Of a DNA stretch of 45,172 nt, positions 1-45,172 are shown piece after piece. The notes under the pieces are model-generated. The model did no database searches. It saw only the letters and a list, made by a program, of their open reading frames with translations, and was not told the DNA's origin. How positions within the stretch are numbered: position 1 is the stretch's first letter; each line of letters starts with the position of its first letter. The translations under genes were made by a program, and so were the position numbers. The DNA is from a virus. The stretch is from the IMG/VR virus record IMGVR_UViG_3300046000_009403, positions 1 to 45,172 of that record. One strand, written 5' to 3'.

Positions 1-2253
1 GGACTCAGGATCAAATGATTGAGCTTGTAGTTGAGCTACTTCCAGTTTAGTTTCTCTGTCTGTATCTATCTTATACCTTTCTAGTTCTAGGCGTGCAGCT
101 TCTAACCTTACTTTTCTATCTTCTATTTCTTGTGCTGACTGCTCTAATTGTTGTCTTATCTGTTGTTCTTGTTTCTGTGCTTCAGCTGCTTTCTCTTCAC
201 GTTGTTTTTCACGTAACTTAAGTTTGGCTGTTGCATTAGATATAGATTCATTTTGGTAAATCTCCAATACATCAGAAAGAGTGGCTGTACCATTTTGCAT
301 TGCAACTTGGAATAAGCCTTCAATTTTCTGCATTATTACTGCATCGTTAGAAGAATTAGTTACATGTAAGTCAAATTCTGAAGCTTGTATAGCTGTAAGT
401 TCTTCATCAGTTAAAACTAATGTAGTTAAGTCGTCTAGGATATACTGAAACTTCTTGGGGTTCTCTTTGAATTGCTGTATAGAGATATTCATTACTTTAC
501 GTAAAGTACGTAATTTAAACTTGTCATTCAACCTGAACCATTTTTCAGTTATATGAGAAGACTGAGTTACAGATCTTTCTACGTTACCTACTAATTCTCT
601 ATTCTGTATAGCTCCTTGTCTTTGTTGAGTTATACCAGTTACTTGATCCATACTTTGTAGTGTGGTATCTATAAGATTACCTATAACTGAAAGTGGGCCA
701 TTCTGAGCTGCTGAAATGATGTTAGCTCCTACTGTATTGTTTATTTGTCCTGCTGCTTTACCTGCCAATGCTCCATTGTCTATTTCAGCAGTAGGGTCAA
801 GAGGTATGGTAGCAGTAGTCTGCATGTAATTGATAAACTCTTCAAGATTCATGTTATCAGGCATCATTGAAGTAGGAAATACCAACATGTCAGGTAACAT
901 TAAGGAAGTTAAATGTTTCTTCTTGAAATAGAGTACATCTAACATATAATCAAAAGGTTTACAAATATCCATAAGGCTTTGTGCCTTTGAAGTATTTGTA
1001 TTATATATCTGTATAGTAACAGGAGGCTCTTGACGTGAGATATTATCTAAAGATGTAGAAAGGAATGGTACAGGTTCTATCTTTACGTATATATCGTAGC
1101 CAATCTTAAAACCTCTCCACCATTCATTTACCCACATTTCTTTTACTATCTCTTCACCTACTAGTTTATTAGGTTTGTACTTTTGGTGTACATACTTTTC
1201 TTCTTCCAGTCCTGTTTCTTCGTTGAAAGACTTAAGTAGTTTTACTTTTCTTTTTGATTTCCACAAGCAATGTACAACACGCATGTTACCATTTACATCT
1301 ATGTTAGTTGCAAATAGTGTTCTTTCTAATTCAGATACAGGGAATATACCTGAAGCTGTAATAGAATTATCAGGTATAGCTAATTCACCTACAGGGCCAT
1401 AAGTAGGGTAAGTCCAACCAGATGTACCACCAAAAGGCGAGATACCTTTAAAGGCTTGTAGTTTAGCAATGGCTTCTGTATCTAAGTAGGCGTGGAAATT
1501 GTCTAATACATTTGATACTGTTTGGTAACTTACCTCTACTAGTGCCTCAAGTCCTGATTCATCAATGGATTCAGCTGACATTATGGTAAAGATTTTTGTT
1601 GGGTCTCCTTTTCTTATGAAAAGTTCTTTACCTAATGCTTCTGTAAATACTATCTGTTCACCTGCAATCAGCGCATCTTCAAATGCCCTGTTAAATATTG
1701 TATCTAAATCTTGTTGTTTGTAATAATACTTTAATATCTTTTGAGCTCCTGACTCTGCTACATCTTGCCATTCATAGTTCATGTAATCAGAAAGCCTTTG
1801 TAATCTTGCTTGAGCTTCTTCTTCAGGTAGGTTACCTTGTAACATATCTACAAGTTCTTGCTTTACCCTACCCATCATTCTTTGTTCTTTTCCTGAGATA
1901 CCTTCAGCATCATTATTACTTAAGGTAACTCTCCAATCAAACCTACGGTTCATGTGCTCACCTACTAATAGGTCTATTTTGGCATTACCAAAGCCCATGT
2001 GTTCTAGCCTTGCAGGAAAAGAATTTAATCCTAGCCCATGTGGGTCTAGTATCTTCTCAAAATCTGCTTGGTTTATTACTCCTCTTTTTAGATTATAGTT
2101 GTTGAACTTATTATAAAGAGTTGGGCGTAATTGACGATTCTCAAACATAATGATGTTTTCAAAAGCATCCATGTTATTCTTCTGCCATTCTTTAGTAGCC
2201 TTCTTTTCATCAGACACCATCTGGTCTGGGAGTAATTTTACTTGTCCTAACAT
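1..2253 (-). CDS. Portal protein, crAss-like (partial, C-terminus beyond window)
   Basis: The frame is open for 751 codons from the ATG at 2253 to the window edge with no stop, so the C-terminus is missing. The portal forms the dodecameric ring at the capsid vertex through which DNA is packaged. Recognition rests on its place one base after the terL stop and on crAss-portal-like segments: an N-terminal region with GLGLNSFPARLEHMG, a middle with several tryptophans (WVNEWWRGFKIGYDIYVK), and a helical stem region with QSMDQVTGITQQRQG followed by ELVGNVERSVTQSSHITE. The last 90 or so residues in view are a charged, glutamine-rich coiled coil (EEKAAEAQKQEQQIRQQLEQ), as expected for the barrel or tail-proximal extension. 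Family assignment is from recall of crAss portals; no search was run. Confidence 0.85.
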   Translation of the reverse strand, partial: MLGQVKLLPDQMVSDEKKATKEWQKNNMDAFENIIMFENRQLRPTLYNKFNNYNLKRGVINQADFEKILDPHGLGLNSFPARLEHMGFGNAKIDLLVGEHMNRRFDWRVTLSNNDAEGISGKEQRMMGRVKQELVDMLQGNLPEEEAQARLQRLSDYMNYEWQDVAESGAQKILKYYYKQQDLDTIFNRAFEDALIAGEQIVFTEALGKELFIRKGDPTKIFTIMSAESIDESGLEALVEVSYQTVSNVLDNFHAYLDTEAIAKLQAFKGISPFGGTSGWTYPTYGPVGELAIPDNSITASGIFPVSELERTLFATNIDVNGNMRVVHCLWKSKRKVKLLKSFNEETGLEEEKYVHQKYKPNKLVGEEIVKEMWVNEWWRGFKIGYDIYVKIEPVPFLSTSLDNISRQEPPVTIQIYNTNTSKAQSLMDICKPFDYMLDVLYFKKKHLTSLMLPDMLVFPTSMMPDNMNLEEFINYMQTTATIPLDPTAEIDNGALAGKAAGQINNTVGANIISAAQNGPLSVIGNLIDTTLQSMDQVTGITQQRQGAIQNRELVGNVERSVTQSSHITEKWFRLNDKFKLRTLRKVMNISIQQFKENPKKFQYILDDLTTLVLTDEELTAIQASEFDLHVTNSSNDAVIMQKIEGLFQVAMQNGTATLSDVLEIYQNESISNATAKLKLREKQREEKAAEAQKQEQQIRQQLEQSAQEIEDRKVRLEAARLELERYKIDTDRETKLEVAQLQAQSFDPES

Positions 2254-4263
2254 TTATCTGTATTTCTCAAATGTTTCAAAATCTTCTTTATCGAAAATGT
2301 CTGTTAACTTCCTTTGTACTTTAAACTTAGTAAAAAAGTTACCAAATTTATTTGACTTGGGCTTTTTCCTTTCTTCTGCAACATCATCTGTAAGGTCTTC
2401 CCTGTACAAAAATAACATGTTCATTGCGGATACTCTATCAAAGTTACCATCCTTATTCCAGTTTATAACTTCTTTTAAGTAACCCACAGATCTTATTGAA
2501 TCTATCTTTTTGGAGCCTGTAGTTAAATCTAAGTCAGCTAACATCCAGGTTTTTTGTGATTCTCTTCCTCTTTTGTTTACATCTTCAGTTGGCTTTATAC
2601 CTTTTGAAGTATCCAATCCTTCTCTCCAAGTATTTCTATCTCGTAAGTAGCTTGGAGTATCAGCTAGCAAGTATAGTTGTTGTTTCCTTTCAAAGAACTT
2701 GTACATCAGAGTTACTGAAGCTTCATACATTGCTGTTGCATTGTACCACACCAATATTCTTCTGCAAGTTTCATAGAAATCTTCTGCTCTTTCAGGACGT
2801 GCTGTATACTCACATACAATCCTGTCAGTCCATAAGTCCATTATAAACATACAACCAACTGATTCAGAGTTTGTTGTCTGATCTTGATTGTAAGGGTCAA
2901 TACCTCCTATGTACCTGTTGCGTGGTACAACCATTGTATTCTTATCCTGTTGAGGTAGTTCAAATACTTCTATGTAATTTATGGTAGGGTCTAATATAGG
3001 CCAATCTCTTTGAGGTTGAGCATCTTGTACATCAGTCCATTTAATTACTTTATCTTCATTATACTCTAATCTACCAACATTATGCTTTCCTAATTCTTTA
3101 TCATTGAATAGTTCTGAAAGTCTTTTCTTTGCTTCAGTTATCGGAAAGTAAGTTCCCTTTGTACGAAGCATTGCTTCTTCAGGTGTAATTGGATCTTCAG
3201 CTGCCATTTTAAGCAGTGTCTTATTATCTACACCTAATTTTTTCTTTTCTGCCCTTTGGTTAAGTATGTAATCCCTTGCCTCTGTTTCTTTTGAATTTCC
3301 ACAGTCATCTATAAAACCAAGATAATTTTTGTACGCAGGAAAGAAGAAACAACACGGTTGAGAAGATTTAGATTCTTCCCATACATTCTTTATTGCGTGA
3401 AATCCGTATGCATCAGGTTTGTAGAATACAGTTTCCATTGCTGCAAATCCTGGGCCTTCATCACCACCTGTACCAAAAGCTAATATGGTTCCTATCTTTA
3501 GAGTACCTTCCAAAATACATTTACGTATGATAGGTATTGCATCAAGTAAGTTAGGAAATGAACCTGCTTCCTCTACAATGATCAATTGTCCTTTCTTACC
3601 CCTTAGTTTCTGTGGATCATCAAGTACTACTGCTGCAATGTTAGATTTATACCCTTTTTCTATTATCTGTCCATTTACATTTTCTAAGTAACTTGCCCTT
3701 ATGTGGTCAGCTTTATTTATCTTTTGACGTAGTTTACCAAAAGGTGTATGTTCAGACATGTGGTCAACATTCTGAAATATCTTAGTCATAGTAGAGTCAG
3801 CTCCTAAGATGTATTGCTTGGTTGCTGCTATTACATATGTATTACTATTCCTTACAAAATGGTATAACCTTGATGCACAGCTAGCTGCATAATATGATAA
3901 ACCTTTCCTACGACCTTTTAATATAAAGCAATCTCTTTTGTTCTTCTTTGCTTCCTGATAATATGTATCTACTTCAATAGTTCCGTCCCATGTATCAGGA
4001 GCACCCATAAGAGTATAGGTAATACCATCTTTCTCTACAGTTTTGTCCATTATACTATAATTGAAATAATAGTATAGTTCTCCTGTAATGAATTTGTTAG
4101 GTAAATATTCGTAACCTTTTAATATACGCTCTTGTTCTCTTTGCCAGAATTGCATCCAGCGAGAGTTTGGTGTACGTGATTCAGGAAAAGGACAATATGT
4201 TTTGTACTCTTCAAAGTGCCTACGTACTTCAGTAAAAGCTAATATATCTTCTTGTGTAAGCAT
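2254..4263 (-). CDS. terL: Terminase large subunit (TerL)
   Basis: 669 residues. This is the ATPase-nuclease motor that packages phage DNA. The N-terminal ATPase has an adenine-proximal aromatic segment (WQREQERILKGYEYLPNK), a variant Walker A at about residues 95-105 (LKGRRKGLSYYAAS) and a Walker B with catalytic acidic pair (GQLIIVEEAGSF, about residues 225-237). The C-terminal RNase H-fold nuclease shows RYIGGIDPYNQD (first metal-binding Asp) and later MFIMDLWTDRIVCEY. The variant Walker A with KGRRKG and the length fit crAss-like TerL. The ATG at 4263 overlaps the upstream gene's stop, and its own stop abuts the portal ATG, so translational coupling is likely. No small terminase subunit is identifiable with confidence; the winged-helix-like gene at 5438-5932 is a possible candidate only by position. 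Confidence 0.92.
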   Translation of the reverse strand: MLTQEDILAFTEVRRHFEEYKTYCPFPESRTPNSRWMQFWQREQERILKGYEYLPNKFITGELYYYFNYSIMDKTVEKDGITYTLMGAPDTWDGTIEVDTYYQEAKKNKRDCFILKGRRKGLSYYAASCASRLYHFVRNSNTYVIAATKQYILGADSTMTKIFQNVDHMSEHTPFGKLRQKINKADHIRASYLENVNGQIIEKGYKSNIAAVVLDDPQKLRGKKGQLIIVEEAGSFPNLLDAIPIIRKCILEGTLKIGTILAFGTGGDEGPGFAAMETVFYKPDAYGFHAIKNVWEESKSSQPCCFFFPAYKNYLGFIDDCGNSKETEARDYILNQRAEKKKLGVDNKTLLKMAAEDPITPEEAMLRTKGTYFPITEAKKRLSELFNDKELGKHNVGRLEYNEDKVIKWTDVQDAQPQRDWPILDPTINYIEVFELPQQDKNTMVVPRNRYIGGIDPYNQDQTTNSESVGCMFIMDLWTDRIVCEYTARPERAEDFYETCRRILVWYNATAMYEASVTLMYKFFERKQQLYLLADTPSYLRDRNTWREGLDTSKGIKPTEDVNKRGRESQKTWMLADLDLTTGSKKIDSIRSVGYLKEVINWNKDGNFDRVSAMNMLFLYREDLTDDVAEERKKPKSNKFGNFFTKFKVQRKLTDIFDKEDFETFEKYR

Positions 4264-4547
4264 TATCTAATTTTCCAATTCTTTAAGTCTTTATTTACTA
4301 TAATCTCTAGGTATACTCCATTGTAATTTTGAAATCTATAGAATGTTCCAGGCGGCAATTTGTAAATGGGTTCTACACCATTCATTGGTTTATATGGCGT
4401 TGTATTATTTTCTATTTCTCTTGCAAAAGTTTTATACTCTTCATGGGTACATTCTATTGTTAAATAATCTATATTATCTTCTTTTTTACCTAAATTGTTG
4501 GCCACTGCGTGGTCTATTATTTCTTGTAATTTCATATTAATCTTCAA
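4263..4547 (-). CDS. Hypothetical protein, 94 aa
   Basis: Not recognised. A small soluble protein with a helical N-terminal half (LQEIIDHAVANNLG) and a likely beta-rich C-terminal half (GTFYRFQNYNGVYLEIIVN). The ATG at 4547 overlaps the upstream gene by 11 bases; an internal ATG four codons later (4535) would shorten that overlap and is an equally possible start. It directly precedes terL with a one-base stop/start overlap, so it is co-translated with packaging genes and may serve in packaging or head assembly, but nothing in the sequence proves that. Confidence 0.7.
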   Translation of the reverse strand: MKINMKLQEIIDHAVANNLGKKEDNIDYLTIECTHEEYKTFAREIENNTTPYKPMNGVEPIYKLPPGTFYRFQNYNGVYLEIIVNKDLKNWKIR

Positions 4548-5082
4548 ATGATGATTTATGTGCTCCTCCCCTTAGATTAGGGTCTTGAGTTAATTCTACC
4601 TGTACTTGTTTTTCCATTTCTATAATCTTCTTTATAGTCTCAGGAAAATCTGCAATGGTTTTCTGTAATTGAGAAGTATTGTATACTTGTCCTCCTAATT
4701 TAGTCCTTTCTGCAAGGTCTATCTTTTCTAAGTAATCTGCTATCTTCATTGCAGTCTTCTTTACAGACTCTAAGTATTTAAGAGAGAATGATGATTCATT
4801 CTGTATTTCTTCATATAACTTTGCTGCTGCTAAAACTAGTTCATCAGCTTTCTGTTTATTATCGTATACTTCTTTTTCTAAAGTAAGTATCTTATCTTCA
4901 GTTGGTAGCTTTTTAAAAGTACTTTGCCAGTCAGCAAAGAAATACACAAAAGACAAGTCTAGTTTAGCCCTGTCTTTATTTTTTGTTTTATCCCTTTCCC
5001 ATATATCTCTGAATACTTTTAATCCAAGTGCTTCAGGAGTTATACTACAAAGATGATTGTTTTCTAGCTTCAATAACTTCAT
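4537..5082 (-). CDS. Hypothetical helical/coiled-coil protein, 181 aa
   Basis: Not recognised. Almost the whole chain looks alpha-helical, with heptad-like runs such as DKILTLEKEVYDNKQKADEL and MKIADYLEKIDLAERTKLGG, and a short tail ending in LRGGAHKSSFED. The N-terminus overlaps the end of the HU/IHF-like gene by 38 bases in another frame, and the C-terminus overlaps the next gene by 11 bases, so it sits in a translationally coupled chain leading to terL. A structural or packaging accessory role is inferred from this position only. Confidence 0.7.
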   Translation of the reverse strand: MKLLKLENNHLCSITPEALGLKVFRDIWERDKTKNKDRAKLDLSFVYFFADWQSTFKKLPTEDKILTLEKEVYDNKQKADELVLAAAKLYEEIQNESSFSLKYLESVKKTAMKIADYLEKIDLAERTKLGGQVYNTSQLQKTIADFPETIKKIIEMEKQVQVELTQDPNLRGGAHKSSFED

Positions 5083-5293
5083 GTACTTTTTCTATTTTTT
5101 GGTAGTTAGGGCAAAACTCTCCTAACTTAGGCATGTATATTTCCACAAACCCTTCTTCGTAGGAAGAGCTTGTAATCTTTTCTTTTATGTTAGAAAAATA
5201 AGCAGATACTACTTCAAGCGCTTCTGCTTTAGTAATATTACATCTCTTTGCATGTTTCTCTACTAGTCTTTCTAGTCTATAGTCCAGTTTCAT
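5045..5293 (-). CDS. HU/IHF-like small DNA-binding protein (tentative)
   Basis: 82 residues, near the usual 90-100 of HU/IHF. The pattern of the N-terminal half matches the helical dimerisation part of the family: a helix, then ITKAEALEVVSAYFSNIKEKI, followed by a beta strand and the GxF-like turn VEIYMPKLGEFCPNY, which parallels the HU stretch that reads v-x-l-x-g-f-G-x-F. The positively charged DNA-embracing arm is short or missing, since the protein ends soon after. From memory, crAss-like phages often carry IHF-like subunits near their head genes. A degenerate family member or a chance likeness are both possible. The start ATG at 5293 lies inside the preceding 53-codon gene. Confidence 0.5.
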   Translation of the reverse strand: MKLDYRLERLVEKHAKRCNITKAEALEVVSAYFSNIKEKITSSSYEEGFVEIYMPKLGEFCPNYQKIEKVHEVIEARKQSSL

Positions 5294-5438
5294 TTGTAGG
5301 AAATTTATCTATAAGCACTACTCCCTCCTCTAGTTCAGGGTGCTCTAAAGATTCTAAATGTTTTATGTAATCTTCAACTGACATAGTTTCAGGAATTTTA
5401 CGTAAATCAAATGCTAGTATTTTATCTTCTGGTATCAT
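5277..5438 (-). CDS. Hypothetical small acidic protein, 53 aa
   Basis: Not recognised. ATG at 5438 overlaps the stop of the upstream gene by one base, and its own TAG at 5277-5279 lies 17 bases inside the HU/IHF-like gene. That chained overlap, plus a sensible composition (MIPEDKILAFDLRKIPETM, then EDYIKHLESLEHPELEEG), argues that it is a real gene that fills the only gap in this stretch. Confidence 0.6.
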   Translation of the reverse strand: MIPEDKILAFDLRKIPETMSVEDYIKHLESLEHPELEEGVVLIDKFPTNETGL

Positions 5439-5932
5439 TATATAAAATCTTGGTCTTCATCTGTGAAAGTACCTATGGTAGATACTTCAGGTACTTCTAA
5501 TACTTCATCTACAAAAGCATCAAAAGAAGGTTTATCTTCTTTAGGCTCTGCTTTTAATGTAGTTTCTTTTAGGGTCATTGTAAAACGTATTTCTAGTTTA
5601 TCGTCTATTGTTATTACTACTTTATTAGACAAGACATTGTTTGTGATAATACCTTTCTTTCTCAGTTTGTTTAGGTAAGTCTCAAACTTCTGTGAGTCTA
5701 TGTCAAATTCTTCCCTTATTTTTTTCTTTGTAGAAGAAGAAAACAATAGGTCATACCTTATTTCATCTGACTTTATTTCAGCTGCGTAAAAGTTATTATA
5801 ATACACAAGATAAGATAATACCTCTAGCTCTGAATCAGTTAGCTGTTCAGGGAGAGTCCAATTTATTGCTTTTAGGTAAGCTAAAAACAACTCTTGTTTA
5901 TTTTTTACCTTTATATTAAAGGGCTTTATCAT
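5438..5932 (-). CDS. Winged-helix-like protein, 164 aa
   Basis: Residues 30-100 look like a winged helix-turn-helix: LTDSELEVLSYLVYY, a second helix, then SQKFETYLNKLRKKGII followed by a short beta hairpin with VVITIDD. The C-terminal third is acidic and probably disordered (EPKEDKPSFDAFVDEVLEVP). It lies a few small genes upstream of terL. A DNA-binding role is inferred from the fold; it could be a regulator of the late genes or a terminase small subunit, but neither is shown. It overlaps its upstream neighbour by 17 bases. Confidence 0.6.
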   Translation of the reverse strand: MIKPFNIKVKNKQELFLAYLKAINWTLPEQLTDSELEVLSYLVYYNNFYAAEIKSDEIRYDLLFSSSTKKKIREEFDIDSQKFETYLNKLRKKGIITNNVLSNKVVITIDDKLEIRFTMTLKETTLKAEPKEDKPSFDAFVDEVLEVPEVSTIGTFTDEDQDFI

Positions 5933-6338
5933 CGTTTATTTCTTGTAAGTAGAGTTTAAATGTTATGCCATTTACTACTAATTTATTCTTGTCTGGACAA
6001 ATATCAGGATATTCTGTCATATACGCAAGTAATAAATCTTTAAACTCTGCTGTTGTAACAAATACCTTTACAGGTATATTTTTCTTTTCTTGTAGGGAGT
6101 GCTCTTTTATTTGGGCATACGTAAGGTGATACTTATATCTTCCTTGCAGGTAAAACTCGAATTGCAGTGTATAGGAAGGATCTGTTTCTTGTAGGTAGAT
6201 TTCTTCAAGTACTACATAATGTAACTCATTAGCAGCCATCTCCTCTTTCCAATCTTCAAGTTCCTGTAGAAATTCTACCTTAAACTCTTCTAACTTATTG
6301 TAGTCTTCAAAGTAGTTCCTAATTACCTTTGTGCGCAT
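5916..6338 (-). CDS. Hypothetical protein, 140 aa
   Basis: Not recognised. Mixed alpha/beta and rather acidic; the N-terminal helix (YNKLEEFKVEFLQELEDWKE) is followed by strands (HYVVLEEIYLQ, YTLQFEFYLQGRYKYHLT) and a C-terminal hairpin (KLVVNGITFKLYLQE). No membrane segment or signal peptide. Overlaps both neighbours by about 20 bases, so it is part of the leftward coupled chain. Confidence 0.7.
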   Translation of the reverse strand: MRTKVIRNYFEDYNKLEEFKVEFLQELEDWKEEMAANELHYVVLEEIYLQETDPSYTLQFEFYLQGRYKYHLTYAQIKEHSLQEKKNIPVKVFVTTAEFKDLLLAYMTEYPDICPDKNKLVVNGITFKLYLQEINDDKAL

Positions 6339-6615
6339 GAAATCCTACTGTTTTACCTTGTGTATGCTGCTCTTTCATTTCTGAAATTACTTTTACCGTG
6401 TGTTTTACTGTGGCTACTCCAAAATCCTGTATAAATACCTGACATCTATCTTTGTATGGTTTACCTGTTCGTATGTTTATTACTTCTGCATGTATGCCTA
6501 ACTGTGCTGGTTGGCAATATATCTTAAAAGATACATTCCTTTTCCAAAGTATTTCTATGGGCCCTTCTTCTGTTAGCTTGGTTTTATACAGGTCTGTTAT
6601 TCCTCTGAGTTCCAT
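6319..6615 (-). CDS. Hypothetical beta-rich protein, 98 aa
   Basis: Not recognised. Strand-rich in the middle (FKIYCQPAQLGIHAEVINIR) with a C-terminal helix (VKHTVKVISEMKEQH) and a tail rich in His and Gly. Start at the ATG at 6615, 19 bases inside the preceding 60-codon gene. It may be a small virion or regulatory protein; no function is visible. Confidence 0.65.
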   Translation of the reverse strand: MELRGITDLYKTKLTEEGPIEILWKRNVSFKIYCQPAQLGIHAEVINIRTGKPYKDRCQVFIQDFGVATVKHTVKVISEMKEQHTQGKTVGFHAHKGN

Positions 6616-6779
6616 ACAGTAACAACTAAAAAGTGTTTATCTTCAAGGCTAAAAGTTTCTGTTAAGTAATGTTCACCTTCAAGCATACAGGTTTGGAATA
6701 TCTTTTCTACGTTAAGCGTAGCTTTGATAAGTCCTGTTACTGATTCACATTCTATAGAGAAAACTCTTGGCATTGTCAT
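6597..6779 (-). CDS. Hypothetical small protein, 60 aa
   Basis: Not recognised. First gene after the terminator at 6820-6850, so it probably opens a new leftward transcript or is reached by read-through. There are two possible starts (ATG at 6779 and two codons later at 6773). A sequence TATATTTA reads on the minus strand shortly before the ATG (close to the Bacteroidota -7 motif TAnnTTTG), but no convincing -33 element precedes it. Confidence 0.6.
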   Translation of the reverse strand: MTMPRVFSIECESVTGLIKATLNVEKIFQTCMLEGEHYLTETFSLEDKHFLVVTVWNSEE

Positions 6780-6819
6780 AAGGTAAATATACGAAATAGT
6801 TTTTAATTAGTTGCATAAG

Positions 6820-6850
6820 CAAAAAGAGCTACCTTTTTATGATAGCTCTA
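6820..6850 (-). terminator. Intrinsic terminator after the tad2-like gene
   Basis: On the minus strand a 7-bp perfect stem, AGAGCTA (6849-6843) paired with TAGCTCT (6831-6825), with an 11-base loop, is followed by five T residues. It lies directly after the stop of the Tad2-like gene and would end the groEL-groES-tad2 transcript. Confidence 0.75.
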
Positions 6851-6866
6851 ATTGTTTTTAACTCTT

Positions 6867-7166
6867 CTAAGATATTTTCTTAAACTCCTTAAAGGCATGC
6901 CAATCTTCTGCTAACATATCAGATTGAGATGCTAACCAACCTGTAAGTACTTCACCTGTTGCTGTTAACATTCCGATACTCCCTAAACAAGGTAACGTAT
7001 CTCTATCTCCAAAAACTGAAAGTAGCATTGGGTCTTTAATCCATTCTTTTTTTACTTCTGTTGCTGGTAGTAGCCATAAATACATATTTTTACCATTCCA
7101 ACCTGCTCTATATACTTTAGAGCCTTCTTTCATTGCTTCAATTGCTTGTCCAAAATTCATGTTCAT
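6867..7166 (-). CDS. Tad2-like (DUF2829) anti-Thoeris protein
   Basis: 99 residues, the normal size for the Tad2/DUF2829 family. The family signature is plain at both ends: an N-terminal FGQAIEAMKEGSKVYRAGWN with GKNMYLWLLP, and a C-terminal ATGEVLTGWLASQSDMLAED followed by W. Characterised Tad2 proteins are small oligomers that bind and sequester the cyclic ADP-ribose-type signal made by Thoeris ThsB, and so stop ThsA activation. Here a middle segment, LPCLGSIGMLTATG, replaces the commoner lysine-rich loop, so ligand specificity may differ. It is the last gene before a terminator, downstream of groEL and groES. An internal ATG two codons later is an alternative start. Family assignment is strong; activity is inferred. 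Confidence 0.85.
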   Translation of the reverse strand: MNMNFGQAIEAMKEGSKVYRAGWNGKNMYLWLLPATEVKKEWIKDPMLLSVFGDRDTLPCLGSIGMLTATGEVLTGWLASQSDMLAEDWHAFKEFKKIS

Positions 7167-7177
7167 TAGTTTTAAAT

Positions 7178-7513
7178 TTATACTAGTGGATAATCTTCTA
7201 CATCTATATTGAAAAATCCTTCACTATCTCTGGTAAAAGAGATTTTTCTTCTTTCGGGGAATTCTTCTTCTGGCTCTATTCCTTCTAAAGTAGTATTATA
7301 AATAGGTACTTGAGCTGTTTGCCAAGGAAAACAGATTGGGCTTTTATCTACAGTAATTCCTATCTTTGTAATATTAGAAAATTCAGATGTAGCACTAATA
7401 GTGTAATTTTCACGATTTTCTAATAACCAATCTAATAAATTATTTACTTTAGATTGTTCAAAGCCTTTTTCAATGAATACTTCTTTAGTTAACTCATTTA
7501 TTTTTAGTTTCAT
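7178..7513 (-). CDS. Hypothetical protein, 111 aa
   Basis: Not recognised. Possibly an alpha/beta protein with an N-terminal helix (LTKEVFIEKGFEQSKVNNLL) and strand-rich C-terminal half (RRKISFTRDSEGFFNIDVED). Its ATG overlaps the groES stop by four bases (ATGA type), and the tad2-like gene follows after 11 bases, so all three are co-transcribed. The genomic link to chaperonin and anti-defence genes is the only hint of role. Confidence 0.7.
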   Translation of the reverse strand: MKLKINELTKEVFIEKGFEQSKVNNLLDWLLENRENYTISATSEFSNITKIGITVDKSPICFPWQTAQVPIYNTTLEGIEPEEEFPERRKISFTRDSEGFFNIDVEDYPLV

Positions 7514-7785
7514 AGTTCAACAAATTTACAAATTACATCTCCTACCCGCATAAGCAAGTATGCATTATCTACCATAAGTAAAGGTACTCCTGTATTAGGG
7601 CTAAACTGTACTACATCTCCTACTTTTAAGGTAGTTACCTGTTCTGATACAGCTTTTACTATGCCTTGTGTTGCAGGTGGCATTTTACTTTCAGCTAAGA
7701 ATAACTCTGATTCTTGCTTTTCCACTATTGGTTCTATAATTACTCTTTCTCCAAGAGGTACTGGCGTTAAGTTTGGTGCTTTCAT
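7510..7785 (-). CDS. groES: Co-chaperonin GroES (Cpn10)
   Basis: 91 residues, close to the usual 95-97. GroES caps the GroEL ring as a heptamer. Visible marks: the N-terminal strand LTPVPLGERVIIEPI (matches the canonical rPLhDRVlVk start), a mobile-loop region around residues 20-35 (EKQESELFLAESKMPPATQG), the strand GIVKAVSEQ, KVGDVVQFSPNTG, and the C-terminal YLLMRVGDVICKFVEL, equivalent to the yLilresDIlAvl of bacterial GroES. It lies seven bases after the groEL stop, the usual partner arrangement but with groEL first, the reverse of the standard bacterial groES-groEL order. Confidence 0.92.
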   Translation of the reverse strand: MKAPNLTPVPLGERVIIEPIVEKQESELFLAESKMPPATQGIVKAVSEQVTTLKVGDVVQFSPNTGVPLLMVDNAYLLMRVGDVICKFVEL

Positions 7786-7792
7786 ATATATA

Positions 7793-9358
7793 TTAATTAA
7801 AATTCATTGGGGTTTCTACATATTTTTCTGCTACTACACAAGATGTAGTTAGGAATAGTGCACATACTGATGATGCGTTTTCCAAGGCTACTCTTACTAC
7901 TTTTGTTGGGTCTATTACTCCTGTTTCTAAGAGATTTTCGTATTGTTCAGATTTGGCATTAAACTGCTTGCCTTTTTTTACTTTTGAGATTATAGGATCT
8001 TCTTCTAAGCCTGCATTAGATAATATTTGTCTTAAGGGTGCTTCTAATGCTTTCTTTATTAAGTCTATACCTGCTTGTATGTCTTTGTCTTTATTTGAAG
8101 AGATAGAAGATATTGCTTTTATAAATGCTGTTCCTCCTCCTGGTACTATACCTTCAGCTATTGCAGCTTTTGTTGCACAAAGTGCATCATCAATTCTATC
8201 AGCTTTTTCTTTCAGGGCTGTTTCTGTAGTTGCTCCTACATATAATACAGCTGCTCCTCCTGAAAGTTTTTGTGCTCTTTTGGTAAGTCTGTCTTGGTCA
8301 AACTGTAAATCTACGTGTTTGGCTTGTTCCTTTATTTGGGATACTCTTATAAGTATGTCTTCTTTTTTGCCTTTACCATTAATTAAGGTAGTAGAGTCTT
8401 TAAAGATTTTTATGTCTGATTGTCCTAAAGCAGATAATTGAGAAGATTCTAAAGATAAGCCTTTATCTTGAGTAATATATAAACCACCTGTTATGGTAGC
8501 TATGTCTTGTAGTAGTTCTTTCTTATGGTCACCATGTGCAGGAGCTTTGATAGCTGCTACTTTGATACCTTTCATTCTGTTTACTACAAGTGTAGAAAGA
8601 GCTTCATCTACTAAGTCTTCACAAATAATGACTAGTGCTCTTTGCTCTTTTACACAAGCTTCTAAGTATTTTAGAATTTGTGTAGTTTGGGTTATTTTTT
8701 CATCTGTAATAAGAATTAAGGCATCCTGGTATTCAACTACCATCTTATTAGGATCAGTAACAAAATATGGAGATATGTATCCTTTTTCTATCTTTAGTCC
8801 TTCTGTAACTTCTATGTATGTTTCAGTAGAACGAGATTCTTCTACAGTAATTAACCCTTCTTCTCCTACTAGATTTACAGCATCAGCTATTAGTTTGCCT
8901 ATTTCATAATCATTGTTAGCTGAAATAGTAGCTACATTTAATATTGAGTCTTTTTGTAGTAAAAGTGATTGAGCTCTTATAGAAAGTACTGCATCTTTTG
9001 TTGCAAGCTCTATACCTTTCTTCAGTTTTACAGGATTTACTCCTTGCGAAATAAGAAGAAGTCCTTCATTAAGAATGTGTTGAGCTAAAACTATAGAAGA
9101 AGTTGTACCATCACCTGCTACTTCCAATGTTTTGTTAGCTATCTCTTGGAATAACTGTGCTCCTAGTCCTTCATTTGGATCTTCAAGCTTTATTGAAGCT
9201 GCTACACTAACACCATCTTTAGTTATGTGTGGTGGATTAAATTGACGTGAGAGGATTACATTCCTTCCTTGTGGCCCAAGAGTACCTTTTACAGCATTTG
9301 CTAAAATGTTAGCACCTTTCTGAAGGGATCTTGTGTGAAATTCTATTATTTTGCTCAT
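7793..9358 (-). CDS. groEL: Chaperonin GroEL (Cpn60)
   Basis: 521 residues from the ATG at 9358; an in-frame TTG at 9379 is unlikely because it falls in the promoter. It is complete in all three domains. Equatorial: ANAVKGTLGPQGRNVILSR and the ATP-binding GDGTTSSIVLA with the catalytic Asp; later AIAEGIVPGGGTAFI. Intermediate: RIDDALCATKAA carries the Asp that hydrolyses ATP. Apical: IEKGYISPYFVTDPNK and KGIKVAAIKAPAHGDHKKEL, retaining the hydrophobic residues that bind substrate and GroES. It lacks the C-terminal GGM tail and ends in VVAEKYVETPMNFN. It probably folds virion proteins. A Bacteroidota-type promoter sits immediately upstream, so it can be transcribed on its own. Phage-encoded GroEL is rare, and with GroES rarer. 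Confidence 0.95.
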   Translation of the reverse strand: MSKIIEFHTRSLQKGANILANAVKGTLGPQGRNVILSRQFNPPHITKDGVSVAASIKLEDPNEGLGAQLFQEIANKTLEVAGDGTTSSIVLAQHILNEGLLLISQGVNPVKLKKGIELATKDAVLSIRAQSLLLQKDSILNVATISANNDYEIGKLIADAVNLVGEEGLITVEESRSTETYIEVTEGLKIEKGYISPYFVTDPNKMVVEYQDALILITDEKITQTTQILKYLEACVKEQRALVIICEDLVDEALSTLVVNRMKGIKVAAIKAPAHGDHKKELLQDIATITGGLYITQDKGLSLESSQLSALGQSDIKIFKDSTTLINGKGKKEDILIRVSQIKEQAKHVDLQFDQDRLTKRAQKLSGGAAVLYVGATTETALKEKADRIDDALCATKAAIAEGIVPGGGTAFIKAISSISSNKDKDIQAGIDLIKKALEAPLRQILSNAGLEEDPIISKVKKGKQFNAKSEQYENLLETGVIDPTKVVRVALENASSVCALFLTTSCVVAEKYVETPMNFN

Positions 9359-9376
9359 TTTTTGTATTGTTTTGAG

Positions 9377-9407
9377 CAAATATAGGTATTATTTTGAGAC
9401 AAACAAG
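9377..9407 (-). promoter_or_regulatory. Bacteroidota-type promoter for groEL
   Basis: On the minus strand TATATTTG (9384-9377) is an exact match to the -7 consensus TAnnTTTG. Nineteen bases upstream is CTTG (9407-9404), three of four to the -33 consensus TTTG. The groEL ATG lies 18 bases after the -7 box, which leaves a very short leader. It would give groEL-groES-tad2 a transcript independent of the upstream nuclease gene. Confidence 0.65.
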
Positions 9408-9411
9408 AAAA

Positions 9412-10113
9412 TTATGGTCTTATATCCAATAATTTTAAAATATCTTTTTCAAAAATACAAATTTCAGTTCTAAACATCCATATTAGGTATTTTGGATCTT
9501 CTGCTAAAAGCTCCTCTACAGACTTACCCTTATGTTTACCAAATCGTACTATATCTTTTCTTTTATAGGTAGATAGTTTTTTAGGATTTTTAAAGCTGTG
9601 TAAATACTTTTTAAATGCTTCTATGGTTATATTTTTAAGCAAAGCATTGCTAACTCTCTTTACAGTATATCCCATTTGTTTAAGTATATGATCTCTTACA
9701 GAATCCTCAAACATCTTTATTTCTTCAAAGTGCTGGCCTCCATCTAGTTCTAATATATACTTATCTTGTATGCAGAAATCTACAATAATGAATTTACCTT
9801 CACGTAGGTGTATTATCTTTTGTGCTTCATACTTTACAAACGCTAGGTCTAATAATGTACAGATATGTTGCTCTGTCTCAGTCATAGACTTAAGTAACTT
9901 TTCTTTAAAGTACTCTGCTGTTTTTAACTGGCTTTCACTTTTAGCCATGTGTAGATCTTTTTCTTTTTGTACAGCTTTTTTAACTCTTTGCTGAACTAGT
10001 TTATTTATTTCAGCATACATTTTTTCATTTTCTTGACTTTCTTTAAACTTTTTAATGTTCCTTTCTCTTAGTCCTTGTATCTGCTGATCACTGTATTTTC
10101 TTTTGTTTTTCAT
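9412..10113 (-). CDS. DUF559/Vsr-like nuclease fused to ExoX-C-like domain
   Basis: 233 residues in three parts. Residues 1-75 are a basic, heptad-like helix region (NIKKFKESQENEKMYAEINK). Residues 85-170 resemble a PD-(D/E)XK endonuclease of the DUF559/Vsr type: KFIIVDFCIQDKYILELDGG followed by QH, then a helix and YTVKRVSNALLKN; the D of VDF, E of LEL and the GGQH turn fit the active-site layout. Residues 190-225, VRFGKHKGKSVEELLAEDPK then YLIWMF, match the small domain found at the C-terminus of exonuclease X and in DUF3820 proteins. First gene of the leftward operon. It may be a DNA-processing or homing-type nuclease; target unknown. Confidence 0.7.
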   Translation of the reverse strand: MKNKRKYSDQQIQGLRERNIKKFKESQENEKMYAEINKLVQQRVKKAVQKEKDLHMAKSESQLKTAEYFKEKLLKSMTETEQHICTLLDLAFVKYEAQKIIHLREGKFIIVDFCIQDKYILELDGGQHFEEIKMFEDSVRDHILKQMGYTVKRVSNALLKNITIEAFKKYLHSFKNPKKLSTYKRKDIVRFGKHKGKSVEELLAEDPKYLIWMFRTEICIFEKDILKLLDIRP

Positions 10114-10157
10114 GCTACTATTTATACGGTTAGCTTGCTAACCCGATTGTTAAAAAA

Positions 10158-10205
10158 GCCCCCTTTGGAAAAAACCATCCACATGACAAGGGGGCAATTC
10201 ATGTG
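10158..10205 (-). ncRNA. H-type pseudoknot in the leader of the leftward operon
   Basis: Two interleaved perfect helices: GCCCCCTT (10158-10165) with AAGGGGGC (10188-10195), and CACATGA (10180-10186) with TCATGTG (10199-10205). Read on the minus strand the connecting loops are 3, 1 and 14 bases, which is good geometry for an H-type pseudoknot; on the plus strand the loop crossing the 8-bp helix would be only 3 bases and strained. That favours function in the 5' leader of the leftward transcript, 45 bases before the nuclease ATG. Confidence 0.55.
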
Positions 10206-10256
10206 TGGGGAAGTCATTAAACTTAACTTCCAAAGATATAAATATCTTTAATATAA

Positions 10257-10385
10257 CTATCTGATCCAGTATCCTTCCACTACTTATTGGGGGCTATAGT
10301 TTATCAATAATAAGACAATATTGTATTGGGTAAGAAAATAGACAGAATGTCTAATCTTATTAATTGAGTCCTTAAGGTCAGATAG
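10257..10385 (+). ncRNA. Folded element closed by an 8-bp helix
   Basis: CTATCTGA (10257-10264) pairs perfectly with TCAGATAG (10378-10385), extended by CC/GG beyond a one-base bulge. The interior holds further perfect helices, such as AATAAGA/TCTTATT (about 10307 and 10354) and TAGAC/GTCTA, and CTTAAGG/CCTTAAG straddles its 3' end. The 129-base span equals that of the element at 12268-12396. Strand and transcription are not established. Confidence 0.4.
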
Positions 10386-10457
10386 CATTACCCTTAAGTC
10401 TTATTACCAGGAAAGAAAGAACTACTTCGCTATCACTGTGCAATAATACGAAAATTA

Positions 10458-10488
10458 TTTGGAATGGTTATACTTTTTTGTATCTTTA
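10458..10488 (+). promoter_or_regulatory. Rightward Bacteroidota-type promoter
   Basis: TTTG at 10458-10461 (-33), exactly 19 bases, then TATCTTTA at 10481-10488 (seven of eight to TAnnTTTG). The ATG of the first rightward gene is 13 bases beyond, so the transcript starts within a few bases of the start codon. It is the best candidate for the start of the rightward (probably early) transcription. Confidence 0.7.
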
Positions 10489-10501
10489 CCAAAACTTTTT
10501 T

Positions 10502-10834
10502 ATGAAAGCAATTAAATTTTTATTGGCTAATGCCGTTTTAGGTGTACAAGAATACTCTAATTTTAATGTACGCTTTATGTTTGTTTATATAAATGCAAAT
10601 CGTTCTTGGGAGCATAATGTATTTAAAGTGACACTACTAAATGGTAGTAAGACAATAGTTTTGGTTAAAGTATCTAAAGGAATTTCTGAAGGACAGCCTT
10701 TGTTCAGTTTTCTTTACAAAAATCCTTCTATGTGTTTAAAAGTACTTTGGAAAGTATTTAGGTATTACAAAGTATTTATTAATGCAGAGAAATTTAAAAA
10801 TATAAAAAGTGTAGATATTACTGCTTTGAGCTAG
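10502..10834 (+). CDS. Hypothetical early protein, 110 aa
   Basis: Not recognised. The start is the ATG at 10502, right behind the promoter; an upstream in-frame TTG lies inside the promoter and is rejected. Basic and probably alpha/beta (VRFMFVYINANRSWEHNVFK, KTIVLVKVSKG, then KVLWKVFRYYKVFINAEKF). As the first product of the rightward transcript it is likely expressed soon after entry, and a host-takeover or regulator role is possible. Its end overlaps the convergent metalloprotease gene by 17 bases. Confidence 0.7.
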   Translation: MKAIKFLLANAVLGVQEYSNFNVRFMFVYINANRSWEHNVFKVTLLNGSKTIVLVKVSKGISEGQPLFSFLYKNPSMCLKVLWKVFRYYKVFINAEKFKNIKSVDITALS

Positions 10835-11153
10835 TATGTTTTTTGTAAACTTTTTCTATTGTCTCTACAATCCATTCTACAAAATAAGCTTCATGCTCAT
10901 CATTTTCAAAGTCTGGTTTAGCTGCTATCTGGTCAAATACAATGTTTTTGATGTGTATTGCTTCATGTGCTACTAAAGAAGCATTAAACTCTTTTGTTGA
11001 AAACCATACAACTATACCTTCATCTGTTTCATGTACACAAGCTATATCTGTTGGGGAAAGATTTAAGTTATAGGTCTTACAAGTTCTTTCAGAGGGTATT
11101 CCTATGTGTACATATAACACTCTTTGATATATAGGTATGATTATTTTCTTCAT
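10818..11153 (-). CDS. Putative HEXXH zinc metalloprotease, 111 aa
   Basis: A small zincin-like protein. The motif SLVAHEAIHIKNIVFDQI carries HEAIH (HEXXH) at about residues 63-67, and downstream NDEHEAYFVEWIVETI supplies an acidic residue in a second helix that could be the third zinc ligand, as in gluzincins. Small proteins with this HEXXH plus DE..AY pattern are common in tailed phages; their substrates are mostly unknown. It is encoded on the minus strand within an otherwise rightward region and overlaps the end of the preceding gene tail to tail, so it must have its own promoter (a TATAATTG close to its ATG is a weak candidate). Confidence 0.65.
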   Translation of the reverse strand: MKKIIIPIYQRVLYVHIGIPSERTCKTYNLNLSPTDIACVHETDEGIVVWFSTKEFNASLVAHEAIHIKNIVFDQIAAKPDFENDEHEAYFVEWIVETIEKVYKKHTSSKQ

Positions 11154-11290
11154 TTTGCTTATTAATTTATAGCAATTATACTTGCAAGGTACAAAAAAAG
11201 TTTCTTAAGTGGAAACTTTGTTTTGAGTATTTACGTATTAGTGGTATGGGATTCATAACTATAAATATTAATTCAAACTTAAACCAAATT

Positions 11291-11506
11291 ATGTCAAAAA
11301 TTGATGAATTGTCTGCTGAAGTAGCTAAATTACAAGTATCTGTAGATGCTACACAAGAAAAAGTATTAATTGCTGTTAGTGGTCTTAAAGCTACTATTGC
11401 AAGTCTGGAAGCTCTTTTAGCTGAAGGTGCTAGTGCTGAACAAATTCAAGCAGTAATTGATGCTGTTAAAGTAGTTTCTGCTGATGTGGAAAGTACAGAA
11501 GTGTAA
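11291..11506 (+). CDS. Small coiled-coil protein, 71 aa
   Basis: Start taken at ATG 11291; an earlier in-frame GTG (11246) would add 15 unlikely residues. Nearly all heptad repeats: MSKIDELSAEVAKLQVSVDA, KVLIAVSGLKATIASLEALL, then AEQIQAVIDAVKVVSADVES. Such short Ala/Val/Leu-rich coiled coils are common in phages as oligomeric accessory or virion proteins. Monocistronic: folded sequences before it and its own strong terminator after it, suggesting a high and separately controlled expression. Confidence 0.75.
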   Translation: MSKIDELSAEVAKLQVSVDATQEKVLIAVSGLKATIASLEALLAEGASAEQIQAVIDAVKVVSADVESTEV

Positions 11507-11528
11507 TTTTTAGTTTACTGTATTTAAG

Positions 11529-11556
11529 AACCCCTCTAGTAGGGGTTTTTTATTTT
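11529..11556 (+). terminator. Intrinsic terminator
   Basis: AACCCC (11529-11534) pairs with GGGGTT (11542-11547) around a 7-base loop, followed by a T-rich tail. It ends the transcript of the coiled-coil gene at 11291-11506. Confidence 0.85.
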
Positions 11557-11641
11557 ATACCCCCTCTCTTTATTTGGTAAAATAAGTACCTCCCCCTAAA
11601 AATTTTTAGAAATATTTTTTAGAATTTGAATGTATGTACCC

Positions 11642-11702
11642 CGTTAGTAACCATATTAAAAATAGTGTGTATCCCCTGCGTTAGTAACCATAATAAAAAT
11701 CA
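11642..11702 (+). repeat. Direct repeat pair upstream of the 11811 gene
   Basis: CGTTAGTAACCATA occurs at 11642-11655 and 11679-11692 (start-to-start 37 bases), each followed by a near-identical TAAAAAT. It lies in the 254-base gap 11557-11810 between a terminator and the next gene. Spaced direct repeats before a gene suggest a protein-binding site such as an operator or activator site. The rest of that gap is rich in short C runs but shows no gene. Confidence 0.45.
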
Positions 11703-11810
11703 TGGGTATGCTCTAAAGGAGTAACCAGCCCCAAACAACACCCCCCCATAAAGTTAGCAGGGGAAACGAGTCCCTTGTGTTCTATAAACAAACTTAATAA
11801 ATCCGCAGCT

Positions 11811-12116
11811 ATGACTAAGGTAAAAGTATTGAAAGCTACAAACTTTGTGGCAAAAGGTGAGCAACACACACACTATGCTGTTGCATTAAAAGGCAGAACC
11901 TTTGGTGTTAGTACATTGGCATTTGACAAGGGTGACCTTGTGTTAGGTACTAAAGAGGTTGATGACAAAGGTGTGTTACTGCAAGACAACACAGGCTTGT
12001 TACTTATTAAAGGTGACCTTGAGGTATCTATTAGGAAAGAAACTGATGTGCTAACAGGGGTGACTGAAGAGTACAAAGCCTTGGTACCAAAATTGAACCT
12101 TACACTAGGTATGTAG
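11811..12116 (+). CDS. Hypothetical beta-rich protein, 101 aa
   Basis: Not recognised. ATG at 11811; the upstream in-frame TTG is in untranslated leader. A compact, strand-rich protein (HYAVALKGRTFGVSTLAFDK, GVLLQDNTGLLLIKGDLEVS). It has a terminator immediately after it and repeats before it, so it is an isolated unit. Codon use is more G/C-rich than that of neighbouring genes (GTG, GTT, ACC, CTT), which may reflect high expression or separate origin. A nucleic-acid-binding role (OB- or SH3-like) is conceivable from the strand pattern but not shown. Confidence 0.65.
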   Translation: MTKVKVLKATNFVAKGEQHTHYAVALKGRTFGVSTLAFDKGDLVLGTKEVDDKGVLLQDNTGLLLIKGDLEVSIRKETDVLTGVTEEYKALVPKLNLTLGM

Positions 12117-12120
12117 TAGA

Positions 12121-12142
12121 GGGGGCGAAAGCCCCTTTTACT
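12121..12142 (+). terminator. Intrinsic terminator with GAAA tetraloop
   Basis: GGGGC (12122-12126), GAAA loop, GCCCC (12131-12135), then TTTT. It lies four bases after the stop of the gene at 11811-12116. Confidence 0.85.
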
Positions 12143-12267
12143 TTTGTTCTTATGTACCAACTTACTAAGCACTATGTGCTACACTATATTAAGGTTTATA
12201 TTACGAACGTTGTACCTAACAACTGAAATGGTCTCCTAATAGATGAGCCGTAACTAAATAGTCTATT

Positions 12268-12396
12268 ATACTACAGTTTTCTTTGGCTGTTTGCCTCAAA
12301 ACTCAATGGACATCAGGCTAATAGATATAATCTATGATGATTTAATTGTCATAGGATTACTCTATAAGATAACCAACATCCTGAAAACTGTAGTAT
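12268..12396 (+). ncRNA. Structured element, 129 bases, 14-bp perfect closing helix
   Basis: ATACTACAGTTTTC (12268-12281) pairs base for base with GAAAACTGTAGTAT (12383-12396). Inside, GCCT/AGGC (around 12293 and 12315) and AATC-TATGA with TCATAGGATT (one bulged base, around 12332 and 12350) form further hairpins. A 14-bp perfect helix in a 335-base gap is unlikely by chance. It fills most of the space between the genes ending at 12116 and starting at 12452. Probably transcribed rightward as an RNA, but not shown. Confidence 0.6.
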
Positions 12397-12451
12397 TTTA
12401 CCCTGTTTATCTTATAATATTATAGCAATAACATTCAAACACATACACAAA

Positions 12452-12637
12452 ATGGAATTAGTTATATCACCTAATAAAATGAAATCATTACAAGATTCTG
12501 CCATTAAAAATGCTGAATCAAATGATTATGTTTTCAACAGGTCTAAAGAAATGACTGAATTGCTTCAAACATTAGAGGCAATGCAAGTCCGTAAGATTGA
12601 AATAGACTTATCACCTGATAGTGATAGTCTTCTGTAA
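12452..12637 (+). CDS. Hypothetical small protein, 61 aa
   Basis: Not recognised. Helical and acidic towards the end: KMKSLQDSAIKNAESNDYVF, then KEMTELLQTLEAMQVRKIEI. An A-rich leader (ACACATACACAAA) precedes the ATG, without a Shine-Dalgarno sequence. It has a dedicated terminator directly after it. Confidence 0.65.
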   Translation: MELVISPNKMKSLQDSAIKNAESNDYVFNRSKEMTELLQTLEAMQVRKIEIDLSPDSDSLL

Positions 12638-12641
12638 TATA

Positions 12642-12666
12642 AGAGCCTGTAACAAGGCTCTTTTTA
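12642..12666 (+). terminator. Intrinsic terminator
   Basis: AGAGCC (12642-12647) and GGCTCT (12656-12661) form a perfect stem, followed by TTTTTAT. It ends the transcript of the 61-codon gene. Confidence 0.85.
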
Positions 12667-12781
12667 TACTAAGTATTGTCACGATTCCTTTAACCTCGTG
12701 TCTATCCAGTAAGCTACTGGCGTTTGTAGGTGTTCAGATAACCTTCATAATTAATGCCCATTTCCACTTCCCAAGGGTGGA

Positions 12782-12864
12782 CAGATGTATAATAGAAGGG
12801 TTTTCAGGTAGGTTCCTTGTTGGATACTGGACTGTTAGAAAACATTACCCTAATTATACATCTG
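12782..12864 (+). ncRNA. Structured element, 12-bp perfect closing helix
   Basis: CAGATGTATAAT (12782-12793) pairs perfectly with ATTATACATCTG (12853-12864). Inside, GTTTTC/GAAAAC and AGGG/CCCT continue the stem with small internal loops, giving a long rod-like hairpin of 83 bases. Confidence 0.6.
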
Positions 12865-12895
12865 AGTGCAGAGGGATTATAATAATTAAAAATTA

Positions 12896-13006
12896 AACAT
12901 TCACGCAAGACTTGGCTACAATGATAACAACCCATAAGAGGGTCAATATGTAGCATAATGCACTGAAATCCACTAGCTAATCCGAAGATTGCAATGTGTG
13001 AATGTT
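12896..13006 (+). ncRNA. Structured element, 9-bp closing helix with inner hairpins
   Basis: AACATTCAC (12896-12904) pairs with GTGAATGTT (12998-13006). Nested inside are GCTACA/TGTAGC (around 12914 and 12949) capped by ACCC/GGGT (around 12930), so the element forms a multi-branched fold of 111 bases. It begins 31 bases after the previous element ends. Confidence 0.5.
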
Positions 13007-13101
13007 ATTTAAGATAGAAACAGGCTTCACTATAAGCTAAAAAGTGTATAATATAAAGACTGATACTCTTTATGTTGAACCAAACCAAGGGAACAAGACT
13101 G

Positions 13102-13214
13102 AATAGTAGCAATACTATTGAATGAACAACTTGGAACATTAGTAATACTGTTATTCTTAACAGCCTGAGATTTACATTTCTTCAAACTGGTAAAGTGATA
13201 AGAAAAGAAATGTA
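13102..13214 (+). ncRNA. Three consecutive perfect hairpins
   Basis: AATAGTA (13102-13108), GCAA tetraloop, TACTATT (13113-13119); then CTGTTA/TAACAG with a TTCT tetraloop (about 13148-13163); then TACATTTCTT (13173-13182) with AAGAAATGTA (13205-13214), 10 bp around a 22-base loop. All stems are perfect. They precede the terminator at 13256-13284. Confidence 0.5.
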
Positions 13215-13255
13215 TAAGCTGTATTTTGGCATCAACCAAACAATGCAGGTTCTAT

Positions 13256-13284
13256 GGGTGTGTAGGTTAAACGCACCCTTTTTT
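13256..13284 (+). terminator. Intrinsic terminator
   Basis: GGGTGTG (13256-13262) pairs with CGCACCC (13272-13278) with one G-T pair, followed by six T residues. It ends the RNA-only stretch 20 bases before the next gene, so that gene needs read-through or a promoter that I do not see. Confidence 0.8.
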
Positions 13285-13304
13285 AACAATCTAAATTATA
13301 AGCT

Positions 13305-13652
13305 ATGAAAATCAGTAACAAAGACTATTTAGGTAATTACAATTACGGGTTGTATAATAATAAACCCGCTTATAGGAATTCTTATAAGAACATTATTTAC
13401 GTATTCAAAGATATATCAACCAAACGTGTTGAAACATCTAATGATTTCAGTCAATATAATAAATTTTGTAAAGTTGTGTTTGTAACAAACAAGCAACTTG
13501 CATCTATGGATTATTTTGAGGAAATCAAAGATTGTGTCTTTGACGGTAAACTTGGTACAAGGTATCGTACTAAAGGTTCTTGTGGGTCATATCACTTTTG
13601 TTTGCGTACAAATGGTGAAACACCTTTACCTAGAAAATCTACTCAGAAGTAG
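13305..13652 (+). CDS. Hypothetical protein, 115 aa
   Basis: Not recognised. Tyrosine- and asparagine-rich N-terminus (DYLGNYNYGLYNNKPAYRNS) followed by an alpha/beta part (CKVVFVTNKQLASMDYFEEI) and a basic C-terminus. Contains four Cys in the second half with no obvious zinc pattern. The ATG at 13305 follows a terminator; a pseudoknot begins two bases after its stop. Confidence 0.65.
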   Translation: MKISNKDYLGNYNYGLYNNKPAYRNSYKNIIYVFKDISTKRVETSNDFSQYNKFCKVVFVTNKQLASMDYFEEIKDCVFDGKLGTRYRTKGSCGSYHFCLRTNGETPLPRKSTQK

Positions 13653-13653
13653 T

Positions 13654-13682
13654 CAGTTAGTGCTGAAATAACTGTAAAGCAC
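13654..13682 (+). ncRNA. Compact H-type pseudoknot before the 13710 gene
   Basis: Helix 1: CAGTTA (13654-13659) with TAACTG (13669-13674). Helix 2: GTGCT (13660-13664) with AGCAC (13678-13682). Loops are 0, 4 (GAAA) and 3 bases. The loop of the first hairpin thus pairs with the sequence just downstream. It ends 27 bases before the ATG, joined by the leader ATTAACTCAAACAAA. Confidence 0.5.
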
Positions 13683-13709
13683 TATTATTAACTCAAACAA
13701 AAACATATT

Positions 13710-13907
13710 ATGAACAAGCAATTATTAATCCAAATGATTGAATTAGCTGCTGCTAATCAACATTCTACAAAAATAGCTGATATGGCACTTCAAATAGCTG
13801 TTGACCCTGAATTAGGTGATACAGTTACAATTGAAGATTTTATCCCTGTCTATACTGAAAGTAATATACGTTTACTTAAACAGTGTATAAACTTTCGTTT
13901 AATGTAA
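13710..13907 (+). CDS. Hypothetical small protein, 65 aa
   Basis: Not recognised. Predicted helical: MNKQLLIQMIELAAANQHST, then ADMALQIAVDPELGDTVTIE and a basic tail. The N-terminal part resembles many short helical phage proteins but no family is identifiable. Flanked by a pseudoknot upstream and a 110-base inverted-repeat element downstream. Confidence 0.6.
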   Translation: MNKQLLIQMIELAAANQHSTKIADMALQIAVDPELGDTVTIEDFIPVYTESNIRLLKQCINFRLM

Positions 13908-13922
13908 AAACAGCAACATATT

Positions 13923-14032
13923 AGCTGTAACCCATAGAAGCGTTTAAAACATCACTTAGAGTTGTGTATGCAGGTACCTATAGTATATACAATGCTCAAA
14001 AACGTGTAAATGTATAGTGGAGGGTTACAGCT
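13923..14032 (+). ncRNA. Structured element, 110 bases, 11-bp perfect closing helix
   Basis: AGCTGTAACCC (13923-13933) pairs perfectly with GGGTTACAGCT (14022-14032). Inner pairs include CGTTT/AAACG (around 13941 and 13999) and several AU-rich options. It occupies the whole gap between two short genes; the next ATG is 29 bases after the 3' strand, behind an A-rich leader (AAACTCAAAAAACA). Confidence 0.6.
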
Positions 14033-14061
14033 TTTGTTTATAAACTCAAAAAACATTTATT

Positions 14062-14244
14062 ATGACAATTCAAGAAAAAATAGCCCAAGTAAAGCTGGAT
14101 AAACTAAAAAAAGATTTTTACACATTATTCAATAAATTAGATAATATCTGTAAAGAAGAAACAGATATGGATATTTATGACGTGTTAAAAACCTACGACT
14201 CATTAACAAATGGTGCTTTTAGTGCTATTTGGGAAATAAGATAA
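14062..14244 (+). CDS. Hypothetical small protein, 60 aa
   Basis: Not recognised. Helical with alternating charge: EKIAQVKLDKLKKDFYTLFN, then ICKEETDMDIYDVLKTYDSL. Preceded by the structured element above and followed within 10 bases by a hairpin with U-rich tail. Confidence 0.6.
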   Translation: MTIQEKIAQVKLDKLKKDFYTLFNKLDNICKEETDMDIYDVLKTYDSLTNGAFSAIWEIR

Positions 14245-14252
14245 ACTCTTTG

Positions 14253-14291
14253 AGTTCACCTGAGATAATATCAAGGGTGAACTTTCTTTAA
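14253..14291 (+). terminator. Probable terminator hairpin
   Basis: AGTTCACC (14253-14260) pairs perfectly with GGTGAACT (14276-14283) around a 15-base loop, followed by TTCTTTA, a weak U tract. It may end or attenuate the transcript of the 60-codon gene. Confidence 0.5.
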
Positions 14292-14312
14292 TTTATGATT
14301 CAAGTTCCGTAG

Positions 14313-14360
14313 CAACAGTTTAAAGTTTTACTGTTGTAAATACGTCTGAGCAGAAACTTT
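14313..14360 (+). ncRNA. H-type pseudoknot before the 41-codon gene
   Basis: Helix 1: CAACAGT (14313-14319) with ACTGTTG (14330-14336). Helix 2: AAAGTTT (14322-14328, in the loop) with AAACTTT (14354-14360). Loops of 2, 1 and 17 bases are sterically sound for a classical H-type pseudoknot. CGTA/TACG can extend helix 1 from outside. The next ATG is 28 bases downstream. Confidence 0.5.
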
Positions 14361-14387
14361 TATTACTAACCTTTTAATCTTATTTTT

Positions 14388-14513
14388 ATGGTTATTTGTT
14401 TCCACGCAGGATTATATCCTGTAGTTAATACATCAACTAACGAAATAGTTGATGTATGTGCCACTTTAAAAGAGGCAAAAGAACTTTATCCTTCTGCCAC
14501 AGTGCAGTTGTAA
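14388..14513 (+). CDS. Hypothetical micro-protein, 41 aa
   Basis: A short open frame in a gap of almost 400 bases. The product (LYPVVNTSTNEIVDVCATLK then EAKELYPSATVQL) has the strand-turn-helix look of a small folded domain, which supports coding. Oddly, its middle carries a 12-bp perfect inverted repeat (14428-14439 and 14446-14457) that would put a stable hairpin inside the message. Confidence 0.45.
   Translation: MVICFHAGLYPVVNTSTNEIVDVCATLKEAKELYPSATVQL
14428..14457 (+). repeat. 12-bp perfect inverted repeat inside a short gene
   Basis: ATACATCAACTA (14428-14439), six-base loop ACGAAA, TAGTTGATGTAT (14446-14457). It could be a hairpin in RNA or a palindromic protein-binding site in DNA. 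Confidence 0.5.
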
Positions 14514-14530
14514 AATACTAGTAGTCCTTT

Positions 14531-14630
14531 CTGCACAAGGGCTAACTATAACCCTTTGGGGGTGCAGATAACCCAATGTTTTCCTCTTATGGGTAGGAAT
14601 GTGCTGACATAAGATTAGCATAAAACCCAT
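14531..14630 (+). ncRNA. Structured gap element before the 14641 gene
   Basis: CTGCAC (14531-14536) with GTGCAG (14562-14567) enclosing AAGGG/CCCTT; then ATGGGT (14589-14594) with ACCCAT (14625-14630). The loop GCTAA (14541-14545) can pair with TTAGC (14615-14619), which would tie the two hairpins together, but five pairs are weak evidence. Confidence 0.4.
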
Positions 14631-14640
14631 TATTTATACT

Positions 14641-14862
14641 ATGATACTATTCAATACATTGAAGAAAGCTTCACACTATGTTAAATATAAAAACAGTGTA
14701 GTAGCTAAAGACCCTTATTATAAAATCTATGATGAGCATTACAAATATTTCTTTATATCCAAAGATTTAGTTATTGAATCATTTGGTTGGAGATGTGGTT
14801 GTGGTTGTGGTCAAAATTCTAATGATAATATAGTCATTGGAAGAATAAAAGTAGGGTTTTAA
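14641..14862 (+). CDS. Hypothetical Cys/Gly-rich protein, 73 aa
   Basis: Not recognised. A basic, tyrosine-rich N-terminal half (KDPYYKIYDEHYKYFFISKD) and a distinctive GWRCGCGCGQ segment near residue 53 that could bind metal or form disulfides. Starts 11 bases after a folded element. Confidence 0.6.
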   Translation: MILFNTLKKASHYVKYKNSVVAKDPYYKIYDEHYKYFFISKDLVIESFGWRCGCGCGQNSNDNIVIGRIKVGF

Positions 14863-14871
14863 TACTGTTTA

Positions 14872-14947
14872 TCAGACATAGCAGTGTACAAGTCTGAGGT
14901 AATATAAATTAAATTGAAATATTTAATCACTATAGCCAAGTTGGTAA
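14872..14947 (+). other. Gap with hairpin and tRNA-like segment
   Basis: TCAGAC (14872-14877) pairs with GTCTGA (14892-14897). Further on, TATAGCCAAGTTGGTAA (14931-14947) resembles the start of a tRNA (positions 8-21) and the equivalent part of the cloverleaf at 16103-16192, but no matching acceptor or T arm follows, so it is not called a tRNA. Confidence 0.3.
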
Positions 14948-14989
14948 CTTAACAACCATATTATTTTATTAACTCAAACAAACAGAAAC

Positions 14990-15295
14990 GTGAAACAAGA
15001 ATTAACAAAATTAGAAGAGTTGCTTAGAGATTTAGGCGACCTTTATAAATGGGATATGGTTATTACAGCAAGTGTTCTTGTACAAAATATGGCATTTAAT
15101 GCTCATAAATTTGAACAAAAAGACTTTGCGCCTTATTTATCTATCTTAAAAAAGATGAAGGATTATAATAATGCTAGCCATATACTTCAATGGGCTTATG
15201 ATGAAGCCTCAATGATTGTAGAAGCTCATTTTTATTCTCTTTATTTAGATGAATCTGACCTTAATGCTTTTGAGAATCAATCAACAGAGCAATAA
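14990..15295 (+). CDS. Hypothetical helical protein, 101 aa
   Basis: Not recognised. GTG start at 14990, behind the leader ATTAACTCAAACAAACAG; a GTG with a very similar leader also starts the gene at 15888. The chain is helical throughout (LTKLEELLRDLGDLYKWDMV, ITASVLVQNMAFNAHKFEQK, ILQWAYDEASMIVEAHFYSL). No domain recognised. The next gene follows after 20 bases, so the two are probably co-transcribed. Confidence 0.65.
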   Translation: MKQELTKLEELLRDLGDLYKWDMVITASVLVQNMAFNAHKFEQKDFAPYLSILKKMKDYNNASHILQWAYDEASMIVEAHFYSLYLDESDLNAFENQSTEQ

Positions 15296-15315
15296 TATTA
15301 TAACTAATCCAAACA

Positions 15316-15522
15316 ATGACTACAGAAACTTTAGAAAGACTTCTTAATGAAGCTTGTGAATTACTTATTATCTTTGAAGATGGTAATATAGCTACTGATG
15401 ATGATAAAGCAAGAATTTCAGCAATTTTTAGTGAAATCAGATATTCAGATGAGCTTGATTATGATATGAAAGCTGATGCTGAAGCTCAGGATTGGGATAA
15501 ATTCAAAGAGAATAAAATCTAG
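15316..15522 (+). CDS. Hypothetical acidic protein, 68 aa
   Basis: Not recognised. Strongly acidic and helical (TLERLLNEACELLIIFEDGN, ARISAIFSEIRYSDELDYDM). Highly acidic small phage proteins sometimes mimic DNA, but nothing specific is visible here. Its stop lies next to the pseudoknot at 15523-15596. Confidence 0.65.
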   Translation: MTTETLERLLNEACELLIIFEDGNIATDDDKARISAIFSEIRYSDELDYDMKADAEAQDWDKFKENKI

Positions 15523-15596
15523 CTAATGTATATGGAAAGTCTGTTATATAACATACATTAGAAACACTACCTTTGGAGAATCTAAAGGTTACAGAC
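15523..15596 (+). ncRNA. Pseudoknot with an inserted hairpin
   Basis: Helix 1: CTAATGTAT (15523-15531) with ATACATTAG (15553-15561). Helix 2: GTCTGT in its loop (15539-15544) with ACAGAC (15591-15596). The connecting loop carries its own hairpin ACCTTT (15569-15574) with AAAGGT (15584-15589). Loops of 7, 8 and 29 bases allow all three helices together. Confidence 0.5.
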
Positions 15597-15628
15597 CGTT
15601 AAGCATAAATGGCGAACATTAATGTATG

Positions 15629-15692
15629 AAGTATCAGGAAACTTGGTGTATAGGTTCATACTATGAATAATAGCACAGATACTTTATTTTTT
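15629..15692 (+). terminator. Possible terminator
   Basis: AAGTATC (15629-15635) pairs with GATACTT (15678-15684), with TTCAT/ATGAA nested inside, followed by TATTTTTTATT. The long apical region makes it atypical. Confidence 0.35.
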
Positions 15693-15743
15693 ATTATTAT
15701 AGCACAATATCAACGCATCTAATGCTTTATAGCAGGAGTAGCA

Positions 15744-15858
15744 GAGTGAGTGCAAAAAGTCCAAGGTAGAGAGTAATTTGGCAAATTAGGGCTGTTGTAG
15801 GTGTGTACGTTAACCTTCCCTTTCTCTCACTCAGCGTATGATAGTAGGTTAAGCTATC
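15744..15858 (+). ncRNA. Structured element with a loop-to-upstream pairing before the 15888 gene
   Basis: GAGTGAG (15744-15750) pairs with CTCACTC (15826-15832); inside, TAATTT (15774-15779) pairs with AAATTA (15783-15788). A second hairpin GATAG/CTATC (15840-15844, 15854-15858) has the loop AGGTTAA (15846-15852), which is fully complementary to TTAACCT (15810-15816) inside the first fold. Together with 15523-15692 it fills the 365-base gap 15523-15887, where no gene is seen. Confidence 0.45.
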
Positions 15859-15887
15859 TATTTTTATTAACTCTAAAAACAAACAAC

Positions 15888-16091
15888 GTGAAATACTTCA
15901 TCTTATTCATTATCTTTATAGCTGTATTTGCAGCTTTATTCTTCATACTATCATTATTTGGTATGTTGTGGCTTAATTATCAAGCAGTTATTACTGACCC
16001 TAATTGGTTTATGTTTTACACTCTAATGATAGGTTGGTGGACATCAGCTATAGTAGCAGCTGATTATTACGAACAAGTAATAGACAAATAA
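15888..16091 (+). CDS. Small membrane protein, 67 aa
   Basis: GTG start at 15888 behind the leader ATTAACTCTAAAAACAAACA; the longer upstream frame is rejected because it runs through folded non-coding sequence. Two hydrophobic stretches, YFILFIIFIAVFAALFFILS and, after a short loop, FMFYTLMIGWWTSAIVAADY, predict two transmembrane helices in the host inner membrane. Function unknown; small phage membrane proteins often act in superinfection exclusion, lysis or host interference. Confidence 0.7.
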   Translation: MKYFILFIIFIAVFAALFFILSLFGMLWLNYQAVITDPNWFMFYTLMIGWWTSAIVAADYYEQVIDK

Positions 16092-16102
16092 CTTTAAGAT
16101 TT

Positions 16103-16192
16103 AAATAAACTTATAGTCCAATTGGTAATGGCCTTAGTACATAAGATATTTGTATTAGAATCAAGGATAAGAACCTTGCTATAAGTTTATTT
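16103..16192 (+). ncRNA. tRNA-like cloverleaf with a 14-bp closing helix
   Basis: AAATAAACTTATAG (16103-16116) pairs perfectly with CTATAAGTTTATTT (16179-16192). Inside are three arms in tRNA order: CCA-ATTGGTAA-TGG (16118-16131, D-arm-like with loop GG), AGTACA with TGTATT around a 9-base loop (16136-16156, anticodon-arm-like), a 5-base variable stretch (16157-16161), and CAAGG-ATAAGAA-CCTTG (16162-16178, a 5-bp stem with 7-base loop) directly against the closing helix. It is not a normal tRNA: the T-loop lacks TTC, the anticodon loop has nine bases, and the acceptor helix is twice normal length. Confidence 0.55.
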
Positions 16193-16200
16193 ATATTATT

Positions 16201-16312
16201 AAAACTGTAATATTGGTGGATAAAATACCAATAAGCTCTCAAAATAGCACTTTTAGGTATTAGTGCTATACCTAAACTATCACTCGAAGAAATAGGACAG
16301 TATTACAGTTTT
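16201..16312 (+). ncRNA. Structured element with two mutually exclusive helices
   Basis: Closed by AAAACTGTAATA (16201-16212) with TATTACAGTTTT (16301-16312), 12 bp. Inside: TTGGT/ACCAA hairpin (16213 on); TAGCACT (16245-16251) with AGTGCTA (16262-16268); and TTTAGGTA (16252-16259) with TACCTAAA (16269-16276). The last two interleave with no spacer, so both cannot form fully at once; each alone is a perfect hairpin. This is the layout of an RNA switch. It precedes the gene at 16334 by 21 bases. Confidence 0.55.
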
Positions 16313-16333
16313 ATTTTAACTAAATATTTAACT

Positions 16334-16522
16334 ATGTTAAAACTAAATGATAATACAGGAATGGATATAATACATCAAGGAGTTAATAAAAAGCTACTTG
16401 AAAGAGTATTAGAAGCCAGAAAGTATATTACTGTTACAGAACAGATGAATATACTTAGCAGAATTAAATCACAAGCTAGGTTAAATAGAACTGTAGCTTA
16501 TAGAGTAGTAAACTATTATTAA
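16334..16522 (+). CDS. Hypothetical basic protein, 62 aa
   Basis: Not recognised. Basic and helical: GVNKKLLERVLEARKYITVT, then QMNILSRIKSQARLNRTVAY. A nucleic-acid-binding role is possible from charge. It lies just after the switch-like element and 10 bases before the next short gene. Confidence 0.6.
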   Translation: MLKLNDNTGMDIIHQGVNKKLLERVLEARKYITVTEQMNILSRIKSQARLNRTVAYRVVNYY

Positions 16523-16532
16523 CAAACATAAC

Positions 16533-16670
16533 ATGAAAAAAAGAACACTCACATTTACTAAATGGTCTACACTTAAACCATTTATGGACAGATTACAAAA
16601 GCTATATGGTGCTGTAATCAACAAACTACGATATGAAGGTGATAAATACATTGTCACTTTTAGTTATTAA
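16533..16670 (+). CDS. Hypothetical basic micro-protein, 45 aa
   Basis: Not recognised. The product (MKKRTLTFTKWSTLKPFMDR, then LQKLYGAVINKLRYEGDKYI) is basic with a strand-helix-strand look. ATG preceded by AACAAACATAAC, the A-rich leader type used by neighbours. Confidence 0.55.
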   Translation: MKKRTLTFTKWSTLKPFMDRLQKLYGAVINKLRYEGDKYIVTFSY

Positions 16671-16683
16671 CATTATGGGGAAA

Positions 16684-16735
16684 GGCTATGTTTGTTTAGA
16701 GTGTAGCCAAGTACCCATTCTTATTTAAACAAATG
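16684..16735 (+). promoter_or_regulatory. Leader pseudoknot that covers a start codon
   Basis: ATGGG/CCCAT (around 16675 and 16714) encloses the hairpin GGCTA (16684-16688) with TAGCC (16704-16708). Its loop TTTGTTTA (16691-16698) is exactly complementary to TAAACAAA (16726-16733), which is the leader and first base of the ATG at 16733. With wobble pairs the helix can run 12 bp over the whole start codon (16689-16700 with 16724-16735). It would block translation of the 84-codon gene unless opened. Confidence 0.55.
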
Positions 16736-16987
16736 AAACACTTTAATAAAGTAGAACCAATCAAGAGTTGGTCAGCTCAATGGATGATAGAGCACGAACT
16801 ATGGCATCCACCTGTTACACCTGTAGACTTTACTAAGACTACTGCTGAAAAGCTTGAGTTAAAGTTAGAGAAACTGCACCATAAGTTAGCAAAACTTAAT
16901 GCTAACTACAAAACTAACCAATTACAGCTTCTTGCTGATTTGGCTAAATCAAAACCAAGGTTTAATGTTTTTATAACTACATTGTAA
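16733..16987 (+). CDS. Hypothetical helical protein, 84 aa
   Basis: Not recognised. Starts with a Trp-rich part (IKSWSAQWMIEHELWHPPVT) followed by a long amphipathic helix (TAEKLELKLEKLHHKLAKLN). Its stop overlaps the ATG of the ParB-like gene by one base, so the two are translationally coupled and the leader pseudoknot at 16684-16735 may control both. Confidence 0.65.
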   Translation: MKHFNKVEPIKSWSAQWMIEHELWHPPVTPVDFTKTTAEKLELKLEKLHHKLAKLNANYKTNQLQLLADLAKSKPRFNVFITTL

Positions 16988-17748
16988 TGATACAAGCATT
17001 TAAAATTGATTTTATCTTAAAAGCTCTTGGTAAACAGGGGCTTTCTTATTTAGCGGGAATAAACAGACCTGTAATTCCAGGACACGTAACTAAAATAGCT
17101 AATGCTATAATGGTATTAGGTCGTATTATACGTCCTGTAGTAGTTGCAAAACTTCCTTTTATAGACGGGGGAATTAAATACTATATTATAGATGGGCAAC
17201 ATCTTTATAATGCTTTAATTCGTTTGGGTGTAGATATTCCTTGTACTGTTGTAGAGATTAAAACACAAAAAGAACTAATAGAACAGATTGCTTCGCTAAA
17301 TGCAAGTAGCAAATCTTGGTGTTTATTAGATTATATTGCGTCTTGGTCTTCTGTAAATGATGATTATAAAACTTTAAATAAGTATTATAACATTTATGAT
17401 TTTGAATTATCTATTATTGCTTCCATACTAAATGGTAGTGCAGTAGCTGCACATGCAGGGGGTAGTTCCATTTCAAAAACAATTAAACAAGGTACATTTA
17501 CTGTTTACAATGAAGTAAGTGCTAAACAGAAATTAAATTATCTAACAGATGTATTTAAAATACTACCTCGATTGGGGCGTGTAGAAAATAGGTATGCTTG
17601 TTCAGAATATCTTAATTTTATAGCTCGTGTAGGTAATAAATATAATCACGCAGCTTTTCTTAAGAAATTAGCAAAAGCTAAAATAAATTATGTATTTACA
17701 ACACAAGAACCAGGTGCATTAACTACTTCTTTTACACAATTATTATAA
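16987..17748 (+). CDS. ParB/Srx-fold nuclease-like protein, 253 aa
   Basis: The N-terminal 110 residues match the ParB N-terminal/sulfiredoxin fold: a segment IRPVVVAKLPFIDGG with a following strand YYIIDGQH, the equivalent of the family's iiDGhHR motif, then a helix LYNALIRLG and a strand CTVVEI. The usual Arg after the GQH is a Leu here. The C-terminal part is helical (YIASWSSVNDDYKTLNKYYN) and may bind DNA. Phages use such proteins as nucleases, regulators or partition-like factors; this one could have lost catalysis because of the changed residue. Coupled with the upstream 84-codon gene. Confidence 0.65.
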   Translation: MIQAFKIDFILKALGKQGLSYLAGINRPVIPGHVTKIANAIMVLGRIIRPVVVAKLPFIDGGIKYYIIDGQHLYNALIRLGVDIPCTVVEIKTQKELIEQIASLNASSKSWCLLDYIASWSSVNDDYKTLNKYYNIYDFELSIIASILNGSAVAAHAGGSSISKTIKQGTFTVYNEVSAKQKLNYLTDVFKILPRLGRVENRYACSEYLNFIARVGNKYNHAAFLKKLAKAKINYVFTTQEPGALTTSFTQLL

Positions 17749-17764
17749 TCTTTATAAAAAACCT

Positions 17765-18124
17765 ATGAGAAATCACTCTAATGATAGAAAACTCTGTTGG
17801 CTAGATGCTAATGGAAAGTTTGTGCCTGTAAGATTCTTACTAAATTGGGAAATAGAACGATTACTAACAAGATTTTTAGTTGATGACAAGTACTATGGAA
17901 GTTTATTAGGTTCTGAATGGCGTTCTATCCTAGAGAAGGAAAAAACCTTTAGGAATCAATCCATAGACAGATTGTTCTTTTCTTTACTCTTTAAAGATAA
18001 TAGTCTTGCTGAAAAGAAAGATATATTATATCTTATTAATCCTGACCTTAGTGTTAAGGAAACAACAAAATTAGCTGAAAAACTTATCCTATCTCAGAAA
18101 AAAGCTATTGTAGCAGAGGATTAA
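17765..18124 (+). CDS. Hypothetical protein, 119 aa
   Basis: Not recognised. Helix-rich (LLNWEIERLLTRFLVDDKYY, SIDRLFFSLLFKDNSLAEKK). It starts with a short strand-turn (LCWLDANGKFVPVRF). It follows the ParB-like gene by 16 bases with AT-rich sequence and no SD. A folded leader for the next gene begins 12 bases after the stop. Confidence 0.65.
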   Translation: MRNHSNDRKLCWLDANGKFVPVRFLLNWEIERLLTRFLVDDKYYGSLLGSEWRSILEKEKTFRNQSIDRLFFSLLFKDNSLAEKKDILYLINPDLSVKETTKLAEKLILSQKKAIVAED

Positions 18125-18136
18125 GTAAAGCTAAAG

Positions 18137-18199
18137 TACGTTAAAACTTGTGTAACGTAATAACTCAAGTATATGGACTGCTGGATATTGAATAGCAGT
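18137..18199 (+). ncRNA. H-type pseudoknot plus hairpin before the 18233 gene
   Basis: Helix 1: TACGTTA (18137-18143) with TAACGTA (18153-18159). Helix 2: ACTTG in the loop (18146-18150) with CAAGT (18166-18170). Loops 2, 2 and 6 bases: ideal H-type geometry. Next to it, ACTGCT (18177-18182) pairs with AGCAGT (18194-18199). A TATATTTT box then lies before the ATG at 18233, so a promoter may also be present. Confidence 0.5.
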
Positions 18200-18232
18200 T
18201 GAACAATTTTTTATATTTTAATTTTTATTTTT

Positions 18233-18781
18233 ATGACAAATTTTGAGACCGCCTTATCAACAGGCAAAGCATTAATTCGTAAAGTATGGGTAAATGAAGG
18301 TTCTACAAAGAATCAACTTGGTATCCAATTAGTACAACAAATCCAAAATAACTCTGAGGCGGTAAATCCATCTCTGTTGTTACAAGGTATTAAAAACACC
18401 CAAAAACTTACTGTAGTTATATCTGCAAAGCAAGATGTAGCTTTAAGTGGTGGTGTTAAAGTACAAGACTACATTGAACAAGACGAAGTTTTGTTTGCTG
18501 AAGATTTGTATGCTAAATTAGCAGGTACACCAGTAGAAGTAAACATTCAGTGTACAGAGAATAACTCTCCTTACCGTATGAATGGTTCTATCATTGCTCG
18601 TAATGCAGCAGGTGAGCCTCTTACTATTGACCCAAAGATTAATCCTTCAACAGGTGAAGTAGTAATGGCTAATGGTAAAGAAGTTTACCGTCATACATCT
18701 CTTGTATTTGGTAAACCTTCTCACACATTCCTACGTGCTACACCAACTGAAGTTGAAGCATTAGGCTTACAAGAAGCGTAA
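18233..18781 (+). CDS. Hypothetical protein, 182 aa, possibly highly expressed
   Basis: Not recognised. No membrane segment. A helical N-terminal half (LGIQLVQQIQNNSEAVNPSL, LLQGIKNTQKLTVVISAKQD) and a beta-rich C-terminal half. Codon use is more varied and GC-richer (CGT, ATC, TAC, GGT) than in the very AT-rich neighbour downstream, similar to the SSB-like gene at 32175, which often marks abundant proteins. A nucleic-acid-binding role is possible but unproven. Confidence 0.7.
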   Translation: MTNFETALSTGKALIRKVWVNEGSTKNQLGIQLVQQIQNNSEAVNPSLLLQGIKNTQKLTVVISAKQDVALSGGVKVQDYIEQDEVLFAEDLYAKLAGTPVEVNIQCTENNSPYRMNGSIIARNAAGEPLTIDPKINPSTGEVVMANGKEVYRHTSLVFGKPSHTFLRATPTEVEALGLQEA

Positions 18782-18799
18782 ATTTTAATAAAACTATAC

Positions 18800-18847
18800 A
18801 AAGCTCAAGTTTATTCTTTATGCGGATGAAGAAATTTAGAGAGCTTT
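18800..18847 (+). other. Hairpin in the gap before the 603-codon gene
   Basis: AAAGCTC (18800-18806) pairs with GAGCTTT (18841-18847) around a 34-base loop, followed by ATTTTAATA. Either a weak terminator or another member of the gap-structure set. Confidence 0.35.
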
Positions 18848-18865
18848 ATTTTAATACATAAGATT

Positions 18866-20677
18866 ATGTTTAAAAAAGGTGATAAAGTAATAGCAGTAAA
18901 GCGTATTGATGGTTTAATCGATAAAGATGCTACTGGTATTTGTACTAAAGACCAAGATAATAGTATATATGTAGAGGTAAAATGGGGTAATTTTAATCAA
19001 GGTTGGGGGACTGGTAAAGCACATTGGAATGTAGAGCAAGAAGAGATAAAATTACATACCATTAAAACCTTAAACAAAGATACAGTAAAACTAGGTCAGA
19101 AGGTTAGGGTTATAGCTGCTAGTGCGGGAGAATTAGGTTGTGATCATAGCTTTAATAATCAAAAACATCCAAAAGATTATATAGGTATTATTACTCAAAT
19201 AGATGAAATAAGTCATTTTGAGGATAATCATAAATGGGTACATTTAGATGATGCAACAAGTGCAATAGGTACTATGTTATTAGAACTTTTGGAAGAACCT
19301 AAATCTGAATTACTTCCAAAAGATATGATTTCTGGAGAATGGTATTATGTAACTACTACAGGAAGTTCTAAATATTGGATGTTTAAATTTCATTCCATAG
19401 AAAAAAGTGGAATAAAAACTACATTATCAACAGCTATAGATTCTGGTAGTTATAATGGTTTATCTACTTGGGGAAATATAAACGATGTTTTAGCATTAAG
19501 AAAAGCTACTCAAGAAGAAGTAGAAAAATATTATCCAAATGAATTTAAATCTAAAGAAGTTATTCCAGAATATGTAGAATGTATTAAAGGTTTTAATACT
19601 GATTTATCTGTTAATGATTTTAATGTTGTAGGTAAAATCTATGAAGTAAAGCATTATAATCCAAAAACATTTGAACTTAAATTAAAAGGGTTTCATAATT
19701 CTATTAGTTCTATTAAATTTGATGGTAATTCAGAACATTTAGCTACTGATTATAAAATCTCTGATAAAGCTTTATTTGATGCTCAACAAAATCCTAAAGA
19801 AGATTTAGTTGGCAGGTATTTAAAAGCTTTAGTTAGTAATCCTGTATCTATAGGTATGAATATAGGTGATTATTTACTTGTAACTGGATATAATTCTGAT
19901 TATACTAATTATGATGTAACTAGAGTTAGAGATAATCATACAGGATTTGGTATTAATGTATCTGATTTACCTAAGTTTGAAGTAATGCCTGTTGGTTTTA
20001 ATCCTAAAGTGGAAGAAGAATTTAAAGTAGGAGATTGGGTTATAGGTTGGTTTACGTCTAGTAGTTCAGAGTATTATAATAATGCTTGGAAAATTCATAA
20101 AATTGAAAATGGTTATGTTTATCCAGAAAATAATTACAATCATAATACGGATATAACTACTATAAGAAAAGCAACACCTTTAAAAATAGCTGAAGCTCAA
20201 AAGGATATAAAAACTGGTTTAGAGCAAGCTTATATTATGGGTGCAGATTCAAGTAAATTAAGTTCTTCACCTTCTATAGATGCAATATTACATTATTGTA
20301 AACTTCGTTATAAAGAAGGAGATGTTGTAATACCTTTAAATCATCGTGGAGAAGCTGATTATAAAGAACATATTTTACAAGGAGAAATACAGAAGTATTC
20401 TAACGAAGAGATAGGAACTGGGCAAACTCCAGGATTTCTTTATGCAAATGGAAAGTATGCAGAGATTGTAAGTTCTTTTAAGCAAGAAGTTGCAAGTAAA
20501 TATACTAAAAAATCTTGGTCTAAAACTCCTGCATATTCAGAAGATTGTATTTCCTTTACAAAGCCTAAAGAGAAATACAAGTTTAGTGAAGTAGAATATC
20601 TTTTAAAGCCAATTAATCAACAATTAGATTTACCAATAGTTAAAAAGTACAAAAAGAAATCAATAATCAATTTATAA
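18866..20677 (+). CDS. Large modular SH3-like repeat protein, 603 aa
   Basis: Not assigned to a known function. Built of repeated small beta modules: FKKGDKVIAVKRIDG at the N-terminus; KLGQKVRVIAASAGELG; ISGEWYYVTTTGSSKYWMFK ending in LALRKATQEE; DLVGRYLKALVSNPVSIGMN; FKVGDWVIGWFTSSSSEYYN ending in TTIRKATPLK; and YKEGDVVIPLNHRGEAD. The recurring KxGDxV opening and the recurring IRKAT ending mark two repeat types, the latter seen in other Bacteroidota phage proteins. The module style suggests a binding scaffold. Much more AT-rich codons (nearly all NNA/NNT) than the genes on either side. Confidence 0.7.
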   Translation: MFKKGDKVIAVKRIDGLIDKDATGICTKDQDNSIYVEVKWGNFNQGWGTGKAHWNVEQEEIKLHTIKTLNKDTVKLGQKVRVIAASAGELGCDHSFNNQKHPKDYIGIITQIDEISHFEDNHKWVHLDDATSAIGTMLLELLEEPKSELLPKDMISGEWYYVTTTGSSKYWMFKFHSIEKSGIKTTLSTAIDSGSYNGLSTWGNINDVLALRKATQEEVEKYYPNEFKSKEVIPEYVECIKGFNTDLSVNDFNVVGKIYEVKHYNPKTFELKLKGFHNSISSIKFDGNSEHLATDYKISDKALFDAQQNPKEDLVGRYLKALVSNPVSIGMNIGDYLLVTGYNSDYTNYDVTRVRDNHTGFGINVSDLPKFEVMPVGFNPKVEEEFKVGDWVIGWFTSSSSEYYNNAWKIHKIENGYVYPENNYNHNTDITTIRKATPLKIAEAQKDIKTGLEQAYIMGADSSKLSSSPSIDAILHYCKLRYKEGDVVIPLNHRGEADYKEHILQGEIQKYSNEEIGTGQTPGFLYANGKYAEIVSSFKQEVASKYTKKSWSKTPAYSEDCISFTKPKEKYKFSEVEYLLKPINQQLDLPIVKKYKKKSIINL

Positions 20678-20687
20678 ACAACAAACA

Positions 20688-21071
20688 ATGAAAAAGTCAA
20701 ATTTAAAAGACCGTGTATTAGCCTTTCTTAAAGGTGGTGATGAAGCTAAATTAGCTCGTTTTGAAGGTAAGTTAGATAAACATCTGGCTAAACAAATCTC
20801 TATGCGTGAAGACCAAATTGAAACTCTTGAAGAAAAGATTGTTGATGCTAAGGAAGATCTTAACGAAACAATTCTTAATGTAAATCCTGATAGTGTAAAC
20901 ACTACAGAAGGTGCAGAAAGCTATTGTGTTACTTACCTAAAACAAGTACGTGCTAAACGTAATGTAATCTTGGGTTATGAAAATCAGATTGCAGCTTTAC
21001 AAGAAGAAATTGCAGAGTTTAAAGCTGATGAAACAGCAATTTATTCAGTTCCTGCTGAAAAGAAAGCATAA
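20688..21071 (+). CDS. Coiled-coil protein, 127 aa
   Basis: Not recognised. Two long charged helices: AKLARFEGKLDKHLAKQISM then EDQIETLEEKIVDAKEDLNE, and VLGYENQIAALQ-like heptads near the end (the chain reads NVILGYENQIAALQEEIAEF). An oligomeric scaffold or accessory role is likely from shape alone. Preceded by the leader AAACAACAAACA and followed by a perfect 13-bp inverted repeat. Confidence 0.7.
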   Translation: MKKSNLKDRVLAFLKGGDEAKLARFEGKLDKHLAKQISMREDQIETLEEKIVDAKEDLNETILNVNPDSVNTTEGAESYCVTYLKQVRAKRNVILGYENQIAALQEEIAEFKADETAIYSVPAEKKA

Positions 21072-21082
21072 TTAAAAACATT

Positions 21083-21148
21083 AAAGCAAGCCAAGCTGAG
21101 AAATTAATATTAACGTACTGATTGATTAGATGGTACTTGGCTTGCTTT
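21083..21148 (+). ncRNA. 13-bp perfect inverted repeat element
   Basis: AAAGCAAGCCAAG (21083-21095) pairs perfectly with CTTGGCTTGCTTT (21136-21148) around a 40-base loop that contains GTAC twice and TTAATATTAA. The 3' strand ends 12 bases before an ATG. Same design as the gap elements at 12-16 kb, and it can also act as a terminator since it ends in TTTTA. Confidence 0.5.
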
Positions 21149-21160
21149 TATACTTTTACT

Positions 21161-21355
21161 ATGAATAAACTTACTAGATATAAAAGACAACTACATAAGA
21201 ACTTACAAGTCTTATTAAACAGAGAGTTAAAAGAAGTAGACACTGATGAACATAAAGCTGAATTATATGCTTATTATGCTCACATTAAAAGTGCAATAAA
21301 CACAGTACAAAAAGTACGTGTAAAATATGTAACTAATTTAGATGTAGAAGATTAA
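21161..21355 (+). CDS. Hypothetical basic helical protein, 64 aa
   Basis: Not recognised. ATG at 21161, after the inverted repeat; the longer frame starting inside the repeat is rejected. Basic and helical: LTRYKRQLHKNLQVLLNREL, KAELYAYYAHIKSAINTVQK. A gene of unknown function follows after one base. Confidence 0.6.
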   Translation: MNKLTRYKRQLHKNLQVLLNRELKEVDTDEHKAELYAYYAHIKSAINTVQKVRVKYVTNLDVED

Positions 21356-21356
21356 C

Positions 21357-21566
21357 ATGAAAAGAAAAGAATATGATTATGCTTTGTTTGATATTAGCTA
21401 TCTTGTAGATGAAAATGTGTCTAAATGTTTTACTGTAGAGAATACTCTTAAATTAGCTAGAAAAGCTAAAAAGAATCTTTATCCTACTGCTGTAATAGTT
21501 AAACAAGAATTAGAGTATGGACAAAAAGGAGCTTATAAAATAATTAAATCAACAATAATACCATGA
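21357..21566 (+). CDS. Hypothetical protein, 69 aa
   Basis: Not recognised. Basic C-terminal half (TLKLARKAKKNLYPTAVIVK). Its last codons overlap the start of the lipoprotein gene by four bases, so co-translation is likely. Confidence 0.55.
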   Translation: MKRKEYDYALFDISYLVDENVSKCFTVENTLKLARKAKKNLYPTAVIVKQELEYGQKGAYKIIKSTIIP

Positions 21567-21784
21567 TAAGAAATTTAATTTTATTAAGTGTTTTATTAAT
21601 ATCTTGTAATTCTAAAGATGTTAATTTAACTGAAAATAAACCAATTACAAATTGGAATTTACAAGACAGAATTATTATTTTTGATGAAAGTGGATATAAA
21701 GTATATAGAATTTGGGATAAAACAAGTAATTCATATGTTTTTGTAGGAACCTCTAATAGTCATATTTCAATAGCAACAAGATGA
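21563..21784 (+). CDS. Small lipoprotein, 73 aa
   Basis: The N-terminus MIRNLILLSVLLISCNSKD is a textbook lipoprotein signal: a charged start, a hydrophobic core and a lipobox LLISC with the Cys at residue 15. After cleavage about 58 residues remain, ending in a short strand-rich domain (DRIIIFDESGYKVYRIWDK). The S/N/K residues after Cys give no clear rule for surface export in Bacteroidota. Phage lipoproteins are known in superinfection exclusion. Overlaps both neighbours by four bases (ATGA type). Confidence 0.7.
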   Translation: MIRNLILLSVLLISCNSKDVNLTENKPITNWNLQDRIIIFDESGYKVYRIWDKTSNSYVFVGTSNSHISIATR

Positions 21785-22299
21785 TAATCATAGCATTAAA
21801 AGGCAAGAATGGTAGTGGTAAATCCACAGTAGCAGCTATGTTAGCTAAGAAATTAGATGAAAAAGGTATTAGTAATAAAGTATTATCTTTTGCTGAACCT
21901 TTGAAGAAGATAGTTAATTACATGTATGATGATGTAATAGACTTTGAAAATAGGAAAGAAAAAGAAAGTAATAGAAATTTATTAGAAACTACTGCTGATG
22001 CTATCAAATCTAGTTTCAGTTTTAATCCTTTCGTATATCAAGTATGTAGACAATTAGATTATTGTTATTCTTATGATATAGAAGTTTGTATAATATCTGA
22101 TTTAAGATTTGAATCTGAATCTGATGGAATATATAGTTGGTTAGAAAGTGATGATTTAACTATAGTAGAGATAACTAATCCTTTAACTGACCTTAATCCA
22201 CCAGAATATGATGAATTGTTGATTAAATCAGATAAAACGCTTATCTTTGATAGTTCTATTGAAACTCAAATTGAGTTATTGATTGAAGAATTACTTTAA
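21781..22299 (+). CDS. Deoxynucleoside monophosphate kinase (P-loop), 172 aa
   Basis: Phosphorylates dNMPs to dNDPs for phage DNA synthesis. Walker A is GKNGSGKST at residues 8-16 of MIIIALKGKNGSGKST; the LID/NMP regions are helical; ICIISDLRFESESDG-like text (it reads VCIISDLRFESESDGIYSWL) matches the dNMP kinase motif where an Asp and Arg follow a strand (DVRF in T4 gp1-like enzymes). It is shorter than T4 gp1 (241 aa), similar to the compact dNMP kinases of other phages. A tRNA gene follows 14 bases after its stop. Confidence 0.8.
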   Translation: MIIIALKGKNGSGKSTVAAMLAKKLDEKGISNKVLSFAEPLKKIVNYMYDDVIDFENRKEKESNRNLLETTADAIKSSFSFNPFVYQVCRQLDYCYSYDIEVCIISDLRFESESDGIYSWLESDDLTIVEITNPLTDLNPPEYDELLIKSDKTLIFDSSIETQIELLIEELL

Positions 22300-22313
22300 A
22301 TAACATTATATAT

Positions 22314-22388
22314 CTCCCTGTAGCTCAGTCAGTATAGAGCAATTTCCTTCTAAGAAATCGGCCATAGGTTAAAATCCTATCAGGGAGA
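22314..22388 (+). tRNA. tRNA-Arg (anticodon TCT)
   Basis: Acceptor CTCCCTG (22314-22320) with CAGGGAG (22381-22387), discriminator A, no encoded CCA (ACA follows). D-stem GCTC/GAGC, anticodon arm ATTTC-CTTCTAA-GAAAT with anticodon TCT, variable loop of five, T-stem ATAGG/CCTAT. It reads AGA, a very common codon in these AT-rich genes. The D-loop AGTCAGTATA and the T-loop TTAAAAT deviate from the consensus: A replaces G18 and A replaces C56, so the usual D-loop/T-loop elbow contacts are weakened. Confidence 0.92.
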
Positions 22389-22465
22389 CAAAAGCAAAGT
22401 ACATACAGTTACAGTTCTTTAATTTGCTTATTCATGTAAAACTACGAGAAATTAAGTTCTAAGTA

Positions 22466-22495
22466 CTCCTTTGAGATGTACCAAAGGAGTTTTTT
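22466..22495 (+). terminator. Intrinsic terminator
   Basis: CTCCTTTG (22466-22473) pairs perfectly with CAAAGGAG (22482-22489) around the loop AGATGTAC, followed by six T residues. It ends the transcript that carries the tRNA. The loop's ATGTAC also matches GTACAT near 22399, just after the tRNA. Confidence 0.9.
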
Positions 22496-22506
22496 AAAAA
22501 TATGTT

Positions 22507-22707
22507 ATGGAAATAATATTAATAATCTTATTTAGTATAATACTGATATTGATAGCTATAGGAGCTTATTATAATATAGTATTGTATGATATATACGAGT
22601 ATAAAAGAAAGACGTATGAAAGGAAATTAGCTACTGTAACTAAATGGTTATGGAGAGTAGTATTTCTTTTTATTATATTAGTAATAGTTTATGAAATGAA
22701 AAGCTAA
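22507..22707 (+). CDS. Small membrane protein, 66 aa
   Basis: Two hydrophobic segments: IILIILFSIILILIAIGAYY at the N-terminus and LWRVVFLFIILVIVYEMKS at the C-terminus, with a charged middle (YEYKRKTYERKL). Predicted two-pass inner membrane protein, function unknown. First gene after the terminator. Confidence 0.7.
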   Translation: MEIILIILFSIILILIAIGAYYNIVLYDIYEYKRKTYERKLATVTKWLWRVVFLFIILVIVYEMKS

Positions 22708-22725
22708 CCAAGAAAACCAATTAAG

Positions 22726-22953
22726 ATGAAAACAGCGTTACAGGAATTACTGGACGAAATTAAAGAGTGTAGAAATATTGAGACAGACCTACTGTTGCCA
22801 TTTATAAAGAACAAGATACAATCTAAACTTCCCAAAGAACGTGAGCAGATAGAGGAGGCGTATGATGAGGGTTATAACAATGCTATATGGGAGTGCGGAA
22901 CACCAAAAAGCACAAGAGCAACCGAATACTACAACGAAACCTTTAAACAATGA
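22726..22953 (+). CDS. Hypothetical phage protein, 75 aa
   Basis: Belongs by look to a group of short proteins common in Bacteroidota phages and prophages: a helical N-terminus, then EREQIEEAYDEGYNNAIWEC and the ending ATEYYNETFKQ (the EYYNxTF ending is typical). Function unknown. The DNA is clearly GC-richer than its surroundings (GCG, GAC, CTG, CCC codons), as are the next two genes, suggesting a recently acquired block. Confidence 0.65.
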   Translation: MKTALQELLDEIKECRNIETDLLLPFIKNKIQSKLPKEREQIEEAYDEGYNNAIWECGTPKSTRATEYYNETFKQ

Positions 22954-23138
22954 TTAACTGGATAAAAAAATCAATATGGGCTAAGGTATTCGCCTTAGCA
23001 ATAATCGGTGGAATACTTGCCCTGATAGGAACAAAGTTCACCGATACACTTTCCGCACTAATAATATTCATTCTTAGCGGATTGGCAATAGTAGGTTTTG
23101 TGGTTGGAATAATACTAACTTTTAAATACGATAGGTAA
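22950..23138 (+). CDS. Small membrane protein, 62 aa
   Basis: Two predicted transmembrane helices: VFALAIIGGILALIGTKF and LSALIIFILSGLAIVGFVVG. The ATG overlaps the previous stop by four bases. Part of the GC-richer block. Function unknown. Confidence 0.7.
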   Translation: MINWIKKSIWAKVFALAIIGGILALIGTKFTDTLSALIIFILSGLAIVGFVVGIILTFKYDR

Positions 23139-23410
23139 TGACAGAACACGAAGCGGATGCACTAAATCTATTTAGAAAGTTCTATTCAAAAATTACAGGA
23201 ATAGCAATAACATCGTTAAGTGTATTAGAGCCATACAACAGCCGAGATTTTAATGTAATAACTGCTAAGCAATGCGCTATAATGGCTTGTGATGTTATTA
23301 TAGAAGTAATTGATAACGGTAGAATATATGCTGACGACTATGATTTGTCTTTATGGGACGGTATTAGTAGTCATTGGGATTTAGTTAAAGCAGAACTTGA
23401 AAAAATTTAG
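23138..23410 (+). CDS. Hypothetical phage protein, 90 aa
   Basis: Resembles a frequent but uncharacterised Bacteroidota phage family with the pattern AKQCAIMACDVIIEVI in the middle and a C-terminal tryptophan and charged helix (ISSHWDLVKAELEKI). One-base overlap with the preceding membrane protein gene. Its 5' part shares the GC-richer composition of the block. Confidence 0.65.
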   Translation: MTEHEADALNLFRKFYSKITGIAITSLSVLEPYNSRDFNVITAKQCAIMACDVIIEVIDNGRIYADDYDLSLWDGISSHWDLVKAELEKI

Positions 23411-23439
23411 TAGGTGAAAGCGCACATAAAACTTAAGAA

Positions 23440-23520
23440 ATGAAAATATTACTATTTGGAGCTTGTATATTTATATTCGTGGTTTTACCCGCATTAATAA
23501 TTTTAAAAGAAAAGAAATGA
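23440..23520 (+). CDS. Putative 26-residue membrane peptide
   Basis: MKILLFGACIFIFVVLPALI followed by ILKEKK: a single transmembrane segment with a basic cytoplasmic end. Its TGA overlaps the ATG of the next gene (ATGA), as with real coupled genes in this phage, which supports coding in spite of the size. Function unknown. Confidence 0.45.
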   Translation: MKILLFGACIFIFVVLPALIILKEKK

Positions 23521-23684
23521 AAGAACTTGAAGAAAAGATAATGGCTGAAGTATTACATATAATACATGACCATGAGTATTCATTAGTTAAAGTAAGAAAA
23601 GTTATTGAGGGTTGTTTAAATGATGCTTATTCAAATGGACATACTGATGGGTATAATCAATGTAAAGAAGAATTAAACAGCTAG
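23517..23684 (+). CDS. Hypothetical protein, 55 aa
   Basis: Start at ATG 23517, coupled to the preceding membrane peptide; the longer in-frame extension overlaps that peptide and is rejected. Helical and charged (YSLVKVRKVIEGCLNDAYSN, then GHTDGYNQCKEELNS), similar in style to the 75-residue protein at 22726. Function unknown. Confidence 0.55.
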   Translation: MKELEEKIMAEVLHIIHDHEYSLVKVRKVIEGCLNDAYSNGHTDGYNQCKEELNS

Positions 23685-23686
23685 TT

Positions 23687-23887
23687 ATGATAGAAAGAAC
23701 AATAATTGTAATACTAGCAACAGTAGCTATTGTGTTTGTACCTTATTGGATAGGTAGGATTGTAATGCGGTCTTGGTTTGATAGTGATGATACTATATTA
23801 TCATGGGCAGCAGGGGCTATAATAGTAGTCATTTTAGGGACTTTTCTTGCTACTGCTATACCTTATATAATAAATGGAAGTGTATGA
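23687..23887 (+). CDS. Small membrane protein, 66 aa
   Basis: Two transmembrane stretches: TIIVILATVAIVFVPYWIG and WAAGAIIVVILGTFLATAIP. Ends in an ATGA overlap with the polymerase gene. Function unknown; it is the third or fourth small membrane protein within 1.4 kb. Confidence 0.65.
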   Translation: MIERTIIVILATVAIVFVPYWIGRIVMRSWFDSDDTILSWAAGAIIVVILGTFLATAIPYIINGSV

Positions 23888-25719
23888 TATATTTAGTAAG
23901 TAATAGATTGTTTGATACAGATACCTATAAATTAGCTACTTGTCAAGATGTATTGGATTATTTTGAGGATAAGTTTGAAGTACAAGTTGACACAGAAACT
24001 GTAGGTGGATTTATAGATGGCTATGTACTTACCTTACAGTTAGGTGATAGATATAATCAATATGTCATAGATTGCACTTGTAATGACATCAGGTTGTTTA
24101 AAGACCTGTTAGAAAACAAGTTCTTACTTCTACAAAATGCTAAGTATGATTTAAAGTTCTTTTATAGCGTTGGTATATATCCCGTGATACTCTATGATAC
24201 GTTTTTAGCCGAATGTATACTTACAACAGGTATAGAAGATAGAGGATTAGGACTAGCTGCATTAGCTTTAAAATATACTACAACTGTATTAGATAAATCT
24301 GTGCGAGGTGTAATACATTCAGAGAAACTTAGTGATAGGGTCATAGAGTATGCAGCTAAAGATGTTCTCCTGTTACAAGATATTAGAGATAAACAACTTG
24401 TAGAGTTAGAGAAATGGGATTTAGGCAATCTTGTATGGCTAGAAAATGAAGTTACTAAAGTATTTGCCAAGTTAGAATTTAACGGAATAAGGTTAGATGA
24501 AAAGAAATGGTTAGAAGTATGTGAAGTAACTGAAGCTCTTACTAAACAAGGTGAGGAAGAATTAGATACTTTACTTATGGCTGAACCAAAACTTAAATCT
24601 TATGTACCTAGATATACTCAAGGTAACTTATTTGGCTTTGAAGAAAGGACACTTGATATAAATTGGGCTTCAGCAAAGCAGAAACTAGAAATAGTAAGAA
24701 AGTTAGGCTTTGCTACTGATACAACAGGTGATAGGTTTTTACAAACAAATAAAGGTAATCATCCTATTATAGCAAAGCTTATTGAGTACAACAAAAATAA
24801 TAAGCTGGCTTCTTCTTTTGGTAGAGATTTTCTTAAGTTCATAAACAAAAAGACAGGTAGAATACATTGTAACATATGGCAACTTCTATCAACTGGCAGA
24901 ATTTCAGTAAGTGAGCCTAATCTTAATCAAATACCAAGTAAAGGAGAATTAGCAAAAAAGATTAGAAGTTGCTTTATACCTAGAGACGGGTATAAAATAG
25001 TTGGTGGAGATTTCTCAGGAGCCGAATTAAGAATCATAGCTGAATTTAGTGAAGACCCTTTATGGGTTAACTCTTTTAAAAATAAAGAAGATTTACATAG
25101 TGTTCTTTGTGCAGCTACTTTTGATATACCTATTACTGATGTAAAGAAAGAAACTCCTTTTAAACCTGGTGTTACATACAGAGATGTGCAGAAGACTGTA
25201 AACTTTGGATTAGCATATGGCATGTCAAAATTTAAGTTGGCAGATACTATGCAAATATCTGTAGACCAAGCTGATAAGATTATTAAAAAGTTCTTTAAGA
25301 TTGTTCCTGGTGTAGATAAATTTCTTAAAATGCTAGGTACTCTTGGTAAAACAAGAGGTTACATAAGAACTCCTGCTCCATTTAGAAGAGTAAGGTGGTT
25401 TGAAGGCTGGCAAGATAAAAATAACTTTACAAGGCAAGGTGAAATAGAAAGAGCATCAATGAACACACCTATCCAAGGTGCAAATGCGGATGCTATCAAA
25501 CTTGCTTTAATAAAAATACAGGAATATATAGATAGTAACAACTACCCAGCTTATATATTGCTATCTGTTTATGATGAGATACAAACAGAAGTTATTGCAG
25601 AAAAAGCAGAAGAATGGAAAGAAGTTCTTAATAAGTTAATGATTGAAGCTGCTGAAGCAATTGTAAAAAATGTACCCTTTGAAGTGGATTGTAAAATTTC
25701 TGACCATTGGGAGAAATAA
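23884..25719 (+). CDS. Family A DNA polymerase with 3'-5' exonuclease
   Basis: 611 residues from ATG 23884, which overlaps the previous stop. Replicative polymerase of the phage. The 3'-5' proofreading domain is at the N-terminus: VDTETVGGF (Exo I, DxE) at about residue 36, NAKYDLKFF (Exo II), and YAAKDVLLLQD (Exo III). Polymerase motifs: STGRISVSEPNLNQIPS; motif A GGDFSGAELRIIAEFS; motif B RDVQKTVNFGLAYGMS; motif C SVYDEIQTEV, where Tyr replaces the usual His of HDE but the metal-binding Asp and Glu are kept. There is no 5'-3' exonuclease domain. The size and layout match crAss-like polymerases of the PolA type. Confidence 0.95.
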   Translation: MIYLVSNRLFDTDTYKLATCQDVLDYFEDKFEVQVDTETVGGFIDGYVLTLQLGDRYNQYVIDCTCNDIRLFKDLLENKFLLLQNAKYDLKFFYSVGIYPVILYDTFLAECILTTGIEDRGLGLAALALKYTTTVLDKSVRGVIHSEKLSDRVIEYAAKDVLLLQDIRDKQLVELEKWDLGNLVWLENEVTKVFAKLEFNGIRLDEKKWLEVCEVTEALTKQGEEELDTLLMAEPKLKSYVPRYTQGNLFGFEERTLDINWASAKQKLEIVRKLGFATDTTGDRFLQTNKGNHPIIAKLIEYNKNNKLASSFGRDFLKFINKKTGRIHCNIWQLLSTGRISVSEPNLNQIPSKGELAKKIRSCFIPRDGYKIVGGDFSGAELRIIAEFSEDPLWVNSFKNKEDLHSVLCAATFDIPITDVKKETPFKPGVTYRDVQKTVNFGLAYGMSKFKLADTMQISVDQADKIIKKFFKIVPGVDKFLKMLGTLGKTRGYIRTPAPFRRVRWFEGWQDKNNFTRQGEIERASMNTPIQGANADAIKLALIKIQEYIDSNNYPAYILLSVYDEIQTEVIAEKAEEWKEVLNKLMIEAAEAIVKNVPFEVDCKISDHWEK

Positions 25720-25726
25720 TAAAATC

Positions 25727-25909
25727 ATGGCAAATATAAAAGATACAAGAACTTTATGTGAAATACTAAAGGAAAAGCCTTTAGTTGTTCCTTCTGTAAA
25801 GCTATTTAAGAAATCACATGGAAAAGACAGTGAATGTGATAACTGGATAGAAGCAACAAGATTTGAATATAAGAAAGAAAAAGTAAAAGAAGATGAAGAA
25901 TCTATTTAA
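25727..25909 (+). CDS. Hypothetical small protein, 60 aa
   Basis: Not recognised. ATG at 25727, eight bases after the polymerase stop. Basic-acidic mixed, with a long charged tail (EATRFEYKKEKVKEDEESI). Overlaps the next gene by 17 bases. Possibly a polymerase accessory factor by position only. Confidence 0.6.
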   Translation: MANIKDTRTLCEILKEKPLVVPSVKLFKKSHGKDSECDNWIEATRFEYKKEKVKEDEESI

Positions 25910-26399
25910 AGAAGATAGTCTGTTTATTTCTATTACACGAATAGATACAGAAGAATTAGTTATAGAAATGTATTCAGACTTTTATGGTGCTGAACGTAAA
26001 AGTCCTTTATATGTCAATGAAGAAGTACTTGTAAAAAAAGTAAGTACTGCTTGGAAAAGTATTAAAACCAAGAAACTACTATGGTTAGGAGTACATTTTA
26101 ATGAAATAGATTGGTATGATAATGAAATAGATGTTTATACTACACCTAGTGTAAGTATTAAACGAGGTCTAAAAATACCAAGAGTGTCCTATACTAATCA
26201 TGGTAGCATACCTAAAGATTGGGAAGTAGTTGTTAGAGCTAGAATTGCTGATACTAAAGCTATTACACCTATACTTGAGGTAATTACTGAAGTTTGTGGT
26301 AATCTATTTGAAGGTAAATTAAAAGAAGACTTTATTAAAGGAACTAGAAAAGTATTACAAAACAAAGCAAAACACTGTAGTGTACGTAATGAGGAATAA
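25893..26399 (+). CDS. Hypothetical protein, 168 aa
   Basis: Not recognised. Alpha/beta (LFISITRIDTEELVIEMYSD, KLLWLGVHFNEIDWYDNEID, WEVVVRARIADTKAITPILE). No membrane segment. Sits between polymerase and helicase and overlaps the helicase start, so a replication role is plausible. Confidence 0.65.
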   Translation: MKNLFKEDSLFISITRIDTEELVIEMYSDFYGAERKSPLYVNEEVLVKKVSTAWKSIKTKKLLWLGVHFNEIDWYDNEIDVYTTPSVSIKRGLKIPRVSYTNHGSIPKDWEVVVRARIADTKAITPILEVITEVCGNLFEGKLKEDFIKGTRKVLQNKAKHCSVRNEE

Positions 26400-27417
26400 A
26401 ATTCAAGCAGAAGCTGTTCAGGCTATTAAAGATAATAATTATAATTGTTTGATAGTAGTAGCTTGTAGAGTAGGGAAGACAAAGCTTTTAATAGATTCTA
26501 TACGAGGTAAAGAAGATAAAAAGATAGCTGTTGTAGCTCCTTTTAATTCTATCTTAGATTCCTGGAGAGCTGAAATACTTAAATGGGATTTAGGATTTAC
26601 TCCTACATTACTTAATATAAGGTCTTCAGAAGAGCTTCCAATGGATTTAGATTTACTCATAATAGATGAGTGCCATCAGATTTCAGATAATCAGTATAAA
26701 GTCATTAAAAGCAGAAAACCAAAGAGAATTGTTGGTGCAACAGGTACTTTGGGCAATAAGAATAAACAGAAAATAAGACAAGAACTAGGGCTAACTGTTA
26801 AGTATGATTATAGTATAGAACAAGCCATAGACCACAACATTATATCTGATTATGAAATATTCATAAAAGAAGTTACTCTTACTCCTGAAGAAAGAACAGC
26901 TTACAATAAACTTACTAAAACTTTTGAATACTTTAAGATGTTATCATTCTCTGATGCTAAATATGTGCATGTAAAGAACAATGCTGCATTAAAAAGAGCT
27001 CAGTATATCTATAGATTGGAAAGTAAATTAAAAGCAGCACAGAGCCTTATAAAGCCTTTAAAGAGAGTATTAGTATTTACTACCCTAACTGAAGTAGCTG
27101 ATAAACTCTGTAAACATTCTTACCACAGTAAATCTAAGGAAGATAGTTTAGAGTTATTTCAAAAGAAGAAAGTAAATAAACTAAGTTGCATTGGAATGTT
27201 ATCTATGGGGCAAACTTTTAGTGCTTTAAAGCATGCAGTTGTACACCAAATACAATCTAATGAGGAATTACAAGTACAGAAAATACTTAGGACTTGTAAT
27301 CTTGAAGGAGATAAGAAAGCTCAGATTTACATTACAGTAGCTAAAGATACTCAAGATTCAGTTTGGATTGAGTCAGCCCTTGCACAAATACCTAAGCATA
27401 AAATAAAATGGATATGA
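26389..27417 (+). CDS. Superfamily 2 helicase, 342 aa
   Basis: Start taken at ATG 26389 (a GTG three codons earlier is possible). Motif I is IVVACRVGKTKLL (about residue 24), Ia AVVAPFNSILDSW, II LLIIDECHQ (DECH box), III IVGATGTLG. The second RecA-like domain has KRVLVFTTLTEVADKL (motif IV region) and GMLSMGQTFSALKHAVVHQI; motif VI may be QVQKILRTCN, where the usual QxxGRxxR arginines are reduced. It unwinds DNA during replication or recombination, as in other crAss-like phages. Compact compared with the 450+ residues of typical SF2 enzymes. Confidence 0.88.
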   Translation: MRNKIQAEAVQAIKDNNYNCLIVVACRVGKTKLLIDSIRGKEDKKIAVVAPFNSILDSWRAEILKWDLGFTPTLLNIRSSEELPMDLDLLIIDECHQISDNQYKVIKSRKPKRIVGATGTLGNKNKQKIRQELGLTVKYDYSIEQAIDHNIISDYEIFIKEVTLTPEERTAYNKLTKTFEYFKMLSFSDAKYVHVKNNAALKRAQYIYRLESKLKAAQSLIKPLKRVLVFTTLTEVADKLCKHSYHSKSKEDSLELFQKKKVNKLSCIGMLSMGQTFSALKHAVVHQIQSNEELQVQKILRTCNLEGDKKAQIYITVAKDTQDSVWIESALAQIPKHKIKWI

Positions 27418-27710
27418 AAGAAGTAATAACAGTAAAAACTAAACTAAAAACAATAGAAGCTTCAAAAGTTTCTCCAAGTAAATATTATGGAGTTCGTGAT
27501 TCTGTTGGAGATAGAGGATTTATAACCAGAAGTGAATATGAGTCAGGAAATTATATAGTTTTATGTACACCTGGGGTTACAGAGGGTAATGGCTACAATG
27601 TAAATACTACTGAATCTCTTTCTGAACTAATAACTTCTTTAGTTAACTCAAAAATTAAAGTATACGAATTTGATACACACAAAGAATTATTTAAATGGTT
27701 ATCTGAATAA
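27408..27710 (+). CDS. Hypothetical protein, 100 aa
   Basis: Not recognised. Begins MDMKEVITVKTKLKTIEASK, so a start at the second Met (27414) is also possible. Strand-rich with a C-terminal helix ending in TTESLSELITSLVNSKIKVY and KELFKWLSE, the kind of ending seen in small phage beta-grasp-like proteins. Overlaps the helicase end by 10 bases. Confidence 0.6.
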   Translation: MDMKEVITVKTKLKTIEASKVSPSKYYGVRDSVGDRGFITRSEYESGNYIVLCTPGVTEGNGYNVNTTESLSELITSLVNSKIKVYEFDTHKELFKWLSE

Positions 27711-27711
27711 T

Positions 27712-27954
27712 ATGAAAACATTAACAGTAAAAAAGATATTTAGAGGTTGTATAGATATTCGTAGTTATGATGTAGAAGATGCTATTAAAAACAATACTAC
27801 TCTACGAATTAATGTAGTAGGTGAAAAAGGTATATCTACTTATCCTCCTGAAGAATTGAAAGAGCCTGTATTTATAAGTAAGGATATGCCAAGTAAGTTT
27901 GGTAGAGATTATAAGTTACATTCTTATACGTGGAAACCTGAATATGAATTTTAA
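27712..27954 (+). CDS. Hypothetical protein, 80 aa
   Basis: Not recognised. ATG at 27712, one base after the previous stop. Begins with a strand-rich segment (LTVKKIFRGCIDIRSYDVED), then a likely strand TLRINVVGEKG; basic. The upstream in-frame extension is rejected as it lies within the preceding gene. Confidence 0.6.
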   Translation: MKTLTVKKIFRGCIDIRSYDVEDAIKNNTTLRINVVGEKGISTYPPEELKEPVFISKDMPSKFGRDYKLHSYTWKPEYEF

Positions 27955-27965
27955 AAACTAATAAT

Positions 27966-28091
27966 ATGAACGAATTTATATGTAGTGGTTGTGGTACTAA
28001 GTATACTTCACCACAAACAACTCCTCCTCCAGGTATTAAATGGAGTGATGGTCATATATGTACACCTAAACCTGTAGTTAATGGAGAATAA
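27966..28091 (+). CDS. Zinc-ribbon-like micro-protein, 41 aa
   Basis: MNEFICSGCGTKYTS then PGIKWSDGHICTP: a CxxC knuckle plus a distant Cys (and a His) that could form a small zinc site. The ATG follows an A-rich leader and the stop overlaps the next ATG region by 11 bases. Could be a regulator or adaptor; function unknown. Confidence 0.55.
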   Translation: MNEFICSGCGTKYTSPQTTPPPGIKWSDGHICTPKPVVNGE

Positions 28092-28563
28092 TTTTGTGCC
28101 TTATAAATTAGCAGTAGCTTTAAAGGAATTGGGGTTTGATGAACCTTGTTTTACTACCTATGATAATGAAGGAAGACTAAGAAATCCTTTTGACTATCCT
28201 AAAAGCGAGTATGCAGATAATCTTCCTTATATAGAAGATACTAAAGAGTGGATTTATAATAGTGATTTGAACAATCCTGCAAATTTTCATGCTGCAAAGA
28301 ATCCTACGTTGTTGAAATTCTATTTAGATAATCCTTTTACTGCTGCACCTCTTTGGCAAAGTGCATTTGTTTGGTTTAGAAAACAAGGAATTTATTCTGT
28401 TATAGAGCCTAGAACAAATGAAAACAATGAAATAGTTTATTGTATTTATGATGGAGAAGTTTGTGCTGCGTGTATAAAAATATATAACACTTATGAAAAG
28501 GCTCAGTTAGAGGAATTAAAACTTTGTATAAAAATTTTAAAATGCAAAAAGAAGAAATCTTAG
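28081..28563 (+). CDS. Hypothetical phage protein, 160 aa
   Basis: Resembles a common but uncharacterised family of Bacteroidota phages: the central PLWQSAFVWFRKQGIYSVIE and the ending YNTYEKAQLEELKLCIKILK are typical. N-terminal part contains FDEPCFTTYDNEGRLRNPFD, also typical. Function unknown. It overlaps the downstream 66-codon gene by 22 bases. Confidence 0.7.
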   Translation: MENNFVPYKLAVALKELGFDEPCFTTYDNEGRLRNPFDYPKSEYADNLPYIEDTKEWIYNSDLNNPANFHAAKNPTLLKFYLDNPFTAAPLWQSAFVWFRKQGIYSVIEPRTNENNEIVYCIYDGEVCAACIKIYNTYEKAQLEELKLCIKILKCKKKKS

Positions 28564-28742
28564 CATTACATAGTTTAGCAAGCTTACGTAAACCAGAGAT
28601 TACTAATAATGTGGAGTCTCTGGTTTTGTATTTCAAAGAAGTATTTGATAAGGAAGTTACAAAAGAACAACTACAACAGGTGTTAGAACCTACAGTAGAA
28701 GAAGATGAAGAAGATTTAAGATTAATTTATAGTAGATTATGA
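28542..28742 (+). CDS. Hypothetical protein, 66 aa
   Basis: Not recognised. ATG at 28542; an in-frame TTG six codons earlier is less likely. Helical (QKEEILALHSLASLRKPEIT, VESLVLYFKEVFDKEVTKEQ) with an acidic tail. Four-base overlap with the DnaA-domain-like gene, so the two may work together. Confidence 0.6.
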   Translation: MQKEEILALHSLASLRKPEITNNVESLVLYFKEVFDKEVTKEQLQQVLEPTVEEDEEDLRLIYSRL

Positions 28743-29164
28743 AGTATGAATTATATGCGGGGTTAGAAGATGTATATCAAAAGGGATTTAGGTATGGTAC
28801 AAAGACAGGACTTATTTCTGCTTCTACTATACTTAAGTTTGTTTCTGAAAAGAATAATATTTCCATAGCTGCTTTACGAAATCCTTCAAGAAAGAGAGAA
28901 ATAGTACAAATAAGGCAACAATATGTATGGTTGTTCAGAGCTTTATTAGTTAAAAGAGGTGTAATGGATTCAATGTGCTTTAAAAGAAGTGCAAAAGTAC
29001 CTAAGAATGTATCTAACAATAATGAAGTAATGTCACTTATAGGTAAAAGCCATTGTCTTGCAGAGCATTGTTGGGAATCTTATGAAAACTTATTTCTTAC
29101 TAATAAACCCCTTGAAAAGAAGTCAAAAGAAATGTTAGAAGAACTAGATAAATTGATAGTATGA
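28739..29164 (+). CDS. DnaA domain IV-like DNA-binding protein, 141 aa
   Basis: The segment ISASTILKFVSEKNNISIAA then LRNPSRKREIVQIRQQYVWL matches the C-terminal domain of DnaA (Bac_DnaA_C), where a typical sequence reads with a SRKREIVxARQ helix that lies along the DnaA box. Further on EVMSLIGKSHCLAEHCWESY parallels the iGxxxGRDHTTVlHA helix of DnaA, with GKSH in place of GRDH. An insertion of about 25 residues separates the two parts. There is no AAA+ domain. It may bind the phage origin or host DnaA boxes. It is upstream of the helicase-loader-like and DnaB-like genes. Confidence 0.7.
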   Translation: MKYELYAGLEDVYQKGFRYGTKTGLISASTILKFVSEKNNISIAALRNPSRKREIVQIRQQYVWLFRALLVKRGVMDSMCFKRSAKVPKNVSNNNEVMSLIGKSHCLAEHCWESYENLFLTNKPLEKKSKEMLEELDKLIV

Positions 29165-29364
29165 TTTGGATTGTAGGAGTAGTTTTTGTATATTTACTGT
29201 ATAAAGAATGGAATTACTGGATATACAAAATAGGTAAGGATAGTAAAGGTATTTATGTTGAATACCTAAAGAGGTATGATAAAGTTCCTGGTATATACGT
29301 TGGTTATAATATAGGTAGATTTTATTTCAAAGATTTATTTAAGAAGAAAAAAGATTTGTTTTAA
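29161..29364 (+). CDS. Single-pass membrane protein, 67 aa
   Basis: An N-terminal hydrophobic stretch, MIWIVGVVFVYLLYKEWNYW, then a basic soluble part ending in KDLFKKKKDLF. Overlaps the preceding gene (ATGA) and the next one by one base. A membrane anchor within the replication cluster; function unknown. Confidence 0.6.
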   Translation: MIWIVGVVFVYLLYKEWNYWIYKIGKDSKGIYVEYLKRYDKVPGIYVGYNIGRFYFKDLFKKKKDLF

Positions 29365-29873
29365 TGGACATATTGTTTAAAGTAAGAGACTTAGGAATAA
29401 GTCCTGATGACTATTCTTATCTCTTTTTACGAGCAAACAATCAAGATACAGAAGGATATGTATTAGATTGGTCTTCTTCAAGATTAGAAGAAAAAGGGTA
29501 TATAAAGGTACTTTCTGAAGGTATAATCTTACGAGAAAAAGCTTTAGACCTATTCTTTGATAAAGGAGATAAGTTTGCTTTATTCTGGACTAAATATCCT
29601 ATTAAAGTACCTAATGGAAGAGGGCCAGGTTATAGAATACTTAAAGCTAAAGGACTAGATACTAAAGAAGCTGAAGAATGCAGAAAGAAGTTTGAAAAGC
29701 TACCTGCTGATAAAGACATAGTAATAGCTGCTTTAGATAGAGAGTTAGATTATAGAAGAGCTGGTAACAGTTTATCTTTTATGCAAGATGTAAAGACTTG
29801 GCTTAATCAGAGGACTTATGAGAAGTATTTAGATGATATTATTGTTAATAAAGTAGAAGAAGACAGACTATAA
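29364..29873 (+). CDS. Replication initiator/helicase-loader-like protein, 169 aa
   Basis: The C-terminal half follows a pattern common to phage replication and helicase-loading proteins: FALFWTKYPIKVPNGRGPGY (compare FxxFWxxYPxK) then a helix KKFEKLPADKDIVIAALDRE and the closing MQDVKTWLNQRTYEKYLDD (compare PxxTWLNQxRWED). The N-terminal 60 residues could be a winged helix (WSSSRLEEKGYIKVLSEGI). It is encoded directly before the DnaB-like helicase with a one-base overlap, which supports a loader or initiator role. Assignment is by pattern only. Confidence 0.6.
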   Translation: MDILFKVRDLGISPDDYSYLFLRANNQDTEGYVLDWSSSRLEEKGYIKVLSEGIILREKALDLFFDKGDKFALFWTKYPIKVPNGRGPGYRILKAKGLDTKEAEECRKKFEKLPADKDIVIAALDRELDYRRAGNSLSFMQDVKTWLNQRTYEKYLDDIIVNKVEEDRL

Positions 29874-30964
29874 TGTTTAAAGAAGTAGTAGATATAATAA
29901 AGAAGAATAAGGAGATTAAAGACTCAGGTAAACTGCTAGGTATACCTTGGTTAGATTTACCTAAACTGAATAGCGTAATTCCAGGAATACAGAAGAAAAG
30001 AATGGTTATAGTTACTGCTTCATCAAAGGTAGGTAAATCAATGATAGCCAACTTTTTATTTATGTATCAACCACTTAAGTATAAATTACAGAATCCATAT
30101 ATTAAACTTAAGATATTCTACTTTTCTTTGGAGATTAGTAAAGAGGAGTTATTTCTACAAGTTATTTCTAAAAGACTTAATGAAGTATATAATATTACAA
30201 TAAGTCCTGAAAACTTATATTCTTACTTTAAAGATTACACCATAAATGAAGATGTAATACAAAAGATAGAAGCAGAGAAAGAATATTTTGATTTATTTGA
30301 GAGTACAGTTGAAGTTATTGGACACATCAAAAATCCTACAGGGATTTATAAACATGTAAGAGAATATGCAAAAGCAAATGGTACTTTTTATTTCAAAGGT
30401 TCAAAAGTTGATCCTACAAATAGTATATACGATTCCTATAAACCTAATAATTCTGATGAATATGTAATAGTAATTACTGACCACTTAAGTTTGTTAGGTA
30501 CAGAGAATGGTGGTACACTAAGAGATGCTATGCAGGATTATAGTAGTAATTATGGGTTAAAGATGAGAGATAATTTTGGTTACACAGTAGTAAATATACA
30601 GCAACAAGTAGGTTCACAAGAACAACAGCAGTTTACTTTTAAAGGTGACTCTATTGTAGAAAAGCTAAGGCCTTCACAAGATGGTTTGGCAGACTGTAAG
30701 ACTACGGTCAGAGATTGTAATTTGCTAATTGGCCTATTCTCGCCTGTAAGGTACAATTTAGCTGAATATGCTGGATATAACATAGATGTAATGAGAGATA
30801 ATTACAGAGAGCTTTCTATAATCTTAAATAGGAATGGTAGAGGTTCTACTAATTTAGATTTAGGATTTGTAGGTGATTGTTGTAATTTCTTTGAATTACC
30901 TTCTCCAAAAGAAGTAAATTATACTAAGTTTAAAGAATGGAAAAAATCATTAACAAATAAATAA
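29873..30964 (+). CDS. DnaB-like replicative helicase (RecA-fold), 363 aa
   Basis: Ring-forming replicative helicase core without the N-terminal DnaB domain. Walker A MVIVTASSKVGKSMIANF (about residues 43-60), a strand KIFYFSLEISKEELFLQVIS (motif 1a with the conserved Glu), Walker B EYVIVITDHLSLLG, then motif 3 VVNIQQQVGSQEQQ with the Gln sensor and a C-terminal LSIILNRNGRGSTNLDLGF that supplies the arginine-finger region. Shorter than bacterial DnaB (about 470), in line with phage versions. Immediately downstream of its loader-like gene. Confidence 0.88.
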   Translation: MFKEVVDIIKKNKEIKDSGKLLGIPWLDLPKLNSVIPGIQKKRMVIVTASSKVGKSMIANFLFMYQPLKYKLQNPYIKLKIFYFSLEISKEELFLQVISKRLNEVYNITISPENLYSYFKDYTINEDVIQKIEAEKEYFDLFESTVEVIGHIKNPTGIYKHVREYAKANGTFYFKGSKVDPTNSIYDSYKPNNSDEYVIVITDHLSLLGTENGGTLRDAMQDYSSNYGLKMRDNFGYTVVNIQQQVGSQEQQQFTFKGDSIVEKLRPSQDGLADCKTTVRDCNLLIGLFSPVRYNLAEYAGYNIDVMRDNYRELSIILNRNGRGSTNLDLGFVGDCCNFFELPSPKEVNYTKFKEWKKSLTNK

Positions 30965-30973
30965 CAATTAAAA

Positions 30974-31261
30974 ATGGAAGAAACACAAGTAGAACAACAA
31001 ACAGAACAGGAGATTCCTCAAGTAAATGAAAAACCTCAAGTAAAATTTGATCCAAGTTTGGATAAGTTTACTAACGTAAAAACACCTGAAAATCTATTAC
31101 AAGCAGTAGATGTACTTAACACTACATTAAGTATTAAACTTAAGTATTGGATGAAAGGTGAGAAAGGTCAAAATCAGTTAGTAGAAACATCTATTTGGAC
31201 AGATGAAGAGATTCAATTTCTTAAAGGTAAATTAATTAACTTTGTAAACTTTATTCAATAA
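30974..31261 (+). CDS. Hypothetical protein, 95 aa
   Basis: Not recognised. A glutamine/glutamate-rich N-terminus (EETQVEQQTEQEIPQVNEKP), probably disordered, followed by a helical part (ENLLQAVDVLNTTLSIKLKY) and a C-terminal Trp-containing helix. One-base overlap with the Sak4-like gene, suggesting a recombination accessory. Confidence 0.65.
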   Translation: MEETQVEQQTEQEIPQVNEKPQVKFDPSLDKFTNVKTPENLLQAVDVLNTTLSIKLKYWMKGEKGQNQLVETSIWTDEEIQFLKGKLINFVNFIQ

Positions 31262-31965
31262 TGGCAAATTTAATCGGAATTGTGGGGTCATCAGGTGATG
31301 GTAAGTCAACAAGTATTTTTCCTAACGCAGATATAGGAATAATAGGATTAAATCCTGCTGAAACACTTTACATTAATGTATCAGCAAAACCTATTCCTGC
31401 AAGAGGAGCTAACAAAATGTATCCAAAAGATAAGAAAATATCTGAAGGAGGCAATTATTATCAAGGTGATAATATGGATGAAATTCTTAAGTTAGTTGAT
31501 TACTGCTCTACAAATCGTAAAGATATAGTAAACTATGTGATAGATGACGGAAATTATCTTATGGCTTTTGATATGATGGCTAAAGCTAAAGACAAAGGTT
31601 ACGAGAAATTTACGGAAGTAGCACAAAAAATGTGGAAGATAGTAGATAAACTACGTAAGTTGCCTGAAAATGTAGATGTATTTTGCCTGTTTCACCAAGA
31701 GAAGGGTGAAGACGGTAAATTAAAGATTAAAACTTCTGGTAAACTAATCGACAATTCTATTTACCTTGATGGCTTATTTACTACAATACTTTATGCACGA
31801 CCTATTTTAGAAGATTTTAAGACAGGTAAAATGAAGTATCAGTTTATGACTCAAACAGATGGAGAAAGCACCTGTAAATCACCTGTAGGTATGTTTGCAG
31901 ATAAATACATTCCTAATGATTTAGGATATGTAAAAGAAACAATCTATAAATACTACAATGAATAA
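31261..31965 (+). CDS. Sak4-like RecA-fold ATPase, 234 aa
   Basis: Phage single-strand annealing/recombination ATPase of the Sak4 (AAA_24-like) type. Walker A GIVGSSGDGKSTSIFPN is at residues 6-22; Walker B VNYVIDDGNYLMAFD near residue 92; a sensor strand VDVFCLFHQEKGEDG follows. A RecA-like single-domain length of 220-240 matches the family. Sak4 proteins are usually paired with an SSB, and the SSB-like gene lies two genes downstream here. A short gene of unknown function separates them. Confidence 0.82.
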   Translation: MANLIGIVGSSGDGKSTSIFPNADIGIIGLNPAETLYINVSAKPIPARGANKMYPKDKKISEGGNYYQGDNMDEILKLVDYCSTNRKDIVNYVIDDGNYLMAFDMMAKAKDKGYEKFTEVAQKMWKIVDKLRKLPENVDVFCLFHQEKGEDGKLKIKTSGKLIDNSIYLDGLFTTILYARPILEDFKTGKMKYQFMTQTDGESTCKSPVGMFADKYIPNDLGYVKETIYKYYNE

Positions 31966-32171
31966 TGGGATTAACACTAAGATTTGGTACTAGTAGATGG
32001 CAATTTTGTATTATATCAATAGTTTTAACAGCTTATAAGTTTAACTTTAATCTATTAGAATTAGATATAGTTTCAAAAGAAGAACCAATATCATTATTAA
32101 CAATAATAAAAAATAGTACTTACACAAGAATAGAATTTTTTAAATATAACAAAACAATTAAAAACAAATAA
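31965..32171 (+). CDS. Hypothetical protein, 68 aa
   Basis: Not recognised. Begins MGLTLRFGTSRWQFCIISIV and continues with a hydrophobic/strand-like stretch (LTAYKFNFNLLELDI), then a basic tail. The TAATG overlap with the Sak4-like gene and the tight spacing to the SSB-like gene support coding, though the composition is unusual for this operon. Confidence 0.5.
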   Translation: MGLTLRFGTSRWQFCIISIVLTAYKFNFNLLELDIVSKEEPISLLTIIKNSTYTRIEFFKYNKTIKNK

Positions 32172-32174
32172 CAA

Positions 32175-32714
32175 ATGAGCAAAGTTTTAGATTTCAGTAC
32201 AGCAACAGAAGCAACAGCTTCACAAGGTTCAACTTTAGTACGTCCAGGTACTATTGACAAGTTTACAGTAGAAAAAGTAGAGATTAAGACAGTAGGTGAA
32301 GGTGATAATGCTAAAGATGTAGCAAATGTTACATTTACTTCAGCAAGTGGTAATCTTCGTGAGTCATTCTTTATTACACAGAATGCTTTACCTCGTATTA
32401 AACACTTACTAAGCCAATTCCTTCGTAAGCCTTTTGAAACACAAATGACTTATGACCAACTTGTAGCTACTCTTAATGGTCTTGTAAATACTTCAGCATA
32501 CCTTCGTGTTACAGGTAAACTAAACACAGATAAAGGTACTGTATACCCAAACCTACCTTTTGGTGGTTTTGCAGCACAGTCTGCTGAAGAACTTTCTTGG
32601 ACTCCAAAAGAGCAAGCACAACTTGTAGAACTACAACAAGTGTTTGATAACTACAAACCTAAGAAAGAAGGAGAAGAAACAGCTACTCCTGTAGATACTG
32701 TATCACCATTTTAA
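32175..32714 (+). CDS. SSB-like ssDNA-binding protein, 179 aa
   Basis: Probable phage single-stranded DNA-binding protein. OB-fold-like strand pattern in residues 20-110 (GTIDKFTVEKVEIKTVGEGD, ANVTFTSASGNLRESFFITQ, SAYLRVTGKLNTDKGTVYPN) with a helical insert (ALPRIKHLLSQFLRKPFETQ), and an acidic, flexible C-terminus ending in VDTVSPF, like the acidic-tail-plus-F ending of SSBs. Codon use (CGT, AAC, CTT) is that of an abundant protein. It is followed by a strong terminator. Near the Sak4-like gene, its usual partner. Confidence 0.72.
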   Translation: MSKVLDFSTATEATASQGSTLVRPGTIDKFTVEKVEIKTVGEGDNAKDVANVTFTSASGNLRESFFITQNALPRIKHLLSQFLRKPFETQMTYDQLVATLNGLVNTSAYLRVTGKLNTDKGTVYPNLPFGGFAAQSAEELSWTPKEQAQLVELQQVFDNYKPKKEGEETATPVDTVSPF

Positions 32715-32732
32715 TTAACTTAACCCAAATCA

Positions 32733-32763
32733 GGGGTATGGAGAAATCTGTACCCCTTTTTTT
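32733..32763 (+). terminator. Intrinsic terminator after the SSB-like gene
   Basis: GGGGTA (32733-32738) pairs with TACCCC (32751-32756) around a 12-base loop, followed by seven T residues. The next ATG is only 11 bases on, so the primase gene is reached by read-through or a hidden promoter. Confidence 0.88.
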
Positions 32764-32773
32764 ATTTTAAAGA

Positions 32774-33751
32774 ATGTTCATATTCAAGGAAGAACTAACA
32801 AGAGAGAATGTATTTAGCAGAGTAACAGAATATGATATATTCTTGAATTACTTTGGTAGATTTGTATTAGATAGAAAGTATAGAAGTCCTTGGAGAAGAG
32901 ATACAGACCCTAGTTTTGTTATTACAAATACACAAAGTGGATTGAGATGTAAGGATTTTGGAGATGGTCCACAAATGGATTGTGTAAACTTTGTAATGAA
33001 ACTATTAGGATTAAATTATTATCAAGCCTTAGCCCAAATTAATGTTGATTTTAATTTAGGATTAGCAGGAGAACCACCTTTAAGAATGATAAAGGAACCT
33101 ATCATTACTGGAACAAGGATTTCTCCTGCTCCTAAATTACCTGTTTCTATTGAAGTAACTACTCGTGAGTTTAATCAACAGGATATAGATTTTTGGAGTC
33201 AATATTTAATTACAATAGATGAGTTAGAAGATACTCTGCCAATACAACAATGTCTGATTGATGGGTACATATATTACAACTATCTTCCTAAGTATAATAA
33301 CGTAGCTTACTGTTATTATTTTGATGATAAAAAGAAGATATATATACCAAAGGCTACTAAGTACAATAAGTGGCGTATGAATTGGAATAGCAGTTGTATT
33401 GATGGGTATAATAAACTGCCTGAAAAGGGTGATTTGCTGATAATAACAAGCTCTAGGAAAGATAGAATAATATTAAGTAAGTTAGGATATGTAAGTATTG
33501 CTCCACCTTCAGAGAATACATACATAAAAGATGAAGTAATTACAGAACTGAAACAAAGGTTTACTAAGGTATTGCTTTACTTGAATAATGATGAAGAGGG
33601 AATTAAGTTTGCCAAAAGACAGTCAGAGGAATATGAAATAGATTATATACACAATGAAACAGGCGAACCTAAAGACCCTTCAGATTTAGTAAAGAAATAC
33701 AAAGAAGAAGGATTTGAAATGATAAATAACTTAATAAATGGAAGAAAATAA
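32774..33751 (+). CDS. DnaG-like primase, 325 aa
   Basis: Synthesises RNA primers for replication. The N-terminal part mirrors the DnaG zinc-binding domain layout (YRSPWRRDTDPSFVI, compare CPFHxDxxPSF; then LRCKDFGDGPQMDCVNFVMK), but most zinc-ligand Cys/His are lost, leaving isolated Cys. The TOPRIM domain is at the C-terminus: LLIITSSRKDRIILSKLGYV in place of the usual Glu motif, followed by KVLLYLNNDEEGIKFAKRQS (the DxDxxG motif altered to NNDEEG). Both signatures are degenerate but ordered as in phage DnaG-type primases. Overlaps the following gene by 14 bases. Confidence 0.75.
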   Translation: MFIFKEELTRENVFSRVTEYDIFLNYFGRFVLDRKYRSPWRRDTDPSFVITNTQSGLRCKDFGDGPQMDCVNFVMKLLGLNYYQALAQINVDFNLGLAGEPPLRMIKEPIITGTRISPAPKLPVSIEVTTREFNQQDIDFWSQYLITIDELEDTLPIQQCLIDGYIYYNYLPKYNNVAYCYYFDDKKKIYIPKATKYNKWRMNWNSSCIDGYNKLPEKGDLLIITSSRKDRIILSKLGYVSIAPPSENTYIKDEVITELKQRFTKVLLYLNNDEEGIKFAKRQSEEYEIDYIHNETGEPKDPSDLVKKYKEEGFEMINNLINGRK

Positions 33752-34010
33752 AATACCAACAGCTAAAGAGTTTTTAGAAAATAAAAATTTTAGATATGCT
33801 GACTCACAAGAAATGATTGAATTTGCTAAACTACATGTAAAAGCTGCTCTTAAAGCTGCTGCTGAAAATGCTACATTATTAGAAGATGGTGTAGATATTA
33901 AATCATTTAGATATTATATTTGTAATGATACTAACTATTACAATGATGTAGAAGTAGATGTAAATAAAGAATCTATACTATCAGCCTACCCAGAATCTAA
34001 TATACAGTAA
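33738..34010 (+). CDS. Hypothetical protein, 90 aa
   Basis: Resembles a short, common phage protein type: KIPTAKEFLENKNFRYADSQ, then EMIEFAKLHVKAALKAAAEN and an ending with YPESNIQ (the YPxxNI ending recurs in Bacteroidota phages). Function unknown. It overlaps the primase end. Confidence 0.65.
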   Translation: MEENKIPTAKEFLENKNFRYADSQEMIEFAKLHVKAALKAAAENATLLEDGVDIKSFRYYICNDTNYYNDVEVDVNKESILSAYPESNIQ

Positions 34011-34011
34011 T

Positions 34012-34299
34012 ATGGAAAATTATTTAGAAATAGTACAGAATCTTAATGAAAGAATATATGACACGCAGTTTAAGTTAGATTTTTCAGTAGAATTTGGATA
34101 TAGTACTAATGGGCATATGCATGTTATAGATGTAAATCAGCATAGACTTTGGTTTTCAGAAGAAGATAATAGAGAGTTTTATGAAACACATTTTCCTAAT
34201 GGTGATAAATGCCAAGCAGGTGGAGAATATGAGGATTTAGAACAATATGTATGGAAGCAGTTTGTTAAGTATGTACAACAATTAAATACACTTATTTAA
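34012..34299 (+). CDS. Hypothetical protein, 95 aa
   Basis: Not recognised. Acidic, alpha/beta; EFGYSTNGHMHVIDVNQHRL carries several His that may or may not bind metal. It starts one base after the previous stop and ends in a one-base overlap with the GIY-YIG-like gene. Confidence 0.6.
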   Translation: MENYLEIVQNLNERIYDTQFKLDFSVEFGYSTNGHMHVIDVNQHRLWFSEEDNREFYETHFPNGDKCQAGGEYEDLEQYVWKQFVKYVQQLNTLI

Positions 34300-34727
34300 T
34301 GGGTTGGCAGTATAAGGGTAAAGAACTTACACCAGAAGATATTCCAGAATGGGCAATTGGCTTTGTGTATTGCATAACACATGTGCCTAGCAACAAAAAG
34401 TATTGGGGTAAAAAGGTGCTAGTCTTTAAAAGAAGAACTAAGATAAATGCAAAAGAAAAGAAACTTACTGGAACTAGAAAGACTTTTAAAGTTGTTACTA
34501 AATCTTCAGGTTGGGAAAGTTATTGGGGTTCATGTATCCCTTTGCTTAGTGATATAATGGAGGAAGGAAAAGATAAATTTAAAAGAGAAATTCTTATGTT
34601 TTGCCACAATAAGAAACATTTGAGTTATTGTGAATTAGAAGCACAAGTAAAGAATGATTGTCTTAGAGTGGATAGTTACAACGGCACAATTTTAGGAAAA
34701 TGGTACAAAAAAGATTTGATTAGATGA
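34299..34727 (+). CDS. GIY-YIG-like endonuclease, 142 aa
   Basis: The start IGFVYCITHVPSNKKYWGKK aligns with the GIY...YIG motif (here VYC...YWG), followed by WESYWGSCIPLLSDIMEEGK then KFKREIL, the usual position of the helix and FxxEIL strand, and SYCELEAQVK, which has the metal-binding Glu. Similar to phage SegE-like or packaged-type nucleases. The basic insert FKRRTKINAKEKKLTGTRKT may bind DNA. May be a homing or recombination nuclease; the altered motif leaves activity uncertain. Confidence 0.65.
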   Translation: MGWQYKGKELTPEDIPEWAIGFVYCITHVPSNKKYWGKKVLVFKRRTKINAKEKKLTGTRKTFKVVTKSSGWESYWGSCIPLLSDIMEEGKDKFKREILMFCHNKKHLSYCELEAQVKNDCLRVDSYNGTILGKWYKKDLIR

Positions 34728-34993
34728 TAGAGATAAAACAGGAGCTTAAAGACCTTGCAGTCTTAGAATATGGATATGAGGTGCTAGATATGTTAGCTAC
34801 AGCTCCTTATAGAGATGTGGCAGACTATTTAAAAGGTAGAATGAATGAGTTAAAGCCTGATTGTGATTTTGAAGAAGTAAAAGATATTACAGTATGGGCT
34901 AGTGATTTAGATGCTTATAAGCGTAGAGCTTATATATACCATACTTACGTTTCTACAGTTATAAAATATGAGTTTGGAGACAGTCTTAAGTGA
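34724..34993 (+). CDS. Hypothetical protein, 89 aa
   Basis: Not recognised. Mostly helical, acidic N-terminus (IEIKQELKDLAVLEYGYEVL) and an aromatic C-terminal helix (RRAYIYHTYVSTVIKYEFGD). Four-base overlap with the upstream gene; its end overlaps the next gene by 26 bases. Confidence 0.55.
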   Translation: MIEIKQELKDLAVLEYGYEVLDMLATAPYRDVADYLKGRMNELKPDCDFEEVKDITVWASDLDAYKRRAYIYHTYVSTVIKYEFGDSLK

Positions 34994-35282
34994 TACAGAA
35001 AAACTTGTGAAATGTATGTTTCTTAGTAATGCTCTTTTGTATTGCTATGATGATTTGATGGTAAAACCTTTGATAGCTAAAAGGATTAGCAGTAAAGTAA
35101 ATCCAGCAAGAACTGCAATAGAAAAAGAGTTACAATTTTTTATGAAAGATTTGTATGAGGAGGATAATAACAAAACACAAGAAATATTGGAACAGTTAGA
35201 AGGTATTGCACAATCAATAAGTAAATTACAATTACACGAGTTGGAAGAAGTAAATAAAGCGTTGAAAAATGATAATAGATAA
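34968..35282 (+). CDS. Hypothetical helical protein, 104 aa
   Basis: Not recognised. Helical throughout (SLETVLSDTEKLVKCMFLSN, IEKELQFFMKDLYEEDNNKT, QLEGIAQSISKLQLHELEEV). Overlaps the rIIA-like gene by 14 bases. Confidence 0.6.
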   Translation: MSLETVLSDTEKLVKCMFLSNALLYCYDDLMVKPLIAKRISSKVNPARTAIEKELQFFMKDLYEEDNNKTQEILEQLEGIAQSISKLQLHELEEVNKALKNDNR

Positions 35283-37389
35283 AGAAAGTAAAGACGTAAT
35301 TAAATCAGAAGAATTAGGCAGTAGTATTAAGTATAGTATAGATACAGAGAATTTTGGACTTTTATTTAAGATGTTACGAGATAATCTGTATCAGAATAAA
35401 GAGTACACCATCATTAGAGAATATGTAAGTAATGCCATTGATGCACATACAGAGTATGGAGTAGATAAACCTGTAGAAATAGAATGGGTTGATGCTTCAG
35501 AACTTATGGGTATTGATACTCAGCTAATTGTACGTGATTTTGGTATAGGTCTAAGTCCTGATAGAGTAACCAATATATTTGGTAAGTACCTTAGTTCTAC
35601 TAAAAGAGCTGATAATAATTCAATAGGTGGATTCGGAATAGGTAGCAAATCAGCGTTTAGTTACACAGATAGTTACTATGTAAAAACATATTATGATGGT
35701 ACAGAGTATCAGTATAATTGTTATATAGATGAAGATGATTTAGGTAGTATTACTCTTATGTTTCAGCAACCAACTGAAAGGGGAAATGGTACTGAAATTA
35801 TTATACCTGTAAAACAAAGAGATAAGTATTTATTTGAACAAGCCATTACTAATCAGTTATTATTCTGTAATATAGAAACTAAGAATCTATCTGTTGATTT
35901 AAAGAAAGAAGTTACATACGAAGATGATGATTTTATTCTTACTAACAGAAGTGAAGAATTACGTTTGCTGAATGGTAAAATATTATATAAAGTAGATTTA
36001 CGTAATCCTCAGTTAGAAGAATTTAGTAATTTACGTAATTTAGACGGTGTTGTAGTTAAATGTAACATAGGAGAAGTAAAAGTTACTTTGTCAAGGGAAG
36101 ATTTAGACTATACAGGTAAAACAATAGAGTTGTTAAAATCTAAATTTGCCAAAGTAAAAGAAAAGTTAAAAGAAGGCTACATAGAATCTGTTAAGAATTG
36201 TACAACTTTCAGGGAATTTAATAATCTTTTGGAAAAGCAGATTAAGCCTAAAGTACAGATTAATAAGTATGATAATGGTAAAATCTTTGTGTGGAAAGAC
36301 TTTGAAGATGTAGTATTTAATAACTACAGACCTTTTATGCTGATAGAGGAAGGGTATTATGCACAGATAGTTAATAAGGTAACTAGTAGTTATTGGAATA
36401 CAACTTCTAAGAGAGCTTATACTTCTTCTACAAACTTTTACAACCATCATTATGAACCTAATCTTTATACATTATACCAAGAAGATGGTGTATGGGATAA
36501 AGAAATGCAAGAATGGTTAGGGTTAAATGCAAGAGCTATAAAGGTAGATATACCTGCGCTAACTCCTAAAGCAGATTTAGTAGCTGACCTTGTATATTTC
36601 TGTGAAGATGTAATGAAAGAAGTAGATGCTCTTCCTAAGCTAAGTGAAAAGAGAGATGAGTTTCTTGTTTATCGTAAAGAACAAAGGAAGTTAGGTAAAG
36701 TAGCTAATGTAAGATTAAATGGTGTATATCCTGCTGTAGAAGCTAATTATCCACGTTGGGCAGAGGAGGAATTAATATGGACTAGAGCTGATGTTAAACT
36801 TACTGAAAAAGACTTTAAGGATTATGTATTTGTTGGTAACCAGGAAGATAAACCAAGATTAGATGCTTTTCTTAAGTTATGTAGAGTTTTGTTAGATAAG
36901 CAATACAAAGGTTATATTATTTCAGTTCCTAACACAAAACATTTTACACAAAGAAGAGCAATACACATTAAAGATGTTATGAAAGATCATCCAGTATTAA
37001 GAGAATTAGTCACCAAAGCTGTTTTAAGAGAGTTTATTAATAAGAATGGTATAAGAAGTCAATGGGTTAAACATAATGGTTATATGAAAGTAATAAGCCC
37101 TTATTATACTAATATAATGACTAAGTTAGAGAATGTTCCTACTGCAAGATTAAATGATTCTGACTTATTAGACGAACTTAAAGACATAGGACTTAAGAAT
37201 GGTTGGTATAATAGAGATATTAATCTTGTTCATCATTATAACAACTTTATGAAAGGTGCAGAGTTATTTAAGTATGTAGAGTTAACAGCAGAATCACTGC
37301 CTTTAGTAAAAGATTATTTACGGGAAAAAGGTAAGTTAAAAGAAGAAGTAGCTATAAATCAACTAAAACTAGAAGAAATCAATGATTAG
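35269..37389 (+). CDS. rIIA-like protein (GHKL ATPase), 706 aa
   Basis: The counterpart of T4 rIIA, linked to membrane effects and resistance to superinfection or host exclusion. N-terminal GHKL ATP-binding domain: N box REYVSNAIDAHTEYG at about residue 47, G1 box VRDFGIGLSP, and G2 box GGFGIGSKSAFSYTD. The long C-terminal part is alpha/beta and shows no recognised domain. Length is close to T4 rIIA (about 725). It overlaps rIIB-like by eight bases, the same order as in T4. Confidence 0.9.
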   Translation: MIIDKESKDVIKSEELGSSIKYSIDTENFGLLFKMLRDNLYQNKEYTIIREYVSNAIDAHTEYGVDKPVEIEWVDASELMGIDTQLIVRDFGIGLSPDRVTNIFGKYLSSTKRADNNSIGGFGIGSKSAFSYTDSYYVKTYYDGTEYQYNCYIDEDDLGSITLMFQQPTERGNGTEIIIPVKQRDKYLFEQAITNQLLFCNIETKNLSVDLKKEVTYEDDDFILTNRSEELRLLNGKILYKVDLRNPQLEEFSNLRNLDGVVVKCNIGEVKVTLSREDLDYTGKTIELLKSKFAKVKEKLKEGYIESVKNCTTFREFNNLLEKQIKPKVQINKYDNGKIFVWKDFEDVVFNNYRPFMLIEEGYYAQIVNKVTSSYWNTTSKRAYTSSTNFYNHHYEPNLYTLYQEDGVWDKEMQEWLGLNARAIKVDIPALTPKADLVADLVYFCEDVMKEVDALPKLSEKRDEFLVYRKEQRKLGKVANVRLNGVYPAVEANYPRWAEEELIWTRADVKLTEKDFKDYVFVGNQEDKPRLDAFLKLCRVLLDKQYKGYIISVPNTKHFTQRRAIHIKDVMKDHPVLRELVTKAVLREFINKNGIRSQWVKHNGYMKVISPYYTNIMTKLENVPTARLNDSDLLDELKDIGLKNGWYNRDINLVHHYNNFMKGAELFKYVELTAESLPLVKDYLREKGKLKEEVAINQLKLEEIND

Positions 37390-38281
37390 TTACATTGCAA
37401 GTGAACAAACAATTACCATTAACATTAATGGTGCTCCCAGGTTAATAAAGATTAAATCTAAAGACCATAGGAATTATATTATAAGATTATTGACTGAATG
37501 TCAAAAGAATGAAAGTGCAGAGAATTTAGAAGAATTATGGATTGCCTTAACTCCATATAAGCGTGTAGCACATAAAGTAGATGGACGTATAGAGTATGTA
37601 GAAGATTTAGGTAAACTATTTGTTAAAGGAATAGAAAGACCTTTACCTGAAGTACTACAAAAGCGTATTATGTCTTTCTTAGATGATGAGTTACCCATAG
37701 ATGCTTTAATTAAGTTCTGGGAGAATTGTCAACTAAATCCTGAATTTAGAGCTATTGAAGAGCTTTATTTATTCTTGGAGCATAATGGTCTTCCTATTAC
37801 AGATGATGGCTGTTTTGTAGCTTATAAGAAAGTAGATAAAGTAGACTATGATGCTGAAGCTCCAGAAGAATTTGTAGGTCTTTATATAGATAAATTAGGC
37901 AACTGTCGTAATAACAAAGGACATTTTGTTGGGGGTGAAGTAAAAGAAAGGTTCAAAGCATGGGTAAATAATCCACAAGAATCTTACAAACTTGTTGATA
38001 ATAGGACAGGTACTTTTGATAATAGTGTAGGACAAACTGTATCTATGCCTAGAAAAGAAGTTAATAATGATAGAACTATTACGTGCTCACACGGGCTTCA
38101 TTGTAGTAATTGGGATTATGCTAAAAACTATAGTGGCAATGTTTTAGTAATGGTTAAAGTTAATCCTTCTGACGTGGTATCAGTACCTTTGAACTACTCT
38201 AATAAGAAGCTCCGTTGCTGTAAGTATGTAGTTCTTGGGATTATAGATAATGAAATGTCTGCTAAATACTTAGAAGTATAA
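37382..38281 (+). CDS. rIIB-like protein, 299 aa
   Basis: Partner of rIIA. The middle and C-terminal parts carry the family's marks: LYLFLEHNGLPITDDGCFVA then YKKVDKVDYD; RTGTFDNSVGQTVSMPRKEV; the CSxGLH motif in ITCSHGLHCSNWDYAK; and VLVMVKVNPSDVVSVPLNYS. It is similar in size to T4 rIIB (312). rIIA and rIIB products together protect the phage against some host exclusion systems in T4; the function here is inferred. Confidence 0.9.
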   Translation: MISYIASEQTITININGAPRLIKIKSKDHRNYIIRLLTECQKNESAENLEELWIALTPYKRVAHKVDGRIEYVEDLGKLFVKGIERPLPEVLQKRIMSFLDDELPIDALIKFWENCQLNPEFRAIEELYLFLEHNGLPITDDGCFVAYKKVDKVDYDAEAPEEFVGLYIDKLGNCRNNKGHFVGGEVKERFKAWVNNPQESYKLVDNRTGTFDNSVGQTVSMPRKEVNNDRTITCSHGLHCSNWDYAKNYSGNVLVMVKVNPSDVVSVPLNYSNKKLRCCKYVVLGIIDNEMSAKYLEV

Positions 38282-39225
38282 TGATTAGAGAGTTAGAACA
38301 AAAAGAGTTTAGAGAGATGGATGCCTGGAGTTATTCCAGGCTTTCTCTCTTTGCTAAAGACAGAATGTTGTACAAGAAGAAGTATGTAGATAAAGAACAT
38401 ATTGCTTTACCTAAGACAAGAGCTATGATTATGGGTAATCTTATGGATACTCTTGTTAGTGCTCCTGAATCTTTTGAAGATTTATTTATAATGCGTCCTT
38501 TTACTATACCTAAACCACAAATGAAGAATTATGTGGAATATCTTGTTGAAGCATATACTAATCCTTCAGTTCTTGGAGAAGAAACAGCAGAGGAGTATGC
38601 TTATAGGAAAGAAGGTATAAAAGGTGCTACATTAGCTAAAATTAGAGAAAGGTTTGAAACAGAAGGTAGGGAGTATTATGAGATAATGGTAGAAAGCCTT
38701 GAAAAAGATATAGTAACACCACAGGAGTATCAAAAAGCTCAGTATGTGTTACAATGCTTAAAAGATAATCCTATGACTTCTCCCATATTATTACATGATA
38801 AACAAAAGATGTACTATTCTGAATATCTTGGTGGTTGTAAGTTCTGCCCTGACTTTGTAAGTACAGAAGATAAAACTATTGTAACTGATTTAAAGATGGT
38901 TACAAATAATCTTATGGACTTTCAGAATAACATAAAGATGTTTAACTATGATATACAAGCTGCTTTATTTGGTACAGGCATAGGTATAGAAGAAGACCAT
39001 TATAATACTAATACAATGGACTACTTTCAATTCCTTGTAGTAAATGCTTCTTACCCTGAATACCCTATGTTATGGAAAGTAAGTAAAGAAGATTTTGTAG
39101 TGGCAAAACAAAGAGTAGAAGATTTAGCTTATGAAGCTAAAATGAGAGAAGATACTAATAATTGGTACTATCCTTTGGAAGGTAGTATTGTAGAAACTAA
39201 ATTGTATGAGCAACATAATAAATAA
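38281..39225 (+). CDS. PD-(D/E)XK exonuclease (RecB/Cas4-like), 314 aa
   Basis: Probably a single-strand-generating exonuclease for recombination, like exonuclease VIII or the DUF3799 group. Visible parts: the leading WSYSRLSLFAKDRMLYKKKY (compare iSaS.l......pa.yk), AMIMGNLMDTLVSAPESFED (the His region replaced by Met/Asn), GCKFCPDFVSTEDKTIVTDL with D of PDF and D-x-K of TDLKM (active-site motif II/III), and MFNYDIQAALF (QxxxY-type motif). It has a one-base overlap with rIIB and partners functionally with the Sak4-like ATPase. Confidence 0.82.
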   Translation: MIRELEQKEFREMDAWSYSRLSLFAKDRMLYKKKYVDKEHIALPKTRAMIMGNLMDTLVSAPESFEDLFIMRPFTIPKPQMKNYVEYLVEAYTNPSVLGEETAEEYAYRKEGIKGATLAKIRERFETEGREYYEIMVESLEKDIVTPQEYQKAQYVLQCLKDNPMTSPILLHDKQKMYYSEYLGGCKFCPDFVSTEDKTIVTDLKMVTNNLMDFQNNIKMFNYDIQAALFGTGIGIEEDHYNTNTMDYFQFLVVNASYPEYPMLWKVSKEDFVVAKQRVEDLAYEAKMREDTNNWYYPLEGSIVETKLYEQHNK

Positions 39226-39502
39226 ATTAAAACCAGGAGATTTAATTGCTGTAGCCTATAGAAACTGTACATATCCTGCTATTTATCATAAAAATACAGG
39301 AGTTAGTGTACAGTACTTTGAACTTAGAAAATGGCGATTAAAAGTATTTAAGGAAAAAGGAGTTAGTGAATCTGGTAAAGAGTACATCAGTGCTTTTTAC
39401 AACAACTATAGAGTAGTAAAGATTACAGAAGATAGTCTTACTGATGAAGATTTAGCAATATACAAAGAAATGAAAGCTATATATGAAGGCATTTCCGTAT
39501 AA
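39206..39502 (+). CDS. Hypothetical SH3-like protein, 98 aa
   Basis: Not recognised. Opens like a small beta-barrel: KLKPGDLIAVAYRNCTYPAI, then FFNNYRVVKI-type strands (it reads AFYNNYRVVKITEDSLTDED) and a helix. The start lies 20 bases inside the exonuclease gene. Function unknown. Confidence 0.6.
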   Translation: MSNIINKLKPGDLIAVAYRNCTYPAIYHKNTGVSVQYFELRKWRLKVFKEKGVSESGKEYISAFYNNYRVVKITEDSLTDEDLAIYKEMKAIYEGISV

Positions 39503-40154
39503 TCATTCTTGCTTATTCTTACTTCCAATACTTCATCTTAAAGCATCTGGTTTAGGTGTTGGTGGTCAACTATTTAAGAATACTTATATTGGAGTAGATG
39601 TACATCCTGAATTAGACAACCATTTCTTCTTGCATTATAAGTATAGTCCTAAGAAAGAGTTCTTACAACTTGAAGCAGGGCTTATGGAAAGAAGAAACTT
39701 TGTTAAAGATATTCATGCAGGAGATGATATACTGTATTGTTTTTCTGTTCCTGAAAACTACAAAGAAGAATATAAGTTGTTTAAAGAAGGTAAGTATAGC
39801 CAATTCAGTAATACTTATAAAATGCAAGTACTTCGTTGTTATGAATTAGGTTATGAAGACCCTTTGAGAGGATTATATATAGTTAAAGAAGAGAATCATA
39901 GAATAGATTTCTGTAATCTATTATTTCCTGTTCTTAATAAGCTAGAACCTCTTAAAGAAATTATAGAATATAACCTAAGTAATTGGACTGAAGAATTGTA
40001 TTTTAGAAGTACATCTACTAAAACATTAAGTAGAGTTGAGTTGGGTGACCAGGAATTATTTTCTGTTCCTACTGAAAATGAAGTATATAAGTTAGAAAAG
40101 GTAAGGTATAAGAAAACAAAAATAGAATTAAACAAAAACTTTGAAAATGAATAA
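39483..40154 (+). CDS. Hypothetical protein, 223 aa
   Basis: Not recognised. Alpha/beta; N-terminal strand-rich part (FLLPILHLKASGLGVGGQLF, NTYIGVDVHPELDNHFFLHY) and a helical middle (EEYKLFKEGKYSQFSNTYKM). No membrane or signal features. It overlaps its neighbours slightly. Possibly a metabolic or replication accessory; no motif supports a more exact call. Confidence 0.6.
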   Translation: MKAFPYNHSCLFLLPILHLKASGLGVGGQLFKNTYIGVDVHPELDNHFFLHYKYSPKKEFLQLEAGLMERRNFVKDIHAGDDILYCFSVPENYKEEYKLFKEGKYSQFSNTYKMQVLRCYELGYEDPLRGLYIVKEENHRIDFCNLLFPVLNKLEPLKEIIEYNLSNWTEELYFRSTSTKTLSRVELGDQELFSVPTENEVYKLEKVRYKKTKIELNKNFENE

Positions 40155-40902
40155 TTTCAATAAACAAGAATTAGAGCTGATTAGTATTCCACTACCAGCA
40201 AAAGAAGGTAAGTATGTACCTGTAAGCCATAAACAACTTATAGAAACTACCTTGGAAGAATTAGATAAGAATAACTTGTATGTGACTACACGTCAGTATA
40301 ATACATCTAGCAATGGTCAAAGGATTATAGCTAAGTATGGTATACAAAGTTTAGATTCAGAAATGGAGATTATGCTAGCTTTTACTAATAGTTATGATAA
40401 ATCTATGACTGTAGGTTATGCAGCAGGTGCTAGAGTATTTGTATGTAGTAATGGTGCTATTTCAGGTACATTGACTTCTTACAAAAGGAAACATATGGGT
40501 ACTGTACAAACAGAGCTTACCTTGAAGATTAGTGAAGCTATTAATTCTGTACAAGAAGAGTTTGAGCAACTAAAACAAGATAGAGATTTGTTTAAACAAG
40601 TAACTTTAGATCTACGCACAAAAGCTGAGTTGTTAGGAAGGTTATATATAGAGAAAGAAATCCTTCTACCAAATCAAGTAGCAACAGTACGTAATGAGAT
40701 TATTACACCAACATTTGATTATGGTGCAAAAGACTCTTTGTGGGAGTTCTATAATTATGGTACATTTGCATTGAAAGATTCTTCACCAATAAATTACATT
40801 AAGAAGCATACAGAGTTACATAAATTTATAAAAGATTATATAGAGATAGAAGATGGAAAAAGCATGGTTGGAGAAAGTCTTTACGCAGAGTTGGTACAAT
40901 AG
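40147..40902 (+). CDS. DUF932-like protein, 251 aa
   Basis: Start at ATG 40147 (a TTG two codons earlier is possible). It resembles the DUF932/phage-plasmid-like family: VPVSHKQLIETTLEELDKNN, ILMLAFTNSYDKS-type strand (it reads MLAFTNSYDKSMTVGYAAGA), then RVFVCSNGAISGT, where the family has a v.CtNgl motif, and a long helix KISEAINSVQEEFEQLKQDR. Members accompany phage replication genes but have no proven biochemical role. The C-terminus overlaps the UDG-like gene by 50 bases. Confidence 0.65.
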   Translation: MNNFNKQELELISIPLPAKEGKYVPVSHKQLIETTLEELDKNNLYVTTRQYNTSSNGQRIIAKYGIQSLDSEMEIMLAFTNSYDKSMTVGYAAGARVFVCSNGAISGTLTSYKRKHMGTVQTELTLKISEAINSVQEEFEQLKQDRDLFKQVTLDLRTKAELLGRLYIEKEILLPNQVATVRNEIITPTFDYGAKDSLWEFYNYGTFALKDSSPINYIKKHTELHKFIKDYIEIEDGKSMVGESLYAELVQ

Positions 40903-41542
40903 ATTAAAACATTATGTTAGTAGTGATGAGTTTAATAATTTAGGTAATAAAATAGCAGCTTCTCGTAAGGGGGCTGCTATTTATCCTTCTTCTGATAAAG
41001 TTTTTAAGGCATTTCAACTAACTGCTTTTGGCGATGTAAAAGTAGTTATATTAGGGAATGAACCTTATAATACTAAAGATTGTGCTGATGGATTAGCATT
41101 TAGTTGTAGTTATGCTTTGTTAGGTAAAAGAATGCAGCCTAGTTTAGTTCAGATTTATGAAGCTGTAGAAAGAACTTGTTATAAAGGTCTTATGCTGCAT
41201 AAAGAACCTAATTTAGAACATTGGGCAAAGCAGGGTGTATTACTTTTAAATACAGCTCTTACAGTAGAAGAAGGTAATCCTGAAAGTCATTTAGCTTTAT
41301 GGAAACCCTTTACTAAAGAAGTACTTAAAGCTCTTAGTGAGTATAATACAGGTATAATATATTGTTTGTGGGGGAGTAAAGCTCAACAATATGAAAAGTA
41401 TATTAATCCTAAGTTTAATTACATACTTAAAGCAAAGCACCCAAGTAGTGCTACTTTTATGCAGAATGTATGGGAGTGTAACCACTTTGTTGAAATAAAC
41501 AAGATACTTAAACAGAATAATAACGAAGAAATTATTTGGTAA
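40853..41542 (+). CDS. Uracil-DNA glycosylase family 1-like protein with altered motif A
   Basis: 229 residues, like E. coli Ung. Family 1 order is intact: VKVVILGNEPYNTKDCADGL then AFS (motif A), KQGVLLLNTALTVEEG (uracil-binding Asn kept), IIYCLWGSKAQQYEKYI, and the His-containing loop AKHPSSATFMQN. But motif A reads GNEPYN where functional enzymes have GQDPYH: Gln to Asn, the water-activating Asp to Glu, and His to Asn. Activity may be weak or lost, or the protein may bind rather than excise uracil. crAss-like phages often carry UDG. Overlaps the DUF932-like gene by 50 bases. Confidence 0.85.
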   Translation: MEKAWLEKVFTQSWYNRLKHYVSSDEFNNLGNKIAASRKGAAIYPSSDKVFKAFQLTAFGDVKVVILGNEPYNTKDCADGLAFSCSYALLGKRMQPSLVQIYEAVERTCYKGLMLHKEPNLEHWAKQGVLLLNTALTVEEGNPESHLALWKPFTKEVLKALSEYNTGIIYCLWGSKAQQYEKYINPKFNYILKAKHPSSATFMQNVWECNHFVEINKILKQNNNEEIIW

Positions 41543-41775
41543 TGAAAACAATAATTCATGTAAATCAGCATAATATAAAAGCTAACACTAAGGGGTTAGA
41601 ACTTCCTGTTATTACTTGTAAAACTTATAAAAACAATGAGTATGGTAATAATGTATTAGTATATGATAAAAATGGTGAGGTAGCTGCTAGAATTATTTAT
41701 TCACCAGATAAACCTTTAAGCTGTGGTGCAAAAGTTTGGATAGAAACGTATAATAAAGTTGAAATTGTAAAATAA
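41542..41775 (+). CDS. Hypothetical protein, 77 aa
   Basis: Not recognised. ATG at 41542, overlapping the UDG-like stop; strand-rich (KTIIHVNQHNIKANTKGLEL, NVLVYDKNGEVAARIIYSPD). The pattern of HVNQHxIxxN followed by ItCKTYKNNEYGN resembles a small family seen in phages and plasmids of Bacteroidota and others. One-base overlap with the next gene. Confidence 0.6.
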   Translation: MKTIIHVNQHNIKANTKGLELPVITCKTYKNNEYGNNVLVYDKNGEVAARIIYSPDKPLSCGAKVWIETYNKVEIVK

Positions 41776-42044
41776 TGAAACAAGATGTAATAGATTTCTT
41801 TAAAGAGCATAAGACTACATACGAACAAGCTTGTAGAGAAAAGAAAGTAGAGTATTTAAAAAATGTTTCTCCTTATAAGTATGTGTATGGTATAAAGTTT
41901 AGAGGTGAAATAGTTTACAGAGCTTATATTACAAGACTAAAATGGGCTAACTACTTTCTTAGTGAAAGAGAAGCAGCCATTGCTGTAGATAAGAAGTTAA
42001 TAGAAAAAGGTAAAGAACCTGTTAATATATTAAAAAGGAAATGA
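41775..42044 (+). CDS. AP2/DUF-like small basic protein, 89 aa
   Basis: Not assigned with confidence. Basic, with KYVYGIKFRGEIVYRAYITR then YFLSEREAAIAVDKKLIEKG. The strand-strand-strand-helix with a final EAAIAVDKKLIEKGKEPVNI closely recalls AP2-like DNA-binding domains of phage endonucleases (compare teeEAAraYDxaaixxxGxxaxxN). A DNA-binding role is therefore likely. Confidence 0.6.
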   Translation: MKQDVIDFFKEHKTTYEQACREKKVEYLKNVSPYKYVYGIKFRGEIVYRAYITRLKWANYFLSEREAAIAVDKKLIEKGKEPVNILKRK

Positions 42045-42256
42045 ATTATAGCTTAGAAAGTGCCGTTGGGCATACAATTATGATTTTCTTTTTTGCCTTT
42101 CTTTTTATAGGTATGGCAATAGGAATGTTAGGAATTAAAGAAGGGCTTAAAACACTTCTTACTTTCCAAAAAGAAGACAAAGATATATCTTATATATTTT
42201 ATGGGTATATAGTATTTATGTTAACATTAATATGGGGAACTTATGCAATATTTTAA
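42041..42256 (+). CDS. Small membrane protein, 71 aa
   Basis: Two transmembrane helices: IMIFFFAFLFIGMAIGMLGI and FYGYIVFMLTLIWGTYAIF, joined by a charged loop. ATGA overlap with the upstream gene. Function unknown. Confidence 0.65.
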   Translation: MNYSLESAVGHTIMIFFFAFLFIGMAIGMLGIKEGLKTLLTFQKEDKDISYIFYGYIVFMLTLIWGTYAIF

Positions 42257-42479
42257 AATAGAACTAGAAGCAGAACCATTTAATAAAGAACTTTATTTTT
42301 CAGGTTTTGCAGAAATAGCAGATACAGAATATAACTTTGTACTTACTCATAGTGATAATGATACTTATGAGGTAGAATTTATGGATGAAGAAGCCATAGA
42401 AACAGAGTTATTTGAGTATGAAGTAAAAGAATTAAAGGAAGCAATAATAAATAAATATAAGAATGATATTAGAACTTAG
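42243..42479 (+). CDS. Hypothetical acidic protein, 78 aa
   Basis: Not recognised. Very acidic (ETELFEYEVKELKEAIINKY) with a strand-rich N-terminus (YFSGFAEIADTEYNFVLTHS). The start lies 14 bases within the membrane-protein gene and its end overlaps the next gene by 17 bases. Confidence 0.55.
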   Translation: MQYFKIELEAEPFNKELYFSGFAEIADTEYNFVLTHSDNDTYEVEFMDEEAIETELFEYEVKELKEAIINKYKNDIRT

Positions 42480-42669
42480 ACAACCATTAGAAGCAGAAAC
42501 ACACTTAGGTGATGTATGGTTAATACTATTTATAGATTATGGCCCATTAGAAAATAGTGTATTTGTAGGAGTAGTAAAACATACTGGAGAAGTAAAACAT
42601 TTTTCTTCAAATCAGGTAAAGTTGTTAAAAAATTGTACCTTTGATATAAGAAACAAATTAGAGTTGTAA
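42463..42669 (+). CDS. Hypothetical protein, 68 aa
   Basis: Not recognised. Beta-rich with an SH3-like look (GDVWLILFIDYGPLENSVFV, then HTGEVKHFSSNQVKLLKNCT). Overlapping start and end with neighbours. Confidence 0.55.
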   Translation: MILELRQPLEAETHLGDVWLILFIDYGPLENSVFVGVVKHTGEVKHFSSNQVKLLKNCTFDIRNKLEL

Positions 42670-42938
42670 TGGATTTTAAAGAATTTAAAGAAAAGTTTAA
42701 TCCTCTGATTCTTAATGAGTCAGAGGTAGGGCTTAGACAATTATATGTACCTTCTACTTGGCCTGAAGCTAAGGTATTATTAGGCTACCCTAATTCTTGT
42801 ATCTGGACAATAATAGAAGAAGAAAGTAAATTATACGTTAAAAATGATTTGCATTTCCACAATAAGGTAGCTAACATTATATGCGCTAATGTATGTAATG
42901 AACCTAGAGAAACTTATAAAATAGAAATAGATGAGTAA
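42669..42938 (+). CDS. Hypothetical protein, 89 aa
   Basis: Not recognised. N-terminal basic-hydrophobic helix (DFKEFKEKFNPLILNESEVG) then a strand-rich part ending in RETYKIEIDE. One-base overlap with the upstream gene. Confidence 0.6.
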   Translation: MDFKEFKEKFNPLILNESEVGLRQLYVPSTWPEAKVLLGYPNSCIWTIIEEESKLYVKNDLHFHNKVANIICANVCNEPRETYKIEIDE

Positions 42939-43158
42939 GCAAAATCTTGATAAAAGTTTTTTTGATGCTCCCTTTGAAGTAAAATCTGCTGCAATTAGAA
43001 GTACTTATGGAGTAGGTGTATCTTTTACAGAATACAAAAGATTAGTACTTACATATCCAGAATGGTTTGATGAAGATGAAGTTAAACACATACAAAAATT
43101 AAAAGATGAAGAAATTAATAATACTGATAATACTAACAATAAGTCTACAGAGCTGTAG
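42931..43158 (+). CDS. Hypothetical protein, 75 aa
   Basis: Not recognised. Helical (FFDAPFEVKSAAIRSTYGVG, EYKRLVLTYPEWFDEDEVKH) with a low-complexity, Asn/Thr-rich tail. That tail is encoded by the same 53 bases as the start of the lipoprotein gene, read in another frame. Confidence 0.6.
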   Translation: MSKQNLDKSFFDAPFEVKSAAIRSTYGVGVSFTEYKRLVLTYPEWFDEDEVKHIQKLKDEEINNTDNTNNKSTEL

Positions 43159-43363
43159 GATTTGTTGTAATGGAGAACCTAAGCATTATAATGCTAGAAA
43201 TTTAACTGATAGAGTGTTTGTAGACACTTTAGGCGCACCTTGTATAGATGTACCTGAAATAGTAGCTTTAACTGATATAGTAGGTAAGCCTGTTCAGAAA
43301 TTAAATGACGGGGTGTATATTGTAGTTTTAAGTAATAATGAACGAGTTATAATTGTAAACTAA
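43106..43363 (+). CDS. Small lipoprotein, 85 aa
   Basis: MKKLIILIILTISLQSCRI is a lipoprotein signal: two lysines, a hydrophobic core and the lipobox SLQSC with Cys at residue 17. The mature part of about 69 residues has further Cys (CRICCNG) and a strand-rich end (DGVYIVVLSNNERVIIVN). Its first 53 bases overlap the upstream gene in another frame, so the signal peptide is overprinted on that gene's low-complexity tail. A membrane-anchored exclusion or envelope role is possible. Confidence 0.65.
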   Translation: MKKLIILIILTISLQSCRICCNGEPKHYNARNLTDRVFVDTLGAPCIDVPEIVALTDIVGKPVQKLNDGVYIVVLSNNERVIIVN

Positions 43364-43545
43364 TGAAAAAGCTTATAATATTTGATTATGAGAAGGGTAA
43401 GTTACACATTTATAGCGTAAATATACCTAAATCTAAAGAGCCTGTTGATGGGTATCTTTATGCATTAATTGAAAAGTTTGGGCATAATTCGGAAACTGCT
43501 GATGTTATGGTAGTAGATAATGATAATGATATAATCGTACACTAA
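43363..43545 (+). CDS. Hypothetical protein, 60 aa
   Basis: Not recognised. Beta-rich (LIIFDYEKGKLHIYSVNIPK, then ADVMVVDNDNDIIVH). One-base overlap at both ends. Confidence 0.55.
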   Translation: MKKLIIFDYEKGKLHIYSVNIPKSKEPVDGYLYALIEKFGHNSETADVMVVDNDNDIIVH

Positions 43546-43718
43546 TGAAAGATAAAGAAGCTTTATTTAAAAAGTTTGTAAATAATCCTAAGTATACAAG
43601 TACAATATTACAAACTATTAATGAACATGACTTTGCTAAACAATCTTTAGTTCTTATGGTAGAAGATGAAATAGTTGTACTTGTTCAGAAAGGTAATGAT
43701 ATAAAAGTTAGGAAATGA
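43545..43718 (+). CDS. Hypothetical protein, 57 aa
   Basis: Not recognised. Open frame fitted exactly between overlapping neighbours (TAATG at its start, ATGA at its end), which supports it. Helical N-terminus (DKEALFKKFVNNPKYTSTIL) and a strand-rich end (SLVLMVEDEIVVLVQKG). Confidence 0.5.
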   Translation: MKDKEALFKKFVNNPKYTSTILQTINEHDFAKQSLVLMVEDEIVVLVQKGNDIKVRK

Positions 43719-43891
43719 AATGGAAACTGGTTCCAATGGGAAATAAATTAGCTAGAGTAGGTTTTCCTGATATATCTGAAATTAAATGTTATATACCAAA
43801 AAGACCTATTAAGGATATATATAAATTAAAGTCTATATCAGAAATATTAACAATATATCAATATCAGCAATATGAAATGGACAGACATTAG
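43715..43891 (+). CDS. Hypothetical basic protein, 58 aa
   Basis: Not recognised. Basic, with KWKLVPMGNKLARVGFPDIS and a helical end (KLKSISEILTIYQYQQYEMD). ATGA coupling with the upstream gene; its end overlaps the next start by 20 bases. Confidence 0.5.
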   Translation: MKWKLVPMGNKLARVGFPDISEIKCYIPKRPIKDIYKLKSISEILTIYQYQQYEMDRH

Positions 43892-44180
43892 TAAAGAAAA
43901 ACCTCAAGAAGGTGTAATGCATTTTTTTAGAGCTACTGCTAATGAGCAAGAACAAAAGCTTGTAGCATACTTCTGTAAGTATAGAACTAAAGAATGGCTA
44001 GCTATACCTTTTGCAGGAGAAGAAATAGGAATAGATGAATTTACAAGTTGTTATTGGTTAAAAGAAGAAATAGATTGGGAATCTTTAGAAAAAAAGTTTA
44101 ATGAAGATTTTAGTACACTTACTGATAAACCTATGGTTGGGTATGATGTAATACAATGGTTTAGAGAAAAATTAGATTAG
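43872..44180 (+). CDS. DUF551-like protein, 102 aa
   Basis: Starts MKWTDISKEKPQEG, the usual opening of DUF551 (W-x-s-x-e-x-P), followed by strands (LVAYFCKYRTKEWLAIPFAG) and SCYWLKEEIDWESL, close to the family's VTHWMPLP end but degenerate. DUF551 proteins are common in phages, without a known function. Last gene of the rightward operon, 12 bases before its terminator. Confidence 0.65.
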   Translation: MKWTDISKEKPQEGVMHFFRATANEQEQKLVAYFCKYRTKEWLAIPFAGEEIGIDEFTSCYWLKEEIDWESLEKKFNEDFSTLTDKPMVGYDVIQWFREKLD

Positions 44181-44192
44181 AGATATTAAAGA

Positions 44193-44220
44193 GAAGGGCT
44201 ACTGATTAAAGTAGCCCTTC
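44193..44220. terminator. Strong hairpin terminator at the convergent boundary
   Basis: GAAGGGCTAC (44193-44202) and GTAGCCCTTC (44211-44220) form a perfect 10-bp stem with an 8-base loop. It is placed between the ends of the rightward operon (44180) and the leftward gene (44242) and so can serve both. Tails are TTATCAAAAAA on the plus side and TTTAATATC on the minus side, both modest in T. Confidence 0.85.
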
Positions 44221-44241
44221 TTATCAAAAAATTTTCACGAA

Positions 44242-45172
44242 TTAGTTAGTTAAGCTTTTAAAGTTTTCTAAGGCAATTGAGGGATCCATGTTAGAACCAC
44301 TGTATCCAAAAAATAGTTTTAAAAATTTAGCTTTTAGTTTAGAATCTCCTTTTTCCCAAGGCCCTGATTTTCTTTGATACTCTTCAAAAGGGTTAAATAA
44401 TTGACTTGAAAATCTAGCTGTTCTTTCTAATAATGTATTAATAGATGAAGGAGATTTTATAATTCTTAATAAATCTCCTTGTTGTATATTTACACCAGGA
44501 ATAAAGAATCCAATCTCTGATTTTAAACGTAGTATTTCGTACATAGCTACACTATACATGTAATTATCTTTTAATTCTTCATCATCATCTCCCATACTTC
44601 CAAGTAGTAAAGACATGGCTAATAATGCAGCGTAAGTACTTAATTCAGCTATTGCTTTTTTAAGGTTATTACGTTCATTCTCTGTTAAGTCTTTGTCATT
44701 CATTAGCTCCCAGAATTTGCCCTTATGCTCGTCAACTACTTTTCTGTACAAGGTTTTATAATACCCTTCTACTACATCATTCATTTCAAAGTTTACATGT
44801 AATCCTTGGAATCTCCTTTCCATGTTAGGTACTAAGAAGTTACGGAATTGCATTAAAAGTCTCCCAACCCAATCTTTCTTAGCTTCTATTTCATCTAATC
44901 TATTATATACACCATGCAACTCTTTATTCATTGCATTTATTTTATTACGAAGTATTTGTTCATCTTCTAAGGTAAACTCTACATCTTTTCTTAATCTTAC
45001 TATACCATCAGCTTGTTTTTCATAGGCATCTATTAGTTCTATTTCTTGCCCTGCTTTAGTTTTTACTTTAATATGTTTCATTATACCTACAAACATATTG
45101 GTTTGTGCTGTAAACTCACCTGCTGATAAACCAGCCATTAGTAATGATGTAGAAGCATTTCTTTTTACAATC
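44242..45172 (-). CDS. C-terminal part of a large virion-associated protein (partial)
   Basis: The minus-strand frame is open from the stop at 44242 to the window edge (310 codons); a Met at 45138 is internal, since in-frame coding continues upstream of it. Predicted mostly helical, with an amphipathic coiled coil (EDEQILRNKINAMNKELHGV), aromatic-basic segments (DWVGRLLMQFRNFLVPNMER), one hydrophobic stretch (YAALLAMSLLLGSMG), and the end YSGSNMDPSIALENFKSLTN. In crAss-like phages giant multidomain virion proteins, including the packaged RNA polymerase, are encoded next to the replication block, and this looks like the C-terminus of such a protein. No catalytic motif is in view. Confidence 0.6.
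   Translation of the reverse strand, partial: IVKRNASTSLLMAGLSAGEFTAQTNMFVGIMKHIKVKTKAGQEIELIDAYEKQADGIVRLRKDVEFTLEDEQILRNKINAMNKELHGVYNRLDEIEAKKDWVGRLLMQFRNFLVPNMERRFQGLHVNFEMNDVVEGYYKTLYRKVVDEHKGKFWELMNDKDLTENERNNLKKAIAELSTYAALLAMSLLLGSMGDDDEELKDNYMYSVAMYEILRLKSEIGFFIPGVNIQQGDLLRIIKSPSSINTLLERTARFSSQLFNPFEEYQRKSGPWEKGDSKLKAKFLKLFFGYSGSNMDPSIALENFKSLTN

Follow-up and report, generated by a model that had tools for sequence, protein, structure and literature searches.

In a crAss-like phage, the stretch of DNA between the groES stop codon and the terminator of the chaperonin transcript behaves as a slot for cargo, and in the phage described here the cargo includes a gene whose product, judged by sequence and modelled fold, truly belongs to the Tad2 family. 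The reading as a whole, in which a Tad2 nucleotide sponge is carried as exchangeable cargo behind groEL-groES, we consider probable. The window, meaning the whole stretch of 45,172 nucleotides that was analyzed, had been given a preliminary description from its sequence. The Tad2 protein is a new member of a family already known; the slot is the interesting part, and the exchange of cargo between siblings is more interesting than the features named in that description. The features of the region are as follows.

1-2253, minus strand: portal protein, running off the window; 25% identity to the portal of Crassvirales phage cr125_1
2254-4263, minus strand: terminase large subunit (TerL), crAss-like; phrog_6681 (8e-105) and TerL matches
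6597-6779, minus strand: 60-aa gene that opens the downstream unit; its protein is identical in six of six contigs
6784-6791, minus strand: TATATTTA box, a possible promoter, in a conserved gap ahead of the downstream unit on the terL side
6825-6849, minus strand: intrinsic terminator closing the groEL-groES-cargo unit; a hairpin and then a U-run, kept in six of six contigs
6850-7509, minus strand: variable cargo slot, from the groES stop to the terminator; four contents in six contigs, flanks conserved
6867-7166, minus strand: tad2-like gene (LGSI-type Tad2, 99 aa); PF11195 at 80.9 bits, and an AlphaFold2 model (pLDDT 91.7) matching all solved Tad2 structures
7178-7513, minus strand: orphan ORF of 111 aa in the cargo slot, overlapping groES by 4 bp
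7510-7785, minus strand: groES, 91 aa; PF00166 (5.8e-11), 91-100% identical in siblings
7793-9358, minus strand: groEL; PF00118 (1.7e-62), start taken from an upstream alignment
9377-9406, minus strand: promoter-like TTG-N19-TATATTTG (Bacteroidota type) ahead of groEL, its core conserved in siblings
9412-10113, minus strand: DUF559 (PD-(D/E)XK-like) and ExoX-C gene, an insert present only in the window and L002

The slot emerges from comparison of the window with contigs L002, L225, L226, L227 and L228, all six being metagenome assemblies. Searching with GroEL brought up four contigs of this lineage in addition to L002, and the 60-aa gene as query retrieved these five alone. Among the six contigs the flanking proteins are 93-99% (GroEL), 91-100% (GroES), 100% (60-aa protein) and 90-100% (TerL) identical. 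The flanks are mostly 84-99% identical in DNA, and the alignment between contigs stops at the slot and restarts at the terminator. The slot holds the 111-aa orphan and Tad2 in the window and L002, a different, 110-aa Tad2 of the HgmTad2 type in L227, and an unrelated 118-aa protein in L226; it is empty in L225 and L228. Conserved flanks, differing contents at one site and an empty site are all found, and in this small sample of six contigs and four contents the stretch behaves as a cargo slot. The differences might instead be chance indel noise or artefacts of assembly, given that there are only six contigs, two pairs of which share their slot content, and that all were assembled from metagenomes. 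We regard this as quite unlikely, because the four contents are clean and each lies between the groES stop and the one terminator, the same contents recur in separate assemblies (the window and L002; L225 and L228), and the flanking DNA is so similar.

The two Tad2 genes found in the slot do not look descended from one resident gene. The L227 protein is 53% identical to HgmTad2 and 33% identical to the window Tad2, and in a tree of 193 relatives it groups with HgmTad2 and SptTad2 (100/99) while the window protein lies in another clade (99/93); a tree forcing the two together was rejected (p-AU 0.005). For the 111-aa orphan and the 118-aa protein of L226, no match in Pfam or PHROG rose above noise, and IMG/VR contained no relatives outside their own lineage, the orphan occurring in this phage and L002. 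A single-sequence model of the orphan was uninformative (pLDDT 41). In L225 to L227 the groEL promoter region directly follows the upstream gene, with no DUF559 nuclease-like gene between them, so that this gene is a second variable insert. In L225, alone among the siblings, a further ORF of 60 aa (6571-6753) separates groEL from groES and marks a third insertion point in the operon.

The genes behind groEL are packed tightly. Their order on the minus strand is groEL, groES, the 111-aa orphan, tad2 and the terminator, followed by the 60-aa gene and, further on, terL and the portal gene; groEL and groES are separated by 7 bp, groES and the orphan overlap (-4 bp), and the orphan and tad2 are separated by 11 bp. 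The listed groEL ORF begins at a TTG at 9379, and upstream alignment gives a conserved ATG at 9358 that is probably the real start. The terminator, read from 6849 to 6825, folds at -15.1 kcal/mol (z -3.7). This packing, ending in an intrinsic terminator, sets groEL, groES, the orphan and tad2 apart as a unit from the terL-portal operon, and a placement of tad2 inside the terL operon was rejected because the terminator separates the two. The packing, the common terminator and the position of every sibling's cargo before it make the predicted joint transcription of tad2 with groEL-groES well supported, and every cargo would accordingly be made with the chaperonins. The preliminary description had proposed both this co-transcription and the position of tad2 at the end of the transcript; the layout agrees with the former, and the hairpin and U-run with the latter.

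Ahead of groEL, the TTG-N19-TATATTTG element presumably resembles the primary Bacteroidota promoter, and the TATATTTA box before the 60-aa gene is similar to it. The siblings retain the core TATATTTGCTCAAAACAAT, although the sequence further upstream differs. Counting motifs gave no case for a Bacteroidota promoter and was discarded as an approach: within the window TANNTTTG is not enriched (76 observed, 72 expected), and TTG-N17-23-TANNTTTG occurs 15 times with 9.7 expected, which is not significant, as one random sequence also reached 15. Since the motif is not above chance, it is conservation that argues for the groEL promoter candidate.

The tad2 ORF occupies exactly 6867-7166 on the minus strand and starts with ATG; the plus strand there is full of stops. 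Its product matches PF11195 (Tad2-like) over profile positions 1-71 of 73 at 80.9 bits (E 1e-22), about three times the curated Pfam cut-off of 25 bits. It also matches PHROGs 1048 and 872 (E 1e-27 to 1e-23), both of unknown function, and among PDB sequences SptTad2 (5e-19), SPO1 Tad2 (1e-15), HgmTad2/AcrIIA7 (7e-15) and the Myroides Tad2 (4e-14), entries whose ligands include gcADPR, His-ADPR and cGG. Contig L002 encodes an identical protein. An AlphaFold2 model of the single chain, built with 34 aligned sequences as input, reached a pLDDT of 91.7, and in Foldseek (E 1.7e-10) the top 24 matches to it were all Tad2 chains. In VIA-align, solved Tad2 structures span Z 11-14 (11.3-13.6), including SptTad2 with cGG at 13.6, ModTad2 with His-ADPR at 12.2 and SPO1 Tad2 with gcADPR at 11.4; the first unrelated chain follows at Z 4.3. 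The GWNGK loop, the WLASQ strand and the DxLAEDW helix (here D(M)LAEDW) are intact, and these motifs fall in elements named as the gcADPR pocket in a review (PMC12043709). The Pfam score, the PDB matches and the structural comparison of the model together place the protein in the Tad2 family by sequence and by fold, as had been claimed. The middle loop, LPCLGSIGMLTATG, had been called unusual, and that view does not hold: CLGS occurs in 13 of the 193 relatives and LG[ST][I/V/L] in 38, only G65 and L67 depart from the R/C and K usual in the clade, and the loop is a subfamily trait common to a clade of gut-phage Tad2s.

The window Tad2 likely sequesters a signal made by TIR enzymes, gcADPR or His-ADPR, and perhaps cyclic dinucleotides (CDNs) too, by analogy with the ligands of its solved relatives (gcADPR, His-ADPR and cGG) and published work (PMC12043709, PMC13299392). 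The protein would form a tetramer that holds the gcADPR or His-ADPR made by TIR-domain enzymes and thereby keeps the ThsA effector inactive. The distance between the tryptophans of GWNG and WLAS, 54 residues in the window protein (77 minus 23), is 48 in SPO1 Tad2 and ModTad2, 60 in SptTad2, 66 in HgmTad2 and 72 in the L227 protein. The insertion between beta2 and beta5 is thus intermediate in length and does not narrow the candidate ligand to one. The window protein could act mainly as a sponge for cyclic dinucleotides of CBASS (cGG, 3'3'-cGAMP), resembling SptTad2 and HgmTad2 in this, and have little influence on Thoeris; its nearest solved relative in sequence and fold is SptTad2 with cGG, its motif spacing exceeds that of SPO1 Tad2 and ModTad2, and CDN binding has been tied to the beta2-beta5 insertion (PMC12043709). 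We judge this unlikely, as the insertion is shorter than in SptTad2 and HgmTad2, the window protein falls in another clade, and SPO1 Tad2 does not bind 3'3'-cGAMP (PMC11722364). The two explanations overlap, since dual binding is possible.

HgmTad2 was first named as an anti-CRISPR, AcrIIA7, so membership of the Tad2 family alone does not fix the target. Entries for HgmTad2 bear the label AcrIIA7 or inhibitor of type II CRISPR-Cas, and tad2 sits in the groEL-groES unit, which might suggest that the Tad2 fold serves here as an anti-CRISPR or in a housekeeping role alongside the chaperonin or the virion. Such a role seems very improbable. A chaperonin partner would not be expected to be absent from L225 and L228 and replaced in L226 and L227 while the chaperonins are conserved, and the invariant ligand-loop motifs speak for the binding of a small molecule. 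A sponge for TIR-made signals remains our preferred reading. An extension of it, which we put forward as speculation that may well prove wrong, is that the slot is a dedicated counter-defence site of this lineage, with the 111-aa and 118-aa proteins as unrecognized anti-defence factors and the LGSI-clade Tad2 having a ligand preference of its own, unlike those of the SPO1, Hgm/Spt and Myroides proteins.

The position of tad2 had also been described as odd, an anti-defence gene in a probable late operon. Terminase and a chaperone are among the late genes of crAss001, in which transcription of middle and late genes probably falls to the host RNA polymerase (PMC8375218); according to a review, the virion polymerase reads early and middle genes and the host polymerase late ones (PMC10136315). 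With a host-type promoter before groEL, tad2 would still be middle or late, although it lies in a unit of its own, which a terminator separates from the terL-portal operon. The oddness itself is weakened, because in staphylococci it is the major head protein that activates Thoeris (PMC12578639). Tad2 would probably be produced together with the chaperonins, in the middle or late phase, as capsid protein, the known Thoeris trigger, accumulates, and a sponge made alongside capsid-phase proteins would be in time. Expression of the sponge would be linked to the chaperonin and capsid phase, which fits capsid sensing by Thoeris.

By the sequences of its TerL and portal the phage is crAss-like, as had been proposed. 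No match to TerL reaches 60% identity, and the closest, at about 35%, are Crassvirales records, among them PhiCrAssBcn and records named uncultured phage cr followed by a number; phage cr125_1, with the 25% identical portal, is also one of them. A member of the Crassvirales would be expected to have a genome of about 97 kb, a giant virion RNA polymerase and the crAss MCP. The window is a 45-kb fragment, and the lengths of two sibling contigs, 94 and 96 kb, agree with that genome size. Elsewhere in the window, a dNMP (deoxynucleoside monophosphate) kinase-like gene (phrog_139, 21781-22299) adjoins a tRNA-Arg gene (22314-22389), and homologues of rIIA and rIIB lie side by side (35269-38281).

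Tad2 genes also occur in other phages. In L003, a distant crAss-like phage (TerL 28-30% identity), a Tad2 domain 78% identical to that of the window is fused to an N-terminal domain (5809-6276) and is oriented opposite to terL, which suggests that Tad2 has been transferred between crAss-like lineages. In L003, L037, L038, L040, L041, L074 and L085, a Tad2 gene lies no more than a few kb from a TerL that distantly resembles that of the window. In L004 to L008, phage contigs of 23 to 303 kb, Tad2 carries an uncharacterized C-terminal extension about 150 aa long. A general pairing of GroEL with tad2 was rejected, as only L002, of the same phage lineage, has GroEL among eleven other records, and neither groES nor groEL was found in the other Tad2 loci examined. 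A literature search, mostly of papers open without subscription, returned none that connects Tad2 with crAss-like phages. New findings could come from the slot and its two orphan genes. Swapping of Tad2 types among close relatives, with unknown genes as alternatives, offers a direct handle for finding new counter-defence genes in an abundant phage group. Different slot alleles would match different host defence repertoires, and the slot lets one test whether alleles of a signal sponge track those repertoires.

Each of the solved Tad2 proteins resembles that of the window in fold. SptTad2 (PDB 8WJD, cGG complex; Z 13.6) is about 40% identical and shares GWNGK and WLASQ, but has a longer insertion (60 against 54 residues between the motif tryptophans) and belongs to another clade. 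HgmTad2/AcrIIA7 (8KBI, 8KBJ, 8KBK; Z 12-13) shares the motifs and is 36% identical; its close relative is the L227 allele. ModTad2, from a Myroides odoratus prophage (9EIB with His-ADPR, 8V3E apo; Z 12.2, 37% identity), is likewise an element of a Bacteroidota phage, although its insertion is shorter and it has WTPS where the window protein has WLAS. SPO1 Tad2, Gp34.65 (8SME, 8SMF, 8SMG; Z 11.4-11.6, 38% identity), has an identical GWNGKNM, but comes from a Bacillus phage and has a shorter insertion and WVPS. For the slot, the nearest comparison is with the antiviral-gene hotspots of P2-like phages and P4-like satellites (PMC9122126), where variable genes likewise occupy one fixed position in phages that are otherwise related. 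Those hotspots hold defence systems, whereas the slot described here holds cargo of a counter-defence type in the chaperonin operon of a crAss-like phage.
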